A stretch of DNA of 29,895 nucleotides from IMG/VR virus record IMGVR_UViG_3300020735_000046, positions 1-29,895 of that record. The stretch is one strand, 5' to 3'. Below the pieces are notes generated by a model, which did not search any database, was not told where the DNA came from, and saw only the letters and a list, made by a program, of their open reading frames with translations. This DNA comes from a virus. Below, piece after piece: positions 1 through 29,895 of the stretch. Every line of letters begins with the position of its first letter. The stretch's first letter is position 1. A program made the translations under genes and the position numbers.

Positions 1-1
1 C

Positions 2-349
2 AGCATTGCCGACCTGAGCCTGATGAACGGCTCCTGTAAGGCCCCCAAGGGCAAAGTCTGGTCCTTGTTCAGTAACGCCACAACCTACCCCGTCGCTCCG
101 ACGTGGGCACCCACCGCCGTCGTAATCCGCACTTTTACCAGCACAACCAAGCCGGGTGGGGGCTTCTCCAACATGTGGTCCATGCCCTGCACGGTACGCC
201 CCGAGAAGGTAAACGGTGCGACCTTGGCCGACTGCGTAGGCCCCATGAACGAAAGCCCGTGGACATCGACCACCGTCCCCCCTGGAGCCAAGATCGGCAC
301 TGCAGCCCCCGAGGGCTTCCCGAACCCCGTGGGCGGCAATTTTCCGTAG
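2..349 (+). CDS. C-terminal part of a probable virion protein (5' end outside window)
   Basis: The frame is open from base 2 to a TAG at 347-349, so the gene very likely starts upstream of the window. The visible 115 residues are rich in Thr, Pro, Gly and Ser, hold three Cys, and have no membrane segment or recognised enzyme motif. Codons end mostly in C, unlike the opposite-strand frame at 85-447, which supports the plus strand. It is followed by a run of small virion-type genes on the same strand. Role as a structural protein is inferred from position and composition only; I do not recognise the family. Confidence 0.55.
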   Translation, partial: SIADLSLMNGSCKAPKGKVWSLFSNATTYPVAPTWAPTAVVIRTFTSTTKPGGGFSNMWSMPCTVRPEKVNGATLADCVGPMNESPWTSTTVPPGAKIGTAAPEGFPNPVGGNFP

Positions 350-381
350 ACCGGCCCGCAGAAAGACAAAGGACTTAGAAC

Positions 382-474
382 ATGGCGACTACTTTTGTGC
401 AGGTTGCGCCAGTGATCGCAGAAATTCAGAAGCAGGCGCAGCCGCAAATTAAAGAAGATTCAAAGGTGTCCTAA
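382..474 (+). CDS. small 30-residue protein of unknown function
   Basis: A 30-codon reading frame starts at ATG 382, eight bases after a GGA ribosome-site core, and its TAA (472-474) overlaps the ATG of the next gene in a TAATG junction, the coupling used throughout this strand. The peptide is mixed polar with a Gln/Lys-rich second half (EIQKQAQPQIKED) and probably forms a short helix. No family recognised. Spacing and coupling are the main evidence that it is translated. Confidence 0.5.
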   Translation: MATTFVQVAPVIAEIQKQAQPQIKEDSKVS

Positions 475-803
475 TGAGCATTAACGCTTTCAATCCGCAG
501 GGTAACACAGTCACGTTCACGGCTAATGTTGCCGCTCCTACGGCTGTTCAGGCACCCAGCAACGGCCCCCAGGTCAACGGATATAGGGTTATTAATTCCG
601 GTAACGTGACGGTGTTCATGGGGGTGGGTGCTAATGCCACCGTTTCTGCGAACAATGCGACAACCATCACAACCAATGCCGCTTCCATTCCACTGTTGGC
701 CGGTACGGACGAAATCCTGATCTTCCCCCCGGCGTCTTATTTCACTGGGGTTACGGCCAGCGGTACGGCGGTGGTTTACATCACTCCGGGTGAGGGCCTG
801 TAA
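474..803 (+). CDS. small virion-like beta protein, paralogue of the gene at 7988-8338
   Basis: A 109-residue protein made of short beta-type segments rich in Asn, Thr, Ala and Val, with no membrane segment. It ends in TPGEGL, exactly as does the protein at 7988-8338, and both have the same overall plan: a polar start, an N-rich middle, then a hydrophobic strand followed by an aromatic/Ala strand and TPGEGL. This suggests a duplicated virion or fibre-associated fold. It is coupled to its neighbours by TAATG overlaps on both sides. Function is inferred from its setting between virion genes; it could be a decoration or fibre-trimming protein. Confidence 0.6.
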   Translation: MSINAFNPQGNTVTFTANVAAPTAVQAPSNGPQVNGYRVINSGNVTVFMGVGANATVSANNATTITTNAASIPLLAGTDEILIFPPASYFTGVTASGTAVVYITPGEGL

Positions 804-1456
804 TGTTAAAGACCGCCAGTTATATTGCCGCGCTTGGTAATGCAGCCAATGGTACGGTTACAAATGTAGCCACCGGGACCGGCTTGACTGGTGGCCCCAT
901 TACGACAACCGGCACCATTTCCCTTGCCAATACGACTGTTACGGCTGCTACCTACGGCAACGGAACGGCTGTCCCGCAAATCACCATTGACGCGCAGGGC
1001 CGGATTACAAACGCGGCCAACATCACGATTACCAATCAGGGCACCGTCACCAATGTTGCCACTGGCACGGGCCTGACGGGCGGTCCCATTACCGGGACGG
1101 GTACGATCAGTCTTGCCAACACAACGGTTGCGGCGGGAACTTATGGCAATGCGACGGCGGTGGGTCAGGTTGTTGTCGATGCACAGGGGCGTATTACCAG
1201 CGCCAGCAACGTCGTCATCTCCTCTGTTACCATTGGCAACACGGCTATTGCTCCTGGCGGCACGGCTACGACTGTCGGAAATCTGACCGTTACCAACGTC
1301 ACAATCAGCAGCGGCAGTATTGCGGCCAACGTGGTCAATCATACGGGTGCAACGTCCAATACCGGCAACGGCATTTCGAGCATGTTGGTGGCTCCGGCTA
1401 ACTTCCTGATTATGAACATCAACGGCGTCAGCGTTAAGGTTCCGTACTACACATGA
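803..1456 (+). CDS. tail-fibre/knob-type protein with two 63-residue repeats
   Basis: 217 residues. Two copies of a known phage fibre repeat cover about residues 17-79 and 80-142: each begins GTVTNVATGTGLTGGPIT, continues with GTISLANTTV and YGN-TAV, and ends DAQGRIT-A-N. This repeat type occurs in many tail fibre and receptor-binding proteins and forms trimeric beta structures. A Thr/Asn-rich spacer leads to a C-terminal segment (ANFLIMNINGVSVKVPYY) typical of fibre ends. The protein is short for a fibre, so it may be a tip or an add-on to a longer fibre outside the window. The start is fixed by a TAATG overlap, the end by an ATGA-type overlap. Confidence 0.75.
   Translation: MLKTASYIAALGNAANGTVTNVATGTGLTGGPITTTGTISLANTTVTAATYGNGTAVPQITIDAQGRITNAANITITNQGTVTNVATGTGLTGGPITGTGTISLANTTVAAGTYGNATAVGQVVVDAQGRITSASNVVISSVTIGNTAIAPGGTATTVGNLTVTNVTISSGSIAANVVNHTGATSNTGNGISSMLVAPANFLIMNINGVSVKVPYYT
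851..1228 (+). repeat. two direct repeats of 189 bp within the fibre gene
   Basis: Bases 851-1039 and 1040-1228 encode the two repeat units of the fibre-like protein. The protein copies are close (VTNVATGTGLTGGPIT is identical in both) while third bases have drifted, so this is an older duplication under protein-level selection. Confidence 0.75.
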
Positions 1457-1791
1457 ACATGAACGACTTGAACAGCGTGCAGTGGGGCGACACAGAGGGT
1501 TTGCAGACCTTTCTGTTGGAAAACGCCATGCAACACCAGTTGTTCAAGCGCACCCTGAGTGCCCAGAACATGAAGGTGCCGTCCTTTAATTTGTTTGACG
1601 TACAGGTTGAGAACATCGACGACTGGCTTTTGCCGCACCAGGACGAGCATCAGGTGTTTGCGTCATACCTTGGCTTGAGCAATCCCATTAACCTGCTGGA
1701 CATGAATTGGAATAATGAGGACCAGTTTTACGACTGGGTTTCGGATCATTACCAAATCCATGCCAGCATAGCGACGGCATTGGGGGTCTGA
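1453..1791 (+). CDS. conserved-looking small phage protein
   Basis: 112 residues, acidic, rich in aromatic residues and His, with no membrane segment. The second half has an H-x(2)-H-x(2)-FASYLGL pattern followed by DWVSDHYQIH, reminiscent of a small phage protein often found just before a GNAT-like gene in podovirus virion clusters; that family has no established function as far as I know. It overlaps the fibre gene by 4 bases and the following gene by 1 base, implying coupled translation. Probably a virion or assembly protein by context. Confidence 0.55.
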   Translation: MNMNDLNSVQWGDTEGLQTFLLENAMQHQLFKRTLSAQNMKVPSFNLFDVQVENIDDWLLPHQDEHQVFASYLGLSNPINLLDMNWNNEDQFYDWVSDHYQIHASIATALGV

Positions 1792-2312
1792 TGAGTCCGA
1801 CTTCACCGTTAGCGCCCGCAGCCCAGTCCATGCTTGGACAGCCTCAACAGCCGTCTACGGGCGATGTCATGCCCGCCATGAAGCAGGAAAGCGGCGAGGG
1901 CGGGGGCAAGAAAAAGCCTAGCCAGATTATTCGAGATTACGTCATTGCCACTACTGGGGATCAGAAGGCTGCTGATTACGTTTTAGCCGTCATCGGCAAG
2001 CAGGTTCAGAAGAAAGTGGCCCGCATCATTCAATTTGGCAACACTGTGTTTTGGGCGCAACAAAAGGGTCCGGGTACGGTGGATGTTCACATCTTCACCG
2101 AAGAACGTCCCCAGGCGCTCGCCAAGAGAATGAAACAGGCTTACGAGTGGGCCAAATCAAAGGGCTTTAAAACCATTACGTCAACGCTGACGGACATGGG
2201 CACGGCAAATTTGCTGAAGGCTTCCGGTCTGCCAGTGAATTTGTCCCAGACAACGATCAACGACGGACAGAAGATGGTCCCCGCTTATCAGCTAACTATG
2301 GAGGTTAAATAA
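1791..2312 (+). CDS. GNAT-like virion-cluster protein (internal virion protein A-like)
   Basis: 173 residues. The first 45 are disordered (Pro, Gln, Gly, then GGGKKKP). From about residue 60 the pattern fits a GCN5-related acetyltransferase fold: a strand with VHIFTEERP, a long helix (LAKRMKQAYEWAKSKGF), a strand ITSTLTD, a helix and a final YQLTMEVK strand. Acetyl-CoA-loop residues are not clear, so catalysis is uncertain. GNAT-like proteins occur in this position in podovirus genomes, before the ejection proteins. Coupled by TGATG-type overlap to its upstream neighbour and by TAATG to the next gene. Confidence 0.5.
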   Translation: MSPTSPLAPAAQSMLGQPQQPSTGDVMPAMKQESGEGGGKKKPSQIIRDYVIATTGDQKAADYVLAVIGKQVQKKVARIIQFGNTVFWAQQKGPGTVDVHIFTEERPQALAKRMKQAYEWAKSKGFKTITSTLTDMGTANLLKASGLPVNLSQTTINDGQKMVPAYQLTMEVK

Positions 2313-3337
2313 TGCCGCCTCTTGCTGGTATTGCCGTTGCTGCACTTGCTTCATCTACTGCGGTAGGAGCCGCCCTTGGACTGGGTGGAAGCATTGCTGC
2401 TGCCATTGGCGGGATCATTGATGCCGGTGCAATTATTGACGGTGTTGTTACGGGTGCAATTATTGGTGCCGGTGCTGGCGCTACAACTGCGGCGGCTGCG
2501 GGTGCCGATCCTGGCGAGGGCGCTTTGTGGGGCGCGGCTACGGGCGGCGTATCTGGCGGTCTGACGCCGGAAATACAGGGAATTGATCCAAGCCTTACTG
2601 CAACCGAGGCGCAATCTATTTCCAGCGGAGTCACTACGACTGGTGCCGCTTTGGCACAGGGTCAAGACATCGGCACGGCTTTGGAAAAGGGTTTGGCTGG
2701 CGGTGCGGCGACTTATGCTGGCGGTCAGCTTTTTTCTGCCCCGTCTAGTGTCAGCACAGGGGATACAGCATCGGCAACGCAAACCGCAAATGTTGGCGGA
2801 GTTCCGGGAGTCGAATCTGTTACGGTCACTCCCACTATTACCCCGACGACTGATTTATCCAGCGCCTTTGCCACGCCGGTAGAACAGGCGACTGTTACGG
2901 CTCAGAGGCCAGCAACTACGGTAGACGCAACTGCCGCTACTTCTGTTCCTACTGGAACCGAGCAGGTTACGGTTACAGCACCCAAGGAACAGGCAAATGT
3001 TGGCGCGACTGATATTATTGATTTTTTGACCAAAGACCTTCAGCGCGACCCTGGGGTTAGGACGGCTGAACGCGGTGCCCTGAAATACGGATTGCTGGAC
3101 TTTCTGTTTGGCACCGGAGGCACCTCAACCGCTGGGGCAGGTGCAGGGACCGGCGCTGGGGCGGGTTCTACAGGGCCTAGCGTGGCCGCACAGGCCGCTC
3201 AAGCCGCCCAAGTGGGTCAAACCGGGGGTACATCAATTTACGGCCCAGGGGGGCCTATTTTCGGGGAACCGGCTGGTGCTACAAAGTACAGCCCGTGGAA
3301 TGTAGCATCTCTTAGAACAGATCAAGGAAATGCCTAA
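2312..3337 (+). CDS. Gly/Ala-rich candidate internal virion (ejection) protein with TonB-box-like motifs
   Basis: 341 residues. Residues 5-80 are strongly Gly/Ala/Ile-rich with glycine-zipper spacing and could insert in a membrane. Residues 165-226 contain three related short segments: VESVTVTPT (167), VEQATVTAQRP (190) and TEQVTVTAPKE (216), spaced 23-26 residues apart. A charged piece (IIDFLTKDLQRDPGVRTAERG) and a second Gly/Ala-rich tail follow. Membrane-active, Gly/Ala-rich proteins next to large helical proteins are typical of podovirus ejection proteins. The same ESVTVTAP motif recurs in the next gene. Ejection role is inferred; I do not recognise the exact family. Confidence 0.5.
   Translation: MPPLAGIAVAALASSTAVGAALGLGGSIAAAIGGIIDAGAIIDGVVTGAIIGAGAGATTAAAAGADPGEGALWGAATGGVSGGLTPEIQGIDPSLTATEAQSISSGVTTTGAALAQGQDIGTALEKGLAGGAATYAGGQLFSAPSSVSTGDTASATQTANVGGVPGVESVTVTPTITPTTDLSSAFATPVEQATVTAQRPATTVDATAATSVPTGTEQVTVTAPKEQANVGATDIIDFLTKDLQRDPGVRTAERGALKYGLLDFLFGTGGTSTAGAGAGTGAGAGSTGPSVAAQAAQAAQVGQTGGTSIYGPGGPIFGEPAGATKYSPWNVASLRTDQGNA
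2810..2989 (+). repeat. three TonB-box-like motif repeats (protein level)
   Basis: Encodes three copies of E-[SQ]-[VA]-T-V-T-[PA] at residues 168-174, 191-197 and 217-223 of the Gly/Ala-rich protein; two are followed by QRP or PKE. Confidence 0.6.
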
Positions 3338-4455
3338 TGGCCCTGTCTAAAGCACTCAATACCGACATGTCCTCTGTGGCAAAGATGCTACGGTCAATGG
3401 GGCGTGGTCGTGACTCTATTTTGGCCCATATCACCCCGGAGGAGGCTCGGCTTCTGAAGGCCAGGGGTGGTCGCGGGTCCATTAACCCGGCCACTGGGTT
3501 GCCTGAGTTTGATGTGGAGTCGGTCACTGTTACTGCGCCGAGTACTGATTACGGCACATACATGTATGACCCGACCATTGTTTCGCCGTCTGCTCCCTCT
3601 CCAGCACCTGCTCCCGCTCCTTCAGCGCTTCCCACAGAACAGGTTGAATCAACCGGAACCAGGGCACCCTCTACGGACGCGGGTACGTTTATGTACGATC
3701 CCGGAATTATTCAGGCCCCTGCTCCGCAGCCGGTTGTCGCTCAGACGCTCGCCCCTGCACCGGCAGCGCCTCAGCCCCTTGCGGCTGCCCAAGCCGCAAC
3801 AATACCGTCAGAAAGCGTCGTTGTTAGCGGTGAAAGAGCTGCGACTGCTGCCATGCCGGATTATGCGTCCTTTATGGTTCCTGACACTGTTCAGACGCCG
3901 ACGCAGGAACCGTCCCTTGATAAGCAAGCCAAGTCATTTCTTGGCAATAACTCTACCCTTCTGAGCATCCTTGGTCTGGGCGGCATGGGTCTGCTTGGCA
4001 GCAGCAACCTTGGCGGCGGTCAGGGTGCCCAACTTCAAAGCCAGCTTGCTTCCTTGGCGCAGCCCACTCAGGCGCTTGGAAATGCCACCTTGGCGACCAC
4101 TATGGCGGGCGGTCTTACCCCGCAGAACGCCCAGGTTCTCCAGGCTACTGAGGCCCAGATTGCGGCATCTCAGGCCAGAGGTGCGGTATCGTCTGCCCAG
4201 GCGGCGGAAGCCATTTCCCAGACTTATGCCGGGTTGCTTCAGAACCAGCTTACAACGGCTATCAGTTTGTTGAATACGGCAGATAGCTACCTGCAACAGG
4301 CTTACGTCCAAGGTTATAACGCCAATGTGGCCAACCAGACGGCTACATCTAATTTCTATTCTACTATGGCGCAGTTGGCGGCTCGGCTGAGCGGTATTGG
4401 CGGTGGCGGTACGACGATTAATCTGCCCGCCGGTTCTACGGTTTCGGGAAATTAA
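3337..4455 (+). CDS. candidate internal virion protein with three TonB-box-like/YD repeats
   Basis: 372 residues. It begins MALSKALNTDM, very like the next protein (MALADTLKTDM). Residues 60-185 carry three imperfect units: ESVTVTAPSTDYGTYMYDP (61), EQVESTGTRAPSTDAGTFMY (101) and ESVVVSGERA followed by PDYASFMVPD (159), separated by Pro/Ala linkers. Residues 210-245 are Gly/Leu-rich and hydrophobic (LSILGLGGMGLLGSSNLGGG). The last 130 residues are Gln/Ala-rich and helical, ending in a Gly/Thr tail. Placement between other ejection-type genes suggests an internal virion protein. The motif resembles TonB boxes of outer-membrane transporters, discussed in the findings. Confidence 0.5.
   Translation: MALSKALNTDMSSVAKMLRSMGRGRDSILAHITPEEARLLKARGGRGSINPATGLPEFDVESVTVTAPSTDYGTYMYDPTIVSPSAPSPAPAPAPSALPTEQVESTGTRAPSTDAGTFMYDPGIIQAPAPQPVVAQTLAPAPAAPQPLAAAQAATIPSESVVVSGERAATAAMPDYASFMVPDTVQTPTQEPSLDKQAKSFLGNNSTLLSILGLGGMGLLGSSNLGGGQGAQLQSQLASLAQPTQALGNATLATTMAGGLTPQNAQVLQATEAQIAASQARGAVSSAQAAEAISQTYAGLLQNQLTTAISLLNTADSYLQQAYVQGYNANVANQTATSNFYSTMAQLAARLSGIGGGGTTINLPAGSTVSGN
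3514..3891 (+). repeat. three imperfect 25-28-residue repeats with TonB-box-like core
   Basis: Protein units at residues 60-82, 100-125 and 158-185: E-[SQ]-V-x-[VS]-[TS]-[AG], then R/A/P/S, then a D/Y-x-G/A-T/S-Y/F-M segment with DP or PD. Spacing is about 40 and 58 residues because of Pro/Ala linkers. Confidence 0.6.
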
Positions 4456-4457
4456 TC

Positions 4458-5867
4458 ATGGCTCTTGCAGACACTCTCAAGACGGACATGGGCAAACCTC
4501 CGGTTACGGAAAAGCCCGCCGCCGTCAAGCCTAGCACTGATCTTATTGGACAGCTTCAGCCTGGATACGAAGAACTTAAAAAAAGGGCCGCTGATTACGA
4601 AGCCAAAACAAAGGCAGCAGGAGAGGCGGAAGTTAAGCAGAGGGAAATGCTTCCATCCGCATTAAAACAATACGATGTTGAAGAACGTGCTCAGCGAAAA
4701 CCCCTTGAAGAAGGGCTGACTTTTAAACCAGATATGAGCTACATGCGCGATGTCAGCAATCTTTTTATGATTGTTGGCATGTTGGGCGCGTTTATTGGCG
4801 GAAAGGGTAGCACATCTGCCGCAGCCAATTCTCAGGCCGCTTTGACCGGAATGATGCAGGGCCTTGTGAAAGGCGATGACGCGGAGTACGCGAGGCAAAA
4901 GGCGGTTTTTGATGAAAACTCAAAATATCTGTCCAAGCAGGTAGAGGACATTAAAGAAGCGTTTAAGCAACACCGCGAAGACGCCATTAAGAATGGTATT
5001 GCATACGGAGACAGCGAATTGTCTCAGGCATTTAATGCCTCCGGCGCCGATTCCTTCAAGGCATTAAACGATGCCAAGGGGTCGAAGGCCGCTTTTGATG
5101 CCTTTAAAAGCGTCAATGATACTCACGACAAAATGATTGAAACCGCTACGCGCCTAGAAGAACAAAAGCGCCGTGACACTCAGGCTGAACTTGATCGAAG
5201 GGAGGCTCGCGCCGAAAGAATGGCAATGTTTGCGGAACGTCAGAAGGGTGGTCGCGCTTCCGTTCTTTTGCAGGGTCGCGCGGAAAACATCCGCGAGGCT
5301 ATTACCCAAGTTGCCGCTGACGTTAAGAACATTTCCAAGTTTCCCAAAGGCACGGTTCTTAGCGCTTTCTCTGGTATGACCGGGCAAGAGGGTGACACCC
5401 TTTACAGGAGCCTTTCCAATACGTTTGCGCGGGCAGTTTCTGACAAGGAAAGCCGCATGTTGCAGCAGCTTGTTTCCGGCCTTGAGCAAAACATGGCGTC
5501 CGCTCTTGGTGGTGGTTATGCTACATCTATCGCCAAGGGCAGAGTCGAAGCCTACAAGGCGCAGGTTCCAAAGGCGGGCGACAGCGCTGAAATTGCGGCA
5601 AACTTCTTGGCCAGAGTGCGCCAAGAGATGAACATTTTGGCTGAAAATTTCCCCACCAAGCCGGGTGCAACCGAGGGGATGGTTAAAGCGGTCGAAAAGG
5701 CCAATAACGACATCAATGAAGCCGTTCCGTTCACGGTTGACGACGTTTTGGAAGCCACTTTTAACAAGGGCGGAAAGCCAATTCCAACGGCTGAAGACCG
5801 TAAAAGGGGTCAATCAAACCCCACTTCTAGGCAAAACTTCATCCGTCATTTTGGAGTTGAACCGTAA
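4458..5867 (+). CDS. large helical candidate internal virion (ejection) protein
   Basis: 469 residues, mostly charged and predicted helical, with coiled-coil-like stretches at about 35-90 and 205-265. One hydrophobic segment (NLFMIVGMLGAFIGG, residues 101-115) could cross or enter a membrane. The N terminus MALADTLKTDM matches that of the preceding protein. No catalytic motif seen. Size, helicity, a single hydrophobic patch and position after the fibre and before lysis genes fit podovirus ejection proteins. Start lies 2 bases after the previous stop; the end overlaps the next gene in TAATG. Family-level identity is not recognised. Confidence 0.55.
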   Translation: MALADTLKTDMGKPPVTEKPAAVKPSTDLIGQLQPGYEELKKRAADYEAKTKAAGEAEVKQREMLPSALKQYDVEERAQRKPLEEGLTFKPDMSYMRDVSNLFMIVGMLGAFIGGKGSTSAAANSQAALTGMMQGLVKGDDAEYARQKAVFDENSKYLSKQVEDIKEAFKQHREDAIKNGIAYGDSELSQAFNASGADSFKALNDAKGSKAAFDAFKSVNDTHDKMIETATRLEEQKRRDTQAELDRREARAERMAMFAERQKGGRASVLLQGRAENIREAITQVAADVKNISKFPKGTVLSAFSGMTGQEGDTLYRSLSNTFARAVSDKESRMLQQLVSGLEQNMASALGGGYATSIAKGRVEAYKAQVPKAGDSAEIAANFLARVRQEMNILAENFPTKPGATEGMVKAVEKANNDINEAVPFTVDDVLEATFNKGGKPIPTAEDRKRGQSNPTSRQNFIRHFGVEP

Positions 5868-7339
5868 TGGCAGACAAGATTCCAAATTGGGACAAACCAC
5901 CTGGTCAGGAAAAAAACATCCCGGATTGGGATAAGTCCACCGCCCCCCAAGAAAAATCGGTTTTTGGGGGCGGCGGGCTTGCCATGAAAGATTTTGAGGA
6001 AGCCAGAAAAAGACCGTCCGGTCTGGGGGCTTTTTCCTATGGACTGGGAACTGGAACTTTGGGTGCTATGGGCGATATAGAACAACTTATAACTCAAACG
6101 GCACCTCGCGCACTGGGTAAGGCTTTTCCCGAAACTATGGGGTCCGTTGGTCGTAAAGGACTTTATGACGCTTCTACGGTTTTGGGTGGAACGGATAAGA
6201 CGTTTCTGCCGACAACCGAAATGATCCGGCAGAACGCAGAAGAACTTGGAATCCCCCGTCCTTCAAAAGACGTATCCGGTTATCAAACTGCCGGTGAAAT
6301 TGCGCCAGCGCTTTTTGCACTTCCCACGCTAGCAAAAACGCTTGTTGGAGAAACGGGAAGAATTGGCGAAGAACTAGCCAGATCAGCAGAAAAGATGGGA
6401 TTCAAGCTGTCTGCGCCACAGGTCGCCAGAGAGGCACCTACGGTTCAGCGCGGCGCTGCTGGGTATTCCAAGGCAAACCAGAAACTTGCCAATCGGAAAG
6501 CGGCAGATGCTACCGGAAAGTCGGCTGACGAAGTTGACGAGGCATTTATTCGTGGGCGCATCAAAGACCTTGGAAGTCAATTTGATAAAATCTATCAGGG
6601 CAAGCAATTCAAAATTGACCAACCCGCTATAAACGCTATTGCTCAAATTTCGGCTAATGAGGCGGCTGCGGTTGGTCCTTCCGGCGTTTCCGTTGTGAAG
6701 TCTGCCGCTGATGACATTCTTCGTGCTTATCAATCCCTTGCCGCAAGTCCGGGTGCCGCACCAAAAACGTTTTCTATTGCCGGTGAAGGTTTGCAAAGGC
6801 TTCGCAATGCTCTTTCGGCCAAGGGTGCGTCAGCTTCTGGTCAGGCAAAGCATGAAATCTATAATTTGATTGATGAAATTGATTCGAGCGTTGCCCGCAA
6901 TCAACCAAAGATTGCAAAAGAGTTAAATGATATTCGGACTAAGTACCGCGCCTCCGTTATTCTTGAAGACTTGACGCAAAGAGGCGGTATTGATCGTGGC
7001 GACATCAGCCTGAATAGGCTTGGTGAAATGCTTCGCGGCACGTCCATTCGACGCCGGGAAGAACAACTAATTGATGAACTTGGCAAGATCGGAAAGGGCA
7101 CAAATCTTATCGCTCTTTGGGAAACTCCTGGACGGGGAATTTCCGAGGGGGCGGAAGCTGCCAAATCCCTTGCTGATGCGCTTGGTGTCAGTTCTCTTGG
7201 CCGGATAGTAACATCTCCCCTTCGGACGCGGGCGGCGCGGGCTATCCAGCGGGCTTTGTCAGGCACGAAAACTGGCCCTGCCGCAAAAATCATGCCCGCA
7301 GCCACGGCTGCCCGTACTGTAAATCCAGAGGAACAGTAA
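5867..7339 (+). CDS. large candidate internal virion (ejection) protein
   Basis: 490 residues. The N terminus has a doubled short motif, KIPNWDKPP (residues 4-12) and NIPDWDKST (residues 17-25). A Gly-rich region at about 50-70 (LGAFSYGLGTGTLGAMG) may be membrane-active. The rest is helical and charged, with Ala-rich stretches, and there is no obvious lytic transglycosylase signature. Coupled to both neighbours by TAATG. Best read as the last of a set of DNA-ejection proteins; an alternative is another minor virion component. Confidence 0.55.
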   Translation: MADKIPNWDKPPGQEKNIPDWDKSTAPQEKSVFGGGGLAMKDFEEARKRPSGLGAFSYGLGTGTLGAMGDIEQLITQTAPRALGKAFPETMGSVGRKGLYDASTVLGGTDKTFLPTTEMIRQNAEELGIPRPSKDVSGYQTAGEIAPALFALPTLAKTLVGETGRIGEELARSAEKMGFKLSAPQVAREAPTVQRGAAGYSKANQKLANRKAADATGKSADEVDEAFIRGRIKDLGSQFDKIYQGKQFKIDQPAINAIAQISANEAAAVGPSGVSVVKSAADDILRAYQSLAASPGAAPKTFSIAGEGLQRLRNALSAKGASASGQAKHEIYNLIDEIDSSVARNQPKIAKELNDIRTKYRASVILEDLTQRGGIDRGDISLNRLGEMLRGTSIRRREEQLIDELGKIGKGTNLIALWETPGRGISEGAEAAKSLADALGVSSLGRIVTSPLRTRAARAIQRALSGTKTGPAAKIMPAATAARTVNPEEQ

Positions 7340-7551
7340 TGGCTCGCAAGGTAGACAAGAACCTGAACGCTGAACTGGTGGACTTCATCAATAAACTGAT
7401 GAAAGAAATCAGCAAAGACCCGGAAGCCAAACTGCTGGATAAACTCAGGGTTGTGGACCGCGCCTTGGCACTTGAAAAGATCAAGCAAAAGATAGAAGAC
7501 GATCAGTGGGGTGCCGGGTTCCAGATTGAGGACGATGGCACCGATGACTAA
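7339..7551 (+). CDS. small acidic phage protein, possible small terminase subunit
   Basis: 70 residues, helical, with segments ELVDFINKLMKEI and KLRVVDRALALEKIKQKI, a WGAGF motif and an acidic DDGTDD tail. The pattern of a conserved helix followed by a W/F-G-x-G-F and acidic end recalls small phage proteins placed after internal virion genes; in T7-like order this slot is taken by the small terminase. The large terminase here lies far away at 21463, so the assignment is weak. It could equally be an unassigned virion-assembly protein. Confidence 0.4.
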   Translation: MARKVDKNLNAELVDFINKLMKEISKDPEAKLLDKLRVVDRALALEKIKQKIEDDQWGAGFQIEDDGTDD

Positions 7552-7562
7552 AGGGGATAAAA

Positions 7563-7799
7563 ATGGACGTAAACATCATAAAGCTGGTGCGGCTCGCACT
7601 GTCGGTCCTGTCAGATCGTCTTTTGACACTTGTTTCGCTCGTTATGACATTCGCGCTGGCATGTTGGGTCATGAAGGAACCCGATTTGATGAGGGAATGT
7701 ATGGCGGGATTTTTCGCACTATTCGTGTTCATCCCGTGCATCTTAAAGGAAAAGGTAAAATCTAATGAAGGGTCCAGACAAGAAGACGAACATCAATAA
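7563..7799 (+). CDS. small two-helix membrane protein of the lysis region
   Basis: 78 residues with hydrophobic segments at about 20-37 (LLTLVSLVMTFALACWVM) and 47-62 (MAGFFALFVFIPCI), then a charged tail. The start follows AGGGGATA closely and fits well. The first of three membrane proteins before the endolysin, so a holin, pinholin or antiholin role is possible. It overlaps the next gene by 35 bases, which suggests tight coupling. I recognise the general type as a common small phage membrane protein without assigned function. Confidence 0.6.
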   Translation: MDVNIIKLVRLALSVLSDRLLTLVSLVMTFALACWVMKEPDLMRECMAGFFALFVFIPCILKEKVKSNEGSRQEDEHQ

Positions 7800-7998
7800 A
7801 ATGCACTTTTCGGGTATTCCCACCCGCCCCCAGATGCCGAAGGATTCCTACGGCAAGGGGTACGGGAACTGCTGGGAACCCGGACAGGTTCCCCTGGGTG
7901 GCTTCCGCTCGGTGTATTGCTTTGACAGCGGGGATCGCAAGAACTCGCCTACGAGCAAGCCGGAGCCTCAGAACAGGATCATCAACCGTGGGAAATAA
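7765..7998 (+). CDS. small unknown protein of the lysis/virion boundary
   Basis: 77 residues, basic at both ends, Gly/Pro/Tyr-rich in the middle (SYGKGYGNCWEPGQ), two Cys, no membrane segment. The start has an AAAGGAAAAGG stretch about 9 bases upstream. It overlaps the membrane-protein gene upstream and the GTG-started gene downstream. No family recognised; perhaps a minor virion protein. Confidence 0.5.
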   Translation: MKGPDKKTNINKMHFSGIPTRPQMPKDSYGKGYGNCWEPGQVPLGGFRSVYCFDSGDRKNSPTSKPEPQNRIINRGK

Positions 7999-8338
7999 TA
8001 TCTCGTTTCAGCCTTGCGGAAAGACCTACAGGGCCAACGTCACGACTGGTAGCCAGACCATTACGGTGACTGCGGATAGCCCCTGCAATCAGTTGCTAGT
8101 GGCCAATCACCAGGACCCCCAGAACGGTCAGCCGGTCTATTTTCTCGTCAGCAGCAACGCATCTGTAACAGCAGCCGTTCCCGTTGCCGGAACGCCGTCC
8201 TATTGCCTTGTGTCGGTGCCCGGTACGATCAAGTCTTTCACGATCCCGCAGCAGTTCTCCAATACAACCAATATGTACATTGCGTTTATCGGGGAAGGTT
8301 CTTCGGAGTGCTATTTCACACCTGGTGAGGGCTTGTGA
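7988..8338 (+). CDS. small virion-like beta protein, paralogue of the gene at 474-803
   Basis: 116 residues. An upstream in-frame ATG at 7898 would give a much longer overlap with the previous gene; the GTG at 7988, nine bases after AGGA and overlapping the previous stop by 11 bases, gives an N terminus (GNNISFQPCGKTYRANV) that aligns with the start of the 474-803 protein. Both end in TPGEGL. Four Cys (residues 10, 33, 73 and 109) are absent from the paralogue. It sits inside the lysis block, an unusual place for a virion protein. Likely a duplicated and diverged decoration or fibre-associated protein. Confidence 0.6.
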   Translation: MGNNISFQPCGKTYRANVTTGSQTITVTADSPCNQLLVANHQDPQNGQPVYFLVSSNASVTAAVPVAGTPSYCLVSVPGTIKSFTIPQQFSNTTNMYIAFIGEGSSECYFTPGEGL

Positions 8339-8339
8339 G

Positions 8340-8528
8340 ATGGTGCCCGAAACCGGACTTTCAGACGGGGAAATAGAGATCATTGCTGAACGGGCCGCTG
8401 AAAAGGCCATTCAGAAGGTCTATGAGGAAATAGGTAAGAGCGTGGCACAGAAGGTTTATTGGTTTATCGGTGTTGCCGTTGTCAGCATGTTGTTCCTTGC
8501 TGCCGGTCACAGCATCATCAAGCAATAG
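8340..8528 (+). CDS. small single-pass membrane protein of the lysis block
   Basis: 62 residues: an acidic N-terminal helix (DGEIEIIAERAAEKAIQKVY) followed by one hydrophobic segment at about 41-58 and a short KQ tail. The start is ATG 8340, one base after the previous stop; in-frame starts further upstream would overlap the preceding gene. The layout (charged cytoplasmic helix, single C-terminal membrane span) is seen in phage small membrane proteins near holins. Possible antiholin or accessory lysis protein, by context only. Confidence 0.6.
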   Translation: MVPETGLSDGEIEIIAERAAEKAIQKVYEEIGKSVAQKVYWFIGVAVVSMLFLAAGHSIIKQ

Positions 8529-8535
8529 GTGAACT

Positions 8536-8949
8536 ATGGCGTTTGATCCTGTTTCCGCCGCCCTAGACGTTGGTGGCAAGATCATTGACCGGGTGTGGCC
8601 CGATCCGGCGCAGAAGGATGCGGCCAAGCTGGAACTGATGAAGCTGTACCAGAACGGCGATCTGGCTGAACTTGCTGCTCAAACAGATTTGGCAAAGGGT
8701 GCTGCCGATATTGTCAAGACGGAGGCGGCTTCTACTGGGTTTCTGGCTTCTAGCTGGCGCCCCATTACCATGCTGATCTTTGTGGGGCTGATTACCGCCC
8801 GCTGGTTTGGCTTGGCGGCCCCTAATCTCCAGCAGGCTGAGTATCTGAAGCTGTGGGATATCGTGCAGCTCGGCCTTGGTGGCTATGTCATTGGTCGCAG
8901 CGTCGAGAAGATTGTGCCGTCTGTAGCTGATGCGATTAGCGGCAAATGA
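8536..8949 (+). CDS. holin of the GTA three-transmembrane type
   Basis: 137 residues. The N-terminal half is soluble and helical (KIIDRVWPDPAQKDAAKLEL and an Ala-rich helix), then SSWRPITMLIFVGLITARW and LWDIVQLGLGGYVIGRSVEK. This pattern, including WRP before the first span and GGYVIGRSxEK in the last, is the signature of the holin family first described in gene transfer agents (3TM holin). It would form membrane lesions that release the endolysin to the cell wall. It lies directly before the endolysin, with a 4-base overlap. Confidence 0.85.
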   Translation: MAFDPVSAALDVGGKIIDRVWPDPAQKDAAKLELMKLYQNGDLAELAAQTDLAKGAADIVKTEAASTGFLASSWRPITMLIFVGLITARWFGLAAPNLQQAEYLKLWDIVQLGLGGYVIGRSVEKIVPSVADAISGK

Positions 8950-9458
8950 TTGATAACTTTGATGACTGCCTCGACTTCGTTCTGAAGTGGGAGGGCGGTT
9001 ACACGGACGACACCCGTGATCCTGGTGGCATCACCAATCTGGGTATCACCAAGGCGACCTGGCAATCCTGGACGGGTCATGCCGTCACCGCGCAGGAAAT
9101 GAAAGACCTTACGGTTGATAAGGTGAAGCCCCTGTACCAGCAACGGTACTGGAACGCCATCAAAGCCTTTGCCATGCCGTCAGGGGTTGACCTGTGCCTG
9201 TTTGACTTAGCGGTTAATCAGGGGCCTAACACCGCCATTATGACGCTTCAGAAGGTCTTGGGAACCTTTGTGGACGCTCACATTGGACCGGCCATGATGG
9301 AACTGGTGAGCATGAATAGCCCGTCTTCCATCATCCATGACTTTTGTGAAGAACGCCGCAAGCGGTATACCCAGACCAAGAACTTCAACATCTATGGTAA
9401 GGGGTGGCTTCGCAGACTTGATGCCTGTCAAACCACCGCCTTAGCCATGATTGATTAG
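8946..9458 (+). CDS. endolysin, GH108 N-acetylmuramidase
   Basis: 170 residues. The N-terminal half carries the glycoside hydrolase 108 pattern: K-W-E16-GGY with the catalytic Glu, then DPGGITNLGIT at 25-35 and a DLAVNQGP segment near residue 90, as in the Zymomonas/phage muramidase family that cuts between N-acetylmuramic acid and N-acetylglucosamine. The C-terminal part fits the peptidoglycan-binding domain usually joined to it. Length is normal for the family and no signal peptide is seen, so export through the preceding holin is expected. Its end overlaps the convergent gene by 4 bases. Confidence 0.9.
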   Translation: MIDNFDDCLDFVLKWEGGYTDDTRDPGGITNLGITKATWQSWTGHAVTAQEMKDLTVDKVKPLYQQRYWNAIKAFAMPSGVDLCLFDLAVNQGPNTAIMTLQKVLGTFVDAHIGPAMMELVSMNSPSSIIHDFCEERRKRYTQTKNFNIYGKGWLRRLDACQTTALAMID

Positions 9459-10222
9459 TCAGCCTTCGTCGGCTCATCCTGCCGGATCATCTGACCTTCA
9501 AAGATGTAGCTGCCGGTATGGGCCAGCGTCACCCACGGGGCAGCGTAGACCTTACCGCCACACTTGCGCCGCCAGGTATCGCAGAAGTGGAAGTCCTCTG
9601 ACAGAAGACGCCCCGTTTCCGGCTCAATGCTGGTGGTGAAATACTCGGTGATTTCTTCGGCGCTCTGGATGCCGCCAGACAGGTCTTTGGTGTCGTTCTT
9701 ATAGACCGGAACGACCTCCTTCATCTTCTCAAAGACTTCCCGCTTGATGAGCATGAACCCGGTGCCGCCGTTCCAGACCTCAACCGGCTCCATGAGGGGA
9801 ACGGTAACAGACCCCTGATAGTCCACCAGGTTGATGACAAAGCTGCCGGAATACTTGCCAAGTTCCTCATCGGTCTTACCGGCCTCAATGGCCTGACGCA
9901 CAGAACCCCAGTTGATTTCCTTCTTGGGGTAGATGCCGCAGATGATGTCCTTGTCCACTTCGATCATGCGGGGGATTTCCTGGGCATTGAACCGAATGTC
10001 ACTGTCTATGAAGAACAGGTGGGTGCAGTCACTCTTGAGAAAGCCCTGCGTCATGGCGTTTCGGGCGCGGGTAATCAGGCTCTCGTTGAACATCATGCTA
10101 ACGTGCATGGGCCACTGTAGCTGCTGGCAGATGCTCTGGAACTGAAGAATCCCCTGAACATAGCTTCCGTAGCACTGACCACCATACATGGGGGTGGCAA
10201 TCATAATCTTAGGTGGCGACAT
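9455..10222 (-). CDS. GT-A fold glycosyltransferase
   Basis: 255 residues. The N terminus (KIMIATPMYGG), an N-ES-L-TRARN helix and the FFIDSDIRF motif (D73-S-D75, the metal/nucleotide-sugar DxD) mark a GT-A type glycosyltransferase like those found in many phages. A later GGTGFMLIKREVF segment and a C-terminal SEDFHFCD...AHTGSY segment fit acceptor and metal-binding parts. Start ATG 10222 has GGGAG eight bases upstream. It may add sugars to phage DNA, a virion protein or host surface glycan; target unknown. Last gene of the leftward operon, converging on the endolysin. Confidence 0.75.
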   Translation of the reverse strand: MSPPKIMIATPMYGGQCYGSYVQGILQFQSICQQLQWPMHVSMMFNESLITRARNAMTQGFLKSDCTHLFFIDSDIRFNAQEIPRMIEVDKDIICGIYPKKEINWGSVRQAIEAGKTDEELGKYSGSFVINLVDYQGSVTVPLMEPVEVWNGGTGFMLIKREVFEKMKEVVPVYKNDTKDLSGGIQSAEEITEYFTTSIEPETGRLLSEDFHFCDTWRRKCGGKVYAAPWVTLAHTGSYIFEGQMIRQDEPTKAD

Positions 10223-10793
10223 ATTTTAAACTCCCAATGTTGTGTTTCATAATTTGAAGCAATCCTCTTAGCGCCAAGGTTTTATCAAACTGCCAATATC
10301 TGTATGGTTTTTTTACTGGCGCTGACTCGGCTGTGACATAACAATTTTTACACAACACAGGCCAGCGGCGTCCCATGAGTTCAGGAAAAAACAAATATAG
10401 GTATTTGGATTGTTTTGCCCATGCAGAGCGAAAACCTTCAAAGCCGTACTCTTTATGGTGTGTCCAGGCCATGTTGTTGCAGCACAGGCAACTTGCTCCA
10501 GCCTGATAGGCAATGGTGTTTAACGTGGACTCAAGATCGTAATCTCTGGATTCATCCTCAGGATACTCAGAGCCCCAAAAAACCCTTCTGCTCCCCCAAT
10601 TCTTAATCAAAGGCCACGCATCTTCTTGCGAAATATGGCGGAATGATTTGCAGGACATCATTTCCTGAAGGACTGCTATCGGGTGATGTTTGTATTTTAA
10701 GTTGCTCGCACCTTCCCTAGCGAGAGGGGTAAACTCACCTTCGTAAGCGTAATATGTGCGTCCATCTATTTTTACGCGGAAATCAGGCGACAT
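10209..10793 (-). CDS. unknown protein with Cys pairs, next to glycosyltransferase
   Basis: 194 residues, aromatic and basic. An SCLCCNN group near residue 103 and a CKNC group near residue 150, with a WTHHKEYG segment between, look like a zinc-binding site. N-terminal part contains YYAYEGEFTPLAREG. No family recognised. It overlaps the glycosyltransferase start by 14 bases and the upstream gene by 11, so the three are likely made from one message. A DNA- or nucleic-acid-binding role is only a guess from the Cys pattern. Confidence 0.6.
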   Translation of the reverse strand: MSPDFRVKIDGRTYYAYEGEFTPLAREGASNLKYKHHPIAVLQEMMSCKSFRHISQEDAWPLIKNWGSRRVFWGSEYPEDESRDYDLESTLNTIAYQAGASCLCCNNMAWTHHKEYGFEGFRSAWAKQSKYLYLFFPELMGRRWPVLCKNCYVTAESAPVKKPYRYWQFDKTLALRGLLQIMKHNIGSLKYVAT

Positions 10794-11034
10794 TTCTCTG
10801 CTCCTCCGCTTTCATTTCCAAGAGGGCAATGCGGTTGCTTTCTATGTCCTGCTCTTTCTTGTGCTGGAACAAATCTCTGGCCAGATCGGCTTCCAGAGAC
10901 TTGATGACCTTTTCTGCCAGACTGGCAAAGGCGTTGGCTTCTTCGGGGGTCGCTATGCCTTCCCGAATGTCTTCCATTTCGCACATAAGGGCGTCGCGCA
11001 AGCCTTCGGTGTTTCTGTCAAATTTCTTTTTCAT
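10783..11034 (-). CDS. small helical coiled-coil-like protein
   Basis: 83 residues, almost wholly charged and helical, with MKKKFDRNTEGLRDALMCEME at the start and a TPEEANAFASLAEKVIKSLEADLA segment. This type of small phage protein is common next to other early genes, with no assigned role I can name. It overlaps both neighbours (ATGA at 11031-11034). Confidence 0.6.
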   Translation of the reverse strand: MKKKFDRNTEGLRDALMCEMEDIREGIATPEEANAFASLAEKVIKSLEADLARDLFQHKKEQDIESNRIALLEMKAEEQRNVA

Positions 11035-11528
11035 GACGCAACCCCGCCAAACTTGGAAGCAATGTCCTCCAGGTCTTTAGAAGTCATGCACTGTTTGACC
11101 GTCTTGGTCCCGGTAAGATGCTTGGCCACCGTGCGCTCAAACTTGGCAAGGCGCATTTCCGTATTGGCTTGCGCCTCCCTGCTTTCGGCGCTCTTGAGTA
11201 GCATTTCCTTGTTGGCATCCTTGATCGGTGTCATGCCAAACAGGGTATAGGCGTCCCAGAACAAAACCCTCGCCACCCTGGCGGCGACACGCTCCTGTAC
11301 TTTGGGGTTGTTCATATTGGCTGCAACACGACCTGCGGCCATAGTCATTGCTGCGGAACGCTGTTGCGAGAAAAACGTCCTGATGACTTGTTGCGCTCCG
11401 TAGCGAACAAGCGCGTCTTTCAGGTCTGGGTTTCTGGAGGATGTTCTGCAAAGCCAGTTTACGGCAGACTTTGGTTTGTCATTGGAAACGTCTAACGCCG
11501 TCTTGGCGTATTTGTTCATGCTTGTCAT
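11031..11528 (-). CDS. unknown basic helical protein
   Basis: 165 residues, basic and Ala-rich, with long predicted helices (QRSAAMTMAAGRVAANM, VQERVAARVARVLFW) and no clear motif. The start ATG 11528 follows GAGGC by five bases and the leader carries the ACCTAA start-associated element. It is the first gene after a 70-base gap containing an inverted repeat, so it may begin a separately controlled unit. Possibly a DNA-binding protein by charge alone. Confidence 0.55.
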   Translation of the reverse strand: MTSMNKYAKTALDVSNDKPKSAVNWLCRTSSRNPDLKDALVRYGAQQVIRTFFSQQRSAAMTMAAGRVAANMNNPKVQERVAARVARVLFWDAYTLFGMTPIKDANKEMLLKSAESREAQANTEMRLAKFERTVAKHLTGTKTVKQCMTSKDLEDIASKFGGVAS

Positions 11529-11540
11529 CTTTGCCTCGTC

Positions 11541-11548
11541 AATTAGGT
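11541..11548 (-). promoter_or_regulatory. start-associated element (ACCTAATT) before gene 11031-11528
   Basis: Minus-strand ACCTAATT lies 12 bases before ATG, followed by GACGAGGC. The leader aligns with that of the exonuclease gene as TACCTAA-N3-ACGAGGC-N4-ATG. Confidence 0.6.
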
Positions 11549-11588
11549 AATGGGCGGTGTATGAAACCGTGCCGCCCCACGGACCTAA
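11543..11588. repeat. inverted repeat/hairpin in the gap after the nuclease gene
   Basis: Outer arms TTAGGT (11543-11548) and ACCTAA (11583-11588), inner arms GGGCGG (11552-11557) and CCGCCC (11572-11577), 14-base loop. One outer arm is the start-associated element. No U-run, so not a simple intrinsic terminator. Confidence 0.55.
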
Positions 11589-11598
11589 CCTGCGCGAA

Positions 11599-11934
11599 TT
11601 AATCCGCGCTCGACTCCATACTGTCTGGGCCTCGTAAAACCAGGTCCATAAAATCCACCAAACGTATGATGGCTAGGTTTTCCCGGTTATCTGCTCTCAC
11701 CACCAATGCCGGTTTTTTCTGACCGGCACAAGCGGCATTTACCTGATCCCACCATTCATAGATGGCAATGTTTTTGCGCCGCTTACATTCCAGAAGATAG
11801 TCGCCAAAGGGAACATCGCCGCCGCCGTCACGGGTCTGGTCCAGGTTGCGGGCGGTCTTGAACCCGGCTTCCTTCAGGATGTTGACCACCTCGCGTTCAT
11901 GCGAAGCGCCCTTGCGGCGGGAATGTGCGCTCAT
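11599..11934 (-). CDS. PD-(D/E)XK nuclease, Holliday-junction-resolvase-like
   Basis: 111 residues. SRRKGASHEREVVNIL at 5-20 with E13, then GGGDVPFG (D40) and LLECKRRKN (E49-C-K51) give the E...D...ExK catalytic set of the PD-(D/E)XK nucleases, in the layout of small archaeal/phage Hjc-type resolvases. It likely cuts branched DNA made during recombination or before packaging. It sits in one operon with the exonuclease and the annealing protein, overlapping the latter (ATGA), which supports a recombination role. Specificity for Holliday junctions is inferred. Confidence 0.75.
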   Translation of the reverse strand: MSAHSRRKGASHEREVVNILKEAGFKTARNLDQTRDGGGDVPFGDYLLECKRRKNIAIYEWWDQVNAACAGQKKPALVVRADNRENLAIIRLVDFMDLVLRGPDSMESSAD

Positions 11935-12683
11935 ACAGTTAGACCGTTCCTAAGTTCTTCGGTCAAAGTTTCAATGATATGTTGGTTTGCATCGCGCAGC
12001 TTGTCTAGCTTTGCCGACTTCTCATCGTCCTTGATCTTGGTGCTGTTCCTGATCCGGTCAGCCATTTCGTTCATCTCCCCTACCCAGCCCTCCGGGGTGG
12101 CGCACCGGGTATAGGGGTCAGGGCTACCGGGAACCATGAGGGGGTACTGAAACTCGGCCTCAACCTCTGTCGCCTCAACGTCAATGACAGGGGCCTGGGG
12201 GCGTCCCTTAGGCTCCATGTCCTGCGCTTCCTCCGGGGTATAGGTGCCGATCACCACGCCGGGGTAGACCGTCCTGACGCCTTCTGAGACAACCCTGGCC
12301 CGCAGCATGGCGCGGGGGTACTTGTTCCAGTTGTCCTTGCCGGTCAGGCCGATCTTCTTGGCCTCTGCAAACGTCCAGGTGATCTTGGCGCTGCCGCCCG
12401 CCGGGTGACTGAAGGTGGCGGATACTTCCTCGTTGGTGAGGGTATGCCATTCAACCTTGCCGCCGTTCTGCTGGAAGCGGGCCAGCATGGCGTCAGCCTT
12501 CAGGGTGGGTCGGCCCTGAATGACATGATAATCACGCATGGCAATGCCGGGGTGCAGACCTTCAGCCTGACACAGCAGCATGATGGCAAGGGCTTCTTCC
12601 TTGCTCTTGAACCCAAACATGCGGGAATTGGCAGCGGCTGCCGCCATTTTTTCCAAGTCTGAAACGGGAACGATATTGCTCAT
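11931..12683 (-). CDS. recT: RecT-family single-strand annealing protein
   Basis: 250 residues. The run KSKEEALAIMLLCQAEGLHP, YHVIQGRPTLKADAMLARF, GGKVEWHTLTNEEV, HPAGGSAKITWTFAEAKKIG and NWNKYPRAMLRARVVSEGVR is the typical core of RecT-type annealing proteins in phages and prophages. The remaining 90 residues are acidic and variable. The partner exonuclease lies just upstream with a 4-base overlap, and the resolvase-like nuclease just downstream. Together they would process double-strand ends and anneal strands during phage replication or recombination. Confidence 0.85.
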   Translation of the reverse strand: MSNIVPVSDLEKMAAAAANSRMFGFKSKEEALAIMLLCQAEGLHPGIAMRDYHVIQGRPTLKADAMLARFQQNGGKVEWHTLTNEEVSATFSHPAGGSAKITWTFAEAKKIGLTGKDNWNKYPRAMLRARVVSEGVRTVYPGVVIGTYTPEEAQDMEPKGRPQAPVIDVEATEVEAEFQYPLMVPGSPDPYTRCATPEGWVGEMNEMADRIRNSTKIKDDEKSAKLDKLRDANQHIIETLTEELRNGLTV

Positions 12684-13585
12684 TTTACCAAAAACCTCCG
12701 AGAACCAATGGTTTCAACAACAAACTGATTGTAAAGGTCGGGCATGGCCTGCTGGAACAGCTTGGGGTCAAACCGTTTGCTGCTCTTGGCTGTCTTCCAG
12801 GTTGCCAGCGTCTTGCCGTCAATGGCCCGCAATTCAGACCGAGTACCCATATGGTTCATGATCTGGGTTTGCAGTTCTTCAATCTTGGCCTCAATACCCT
12901 TGGCCTGTTCCTTCCAGCCCTTCAGGGTGCTGCAATAGAACTCAATGTCCTTGCTGGCGACGATGGTATGACCATCATCCACCGGCCAAACGTCACGCGC
13001 CTGGTCGGGTGTTGACGGGTCAGGGATGGTGTTGGTCTGGACCATACCCCAGACCTCTGCCAGTTTCTTGATCCAGTCTTCCTTCTCGTCGTCCGTGAAC
13101 GTCAACTTGAAGTCCCGGTAACGCTGGCCCCCAAACAGGATAGCCAGATAAACCGTGTCCACCTGATGCACGATGGCCTCATGCAGACACTGGGCATAGT
13201 CGCCTTCAGATACCCGCACCGGCTCGTCAGGATCGGAATAGTATTGGATAGACCCGGCATTGTAGTTCTTGCACTCGACCAAGTAATCGCCGCCGTCGCT
13301 GATGTAATCGAAGTGGCTTTTAATGAATGAATACTTGGGGTGGGTCAGCGGATAGTCTGCTTCCCGCAGATAAGCGCCGTGCTGTTCTTCAAATATCTTG
13401 GCGACGACTGGCTGCATCTTGTGGCCCATCTGGACATGTTCTTCGCCAGACAGGTCAGGGATTTCCAGGCGTCCCAGTTTCTCTAGGACAACGCCAGCGG
13501 TATCGCCCCGTGCAATCTTGCGGCTATCGCCAGACCACAGGGCGGCATTACGGATTTCGGGTGTGAAGTCGGATTGATCGTTCAT
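12680..13585 (-). CDS. YqaJ/lambda-exonuclease-type viral recombinase exonuclease
   Basis: 301 residues. RNAALWSGDSRKIARG at the start, QMGHKMQPVVAKIFEEQHG (E66), SHFDYI (D93) and YLVECKNY (E104-C-K106) give the nuclease core of the YqaJ family, the partner of RecT/Redbeta annealing proteins. A GDYAQCLHEAIVH segment follows as in the family. The last 90 residues contain a coiled coil (KGIEAKIEELQTQIMNHM) and end in a region common in phage versions. It is the first gene of its operon and has a good promoter candidate (13612-13640) and the start-associated element at 13598-13605. Confidence 0.85.
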   Translation of the reverse strand: MNDQSDFTPEIRNAALWSGDSRKIARGDTAGVVLEKLGRLEIPDLSGEEHVQMGHKMQPVVAKIFEEQHGAYLREADYPLTHPKYSFIKSHFDYISDGGDYLVECKNYNAGSIQYYSDPDEPVRVSEGDYAQCLHEAIVHQVDTVYLAILFGGQRYRDFKLTFTDDEKEDWIKKLAEVWGMVQTNTIPDPSTPDQARDVWPVDDGHTIVASKDIEFYCSTLKGWKEQAKGIEAKIEELQTQIMNHMGTRSELRAIDGKTLATWKTAKSSKRFDPKLFQQAMPDLYNQFVVETIGSRRFLVK

Positions 13586-13597
13586 AGTAGCCTCGTT

Positions 13598-13605
13598 GGT
13601 TAGGT
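13598..13605 (-). promoter_or_regulatory. start-associated element (ACCTAACC) before the exonuclease gene
   Basis: Minus-strand ACCTAACC ends 12 bases before ATG 13585; AACGAGGC follows as ribosome site. A related CACTAACC lies further upstream at 13629-13636. Confidence 0.65.
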
Positions 13606-13611
13606 ATGGTG

Positions 13612-13640
13612 AATAAACATTAGTTATTGGTTAGTGTCAA
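13612..13640 (-). promoter_or_regulatory. sigma70-like promoter for the recombination operon
   Basis: On the minus strand TTGACA (13635-13640) is a perfect -35 box, followed after 17 bases by TTTATT (13612-13617), a 4/6 match to the -10 box. Transcription would start near 13605, 20 bases before the exonuclease ATG. Confidence 0.6.
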
Positions 13641-13651
13641 CAAACGCTCCT

Positions 13652-13894
13652 CTAATATCCAGCAGGTGTTATAGGCGGTTCCACCACACGGACGGGACCG
13701 CGCATGTCGCAGTAGGGACAGTGCCAGCCATCAGCGCCGTGATTGCGCCCGGTGTGGTGGCATGATTGCTTGACCTTGATCCGAAGCTGGCGAACCTCCG
13801 AAAGAAGATTGGCGAACGCGTTTTCCCCGACAGAGGTGCCGTTCCAGTTTCGGTAGCACAGTTCATACTGCGCCAGTTGTTCTTCGGTCATCAT
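13652..13894 (-). CDS. small putative zinc-binding protein
   Basis: 80 residues: a helical first half (EEQLAQYELCYRNWNG, NLLSEVRQLRIKVKQ) and a Cys/His-rich second half with SCHHTGRNHGADGWHCPYC, a pattern of two C/H pairs that could bind one zinc ion. AGGAG lies six bases before ATG 13894. It ends a leftward run of small genes, followed by the promoter of the recombination operon. Function unknown. Confidence 0.6.
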   Translation of the reverse strand: MMTEEQLAQYELCYRNWNGTSVGENAFANLLSEVRQLRIKVKQSCHHTGRNHGADGWHCPYCDMRGPVRVVEPPITPAGY

Positions 13895-13905
13895 GCCGCG
13901 CTCCT

Positions 13906-14102
13906 TTATTTCCCATCAGATTTCGTAGAACATTCCAGCGCGGCGTCGATCATGGCTTTCATAGCGACCGCGCCCCCGACCACGACCACGACCACGACTC
14001 CGCCCGCGACCACGACCCCGACCCCGACCCCGACCACGACCCCGCCCGCGACCACGACCCCGACAGCGACCACGACCGGTATTTTTGCTTTAAGCCGCGC
14101 AT
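13906..14102 (-). pseudogene. low-complexity small gene, readable as a membrane protein only after a -1 shift
   Basis: ATG 14102 overlaps the upstream TGA (TGATG) and opens a 47-residue Ser/Trp/Gly frame (MRGLKQKYRSWSLSGSWSRA...) that stops at 13959. A -1 shift at the five-A run after codon 6 gives instead MRGLKQKIPVVVAVGVVVAG, a roughly 40-residue Val/Gly/Ala segment, then KAMIDAALECSTKSDGK and a TAA at 13906 placed right before the ribosome site of the next gene. The second reading has a natural basic start, one hydrophobic span and a non-repeat tail, so I favour it, with the shift being a homopolymer error, a real mutation or programmed. Very uncertain. Confidence 0.35.
13964..14079. repeat. 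GTCGTG/GTCGGG hexamer repeat with a 42-bp higher-order unit
   Basis: About 116 bp of GGTCGT/GGTCGG-type hexamers (plus strand GACCAC/GACCCC). A unit beginning CGCCCGCGACCACGACC occurs at 14001 and again at 14043, a 42-bp period. All minus-strand frames stay open through it. Confidence 0.8.
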
Positions 14103-14359
14103 CACTTTACAACGCCAAATGCTTCAATGGCAGCAGTCGAAATATAAAGATCATTTGGCAGAACTTGAGCATCTTTCCACGCCTTATCAGTAAATGCGCC
14201 AGTTTCATAAACAATGGCTGGATCGGACAATTTCACGCATGTCACGTTAACGCCAACCAGTTTGCCAGTGTAAATGTAATTCATGCAAAAAAGCGTGATC
14301 CGCTGGCCCATGAGGGCTTCAAGACCTTCGCCGTCTTTCGTTTCAACAAGAACTTTCAT
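14102..14359 (-). CDS. small phage protein, possibly SH3/Sm-like
   Basis: 85 residues starting MKVLVETKDGEGL; an ATG two codons earlier lies too close to the AAGGA site. A central GQRITLFCMNYIYTGKLVGVN then a VKLSDPAIVYETG segment read as alternating strands, like a small five-strand barrel, and the C terminus YISTAAIEAFGVV is helical. Proteins of this look are common in phages without a proven role. The leader has a weaker form of the start-associated element (ACCTAC). Confidence 0.6.
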   Translation of the reverse strand: MKVLVETKDGEGLEALMGQRITLFCMNYIYTGKLVGVNVTCVKLSDPAIVYETGAFTDKAWKDAQVLPNDLYISTAAIEAFGVVK

Positions 14360-14377
14360 TGTCATTTTCCTTGTAGG

Positions 14378-14668
14378 TCATACCGCGCTCCATACATCGG
14401 CCTTGTGGCCACTGTCGTTGTGACGTGTTGTCCCAATCCTGACGATCAAGTGCATTTTGGACAACTCGCTGAATCGTGGGCGCACGGTCAGGATAGACAC
14501 CCCCAAGATAGAGGCAGCTTCATCTGGGGTGCAGTTCTGGCGCTTGAGAAGCGAGAGAACCTGATCCCGGATAGTAAGCGCCTTGGGTGTTATGGCCTTG
14601 GCTGCGGCCTTGCTGGTGCCGTCAGCTTTATAGCCTGGGTTTTTTGGATAGTTGAAAAGGTCAATCAT
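14378..14668 (-). CDS. winged-helix DNA-binding protein
   Basis: 96 residues. After a short basic N terminus, residues 30-90 read as a winged helix-turn-helix: TIRDQVLSLLKRQNCTPDEAASILGVSILTVRPRFSELSKMHLI followed by a wing with RIGTTRHNDSGHKADVW. This small stand-alone type is widespread in phages, and is taken to be a transcription or replication accessory factor. It has a clear start-associated element and a GGGGAA ribosome site. Confidence 0.75.
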   Translation of the reverse strand: MIDLFNYPKNPGYKADGTSKAAAKAITPKALTIRDQVLSLLKRQNCTPDEAASILGVSILTVRPRFSELSKMHLIVRIGTTRHNDSGHKADVWSAV

Positions 14669-14679
14669 GTTGTTTCCCC

Positions 14680-14687
14680 GGTTAGGT
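14680..14687 (-). promoter_or_regulatory. start-associated element (ACCTAACC) before the winged-helix gene
   Basis: Perfect minus-strand ACCTAACC, 11 bases before ATG 14668, followed directly by GGGGAAAC. Confidence 0.65.
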
Positions 14688-14693
14688 TAAGGG

Positions 14694-14715
14694 CAGGGGG
14701 TTTTTACGCCCCCTG
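14694..14715. other. hairpin CAGGGGG/CCCCCTG
   Basis: Arms 14694-14700 and 14709-14715 are a perfect 7-bp inverted repeat with an 8-base loop (TTTTTACG). It sits 6 bases upstream of a start-associated element on the minus strand. The rest of the 14669-14882 gap shows no gene; one 61-residue frame (14720-14905) is not convincing. Confidence 0.55.
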
Positions 14716-14882
14716 GTCGCTACGCGCCCGCCTCCAGTGCTAGGCCCCATTTGGAAAGGGCTGGTGGGTGTCGGCGGGACCGATGCCACGACAAGGGACG
14801 GTATACCGCTTCGCGGCCCGGAAGGCATGACAAATTGCCGCAGTCAAGTGGGTATTTAATTGCCCGCCGGAAGTTAAGGGGA

Positions 14883-15242
14883 TCAATGTGTAGCATATTT
14901 CCCACGCCTTAACAGCCGGTCAGCCTTATCCTTGGCCGCGTCTATTTCCTCTTGGGTGGGGACTATGCAGGTGGCTAGGTCTTCATCCTCCCAGCGGCCC
15001 CCGTTCAGCCAGGTGGCAGGGTGGGGGATATACTGCCTCTCGGTGCGCTCCCGGCGGCACAGGAAGGCGAACCTTCTGGCCCCCTCTATGAGAGCCTCCG
15101 GCGGCGTTCCCCCGTGTACGGCCCGCATAAAGGCTCTGGCAGCGTCCAGCTTGGCGGCTTTCTTGGGGTATTCGGCCCAAAATTGGTCAAAGCCTTTGGA
15201 GGGGCCGCAGTCGATAAGTTTAAAAAGAGGGACTACCTTCAT
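14883..15242 (-). CDS. phage replication-protein C-terminal-like protein
   Basis: 119 residues. GFDQFWAEYPKKAAKLDAARAFMRA and ALIEGARRFAF with YIPHPATWLNGGRWEDED is the C-terminal half typical of phage replication initiator/organiser proteins (the part after the winged helix in O-like or DnaT-like proteins). Here it stands alone with only 15 residues before it, so the DNA-binding half is missing or supplied by another gene. Start ATG 15242 has TAGGT nearby; an upstream ATG at 15320 would add 26 residues of unconvincing sequence. Confidence 0.6.
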   Translation of the reverse strand: MKVVPLFKLIDCGPSKGFDQFWAEYPKKAAKLDAARAFMRAVHGGTPPEALIEGARRFAFLCRRERTERQYIPHPATWLNGGRWEDEDLATCIVPTQEEIDAAKDKADRLLRRGKYATH

Positions 15243-15330
15243 GGGATACCTACCGCTAGAGCATAGTTCTGCTTTCCATATGCTCCCCTGGCACCCTGAG
15301 GCGGGCAGCGGGGGAGTCATAGGCTACTGA

Positions 15331-15369
15331 TTAGGCTTGGAAACTATAGTTCCATCAATCCAAACCTAA
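15331..15369 (-). other. hairpin upstream of the replication-type gene
   Basis: Arms 15331-15340 and 15360-15369 pair over 10 bp on the minus-strand RNA (TTAGGTTTGG with CCAAGCCTAA, one G-U), loop 19 bases holding TATAGT, a possible -10 box without a matching -35. Confidence 0.5.
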
Positions 15370-15630
15370 AAAACCGCTATCAAGTGACCGTTTATCAGCC
15401 GTCCGTATCGTGGACTAACCGGCTCCCCTCCTAGAAGGCAGGGGGGTGAGGATGGCTGTTTATCCCGTCCCCACGGTGGGGATAGGTAGGGGCGGAAACC
15501 CGCTTGCGCGGTAAAGACCCCCGGTCACAATCCGCTATTCGGGCGGCGGTACGCTACTGGGCGGTAACTCTACAGACTTAATGGGGTTTACTTGAGGGGG
15601 CGCAGGTCATATAAAATGCCTCGCGCATCC

Positions 15631-15651
15631 CTCGATGTCTCACCCATCGAG
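15631..15651. other. perfect 7-bp hairpin CTCGATG/CATCGAG
   Basis: Arms 15631-15637 and 15645-15651, loop TCTCACC. Adjacent to a second hairpin two bases further on. Confidence 0.6.
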
Positions 15652-15653
15652 CC

Positions 15654-15687
15654 AGACCGGGTATCCCGCCCAACGGGTATCCGGTCT
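15654..15687 (+). other. 13-bp hairpin (AGACCGGGTATCC / GGGTATCCGGTCT)
   Basis: Arms 15654-15666 and 15675-15687 pair fully on plus-strand RNA with two G-U pairs; on minus-strand RNA those two become mismatches. Loop 8 bases. No U-run follows. The better fold on the plus strand hints at a plus-strand transcript. Confidence 0.5.
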
Positions 15688-15756
15688 CATGCTTTCTAAG
15701 CCTCTGGTCACTCAATCGGACGAACCGGGCAACCGCTGGAACCGCAAAAGCAACAA

Positions 15757-15978
15757 TCAGGCTATACCCGCCTTTAGGGCGGCGTCAATCAGGGTTAGGG
15801 AAATGCCGGTCAAATCGGTGGCTTCCCGCAATCTGTCGTTCCTGGAGCCTTCTAGGCCCTCCTGGACGTGTTTTAGGGCGGCGTTCATAAGCTGGCGGCG
15901 CAGGGCCACCATCCGCTTCCGACTCTTAACGTCATCGGGCACCGGCTCCCGGCGCACTAGCTTCAAGTCTGGCTTCAT
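15757..15978 (-). CDS. small basic helical protein downstream of the sugar enzyme
   Basis: 73 residues: MKPDLKLVRREPVPDDVKSR followed by helices MVALRRQLMNAALKHVQEGL and RLREATDLTGISLTLIDAALKA. The second pair of helices could be a helix-turn-helix but this is weak. Start overlaps the UXS-like stop (ATGA) and AGGGG lies seven bases upstream, so it is probably co-translated with it. Unknown function. Confidence 0.55.
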   Translation of the reverse strand: MKPDLKLVRREPVPDDVKSRKRMVALRRQLMNAALKHVQEGLEGSRNDRLREATDLTGISLTLIDAALKAGIA

Positions 15979-16910
15979 TTCATAACCCCTTTAAAGTAGC
16001 TAATGGTAGCATCCAAACCCTTGTCAATCCCCACGCGCGGGTGCCAGCCCAGGCGGGAACTTGCCAGCCCAATATCAGGGCGGCGGCGGCACGGGTCGTC
16101 AATGGGCAGGGGCTTAATTACGATCCGGGACTTGCTCCCGGTTTTGGTCAGGACCAGACCCGCCAGGTCCATCACCGTAAACTCTACCGGGTTACCGAGG
16201 TTTACCGGCCCCATCTCGTCCGAGTCCATCAGCCGGATTAGCCCGTCCACGGTGTCCGAGACATAAGCGAAACTACGGGTTTGGCTCCCGTCCCCGTAAA
16301 CGGTCAGGGGTTCCCCGTGTAGCGCCTGGACGATAAAGTTAGACACAACCCGCCCGTCCGTGGGGTGCATGAAGGGGCCGTAGGTGTTAAAGATACGGGC
16401 AACCGATACCTGCTGGCGCTTGCGGGCCTCAAAGCACAGGGTTTCAGCAAACCGCTTGCCCTCGTCATAGCAGGATCGCGGCCCCATCGAGTTCACGTTC
16501 CCCCAATAGTCTTCGCGCTGCGGGTGAACCGTGGGGTCGCCGTACACCTCCGAGGTGCTGGCCTGGAGAACCTTTGCGTCGGAACTCTTGGCAAGGCTTA
16601 GGACGTTCGCCAGCCCGTCCACGCAGGTTAGCATGGTCCTAAGAGGGTCGGCCTGGTAGGCCACAGGGGAAGCAGGACAGGCCAGATTATAAATCTGGTG
16701 CCAAGGCCGGTAGTTCCGCCTTAGGTCGGCCTCGTCGCATATGTCCCCCAAATGCCAGCTAAACCGGGGGTTTTTCGCCAACAGCTTGCAGTTTTCAATC
16801 GAACCTGTACTCATATTGTCCATGGCGTGGACATGGTTCCCGTCCTCTAGAAGCCTTAGTGCTAGGTTTGTACCTATGAATCCGGCCCCGCCGGTAATCA
16901 ATATGTTCAT
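15975..16910 (-). CDS. NAD-dependent sugar-nucleotide enzyme, UDP-glucuronate decarboxylase (UDP-xylose synthase)-like
   Basis: 311 residues from ATG 16910 (MNILITGGAGFIG), chosen over an upstream ATG at 17015 because GGGGGA lies just before it and the family starts here. GGAGFIG binds NAD. STSEVYGDP near 120 with Y148-x3-K152 in SCYDEGKRFAE form the short-chain dehydrogenase catalytic set. NLACPASP, HPQREDYWGNVNSMGPRSCYDEGKR and DDPCRRRPDI are typical of UDP-xylose synthases, which oxidise and decarboxylate UDP-glucuronate. A dTDP-glucose dehydratase is the main alternative. With glycosyltransferases elsewhere it suggests phage-directed sugar modification. Confidence 0.8.
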   Translation of the reverse strand: MNILITGGAGFIGTNLALRLLEDGNHVHAMDNMSTGSIENCKLLAKNPRFSWHLGDICDEADLRRNYRPWHQIYNLACPASPVAYQADPLRTMLTCVDGLANVLSLAKSSDAKVLQASTSEVYGDPTVHPQREDYWGNVNSMGPRSCYDEGKRFAETLCFEARKRQQVSVARIFNTYGPFMHPTDGRVVSNFIVQALHGEPLTVYGDGSQTRSFAYVSDTVDGLIRLMDSDEMGPVNLGNPVEFTVMDLAGLVLTKTGSKSRIVIKPLPIDDPCRRRPDIGLASSRLGWHPRVGIDKGLDATISYFKGVMK

Positions 16911-16938
16911 TTTGTCCCCCTCAAGGTGCAGAAAGTGT

Positions 16939-17289
16939 TTAGTAATCGAATGCTTTGGGCGGTGTTGGCAATCTGTGTTGTTCGAGCGTTTCCCGCATGG
17001 TCTTGGCTTCTGCAATTATTGCATAGGCTAGCCCCTCCCAATCAGGTTTTGCATCATCCCCAAAGCATAGGATCAGGGTCCGGGCACCCCGGCGGGTACC
17101 CGACACGCGCTTTGTGCGTTTGACGTATCCCCGCGCCACCAAGCAATCCACGAGGCGCACAGTTTGCCCTGGAGACTTCAGGCCCATCGCGGCGGCTATT
17201 TCACGATATGTAGGGGTGCGACCATGTTCTGCGTGGTATGCCTGAATTACTTCCAAGCAGATCGACATTTTAGGGGTAAGGACGGTCAC
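16939..17289 (-). CDS. LexA-type winged-helix DNA-binding protein
   Basis: 116 residues from a GTG at 17289 whose GTGA overlaps the previous stop; a longer frame upstream would overlap two genes. SICLEVIQAYHAEHGRTPTYREIAAAMGLKSPGQTVRLVDCLVARGYVKR is the pattern of the LexA DNA-binding domain. No S24 peptidase (Ser/Lys) part follows; the remaining 55 residues include a GTRRGARTL loop and a helical end. Probably a transcription regulator acting on this region. Confidence 0.7.
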   Translation of the reverse strand: MTVLTPKMSICLEVIQAYHAEHGRTPTYREIAAAMGLKSPGQTVRLVDCLVARGYVKRTKRVSGTRRGARTLILCFGDDAKPDWEGLAYAIIAEAKTMRETLEQHRLPTPPKAFDY

Positions 17290-17420
17290 GGCTTGCCCCC
17301 TTTGTAAATCTCGACACGGAACCCCGCCAGGTCTTTGGCTACAATGTCCAGCAGCATCCACCCTACCATGAGAGCCAGGATCAAAACGGTCAGGTTTAAA
17401 ACGTCCTTGAGCCAGTTCAT
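17286..17420 (-). CDS. 44-residue single-pass membrane protein
   Basis: Starts MNWLKDVLN at ATG 17420 after GGAGGCGAT. One hydrophobic span (LTVLILALMVGWMLLDIVA, about residues 9-27), then a basic tail with FRVEIYKGGKP. Overlaps both neighbours by 4 bases, so it belongs to a translationally coupled group. Role unknown. Confidence 0.6.
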   Translation of the reverse strand: MNWLKDVLNLTVLILALMVGWMLLDIVAKDLAGFRVEIYKGGKP

Positions 17421-17647
17421 ATCGCCTCCCCCTTTGGGACAAAGTATTTCCCTTCGGTGTCGCACATGCTTTCCGTCATGCGTTCGACACGGCAATAAAT
17501 CCCCCCCTCCGAAAATACGTCAGGATGGGTCAGAGTGTATCCGTCGGGTTTTTCTAATGATGTACGCACACACTGTGCGAACTTATAAGCTGCCAATCCT
17601 TCATGGTTTGAGGGGCGGCAATACAGGCAATCCGAGCAAAATTTCAT
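17417..17647 (-). CDS. small Cys-rich, zinc-ribbon-like protein
   Basis: 76 residues from ATG 17647, eight bases after GGAGGG. MKFCSDCLYCRPS gives three Cys (4, 7 and 10), with further Cys at the CVRT, IYCR and MCDTEG segments, consistent with one or two zinc sites. Overlaps both neighbours by 4 bases. No named family recognised. Confidence 0.6.
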   Translation of the reverse strand: MKFCSDCLYCRPSNHEGLAAYKFAQCVRTSLEKPDGYTLTHPDVFSEGGIYCRVERMTESMCDTEGKYFVPKGEAI

Positions 17648-17820
17648 AGCTTGTCCCTCCGGTTCCAATTGTCCCATGCTTCGCGCAATGTTGCGCCCCC
17701 GGTTTGTGGGTTTACCGGGCAGGTTTGGTTTGTATGGCGCACTAGGGTTAGGGGCGCGTCATATTCCGGTATTTCGCACGGGCCGGGGTGGCGATAGCCT
17801 AAACAATCCGGGCACTGCAT
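17644..17820 (-). CDS. small zinc-ribbon protein, Lar-like
   Basis: 58 residues from ATG 17820 after GGGAGGCC. MQCPDCLG at the start, later C residues in GPCEI and QTCPVN, and a C-terminal ATLREAWDNWNRRDKL resemble the short phage/prophage Lar-type restriction-alleviation family, in which a zinc ribbon is followed by EAIEAWNRR. The link is by motif only. Such proteins could modulate host restriction; here it is inferred. Confidence 0.5.
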   Translation of the reverse strand: MQCPDCLGYRHPGPCEIPEYDAPLTLVRHTNQTCPVNPQTGGATLREAWDNWNRRDKL

Positions 17821-18080
17821 TATGCGGCCTCCCCTTCCTCGGATTCCTCGGCGATGTAATGGCGAGCAATCTCGCTCCAATTAACATCCGACAGGAACGC
17901 CAGCGCATAGTCGCGGGCGAAACCGGGTTCGCTGCTAAGTTCAATCACTTCCTCGGCGTAGTCTTTGAACTCTCGCCCAAGGTCATAGGCGCTAATGTCA
18001 GCGCGGGGTTCCATCCCGTCGAACATTTCAAGATTGACGCGCCAAGTCTCGTAGTTAGTCCATCCGTTGTATGTGGTCAT
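17820..18080 (-). CDS. small NGWTNYETW-family protein
   Basis: 86 residues starting MTTYNGWTNYETWRVNLEMFDG. This N-terminal NGWTNYETW motif marks a small conserved family of phage and plasmid proteins with no known function. The rest is acidic and helical, ending EESEEGEAA. The leader carries CCCTAACC 16 bases before the ATG with GGAGAC between. Its stop overlaps the next start by one base. Confidence 0.7.
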   Translation of the reverse strand: MTTYNGWTNYETWRVNLEMFDGMEPRADISAYDLGREFKDYAEEVIELSSEPGFARDYALAFLSDVNWSEIARHYIAEESEEGEAA

Positions 18081-18096
18081 GGTTCTAGTCTCCAAA

Positions 18097-18104
18097 GGTT
18101 AGGG
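18097..18104 (-). promoter_or_regulatory. start-associated element (CCCTAACC) before gene 17820-18080
   Basis: Minus-strand CCCTAACC, then TTTGGAGAC, 16 bases to ATG 18080. Confidence 0.6.
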
Positions 18105-18114
18105 TTTTGGGTGT

Positions 18115-18282
18115 TTATTTAAAGCAAATGCAGTTGCCATAAGACTTAGAATAGATGCGATTCTGGCCGATCATTCGCTGGCCTTCCTTGGTTAGTTCTT
18201 TGTACCAAGGCGCAACGTAGGTAGGGACTCCATCCTTAACGATGCGAATTAGCTTTCCGTTATTGAGTGTCTTTGTAGGCAT
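18115..18282 (-). CDS. small 55-residue protein
   Basis: MPTKTLNNGKLIRIVKDGVP, then APWYKELTKEGQRMIGQNRI and a tail ending GNCICFK. Basic, probably a small beta/helix fold. ATG 18282 was chosen over one at 18297 because GGAGAC lies eight to nine bases upstream of it. Unknown function. Confidence 0.55.
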   Translation of the reverse strand: MPTKTLNNGKLIRIVKDGVPTYVAPWYKELTKEGQRMIGQNRIYSKSYGNCICFK

Positions 18283-18298
18283 AAGGTCAGTCTCCATA

Positions 18299-18306
18299 GG
18301 TTAGGT
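18299..18306 (-). promoter_or_regulatory. start-associated element (ACCTAACC) before gene 18115-18282
   Basis: Perfect minus-strand ACCTAACC, then TATGGAGACT, 16 bases to ATG 18282. Confidence 0.65.
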
Positions 18307-18360
18307 GTACGTTTTGTCTCATAGAATAGGCAAGGTTCCGATGTGACAGGGTGACGCGGC

Positions 18361-18603
18361 CTAAAAGGGATGTGAGATGTTCCGGGCATAGGCGCGGCAA
18401 AGTTCTGACTGGCCTCGGCTAATCTCTTGAAGCCCTAAATAGTCGCAACGCGCCATGGCAAGGGAAAGCCCGTCTTTAGTTTTGGCATATGAACTATCGC
18501 TTTTGGCGCAAGTTCCCCAATCTTTGTAGACGGTGTAAGCATTGCGCTCACGATAAACCCAGTAAGGGCCGCGTTCGTGTAAAATGTTTTCTTCGCGTGT
18601 CAT
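18361..18603 (-). CDS. small protein of unknown function
   Basis: 80 residues, charged and aromatic: ERGPYWVYRERNAYTVYKDWGTCAK then a helical C-terminal half. Looks like a short strand pair followed by helices. TGGAGA precedes ATG 18603 by nine bases and ACCTAACC sits just before that. No family recognised. Confidence 0.55.
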   Translation of the reverse strand: MTREENILHERGPYWVYRERNAYTVYKDWGTCAKSDSSYAKTKDGLSLAMARCDYLGLQEISRGQSELCRAYARNISHPF

Positions 18604-18616
18604 GTTACATTCTCCA

Positions 18617-18624
18617 GGTTAGGT
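18617..18624 (-). promoter_or_regulatory. start-associated element (ACCTAACC) before gene 18361-18603
   Basis: Perfect minus-strand ACCTAACC followed by TGGAGAATG, 13 bases to ATG. Confidence 0.65.
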
Positions 18625-18632
18625 GCTGGTTC

Positions 18633-18674
18633 CGGCATTAGTGCCGTATAAGCCCCCCGGCTAAGAGGGGCTTA
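18633..18674. other. two consecutive hairpins between small genes
   Basis: CGGCA/TGCCG (18633-18637 and 18642-18646, loop TTAG) and TAAGCCCC/GGGGCTTA (18649-18656 and 18667-18674, 10-base loop). They lie directly upstream of a start-associated element on the minus strand; no U-run. Confidence 0.6.
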
Positions 18675-18681
18675 GACTGCG

Positions 18682-18861
18682 CTAAACAGGCTTGCGGGAT
18701 TTGATAAGTTTCAATTTATCCGCACGGATCATGGGGTTTTTGTAAAAGTCTGGCCCAACGTCAATCTGGAAGTGATCCCTGTGTTTGCCAACAATCTTGC
18801 CCGTTAGGCCATTGCCCGGTAATCCTTGAGCATTGATTTTAACAGTATCTCCGATGTTCAT
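18682..18861 (-). CDS. small SH3/KOW-like protein
   Basis: 59 residues from ATG 18861: NIGDTVKINAQGLPGNGLTGKIVG then HFQIDVGPDFYKNPMIRADKLKL. The GDTVK...GLTGKIVGK pattern is that of small KOW/SH3-like barrels. GGAGACACGCA is the ribosome site. May bind nucleic acid; unknown role. Confidence 0.6.
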   Translation of the reverse strand: MNIGDTVKINAQGLPGNGLTGKIVGKHRDHFQIDVGPDFYKNPMIRADKLKLIKSRKPV

Positions 18862-18873
18862 TGCGTGTCTCCA

Positions 18874-18881
18874 AGTTAGGT
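18874..18881 (-). promoter_or_regulatory. start-associated element (ACCTAACT) before gene 18682-18861
   Basis: Minus-strand ACCTAACT followed by TGGAGACA, 12 bases to ATG 18861. Confidence 0.6.
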
Positions 18882-18967
18882 TAATATCCCGCCGCACAGG
18901 CTAGGATCATGGCAAGGCAGCTAATCGCGCAGATTGCCAGAATGATATGATCGGAGCGAATAAAGGA

Positions 18968-19153
18968 TTACTTACAAACGCGGGTCAGCAAATAACCGCT
19001 CCAAGCCGCGCAAATTACCGCCAAAGCGCCAAAGGCAACCGCCGGATAACAGAATACGCCCAAGCTGCGCTCAAAAGCATTAACAAGGTCAATAAAAATT
19101 AACGTAACGCCGAAAAGTCCTACGCTTGCCAGCAAATATAAGAACTTGGTCAT
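18968..19153 (-). CDS. small two-pass membrane protein
   Basis: 61 residues with two hydrophobic spans, about 4-22 (FLYLLASVGLFGVTLIFID) and 36-55 (YPAVAFGALAVICAAWSGYL), separated by a charged loop (NAFERS). First gene of the leftward block of small genes. GAGGG lies about nine bases before the ATG. Function unknown; could be a host-membrane-directed early protein. Confidence 0.6.
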   Translation of the reverse strand: MTKFLYLLASVGLFGVTLIFIDLVNAFERSLGVFCYPAVAFGALAVICAAWSGYLLTRVCK

Positions 19154-19169
19154 TGGTTAGTCCCTCATT

Positions 19170-19177
19170 GATTAGGT
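19170..19177 (-). promoter_or_regulatory. start-associated element (ACCTAATC) before gene 18968-19153
   Basis: Minus-strand ACCTAATC followed by AATGAGGGAC, 16 bases to ATG 19153; a partial second ACTAACC lies between. Confidence 0.6.
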
Positions 19178-19310
19178 GTCCCCATCCTAGCCAATGTTCA
19201 CAGACTGTCTACGTGGCAGGTTGTCGCACCCCCAAACGCAGCACATGCAAATAAATAACCCGCAGAAAGCCTAGGTTTATACATTGCAAGGTATTGACAG
19301 GGTGTTTTAA

Positions 19311-19340
19311 CCCTCTTACCGCTTCGCGCGGGAGAGAGGG
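19311..19340. other. bipartite hairpin in the divergent region
   Basis: Outer arms CCCTCT (19311-19316) and AGAGGG (19335-19340); inner arms CCGC (19319-19322) and GCGG (19328-19331) with loop TTCGC. No U-run on either side. Confidence 0.55.
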
Positions 19341-19454
19341 TAGGCCAGTAACCCCAAGCTGTTCTAAACCAGTAGAGGGTAGGGAGGGAACGTCTTCCCC
19401 GCTCTCACCAGCTCCACCCTGTACCGGATCGCCCCGGTCAGGCAAGAGTGGGTA

Positions 19455-19473
19455 GGCGCTGGAAGCAAGCGCC
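19455..19473. other. hairpin GGCGCT/AGCGCC
   Basis: Perfect 6-bp arms 19455-19460 and 19468-19473, 7-base loop GGAAGCA. Confidence 0.5.
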
Positions 19474-19627
19474 GTTCCACCCCTCCCCCGGCCCAGGAAT
19501 GGGGCATGAAGCAGGAGAGGCGGTGCCCCCCAACGCTCTCCACCCCAAAAAAATATCAGGTTTTGGTAGGTAGGTGTGACAGAGTGCCGCAGTTTTTGGT
19601 GATAACTGTGTGATAGGGGATGGTTGG

Positions 19628-19894
19628 ATGGGTTCTGAGATAGAGTTGGTTGTTCGTGGGATTTACGCGCCTGTATTGGCGGCGAGTCCTGGTGGTCCGA
19701 AGGTTTTTTACGATCAGTTGCCTTTGGAGGCGCGTGGGTTCTTGGAGGATCAGGCGCGGAGTGGTTTGCAGCGGTTACGGGATGGGGTGACGCCTGGGAT
19801 GTTGGCGGCTGCGGATGGGTTGGAGGATGCGGAGAGTATCTTCTGTGCGATGCTGGACCATGTTCTGAAGAAGGTGTCTTCCAATGGAATTTAA
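19628..19894 (+). CDS. small unknown protein before the radical SAM gene
   Basis: 88 residues from ATG 19628, eight bases after AGGGG (a GTG at 19610 is the alternative). MGSEIELVVRGIYAPVLAA then helical segments FYDQLPLEARGFLEDQARSGL and ADGLEDAESIFCAMLDHVLKK. The DNA is notably G/T-rich on this strand (45 of 60 bases in 19621-19680), unlike its neighbours. It overlaps the next gene by 11 bases, so it is likely part of the sugar/radical SAM unit. No family recognised. Confidence 0.55.
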   Translation: MGSEIELVVRGIYAPVLAASPGGPKVFYDQLPLEARGFLEDQARSGLQRLRDGVTPGMLAAADGLEDAESIFCAMLDHVLKKVSSNGI

Positions 19895-20780
19895 GGATGC
19901 GGTGGGCCGGATGCGCGGTCCTCGGAACATGCACATCATCTGCATCGACGTGACCAACAAATGTGACCTGGCGTGTAGTAACTGCACCCGGTTGCTGGCG
20001 AACCAGGATGGGTTATGGGAGATGACGCCGGAGAACTTCCGGTTGGCGCTTCAAAGCCTGAAGGATTATTTTGGGATCATTGCCATGATTGGTGGCAATC
20101 CCTGTATGCATTCCCGGTTTGAGGAGTTGTGCCAGATATTCGAGGAAGAAATCCCGAACCCGCTTCAAAGAGGGCTTTGGACCAACAACCCGTTCAAGCA
20201 TGAGTTGCTGGCCATCAAGACGTTTGGGACATACAACCTCAATGCTCATGGCGAGGAACGGGCTTATCCCGCACTTGCGAACATCACCCAGTTGGCCAAG
20301 GACAACGGGAAGGTGGTGTGGACCTATATGGGCAATTCCATCCATGCCCCTTTGCTGACCGCCATCAAGGACATCTATGCCGAGGGCGAGATGTGGGAAA
20401 AGATTAGCAAGTGCGAGATTAACCGCGACTGGTCAGCTTCCATTGTACAGAATAAAAATGGGGAATTGCGGGCTTACTTCTGTGAGGTCGCAGCCTCGTT
20501 TGACATGGCGCGGGGCGGGGATCATGGGCACCCGGTAGAACCTGGCTGGTGGCAAAAACACATCGACGAGTTCTCGGACCAGATTAAGCATTTCTGCCCA
20601 GGGTGCGGCGTACCGGCCAAGCTGAAGGGGACCAAGGATTCTGAGGAAAAGGACACCTACACTCGGTCCAATGCCGACATTGCCCTGAAGCAGAAGGGGC
20701 GTCATGCCCAAGTTCTTCTGAAGCCTGAGTTTGATAACCCCCAGCACCGGATTACCCAGTACGGGGAGATTGTTTCGTGA
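19884..20780 (+). CDS. radical SAM enzyme with extra C-terminal Cys cluster
   Basis: 298 residues. CDLACSNC gives the C27-x3-C31-x2-C34 ligands for the 4Fe-4S cluster that cleaves S-adenosylmethionine; GGNP at 70-73 stands where GGEP binds SAM. Later Cys at 177, 200 (RAYFCEV) and the CPGC pair at 238/241 resemble a SPASM/twitch-type auxiliary cluster site. Enzymes of this type modify peptides or sugars by radical chemistry. It is coupled to the GT2 glycosyltransferase (ATG overlap of 4 bases), so it may act on a sugar-bearing or protein substrate with it. Substrate unknown. Confidence 0.8.
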   Translation: MEFKDAVGRMRGPRNMHIICIDVTNKCDLACSNCTRLLANQDGLWEMTPENFRLALQSLKDYFGIIAMIGGNPCMHSRFEELCQIFEEEIPNPLQRGLWTNNPFKHELLAIKTFGTYNLNAHGEERAYPALANITQLAKDNGKVVWTYMGNSIHAPLLTAIKDIYAEGEMWEKISKCEINRDWSASIVQNKNGELRAYFCEVAASFDMARGGDHGHPVEPGWWQKHIDEFSDQIKHFCPGCGVPAKLKGTKDSEEKDTYTRSNADIALKQKGRHAQVLLKPEFDNPQHRITQYGEIVS

Positions 20781-21478
20781 AGCCCACCGTGGCCGTGGTC
20801 ACGGCAACAACCAACCGGGCGACTCTCAAACAAGCTATGAAGAGCGTGGACGAGCAGACCTATCCCTGCACCCACTATGTCATTATTGACGGGGTACGGG
20901 GCAACGACACCATGTCGTATGACGACCCGCCCAACCGGCATATTCTGAGACTGCCCAAGGCAACCGGCAAGAACGGGATCATGAACGGGGCGATCTGCGC
21001 TATGGCCCCCTACATCTGCACCGAAGATTACATCTGCTACCTGGACGACGATAACTGGTTTGAGCCAAACCATGTCGAGTCCCTCATGGATGTCATTGGC
21101 AATAACGCCTACGCCTATTCCCTGAGAAACCTCATCTGGCCCACCAACAAGTTCTATGCCCGCGACGACGGCGAGAGCCTTGGTCATTACGGCGATCTGG
21201 TCGATGTGAACTGTTACATGTTCAAAAGAGAGGTTTGCGCCGGTATCGCCCCTCTCTGGTACAAGACCACCGGAGACTTGATGATCGGGGACCGCTACGT
21301 TTGGGAGGCGTTACGCCAGAACAACACCCCCTGGGCGGCGTCGGGCAAGTACACGGTCAACTATCGCATCTCAGCCAACAAGGACATGCGCGGGTTCTTC
21401 TTCTTGAAGAACATCCAGAAACGGGCGCAGTATCCTGATGGATTTCCTTGGCGGGCCGAAACATGTCTTTCAACATAA
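20777..21478 (+). CDS. family-2-like glycosyltransferase
   Basis: 233 residues. VAVVTATTNRATLKQAMKSV at the start, YVIIDGVRGND, and YLDDDNWFEP (D90-D92, the metal-binding DxD/DDD) give the standard GT2 (GT-A) plan. NGIMNGAICAM matches the N/A segment preceding DDD. The C-terminal part has DLVDVNCYMFKREV and a GDRYVWEAL segment, where catalytic-base residues usually sit. Overlaps the radical SAM gene by 4 bases and the terminase gene by 16. Probably works with the radical SAM enzyme. Confidence 0.8.
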   Translation: MKPTVAVVTATTNRATLKQAMKSVDEQTYPCTHYVIIDGVRGNDTMSYDDPPNRHILRLPKATGKNGIMNGAICAMAPYICTEDYICYLDDDNWFEPNHVESLMDVIGNNAYAYSLRNLIWPTNKFYARDDGESLGHYGDLVDVNCYMFKREVCAGIAPLWYKTTGDLMIGDRYVWEALRQNNTPWAASGKYTVNYRISANKDMRGFFFLKNIQKRAQYPDGFPWRAETCLST

Positions 21479-23226
21479 AGCATTTCTACCGCTTCTGTTC
21501 TCAGCTACGCATTGAGTCCAAGGAACACGGCCTTGTCACAATGGACAAGCTGCTCGGAAGCCAGACCTATGTGATGGACGAGATTGCCAAGGGGCTGGAA
21601 GAAGACATCCACTTCTTTGTCATTCTCAAGGGACGCCAGTTAGGCATCTCAACGATCAGCCTTGCCCTGGACCTTTACTGGCTGTTTACCCATCCCGGCC
21701 TACAGGGGACTATGACAACCCATAACGAAGAAAGCCGCGATCAGTTCAAGTCCACGCTTTCAATGTACATGGACGGGTTGCCCAAAGAATACAAAATCCC
21801 ACAGGTGCAGCATAACCGCAACCAGCTTACGCTGAAGAACCGCAGCCGCCTGTTCTATCAAATCGCCGGAACCAAGGCCAACGGAACTCTGGGGCGCGGC
21901 AAGGGCATCACCTTCCTGCACGGAACCGAAACATCGTCATGGGGCGATGAGGAGGGGCTTGCATCCCTTATCTCGTCACTGGCCGAAAAGAACCCGTCCC
22001 GCCTGTTCCTGTTTGAGTCCACCGCGCGTGGCTTCAACATGTTCCACGACATGTACACCACCGCCAAACGCGCCCGCACCCAGAAGGCTATCTTCTGCGG
22101 TTGGTGGCGCAACGAACTGTATAGCGTCACGGAAAACGACCCGATCTACAAAGTCTATTGGGACGGCAAGCTGCGTCCTGAAGAAAAGGAATGGATCAGG
22201 GACATCAAGAAACTCTACCAGTTTGAGATTACGCCAAACCAGTTGGCGTGGTGGCGCTGGAAAATGTACGAGGGCATCAAGGACGAATCCCTGATGTACC
22301 AGGAGTTTCCGCCGACAGAAGACTACGCCTTTGTCATGACCGGGACATCTTTCTTCAGCCATAGCCGCTGCACCGACTCGGCAAAGCTGTCCAAGTCAAA
22401 CCTACCTGATTATTACCGCTATGTCATGGGCGCGTATTTTCAGGACACTGAAGTTGTTAAATCTACTGAGAAGCTGGCAACCCTGAAGGTCTGGGAGGAA
22501 CCCGTTGATAACGGATATTATGTTATTGGTGCTGACCCTTCTTATGGGTCTTCAGATTATTCTGACCGTTTTTGTGTTCAGGTGTTTCGTTGCTATGCGG
22601 ATGGTCTTGACCAGGTTGCTGAGTTTTGCACAAGCGAACTCAACACCTACCAATTTGCTTGGGTCATCGCCCATCTCGCAGGTGCCTATCGAAACTCTAC
22701 TCTTAATCTGGAAGTTAATGGACCAGGACAAGCCGTCATTAATGAACTGAGGAACCTCAAGCGTCAGGCTGCAACGATTCAGGGTACGCAGGGCCGGGAC
22801 CTGATGAACGTCCTTGGTCACATGTCGCATTACATCTGGCGGCGCAATGACACTCTTGGCGGTCTGTCCAATAGCATTGGGTGGATGACCACCAGCGCTT
22901 CCAAGGAACGCATGATGTCCTACTTCAAAGATTACTTTGAACGCGGCATCATGGTCGTCAAGTCTATGGACCTGATCGAAGAAATGAAATCCATCGTCCG
23001 GGAAGGCGCTGTCATTGAAGCCTATGGCCGGGGCAAGGATGACCGGGTTATGGCGGCGGCTATGGCCTGTGCCGTCTATGCCGAGCAGGTCTGGCCTCGC
23101 CTGATCCAGAACAAGATTACGCGCGGCATTTCCAAGCGCCAGGAGGACTTTACGCCGGAACAACTTTCGGTACAGTCTGGCGTTTCAACTTACCTCAAAA
23201 AGATAGGGGTCTACGGAGCAAGGTAA
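21463..23226 (+). CDS. terL: terminase large subunit
   Basis: 587 residues from ATG 21463 (a TTG at 21448 is possible). N-terminal ATPase: LKGRQLGIST (residues 55-64) is the Walker A of the terminase-6/T4-type family, and ITFLHGTETSSW (149-160) the Walker B region with catalytic E156. C-terminal RNase-H-like nuclease: IGADPSYG (D358), LNLEVNGPG (E417) and GKDDRVMA (D526-D527). It would cut and pump DNA into the portal encoded downstream. Codons in 22504-22629 are unusually T-ending (28 of 42), against 5 of 40 in 22141-22260, suggesting a recombination patch at the domain junction. Confidence 0.92.
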   Translation: MSFNIKHFYRFCSQLRIESKEHGLVTMDKLLGSQTYVMDEIAKGLEEDIHFFVILKGRQLGISTISLALDLYWLFTHPGLQGTMTTHNEESRDQFKSTLSMYMDGLPKEYKIPQVQHNRNQLTLKNRSRLFYQIAGTKANGTLGRGKGITFLHGTETSSWGDEEGLASLISSLAEKNPSRLFLFESTARGFNMFHDMYTTAKRARTQKAIFCGWWRNELYSVTENDPIYKVYWDGKLRPEEKEWIRDIKKLYQFEITPNQLAWWRWKMYEGIKDESLMYQEFPPTEDYAFVMTGTSFFSHSRCTDSAKLSKSNLPDYYRYVMGAYFQDTEVVKSTEKLATLKVWEEPVDNGYYVIGADPSYGSSDYSDRFCVQVFRCYADGLDQVAEFCTSELNTYQFAWVIAHLAGAYRNSTLNLEVNGPGQAVINELRNLKRQAATIQGTQGRDLMNVLGHMSHYIWRRNDTLGGLSNSIGWMTTSASKERMMSYFKDYFERGIMVVKSMDLIEEMKSIVREGAVIEAYGRGKDDRVMAAAMACAVYAEQVWPRLIQNKITRGISKRQEDFTPEQLSVQSGVSTYLKKIGVYGAR

Positions 23227-23675
23227 TGGCTAGTATTTCAGATGCTTTAAAGGCGGCGATACAGCAGCAAAAAGACCTTTCGCCACAACAGTATTTGCAG
23301 CGCAACGTGCCGTGGTCGCAACAGAATTGGCAAACCCAAATGGCCAAGCTGTCACCGGAGAAAGAGACTCAATTTTTGCAATGGGTTAAACAAAACCAAG
23401 TGCCAGTTAATCTGACTTCGCAAACCCCAGATTACGACATGCGTGGGTTTTGGCTTGCCCTTCAGAACAAAGACCCACGGGCTATGACGGCGGTAAACCC
23501 AACCGATAAAAAGCTGCATTACCCGGATTATTGGAAAACTCCCTACCACAAATCATTCAGCAATGAATCACAGTGGGCCAAATCAAATGCGCCGAAGTGG
23601 CAGCAAAGCGGGGAAACGTCTTACCTTGCGACACCCCAGGGCCAGGTCATCTTTGTGGAACGCCCTGAGAAATGA
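23226..23675 (+). CDS. conserved phage protein with DYDMRGFW motif
   Basis: 149 residues. The central TPDYDMRGFWLALQN and KLHYPDYWKTPYHKSFSNESQWA segments match a conserved small phage protein family (DYDMRGF...H-PD-xKxPxHxTFSxES) found near virion genes in many phages. It has no proven function; the placement between terminase and portal suggests an assembly or virion role. A TAATG overlap joins it to the terminase. Confidence 0.7.
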   Translation: MASISDALKAAIQQQKDLSPQQYLQRNVPWSQQNWQTQMAKLSPEKETQFLQWVKQNQVPVNLTSQTPDYDMRGFWLALQNKDPRAMTAVNPTDKKLHYPDYWKTPYHKSFSNESQWAKSNAPKWQQSGETSYLATPQGQVIFVERPEK

Positions 23676-24055
23676 TGACCAAGAAGGAAATCAGGGCAGC
23701 GGTTGAACGGTTCATAGCCGACGAAACCACCAATATGAGCGAGCGCTTGATGGCGGAATTGGCCGGAATTTCCATCGACACCTTCCGAAACGTCTTCAAG
23801 CACAAGACCACGGACATTACTCCGACCACCCAAATCAGGATGGAACGCGCCTTAAAGGCCCTCGAAAACGGGGAAGTGTCCATTTACAAGCGCCGGGATC
23901 GAACCCGGTACATTGCCTACCGCAAAGAAGCCAAAATCCCCCTCAATCCCGGCCTTCGCCTGACTCTAAAGGGTGGGCAGGTGGGCTTGAAAGTTGGGAT
24001 GCGGAACAAGAATTGTTATACCGAAACGACCTTCAAGGAAGAACTGGAGAGGTAA
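23672..24055 (+). CDS. helix-turn-helix protein, possible small terminase or regulator
   Basis: 127 residues. NMSERLMAELAGISIDTFRNVFKHKTTDITPTTQIRMERALKAL reads as a five-helix XRE-like helix-turn-helix. The C-terminal half is basic with a strand-rich RLTLKGGQVGLKVGMRNK segment. A HTH protein between terminase and portal could be the small terminase subunit or a late regulator; the XRE look favours a regulator. Overlaps the previous gene by 4 bases and abuts the next. Confidence 0.6.
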   Translation: MMTKKEIRAAVERFIADETTNMSERLMAELAGISIDTFRNVFKHKTTDITPTTQIRMERALKALENGEVSIYKRRDRTRYIAYRKEAKIPLNPGLRLTLKGGQVGLKVGMRNKNCYTETTFKEELER

Positions 24056-24520
24056 ATGGCTATCCTGAACCGCTTTATCTGCTCAAAACACGGCGAATTT
24101 GATGCCTGGAGCGACGATGCAGTACGCTGCCCGAAGCCCAAGTGCCGCTGCAAACCCCGCCAGATGGTGTCGGGACCGTCTATTCGGACCTCTACCCGCA
24201 CCGCCGACATGGACAAAACCCTGACCAACTTGGCGTCGGACTATAACATGACCAACATCAAGTCCACCAAAGAGGGGGACAACCAGGCCGGTTACTTTAC
24301 CCGAAACAATGCGACCAAACCCGCCGAACCCCGGCCCGGAGATTCCGTGATGTGGGGCAACACGGGCAGTTTCTCCATGCAGAACATTATGGGCGGAGGC
24401 GCTTTTAAATCTGTACGCGGCGAGAGTGTTGGTGTAAAACCCACTGATGTCGGTGTAAAAAGGGGACCAACCACGGCCAGTTATGTTGCTGACCATGAGA
24501 ACCTGAAGATTGACAAATGA
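24056..24520 (+). CDS. small protein with N-terminal zinc-ribbon-like motif
   Basis: 154 residues. ICSKHGEFDAWSDDAVRCPKPKCRCK gives C9, H12, C26, C30 and C32, a zinc-ribbon of the type found in small phage proteins. The rest is disordered and Gly/Asn/Thr-rich. Its stop overlaps the portal ATG (TGA/ATGA). Probably a conserved phage gene of unknown function; it may help portal or terminase assembly. Confidence 0.65.
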   Translation: MAILNRFICSKHGEFDAWSDDAVRCPKPKCRCKPRQMVSGPSIRTSTRTADMDKTLTNLASDYNMTNIKSTKEGDNQAGYFTRNNATKPAEPRPGDSVMWGNTGSFSMQNIMGGGAFKSVRGESVGVKPTDVGVKRGPTTASYVADHENLKIDK

Positions 24521-26142
24521 GACTACCTAAAGACCTGATCGAGCGAGAGTATTTCGTAAACGACCTGATCCAGAAGTGTCAGGTTAGCGTCGAAGCCCGT
24601 CGTGCGGATTATTCTTCTCTCAGGTCTTTCTATCTCTTTGGCGCTGGCCCGGAAGAAAGTCCCGCCCAGTTCAACAAGATTTACCCCACCATCGACCAGC
24701 TAATCAGCTTCCTGTACGCCGCTGATACCACCCGCTTTACAATCAACCTGGGGGCCACGGCACCGAAGTTTGAGTACGATAAGCTGACCACTCTGGTCGA
24801 ATCCCTGAACGACAAGTGGATGGATTCTGGAGGGGACAAGTCTTTCCTTTCCGCGATTACTTGGGCGCTTTGCTTCAACTCCTGCTTTATCAAGCTGGTC
24901 TGGCGTGACGGCGTTCACCCCTATGTGGTTGTCCCGGCCAGCATGGGCGTCTTGCGCGAGGATATTGCCTCGACTGACCGTCAGGAGGCCGTTGTCCAAA
25001 GCTACTACATCACCAAGTCAGACCTTTACGCCCGCTTGTATTCGCACCCCAAAAGGGACGACATCATCAAGCGCATTGAGTCGGCGCAGCATGAGGTTGA
25101 GCATGTTCCGGCTGCGGTTGACCGCATTGTGCTTTCCCAAACCAATCCCACTATCTACGGCACGGTGAACCTGGACCTGTACGGGTTTAACCGCATGAAG
25201 GCCGAGGTGGCCGAAGACACCGTGGAAATGCGGGAATTGTGGGTCTGGAACGACGAAGAAGACGATTACCAAGTCATTACCGTCGCTGATCCCAACGTCA
25301 TTGTGTATGACCGCCCCGGCAAGGAACTGTATCTGAAGGGCGAATTGCCGTTCATTCAGGTCTGCCCCTACCCCCAGATTGACTATTATTGGGGTCAATC
25401 AGGCGTTCAAAAGCTGCTTTTGCTTCAGCAAATGCGGAACAAGCGGGTTACGGAAATCCTTGATTTGCTGTCCAAGCAGGTCAATCCGCCCACTTTCCTG
25501 ACCGGCATTAGCGGTATTCAGGACGAACGCGACTTTGCCCTGAACCGTCCTGGCGGGCTTATGTCTTCGGACATGCCCAACTCCGATATTAAGCGTCTGG
25601 CCCCTGACCTGCCTGACGATCTATTCCGCGAAGTACGCGAGATTGACGCCATGTTTGAGGAGGCAAGCGGCATTGGCGCTGTGCTTTCCGGGCGTGGCGA
25701 ACAAGGTGTGCGGTCCTCTGGCCATGCGTCCCAGCTTGCGAGGCTTGGTTCTTCTCGCGCTAAAAAGGCGGCTTTGGTTATTGAGGATTCCCTTGCTCGC
25801 GTGGCTACGCAGTACATGAAACTGCTCCAGCAACACGATGCTACTCACTACACCGATGATAAAGGCAACAAGTTTGTCTTGGAGCAGTTCACCAAAGACT
25901 ACAGCGTAAAGGTCGATGCCCACAGCAACAGTCCGATCTTCATGGAAGACATGAGGACGCTGGCATTTGAACTTCTCAAAGCCGGGGCCATTGACAAAGA
26001 ATCGCTTTTGGATTTGCTTGATCCTCCGATGAAACAGCTTCTCAAGAGGCGGTTGAAATTGATGCAGGAAGCCCAGGCGAAAGAACCGCCCCCGCCCGCA
26101 GACGGCGGGATGAAGTCCATCCAAGGGGGCAAGCGTGGCTGA
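24517..26142 (+). CDS. portal protein
   Basis: 541 residues. Long mixed helix/strand protein of usual portal length, with NKIYPTIDQLISFLYAADTTRF and WALCFNSCFIKLVWRDG near the N terminus, LPFIQVCPYPQIDYYWGQSGVQKLLLLQQMRNKRVTEIL-type stem segments near 285-325, then EIDAMFEEASGIGAVLSGRGEQGVRSSGHASQL, a hinge/clip-like pattern seen in podovirus portals, and a long C-terminal helix region. Pro-rich tail. Directly after terminase-associated genes and before scaffold and capsid, as in classic packaging cassettes. Confidence 0.85.
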   Translation: MRLPKDLIEREYFVNDLIQKCQVSVEARRADYSSLRSFYLFGAGPEESPAQFNKIYPTIDQLISFLYAADTTRFTINLGATAPKFEYDKLTTLVESLNDKWMDSGGDKSFLSAITWALCFNSCFIKLVWRDGVHPYVVVPASMGVLREDIASTDRQEAVVQSYYITKSDLYARLYSHPKRDDIIKRIESAQHEVEHVPAAVDRIVLSQTNPTIYGTVNLDLYGFNRMKAEVAEDTVEMRELWVWNDEEDDYQVITVADPNVIVYDRPGKELYLKGELPFIQVCPYPQIDYYWGQSGVQKLLLLQQMRNKRVTEILDLLSKQVNPPTFLTGISGIQDERDFALNRPGGLMSSDMPNSDIKRLAPDLPDDLFREVREIDAMFEEASGIGAVLSGRGEQGVRSSGHASQLARLGSSRAKKAALVIEDSLARVATQYMKLLQQHDATHYTDDKGNKFVLEQFTKDYSVKVDAHSNSPIFMEDMRTLAFELLKAGAIDKESLLDLLDPPMKQLLKRRLKLMQEAQAKEPPPPADGGMKSIQGGKRG

Positions 26143-26278
26143 CAGAAGCACCACCGGGGACCAGCCGAGAATGACGGCCAGCCAAATCTCTGATACTCAG
26201 AGGAGTCCTTCGGTAAAATACCGCACAACCAACGTCAAACCGGCCAAGAGGACAGGGCGGGTTGCGACAAGGAGTTAA
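26135..26278 (+). CDS. 47-residue basic protein with GTG start
   Basis: GTG 26135 lies inside the end of the portal gene, four to five bases after GGGGG. The frame gives a Ser/Thr/Arg-rich basic peptide (VADRSTTGDQPRMTAS...KPAKRTGRVATRS) with no Cys. Its stop is followed, two bases on, by the 14-residue gene at 26281. Net positive charge is high in the last third. Could bind DNA or pack with the next two peptides; no family recognised. Confidence 0.45.
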   Translation: MADRSTTGDQPRMTASQISDTQRSPSVKYRTTNVKPAKRTGRVATRS

Positions 26279-26280
26279 AA

Positions 26281-26325
26281 ATGTACAAGAAGATGAAGCG
26301 CAGCAAGCGCAAGTCGAAGCGCTAA
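26281..26325 (+). CDS. 14-residue Lys/Arg microprotein 1
   Basis: ATG at 26281 with AAGGAG six bases upstream gives MYKKMKRSKRKSKR, nine of 14 residues Lys or Arg. Too short for usual gene finding but with a very good ribosome site and a clear stop. It looks like a protamine-type DNA-binding peptide. A similar gene follows at 26371, supporting that it is real. Confidence 0.5.
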   Translation: MYKKMKRSKRKSKR

Positions 26326-26370
26326 GGTATTGTTTTCAGGGGATATAACTCAACGCCAACGGAGATTACC

Positions 26371-26415
26371 ATGGCAAAGCATAAGGCGAAGCGCGGTCGT
26401 AAGGCCAAGCGCTAA
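26371..26415 (+). CDS. 14-residue Lys/Arg microprotein 2
   Basis: ATG at 26371, seven bases after a GGAG at 26360-26363 (AACGGAGATTACC), gives MAKHKAKRGRKAKR, eight of 14 residues Lys or Arg plus one His. Same length as the first microprotein, and both end KxKR; likely a duplicated or convergent pair. A capsid DNA-condensing or packaging role is inferred from charge and place alone. Confidence 0.5.
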   Translation: MAKHKAKRGRKAKR

Positions 26416-26451
26416 CTAATAAACGGGTCAGACCCGGTTATTGGCTTCTGA

Positions 26452-26480
26452 CGCGGGGCGGAAGTAAAAAATACCCCGCG
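26452..26480. other. perfect 7-bp hairpin CGCGGGG/CCCCGCG
   Basis: Arms 26452-26458 and 26474-26480, 15-base loop. Lies in the gap between the microproteins and the Pro/Gly-rich gene, together with a smaller CGGGT/ACCCG hairpin near 26423-26435. TTGACG at 26487-26492 follows but has a weak -10 (TATCTA). May be a terminator/promoter boundary. Confidence 0.5.
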
Positions 26481-26546
26481 ACATCTTGACGCACCCCCAC
26501 ATTCGGTATCTACAACAACGTCAGTGTTCTTTTGGGCCTGATGCTT

Positions 26547-27056
26547 ATGGCAGATATTTCGCCGGATCGTCTTCAGTCGATGCTTCAATCTGATATGGGC
26601 GGTGCCGCACCCACTGGTGCTGCGACTCCCGCTGAAGCTGCGCCGGGACCGATGGCCGCGCCGATGTCTACCCCCGAACCCAAGATGGGCAACAAGGAAG
26701 GCGCGATGGTCAATCTGGCTATGGCGCTGGATTTGATTGAACAGGCTATTCCGTCGCTTGGTTCTGAAAGCGATGAAGGCCAGAAGGCGATGGCGGCGAT
26801 TCGTTCGCTCTCTGGTCTTCTGGGTCCGAAGAAGCCCCGCACCAACGAACTTCAGCCCGCAGAAATTTTGCAGCTTTTGGGGTCTTTGCCCCAGGCCGGA
26901 AACGTCACCCCGGAAGTTGCCGCCGTTCTCGGCCCGCGTCCTTCGACGCCCCCCAAGCCAGTTATTCCGCCGCCTTCTCCGGGTGGCGCACCTATGCCGG
27001 GAGGAATGCCCGGTGGACCTATGCCGGGGGGGATTCCCGGCGCACCGCCGATGTGA
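26547..27056 (+). CDS. Pro/Gly-rich protein of the head cluster
   Basis: 169 residues from ATG 26547 (MADISPDRLQ); TTG 26532 and ATG 26541 are in-frame alternatives and no ribosome site decides between them. The N-terminal third is Ala/Pro/Met-rich and disordered, a helical part (LAMALDLIEQAIPSLGSESDEGQKAMAAIRSL) follows, and the C terminus is a Pro/Gly/Met repeat (GGAPMPGGMPGGPMPGG...). Between portal and scaffold-like genes; probably a head assembly protein. No named family recognised. Confidence 0.6.
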   Translation: MADISPDRLQSMLQSDMGGAAPTGAATPAEAAPGPMAAPMSTPEPKMGNKEGAMVNLAMALDLIEQAIPSLGSESDEGQKAMAAIRSLSGLLGPKKPRTNELQPAEILQLLGSLPQAGNVTPEVAAVLGPRPSTPPKPVIPPPSPGGAPMPGGMPGGPMPGGIPGAPPM

Positions 27057-27062
27057 GGTAAC

Positions 27063-27251
27063 ATGGAACTCTTTAAGCCGCGTGGCGCTTCGCAGCCCCG
27101 CCGTCCCACTGACAACAAGCAGCAGAACGGCCAGATCGTCAATACGCCGCGCTATGCGGAATTTGGTGGCCTGAACGGCGCGACCAAGACCGGCCCGCGC
27201 AGCAAGTACCAGCAGCTTTCGAAGCCTGGTGACACCAAGAAAGTCATCTGA
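27063..27251 (+). CDS. small basic protein of the head cluster
   Basis: 62 residues, Lys/Arg/Gln/Asn-rich and disordered (FKPRGASQPRRPTDNKQQNG, NGATKTGPRSKYQQ). GAGGT lies before the ATG six bases after the previous stop. Another small basic protein near the microproteins; unknown role. Confidence 0.5.
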   Translation: MELFKPRGASQPRRPTDNKQQNGQIVNTPRYAEFGGLNGATKTGPRSKYQQLSKPGDTKKVI

Positions 27252-27266
27252 GGAAGGTAGGGGATT

Positions 27267-27809
27267 ATGGCCACTCTCGAAGACTTGGGCTCTGACGCCC
27301 GCGACGAACTGGCGCTTCTGGCGCGTGAACTTTCCGATAGCCCGGAAACTCGCAAGGAATTTTTGCGTCTTGCCAAGATGAGGCGTCCGAACATGCCGGT
27401 TCCTGAACTGGACCTGGATGAGCGGATGAACCAGGTAACAAACACCTCGGATGCCAAGTTGGCCGCACTTGAAGCCAAGCTGGCTGAAAAGGACATGCGG
27501 GCTGAACTGGAACGTCGCCGCCGGTCTCTCAAGGAAAAGGGCTTGGCCAAGGACGATGAAGACGTGACCGCCATTGAAAAGCTGATGCTTGAGAAGGGTA
27601 TCACCAGCCATGACACGGCTGCGGAATACCACAAGTGGATGTCTCAGTCTGCCACACCCACGCCGCCGACTTACAACCGGAACGTATTTGATCCCAATAC
27701 GCGCAGAGATTTGAACCCGTACTGGAAGAATCCGGTTACGGCGGCACGGGATGAAGCAGCGAAGGCCCTGACGGAACTTCGGAAGAATCCGAAGATCGTT
27801 GGGTTTTAA
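27267..27809 (+). CDS. probable scaffold protein
   Basis: 180 residues, highly charged and helical, with a heptad-like central region (AKLAALEAKLAEKDMRAELERRRRSLKEKG) typical of coiled-coil scaffolds, then a Pro/Asn-rich C-terminal part (TPPTYNRNVFDPNTR) and a basic end. AGGGGATT precedes the ATG. Direct neighbour of the major capsid gene, the standard place for a scaffold. No protease motif is seen. Confidence 0.7.
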   Translation: MATLEDLGSDARDELALLARELSDSPETRKEFLRLAKMRRPNMPVPELDLDERMNQVTNTSDAKLAALEAKLAEKDMRAELERRRRSLKEKGLAKDDEDVTAIEKLMLEKGITSHDTAAEYHKWMSQSATPTPPTYNRNVFDPNTRRDLNPYWKNPVTAARDEAAKALTELRKNPKIVGF

Positions 27810-27846
27810 TGTTTTTAGGGGATAGGAACCTTTAGGAGAATAAAAC

Positions 27847-28857
27847 ATGCCGATTGGTGGTGGTATACTACCCGCATCTGGCACACAGCAGTATACGGAA
27901 CTTACCTACGTCACCCGGCGTGCGTTTATTCCAAAGATGGTTGTCCAGATCTACAACTCGACGCCGCTTCTTGCGGCTCTTATCGCTAACTCGCAGTCTG
28001 CCTCCGGCGGTGTGTCCTCCGTGACCGCCCCTGTTCAGGGTGCCCAGTTTGTGAACGCTCAGTGGTCGGACTACAGCGGCTCGTTTAGCCAGCCGTCCGT
28101 TCAGCAGGGCGCTTACAATGCTGAGTTTAACCTGAAGCTAATGATTGCCCCGGTCCCCTTCCTGGGTATGGAAGGCGCTGTGCAGCAAGATTACGCGGTT
28201 ATCCCGCTGATCGAAGCCCGTATGAACGATGCGACCAACTGCATGATGGATGCTATGGCGACCTCGCTGTACACCAACACGACCAACAACCAGCAGTTCA
28301 TTGGTCTGCCCGCTGCGGTGGACGATGGTACTGGCACGGCGACCTACGGTAACATCAACCGTTCGACGTATGCCTGGTGGAAGTCCAAGCAGTACAACGC
28401 CGGTAACGTCAACCCGACCCGTCAGAACGTCCTTCAGTACATCAGCGGCACCGTGAAGAACGGCGCTGAAGTGCCGACCTTTGGCGTCTGCGGCTTTGGC
28501 ACCTGGACCCTGCTGGCGCAGGACTATGTTGGCCAGGAACAGTATGTCATCACCCCCGGCTCCGGCTTTGACGGTGATGCCAACGGTCCCCAGGCGGCGT
28601 TCCGCGCCCTCATGGTGGCGGGCGTTCCGATTTACCCGGACCCCTACTGCCCCGAAGGCACCCTGTACCTGCTGAACACCAACTACATGTCCCTGTACAT
28701 CCACGATCAGGGTTCGTTTGTGTTTACCGGCTTTGAGTCCACTCTGCCCAACTGGCAGATTGGTTACGTTGGTGCGGTCCTGATGATTGCGGAATTGGTT
28801 TCGACCAAGCCGAAGTCCATGACCAAAGTCACCAACTACAACAGCCTTAGCATTTAA
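27847..28857 (+). CDS. major capsid protein
   Basis: 336 residues, aromatic-rich, few charges, starting MPIGGGILPAS after the strong AGGAG ribosome site at 27834. Typical features are FIPKMVVQIYNSTPLLAALI near the N terminus, a central MNDATNCMMDAMATSLYTN region, FRALMVAGVPIYPDPYCPEGTLYLLN, and a C terminus with GSFVFTGFESTLPNWQIGYVGAVL. The segment order fits the HK97-fold capsid proteins of podo- and siphoviruses. It lies after the scaffold and before two decoration-type genes. Confidence 0.85.
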   Translation: MPIGGGILPASGTQQYTELTYVTRRAFIPKMVVQIYNSTPLLAALIANSQSASGGVSSVTAPVQGAQFVNAQWSDYSGSFSQPSVQQGAYNAEFNLKLMIAPVPFLGMEGAVQQDYAVIPLIEARMNDATNCMMDAMATSLYTNTTNNQQFIGLPAAVDDGTGTATYGNINRSTYAWWKSKQYNAGNVNPTRQNVLQYISGTVKNGAEVPTFGVCGFGTWTLLAQDYVGQEQYVITPGSGFDGDANGPQAAFRALMVAGVPIYPDPYCPEGTLYLLNTNYMSLYIHDQGSFVFTGFESTLPNWQIGYVGAVLMIAELVSTKPKSMTKVTNYNSLSI

Positions 28858-28868
28858 GGGAGGACCGG

Positions 28869-29207
28869 ATGTCTCTAGCACTAAATAAAATCCTGCTGGC
28901 CGGTTCCAATAGCACCACCAACACGGCTGGTGCGTATTGGCAGAACGCCAACATCACCGTGAATACGGCTGGCGCGAACGCCAACATCGTGATCCCGGCT
29001 GGAACCTATTACGCCAATACCCCTGCTAACTGCACGGTCTTGGGCAACCTGGGTGGCGCGTCTAACGTCACCATCGTTGCGGCCAATTCGGCTAGTTTGC
29101 TGGTTTCGGATGGCGTCAATATGTACGCCAACACCACGACCAACGGTACGCTGGTTCTAGTAACGGTGAACGGTGGTCAGGCAGCCAGCGGCACCTTCAC
29201 CAGCTAG
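28869..29207 (+). CDS. small Asn/Thr/Ala-rich virion (decoration-type) protein
   Basis: 112 residues, mostly beta-type with many NT, NA and TNG stretches and little charge. GGAGG is five bases before the ATG. Placed just after the capsid gene, where decoration or head-completion proteins are usual. It resembles the small virion proteins at 474 and 7988 only in composition. Confidence 0.6.
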   Translation: MSLALNKILLAGSNSTTNTAGAYWQNANITVNTAGANANIVIPAGTYYANTPANCTVLGNLGGASNVTIVAANSASLLVSDGVNMYANTTTNGTLVLVTVNGGQAASGTFTS

Positions 29208-29217
29208 GAGGTAGCCA

Positions 29218-29670
29218 ATGGCTAACGTAGATTCAGTCAGTCAATTTTACCTGGACAGTTTTGGCCAGGCGCGTATTGGCATTGCTTCGGCTACCCCGCT
29301 GAACACCGCCGGTAATGCTGTTGTGACCATTCCGCTGCTTAGTGGCGGTCTGACCAACAGCACCACCGCTGGTGCTTCGGGTGCCGTGATTATCCGCCGC
29401 GTTTCGGTCATGAACCCGTCCGGGAGCATGTCTTCGACTTACGTTTCAATCACTACGTCTAACGACGGAAATGCTTCCAACGCGATTGTTTCCAACGCCG
29501 CGCTGTCTAGCATTACGGGCGTCAACACCTTCCAGGACATGACGGTTGCTGGCGGTAATGTTGTTGTCAACGGTAACACCACCAGCGCTCTTTATGTGAA
29601 CGTGAATGTGGTTGCCGGTAACAGCAACACCGCTGAAATCCGTGTCTACGGCGATGTTGTCAGGTTCTAA
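29218..29670 (+). CDS. small virion protein, second decoration-type gene
   Basis: 150 residues, beta-rich, with VVTIPLLSGGLTN, IIRRVSVMNPSGSM, TSNDGNASNAIV and a C-terminal ALYVNVNVVAGNSNTAEIRVYGDV strand pattern, as in small beta-sandwich head proteins. TAGGAGGTAGCCA precedes the ATG. Likely a capsid decoration or head-tail protein. Confidence 0.6.
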   Translation: MANVDSVSQFYLDSFGQARIGIASATPLNTAGNAVVTIPLLSGGLTNSTTAGASGAVIIRRVSVMNPSGSMSSTYVSITTSNDGNASNAIVSNAALSSITGVNTFQDMTVAGGNVVVNGNTTSALYVNVNVVAGNSNTAEIRVYGDVVRF

Positions 29671-29681
29671 ACGGGGATAAG

Positions 29682-29895
29682 ATGAGCGAAGTGACAGTGA
29701 CCAATACTTCAAAGGAAGACTTTGAAGACATGTTTGACGGGGAACTTTTTAAGTTTCCCTCAAAGGTTGCTGTCACGCTCCCCCTTATCGCAGCGCATCA
29801 TATCTTTGGATATAATGAACTGGACAAAGAACCGTGGGTTGTACGTCTTGGTTGGTCGATTACCCGGAACGACATGAAATCCGGTCTTGAGCGTC
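29682..29895 (+). CDS. N-terminal part of a virion-cluster protein (3' end outside window)
   Basis: Open from ATG 29682 to the window end, 71 codons. CGGGGATAAG lies before the ATG. The N terminus MSEVTVTNTSKEDFEDMFDG and later VAVTLPLIAAHHIFGY are seen; the family is not recognised. The short N-terminal EVTVT is reminiscent of the TonB-box-like motif elsewhere but is too short to weigh. Confidence 0.5.
   Translation, partial: MSEVTVTNTSKEDFEDMFDGELFKFPSKVAVTLPLIAAHHIFGYNELDKEPWVVRLGWSITRNDMKSGLER

What the first reader, a model, noticed from the sequence alone, without database searches (positions are those of the whole stretch)
2810..3891. TonB-box-like repeats in two candidate ejection proteins
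Adjacent virion-type proteins carry six copies of E-[SQ]-[VA]-x-[VS]-[TS]-[APG]: ESVTVTPT, EQATVTAQRP, EQVTVTAPKE, ESVTVTAPS, EQVESTGTRAP and ESVVVSGERA. These look like TonB boxes of outer-membrane transporters, especially alphaproteobacterial ones with cores such as VVTAQRR or VVTGTR. If real, a protein reaching the periplasm could engage TonB to aid DNA or protein entry, as colicins do. Low-complexity linker or fibre-type repeats are an alternative.
Basis: partly seen in the sequence, partly recalled or inferred. Interest (0 to 1): 0.75.

Follow-up and report, generated by a model that had tools for sequence, protein, structure and literature searches.

The report
TonB-box-like repeats in phage ejection proteins
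Two neighbouring proteins of an uncultured phage, probably ones injected into the host, carry floppy linkers with five good and one degenerate copy of a short tag resembling the handle by which Gram-negative bacteria's TonB motor pulls cargo inward, which suggests but does not prove that the phage borrows that motor during infection.

Summary
The six segments are real, in frame, and not chance. They lie in Pro/Thr-rich linkers that AlphaFold leaves unstructured, between a glycine-zipper helical part and a conserved tail (ORF1), or between a conserved N-domain and long helices (ORF2). A matrix trained only on TonB boxes of bacterial TonB-dependent transporters scores five copies inside the transporter range; the sixth (EQVESTGTRAP) fails. 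In 80 phage loci collected without regard to the motif, motif-like sites concentrate in the ORF1 position (12 of 78 proteins, 19 hits, 2.5 expected) and almost nowhere else. A sister phage with a 90% identical capsid keeps three TonB-box-like copies with different wording (TLPEVEVTAERE); another sister has none. A related pattern, LP[ED]VxVTA, marks TonB boxes in bacterial genomes, and in viral contigs it turns up in linkers of baseplate hubs, spikes, tape measures and DNA-transfer proteins. Binding to TonB is untested, the host is unknown, most homologues lack the motif, and the bare core also occurs in beta-rich phage proteins. Verdict: observation confirmed; TonB mimicry is the best single explanation, about 0.5.

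The parts
2312..3337 (+). ORF1, 341 aa: glycine-zipper helical N-part, P/T-rich linker with three motif copies, conserved C-tail WNxxSLR
   Evidence: (Gly-zipper E=3e-4, below cut-off)
2441..2563 (+). Glycine-zipper / confident helices of ORF1 (aa 44-84)
2813..2833 (+). copy 1 ESVTVTP
   Evidence: score 9.3
2882..2902 (+). copy 2 EQATVTA(QRP)
   Evidence: 10.9
2960..2980 (+). copy 3 EQVTVTA(PKE)
   Evidence: 11.2
3281..3334 (+). Conserved ORF1 C-tail SPWNVASLRTDQG; W, N, S and L invariant in 19 homologues
3337..4455 (+). ORF2, 372 aa: conserved N-domain, Pro-rich linker with three repeat units, long helical C-part
3337..3513 (+). ORF2 N-domain (GRGRDSILAHITPEEARLLKARGGRGSINPATGLPEF), found in at least 537 viral stretches
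3517..3537 (+). copy 4 ESVTVTA(PS)
   Evidence: 14.3
3541..3573 (+). companion element STDYGTYMYDP after copy 4
3637..3657 (+). copy 5 EQVESTG(TRAP), degenerate
   Evidence: 2.7
3670..3702 (+). companion element STDAGTFMYDP after copy 5
3811..3831 (+). copy 6 ESVVVSG(ERA)
   Evidence: 10.4
3856..3882 (+). companion element PDYASFMVP after copy 6 (diverged)
4012..4389 (+). Confident helices of ORF2 (aa 226-351); weak Foldseek similarity to viral proteins, a few named internal virion protein
5867..7339 (+). ORF4, DNA ejection protein homologue (phrog_26400); no motif; context for the ejection block

Best explanation
ORF1 and ORF2 are most likely ejected (internal virion) proteins of a podovirus-like phage whose disordered linkers carry TonB-box mimics. 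After the virion opens, the proteins pass into the periplasm. One of the linker motifs adds as a beta-strand to the TonB C-terminal domain, as the boxes of transporters and group B colicins do, and the ExbBD-driven motor then pulls, anchors or orients the ejected proteins, helping the translocation path for protein or DNA to form. Several copies per linker would raise the chance of capture. Shown here: the motif, its non-randomness, its linker position, its match to transporter boxes, and its recurrence in ejection-type proteins. Inferred: ejection, TonB binding, and any benefit to infection.
For: Motif present and non-random. Five of six copies score 9.3-14.3 on a matrix from 36 transporter TonB boxes (leave-one-out range 3.6-27.7), with no hit of 8 or more in any other window protein. 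All copies fall in stretches modelled without secondary structure and with low pLDDT. In loci collected without regard to the motif the regex gives 19 hits in 12 of 78 ORF1-position proteins (2.5 expected) against 5 hits in 909 other proteins; with the matrix at 10 or more it is 14 hits against 3.2. Wording changes while the grammar stays: MW202825, capsid 90% identical, has TLPEVEVTA[ED][RS]E three times in ORF1; L014 has DVGEITVTAxK, L066 xAGxVTVTGKPD. L009 carries the class in both ORFs. LP[ED]VxVTA hits in bacterial genomes include about 15 transporter N-termini just after the signal peptide, whereas in viral contigs they fall in hubs, a spike, tape measures and a DNA-transfer protein; the last is shared by L160 and MW202867, 63% identical (score 23.1). 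Mapped bacteriocin boxes lie in disordered regions and read EETLTVV or ETLTVH (PMC10906532).
Against: No direct binding evidence. Most ORF1 homologues (66 of 78) and sister phage MW202753 lack it, so it is not essential. The other 81 ORF2 homologues have no regex hit and no matrix hit of 10 or more. One window copy is degenerate and the L009 copies carry Pro in the strand. The exact core ExVTVTAP in viral contigs is mostly found in beta-rich proteins such as spikes, so the core alone is not diagnostic. Hub relatives in Burkholderia and Bordetella phages have no motif. Window copies score in the lower part of the transporter range. Host unknown.
Confidence: 0.48

Rival explanations
1. The motif is a virion-internal short linear motif: the segments add as beta-strands to another phage protein (tail, portal or partner ejection protein) to pack or tether the disordered linkers. 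Similarity to TonB boxes is convergence on a generic beta-augmentation peptide.
For: Two neighbouring proteins of the same phage share it, as co-packaged partners might; in ORF2 it belongs to a longer repeat with STDYGTYMYDP; similar cores occur in beta-rich phage proteins.
Against: Absent from a sister phage whose capsid is 90% identical; flanking preferences (acidic residue one or two places before the core, R/K after) follow transporter boxes; it recurs in unrelated virion proteins (hub, tape measure, DNA-transfer protein) that share no obvious phage partner.
Confidence: 0.25
2. Low-complexity linker: Pro/Thr/Ala/Val-rich repeats that only space domains, with no specific partner; the similarity reflects composition.
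For: The linkers are compositionally biased and vary in length; most homologues have no motif.
Against: Composition-preserving shuffles do not reproduce it; protein-level conservation between copies with different codons; the reversed-motif control in viral contigs finds far fewer real genes, 12/121 against 31/117, p=0.0012.
Confidence: 0.15
3. Ejected decoy: the multiple boxes occupy TonB at the entry site and so block TonB-dependent uptake, competing phages or colicins (superinfection exclusion), rather than powering entry.
For: Multivalent copies; the consensus pentapeptide is reported to inhibit TonB-dependent processes in vivo (Tuckman and Osburne 1992, title as listed in PMC7142613); phages do exclude rivals at transporters, e.g. 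T5 Llp on FhuA (PMC9586334).
Against: A virion would deliver few copies compared with cellular TonB (general knowledge); the same class in hub and tape-measure proteins argues for an entry role.
Confidence: 0.08

Closest known systems
TonB box of TonB-dependent outer-membrane transporters (BtuB, FhuA and similar; plug domain PF07715)
   Same: Core V/I-x-V-T/S-A/G preceded by E/D and often followed by R/K; disordered, periplasm-facing segment
   Different: Here no signal peptide, plug or barrel; several copies in internal linkers of virion-type proteins; binding untested
TonB boxes of group B colicins and klebicins (ColM ETLTVH, KlebE EETLTVV)
   Same: A foreign protein entering from outside that carries E-T/S-hydrophobic-x-V in a disordered region
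   Different: Bacteriocins carry one box near the N-terminus in a released toxin; here three per protein in putative phage ejection proteins
Internal virion / ejection proteins of podoviruses (P22 gp7, gp20, gp16; T7 gp14-16)
   Same: Gene position beside DNA ejection homologue ORF4, helical and glycine-zipper parts
   Different: ORF1 and ORF2 match no such family by sequence; no TonB-type motif is described for them in the literature searched

Membership tests
TonB box | Sequence consensus (E/D, hydrophobic, x, V, T/S, A/G) | tested here: met
   Five of six copies score 9.3-14.3 on a transporter-trained matrix; the sixth fails at 2.7
TonB box | Lies in a disordered, accessible segment | tested here: met
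   All six in coil with low pLDDT in the ORF1 and ORF2 models; models are of low overall confidence
TonB box | Reaches the periplasm | not testable with these tools
   Only synteny with a DNA ejection homologue and weak fold hits
TonB box | Binds the TonB C-terminal domain; function lost in tonB/exbB mutants or on Pro substitution | not testable with these tools
   Complex prediction and experiments not available
TonB-dependent transporter | Signal peptide, plug domain and beta-barrel | tested here: not met
   No Pfam plug or barrel hit; models show helices and coil
TonB-dependent bacteriocin | Toxin domain with receptor-binding region and N-terminal box | tested here: not met
   No toxin family hit; genes lie in a phage structural block
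Podoviral ejection (internal virion) protein | Sequence match to a known ejection family | tested here: inconclusive
   ORF4 matches phrog_26400; ORF1/ORF2 have no hit; relatives L014 and L036 (phrog_167 tape measure) and L005 (phrog_342 internal virion protein) give weak hits at E about 3e-4 to 1e-3

The most novel reading that the evidence does not exclude
Many tailed phages of Gram-negative hosts place TonB-box mimics, worded like those of their hosts, in the linkers of the proteins that first enter the periplasm (ejection proteins, baseplate hubs, spikes, tape measures), so that the Ton motor takes a direct part in phage entry independently of the receptor used.
Probability: 0.3. Interest if true: 0.85.

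Novelty: new variant of a known kind. Interest (0 to 1): 0.62.

Why it matters
How tailed phages power the first steps of protein and DNA entry across the outer membrane and periplasm is an open question, and TonB dependence of some phages is usually ascribed to the receptor alone. A TonB box on the ejected protein itself would link phage entry to the colicin import mechanism, give a sequence signature for hunting it, and make a directly testable prediction: infection should depend on TonB even when the receptor is not a TonB-dependent transporter. Literature searches here found no report of TonB boxes in phage ejection, hub or tape-measure proteins.

Tried and rejected
Close relatives of ORF2 (whole) and ORF3 in viral contigs: none; the single ORF1 hit, L002, is weak and probably spurious. 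ORF2 N-domain in 399 genomes of the order of G010: no match, and no positive control, so uninformative. Hub family phrog_196 in 100 genomes: one hit, not pursued. Pattern [ED]xVTVTAP in viral contigs: 21 of 120 in frame, mostly beta-rich proteins and no ORF1 relatives; kept as negative evidence on specificity. Hub relatives with known hosts (Magia, BgManors32, IFTN9) and DNA-transfer relatives (PfAn1, CRP-901): no motif. Foldseek against PDB: nothing significant. Alphaproteobacterial origin of the wording: not favoured, since E-S-V-x-V resembles the E. coli/colicin grammar. Transporter gene capture: rejected, no plug homology. L239, which I first took for a relative of ORF4, has no significant BLASTP match to it, so its function is not assigned.

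Full report
What is there. The window is a 29,895-base virus record with terminase, portal, major capsid protein, RecE/RecT-type recombination genes, GTA-type holin and GH108 endolysin. The finding lies in two adjacent genes: ORF1 (2312-3337, 341 aa) and ORF2 (3337-4455, 372 aa), followed by ORF3 and by ORF4, which matches a DNA ejection protein family (phrog_26400, E=4.7e-7). Shuffles of the two proteins never reach three copies in 20,000 trials, and the copies use different codons for the same residues.

Anatomy. ORF1 has a glycine-zipper, confidently helical N-part, a linker of variable length, and a C-tail with invariant W, N, S and L in 19 homologues. ORF2 has an N-domain that is very common in viral contigs (at least 537 stretches), a Pro-rich linker, and long helices. 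All six motif copies fall in linker coil of low pLDDT; both models are of low overall confidence, so this is supportive only. In ORF2 each copy is followed by a second repeated element, STDYGTYMYDP, STDAGTFMYDP and PDYASFMVP, found in no other ORF2 examined. So the ORF2 repeat unit is more than a TonB box.

Homologues. Eighty loci collected by the ORF2 N-domain alone, plus four annotated phage loci, give a sample not chosen for the motif. [VIL]x[VI][TS][AG]x[RK] occurs 19 times in 12 of 78 proteins at the ORF1 position (2.5 expected from shuffles), not at all in the 81 other ORF2s, and 5 times in 909 proteins of all categories other than ORF1. These loci include near duplicates, so the counts are not fully independent. 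The motif bearers differ in wording: TLPEVEVTAERE (L005), DVGEITVTANKD (L014), xAGxVTVTGKPD (L066), ASVTVTGTRLP (L074), NVETVPVSGT (L009). The window's capsid protein is 90% identical to those of MW202825 (=L005) and MW202753 (=L003). The first has three copies in ORF1 and none in ORF2; the second has none. The linker is thus a fast-changing element in which the grammar is kept in some phages and lost in others. In L009 the class appears in both ORFs, including IETISSTG at the site homologous to window copy 4, with drift that may weaken strand pairing.

Is it the TonB box? In bacterial genomes a scan for LP[ED]VxVTA gave 49 in-frame hits, of which about 15 are transporter N-termini directly after the signal peptide. 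From ten such genomes I took further transporters by the plug family and built a matrix from 36 boxes not selected by that pattern. These boxes were still located by their core, so core positions are partly ascertained; flank preferences are not. Leave-one-out scores run from 3.6 to 27.7. Window copies score 9.3, 10.9, 11.2, 14.3, 2.7 and 10.4. At a threshold of 10, ORF1-position proteins give 14 hits (3.2 by shuffle), the other ORF2s none, and the remaining window proteins none. The other proteins of the loci give some single hits, part of them in beta-rich repeats. Mapped bacteriocin boxes, ETLTVH (ColM) and EETLTVV (KlebE, where L6 and V8 matter most), lie in disordered regions (PMC10906532), and the consensus pentapeptide is given as ETVIV (PMC7142613). 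Window ESVTV, EQVTV and ESVVV fit this grammar.

Beyond this family. The forward hits include baseplate hubs (phrog_196 for L094, L139, L155, L165, L240; the first two found by the companion pattern or the raw list), a tape measure (phrog_9483, L162), a DNA-transfer protein (phrog_770/6704, L160) whose relative in MW202867 keeps the motif (score 23.1), and by inspection a spike (L129) and Mu-type hubs (L235, L247). Eight hubs that are 18-51% identical to each other carry it at positions 7 to 128, as a movable short motif would. These proteins were found by the motif, so this shows recurrence, not frequency; cultivated hub relatives from Burkholderia and Bordetella lack it. As a counterweight, [ED]xVTVTAP in viral contigs hit mostly beta-rich proteins and no ORF1 relatives, so the bare core is not diagnostic without its linker context.

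Mechanism and verdict. The most economical account is that ejected proteins expose TonB boxes in the periplasm and are captured by TonB. Shown: motif, non-randomness, context, match to transporter boxes, recurrence. Not shown: ejection, binding, role in infection. A virion-internal strand-addition motif is the main rival. I rate TonB engagement at about 0.5 and the wider claim, a general entry device, at 0.3. No paper found here describes it, but the library holds only open-licence papers.

Noticed in passing
window 3541-3573, 3670-3702, 3856-3882: Second repeated element in ORF2 (STDYGTYMYDP, STDAGTFMYDP, PDYASFMVP), one after each motif copy; no counterpart in the other ORF2 homologues examined.
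   Followed up: partly
L094, L139, L155, L157, L165, L199, L230, L240, L235, L247: Baseplate hub proteins with LP[ED]VxVTA in N-terminal or linker regions, in Pro/Thr-rich context; absent from cultivated hub relatives.
   Followed up: partly
L147 and L162: Tape-measure-like proteins with LPEVxVTAP near the C-terminus.
   Followed up: partly
L557:7794-10262 (MW202867) and L160:3215-5578: Putative transglycosylase / DNA-transfer protein with SLPEVVVTA near the N-terminus in two phages 63% identical there.
   Followed up: partly
window 1791-2312: Small protein next to ORF1 with sub-threshold similarity to autoinducer synthase/GNAT; an acetyltransferase gene is also annotated beside the ejection genes in PfAn1 and CRP-901.
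   Followed up: no
window 3337-3513 and at least 537 viral stretches: Very common phage N-domain GRGxDTxLAHITPxEAxLLKxxGGSGTINPxTGLPEF; the window's ORF2 that carries it has no Pfam or PHROG hit.
   Followed up: no
window 19884-20780: Weak radical SAM similarity (phrog_13987, E=7e-5) upstream of the terminase gene.
   Followed up: no

Follow-up and report, generated by a model that had tools for sequence, protein, structure and literature searches.

Two or three very short genes for lysine- and arginine-rich peptides lie between the portal and capsid genes of a large family of freshwater phages

A large family of freshwater phages carries, between the portal gene and the capsid genes, two (sometimes three) real protein genes that are only 10-15 codons long, whose inferred products are almost pure lysine and arginine and which are set among conserved, pseudoknotted RNA structures. 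The genes are missing from the annotation of the two annotated relatives, and we infer, tentatively, that their products bind nucleic acid during head assembly. The DNA that we analyzed, here called the window, is a single viral contig of 29,895 nucleotides (IMG/VR record IMGVR_UViG_3300020735_000046). On its plus strand, the first gene, u1 (26281-26325), encodes MYKKMKRSKRKSKR and is preceded by AAGGAG, and the second, u2 (26371-26415), encodes MAKHKAKRGRKAKR and is preceded by GGAG. To ask whether such frames could arise by chance, we scanned both strands for ATG frames of 9-20 codons with at least 50% Lys/Arg and a Shine-Dalgarno site. The scan returned exactly u1 and u2, which are 45 bp apart, whereas first-order Markov sequences with the dinucleotide composition of the window gave 0.05 such frames per window. 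A preliminary description, made from the sequence alone, had reported the two 14-residue peptides, their ribosome-binding sites, and a 47-residue basic peptide ahead of them, and this observation is confirmed.

We fetched relatives by similarity to the portal gene alone, obtaining 80 loci with 60-100% identity and then 80 more out of at least 597 in IMG/VR. Of the 141 loci with enough sequence after the portal gene, all have at least one micro-ORF of this kind before the next gene: 119 have two, seven have three, and 15 have one. That relatives might lack or break the frames had been named beforehand as a condition that would refute the genes, and it was not fulfilled, although some lineages lack a recognizable u1 or u2. 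The typical pair is MYKxxKRGRKTRR and M(A)RKARKGRKSRK, and in one clade (loci L011, L012, L015, L016, L017, and L229 of our collection of relatives, in which all L numbers denote loci) a third micro-ORF of the MRRKARKARR type follows u2. Independently, a degenerate DNA pattern for KRGRKTRR followed by a stop codon was run over 2.9 million viral contigs and returned at least 120 stretches. We examined all 78 new loci (L093-L170); every one encodes neighbors of this locus, in those with sequence on both sides the motif lies between portal and head genes, and no other context was seen. The pair is also present in a relative from a beta-proteobacterial MAG and in two complete circular relatives of 34-36 kb (MW202753 and MW202825). 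In both of the latter no plus-strand CDS is annotated over the pair, and "hypothetical proteins" that look like misannotations are called on the opposite strand over the micro-ORF/pseudoknot interval (4740-5038 in MW202753 and 25683-25943 in MW202825). In contrast, we found no such peptides in distant relatives identified by terminase or capsid similarity (Hydrogenobaculum phage 1, Roseobacter phage CRP-7, Vibrio 1.182.O, Pseudoalteromonas H6/1, TM7 phage, and others), so the feature is limited to this family as far as sampled.

The pattern of substitution indicates that selection acts on the peptides. On the last nine codons dN/dS was 0.25 for u1 (30 nonredundant portal-selected loci) and 0.48 for u2 (72 loci; 0.86 on the 30-locus set, in which u2 classes of different length are misaligned), as compared to values above 1 in the other two frames. 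Because counts of u1 substitutions from motif-selected loci are biased, we repeated them on disjoint close pairs of portal-selected loci. Differences in the last eight codons fell at codon positions 1/2/3 as 25/9/103 for u1 and 26/18/96 for u2, with synonymous to nonsynonymous codon changes of 95:21 and 81:25, respectively. The two peptides share the C-terminal register GRK[TSA][RK][RK], as expected for duplicates. The 44 distinct u1 peptides contain 31% R and 25% K and no acidic residue; both u1 and u2 end in R or K; and only 4 and 3 LIVFW residues were found in all distinct peptides. Lysine and arginine are not freely exchanged, however, in that R is found at position -5 in 43 of the 44 distinct u1 peptides and K at position -4 in 40 of the 44, with G and T also conserved.

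A clue to the level of expression comes from codon usage. Among Arg and Gly codons, the fraction that is CGT, CGC, GGT, or GGC is 0.878 in the micro-ORFs, 0.895 in the capsid gene, 0.678 in the portal gene, and 0.61 in the terminase gene, and the micro-ORFs exceed the portal gene in 71 of 72 loci. These loci are related to each other, and hence this is a consistent trend rather than 72 independent tests. Avoidance of codons resembling Shine-Dalgarno sequences could explain the scarcity of AGG, GGA, and GGG, but CGA and CGG are also reduced. The micro-ORFs are thus probably highly expressed, although this is inferred from sequence alone.

Unexpectedly, the micro-ORFs alternate with conserved RNA elements. 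In the relatives examined outside the window's own clade, a pseudoknot that we call PK1, in which the stem AGGG/CCCT crosses the stem TGGCTGCTT/AAGTGGCCG, lies between u1 and u2, directly upstream of the u2 Shine-Dalgarno sequence. A simple shuffle test of PK1 was weak (32% of shuffles passed), and we therefore used a column test on a structure-blind MAFFT alignment of 66 loci. In the two stems 95% and 92% of cells pair, with 28 and 54 cells changed on both sides, whereas sliding by 1-3 columns gave values of 70-79% and 23-60%. (A cross-locus swap of stem arms is partly circular, because the arms had been chosen by the finder, and is not relied on.) PK1 is missing in the window's clade (the window, L003, L004, L011, L015, and L019). 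In L127 and L110 u2 and PK1 are both absent, and L010 and L044 lack u1 but keep PK1 and u2; PK1 and u2 may therefore be a unit, but only two co-losses were read closely.

A second pseudoknot, PK2, lies between the last micro-ORF and a promoter. In the window the u2 stop codon is followed directly by a hairpin (26416-26443), to which a similar hairpin, judged by eye, corresponds in relatives, and then by PK2 (26444-26480), an H-type pseudoknot composed of GCTTCTG/CGGAAGT and CGCGGGG/CCCCGCG with the A-rich third loop AAAAAATA. The minimum-energy fold of 26413-26485 has a z score of -3.8, a calculation that models hairpins only and not pseudoknots. PK2 reaches a score of 24 or above in 92.6% of 68 loci as compared to 2.4% of dinucleotide shuffles, with several standard pair types at nearly every stem position. 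Scans of the window and two complete genomes found other, chance pseudoknots of similar score, none directly before a TTGAC promoter in a conserved place; score alone is therefore not proof, and the case rests on position and covariation. PK2 ends 0-7 nt before TTGAC, a motif present in 69 of 76 loci, of which 47 have a hexamer matching TATAAT in at least four of six places at a spacing of 16-18 bp. PK2 thus sits at the end of the terminase-portal-micro-ORF transcript, just before a likely σ70-like promoter for the head genes. In the window itself this promoter (TTGACG-N17-TCTACA, 26486-26514) is only a weak match. In many relatives (L030, L048, L063, L128, and others) the palindrome GTTTGTAAGTGGTTACAAAC overlaps the spacer and -10 region in the manner of an operator, but it was not seen in the window. 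A search of Rfam 15 gave no match above the gathering score in the window and seven relatives, and with a relaxed threshold only chance-level matches in L128.

The neighboring genes, all on the plus strand, place the micro-ORFs in the head cluster. The upstream gene (24517-26142) is a portal gene, as judged by its matches to PF23899 (SU10_portal; 39.3 bits against a cut-off of 30) and phrog_1216. Overlapping its stop codon is p47 (26135-26278), a 47-codon frame with a GTG start that is a conserved small basic gene (ADQPRV motif, net charge +6 to +12). In L045, L058, and L138 about 200 bases are inserted between portal and u1, and in L045 and L058 an additional small Lys/Arg/Glu-rich ORF of 60-70 codons was read there. 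The next gene downstream, p174 (174 codons in our description of the gene order; about 170 codons at 26547-27056), is conserved, but its designation as a scaffold gene in the preliminary description is doubtful. It is followed by p62 (27063-27251; MDLFKPRGA..RRPTDNNQ..NTPRF..GGL..KPGDGKKVI), which is basic, highly conserved, and has the codon usage of a highly expressed gene, and possibly encodes an abundant virion protein. None of p47, p174, and p62 has a match in Pfam or PHROGs, searches for which u1 and u2 themselves are too short. Next comes p180 (27267-27809), whose 180-residue product is predicted by AlphaFold2 (pLDDT 80, from an alignment without rows from the phage database) to be all-helical, with a long coiled coil and a 45-residue helix. 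Lying directly before the capsid gene, p180 is the better scaffold candidate, although Foldseek found no confident match in the PDB. In L116, L160, and L170 about 450-470 extra bases lie within the p174-p62-p180 interval, suggesting inserted genes. The major capsid protein gene (27847-28857; phrog_9953, E = 4e-37) is 84-90% identical across relatives whose portals are only about 60-67% identical. Finally, we note that elsewhere in the window a radical-SAM-like protein (CDLACSNC), glycosyltransferase-like proteins, and an NAD-dependent epimerase-like protein were recognized by eye (19884-20780, 20777-21478, 15975-17015 on the minus strand, and 9455-10222 on the minus strand).

What might the peptides do? 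The comparisons show that u1 and u2 are genuine, paralogous genes under selection at the level of the peptide, in a conserved position, and accompanied by conserved RNA structure, whereas high expression, binding to nucleic acid, and a role in the head are inferred. The preliminary description had proposed protamine-like packaging or DNA-condensing factors, encoded by a duplicated pair in the head cluster that annotation would miss; this interpretation is supported in part, for the genes, their duplication, location, and omission from annotation hold, whereas presence in virions and condensation of DNA are not shown. Our leading, though tentative, view is that the peptides would be made in large amounts late in infection (inferred from codon usage and the Shine-Dalgarno sites) and would bind the genome, or packaging-related nucleic acid, noncovalently while heads are assembled and filled, neutralizing charge or tethering DNA inside the head, with the flanking hairpins and pseudoknots most likely shielding this segment of the mRNA or setting peptide dosage. 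Composition, capsid-like codon usage, the presence of two to three paralogues per genome, and location among head genes in complete circular genomes are all consistent with this view. On the other hand, pure charge neutralization would not need fixed Lys and Arg positions, and motor-packaging tailed phages as a group stand apart from small viruses in lacking charge-balancing basic arms scaled to the genome (PMC7096446), so that the role is not expected.

The main rival, which we regard as possible but less likely, is that the peptides are sequence-specific RNA-binding motifs that recognize the adjacent hairpins and pseudoknots and control translation, mRNA stability, or read-through into the head operon, much as lambda N acts with boxB or as ribosomal proteins bind pseudoknots in their own mRNA. 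The fixed Lys and Arg positions, the conserved G and T, the compensated pseudoknots directly after u1 and after the last peptide, and the joint absence of u2 and PK1 in L127 and L110 are in keeping with this idea, but the window's clade keeps both peptides without PK1, and codon usage suggests far more product than a regulator needs. It is less likely still that the peptides are assembly factors that bind acidic protein surfaces: the portal and capsid proteins are indeed acidic (net -13 and -6), the genes lie between them, and the Lys/Arg register is fixed, but the peptides have no hydrophobic or aromatic anchor residues as in known assembly peptides. Nor do we favor the view that the frames are leader peptides whose translation and termination next to structured RNA sets ribosome traffic, the released peptide having no function. 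Each frame is very short and ends just before a hairpin or pseudoknot, but the N-terminal halves and the spacing vary while the C-terminal peptide is under selection, peptides of 10-15 residues barely reach into the exit tunnel, and the capsid-like codon bias argues for product yield. Membrane-active or lytic peptides are unlikely, given that there are almost no hydrophobic residues, and chance frames in a noncoding, purine-rich RNA element, for which only their shortness speaks, are ruled out by the chance expectation, the conservation in 141 of 141 relatives, and the concentration of substitutions at third codon positions.

A more speculative and improbable possibility, but one of considerable interest if true, combines the two leading ideas: the family would use a protamine-like head system of two or three autonomous genes of 10-15 codons, each followed by a hairpin-pseudoknot module that the basic peptides themselves bind, and this peptide-RNA device at the portal/capsid gene boundary would both control head-gene expression and supply genome-condensing peptides to the head. 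Tailed dsDNA phages are regarded as packing bare DNA by motor force with no protamine-like partner, and our searches of the open-access literature found no tailed-phage precedent, which is not proof of absence. A large environmental family that has kept two near-pure Lys/Arg peptides with capsid-like codon usage would challenge that view and make it directly testable with synthetic 14-mers. The findings also show that conserved genes of 10-14 codons exist below the length limits of gene finders and reveal two apparently undescribed, strongly compensated phage RNA pseudoknots at a portal/capsid operon boundary.

The u1 and u2 peptides can be compared with several known systems. Small phage proteins have been predicted more generally (Fremin et al. 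2022, cited in PMC11323111) and reportedly include short phage genes missed by standard annotation; the genes described here are accompanied by synteny, duplication, codon bias, and RNA context. In lambda N, as perhaps here, a short basic segment binds a specific RNA structure encoded nearby, but N is about 107 residues long with further domains and a nut site, whereas in the present case the adjacent structures are H-type pseudoknots and the whole protein is the basic stretch. Baculovirus P6.9 and other viral protamine-like proteins are basic, DNA-condensing virion proteins (PMC12159748) but are longer, controlled by phosphorylation, and found in eukaryotic viruses. Adenovirus core protein X (mu) is a 19-residue basic peptide, present in 100-300 copies per virion, that helps condense a dsDNA genome (PMC7998265). 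That genome is about 36 kb. The u1 and u2 peptides are comparable to mu in size and charge, but mu is cut from a 79-residue precursor by the viral protease, whereas u1 and u2 are separate ORFs with their own start codons, Shine-Dalgarno sequences, and stop codons. Finally, the J/VP8 protein of the Microviridae is likewise a tiny Arg/Lys-rich peptide, which binds the genome during packaging and stays inside the capsid (PMC11281519), and it has its own gene among the capsid genes. J/VP8 proteins are 24-40 residues long and belong to ssDNA viruses with a T=1 jelly-roll capsid, and they have a hydrophobic C-terminus buried in the coat protein (Phe38 in SpV4; PMC11281519). The u1 and u2 peptides, at 10-15 residues, lack such a C-terminus and belong to a motor-packaging tailed phage with terminase, portal, and phrog_9953 major head protein genes; they are thus not J proteins, although in the model that we tentatively favor they would work like J and like mu.
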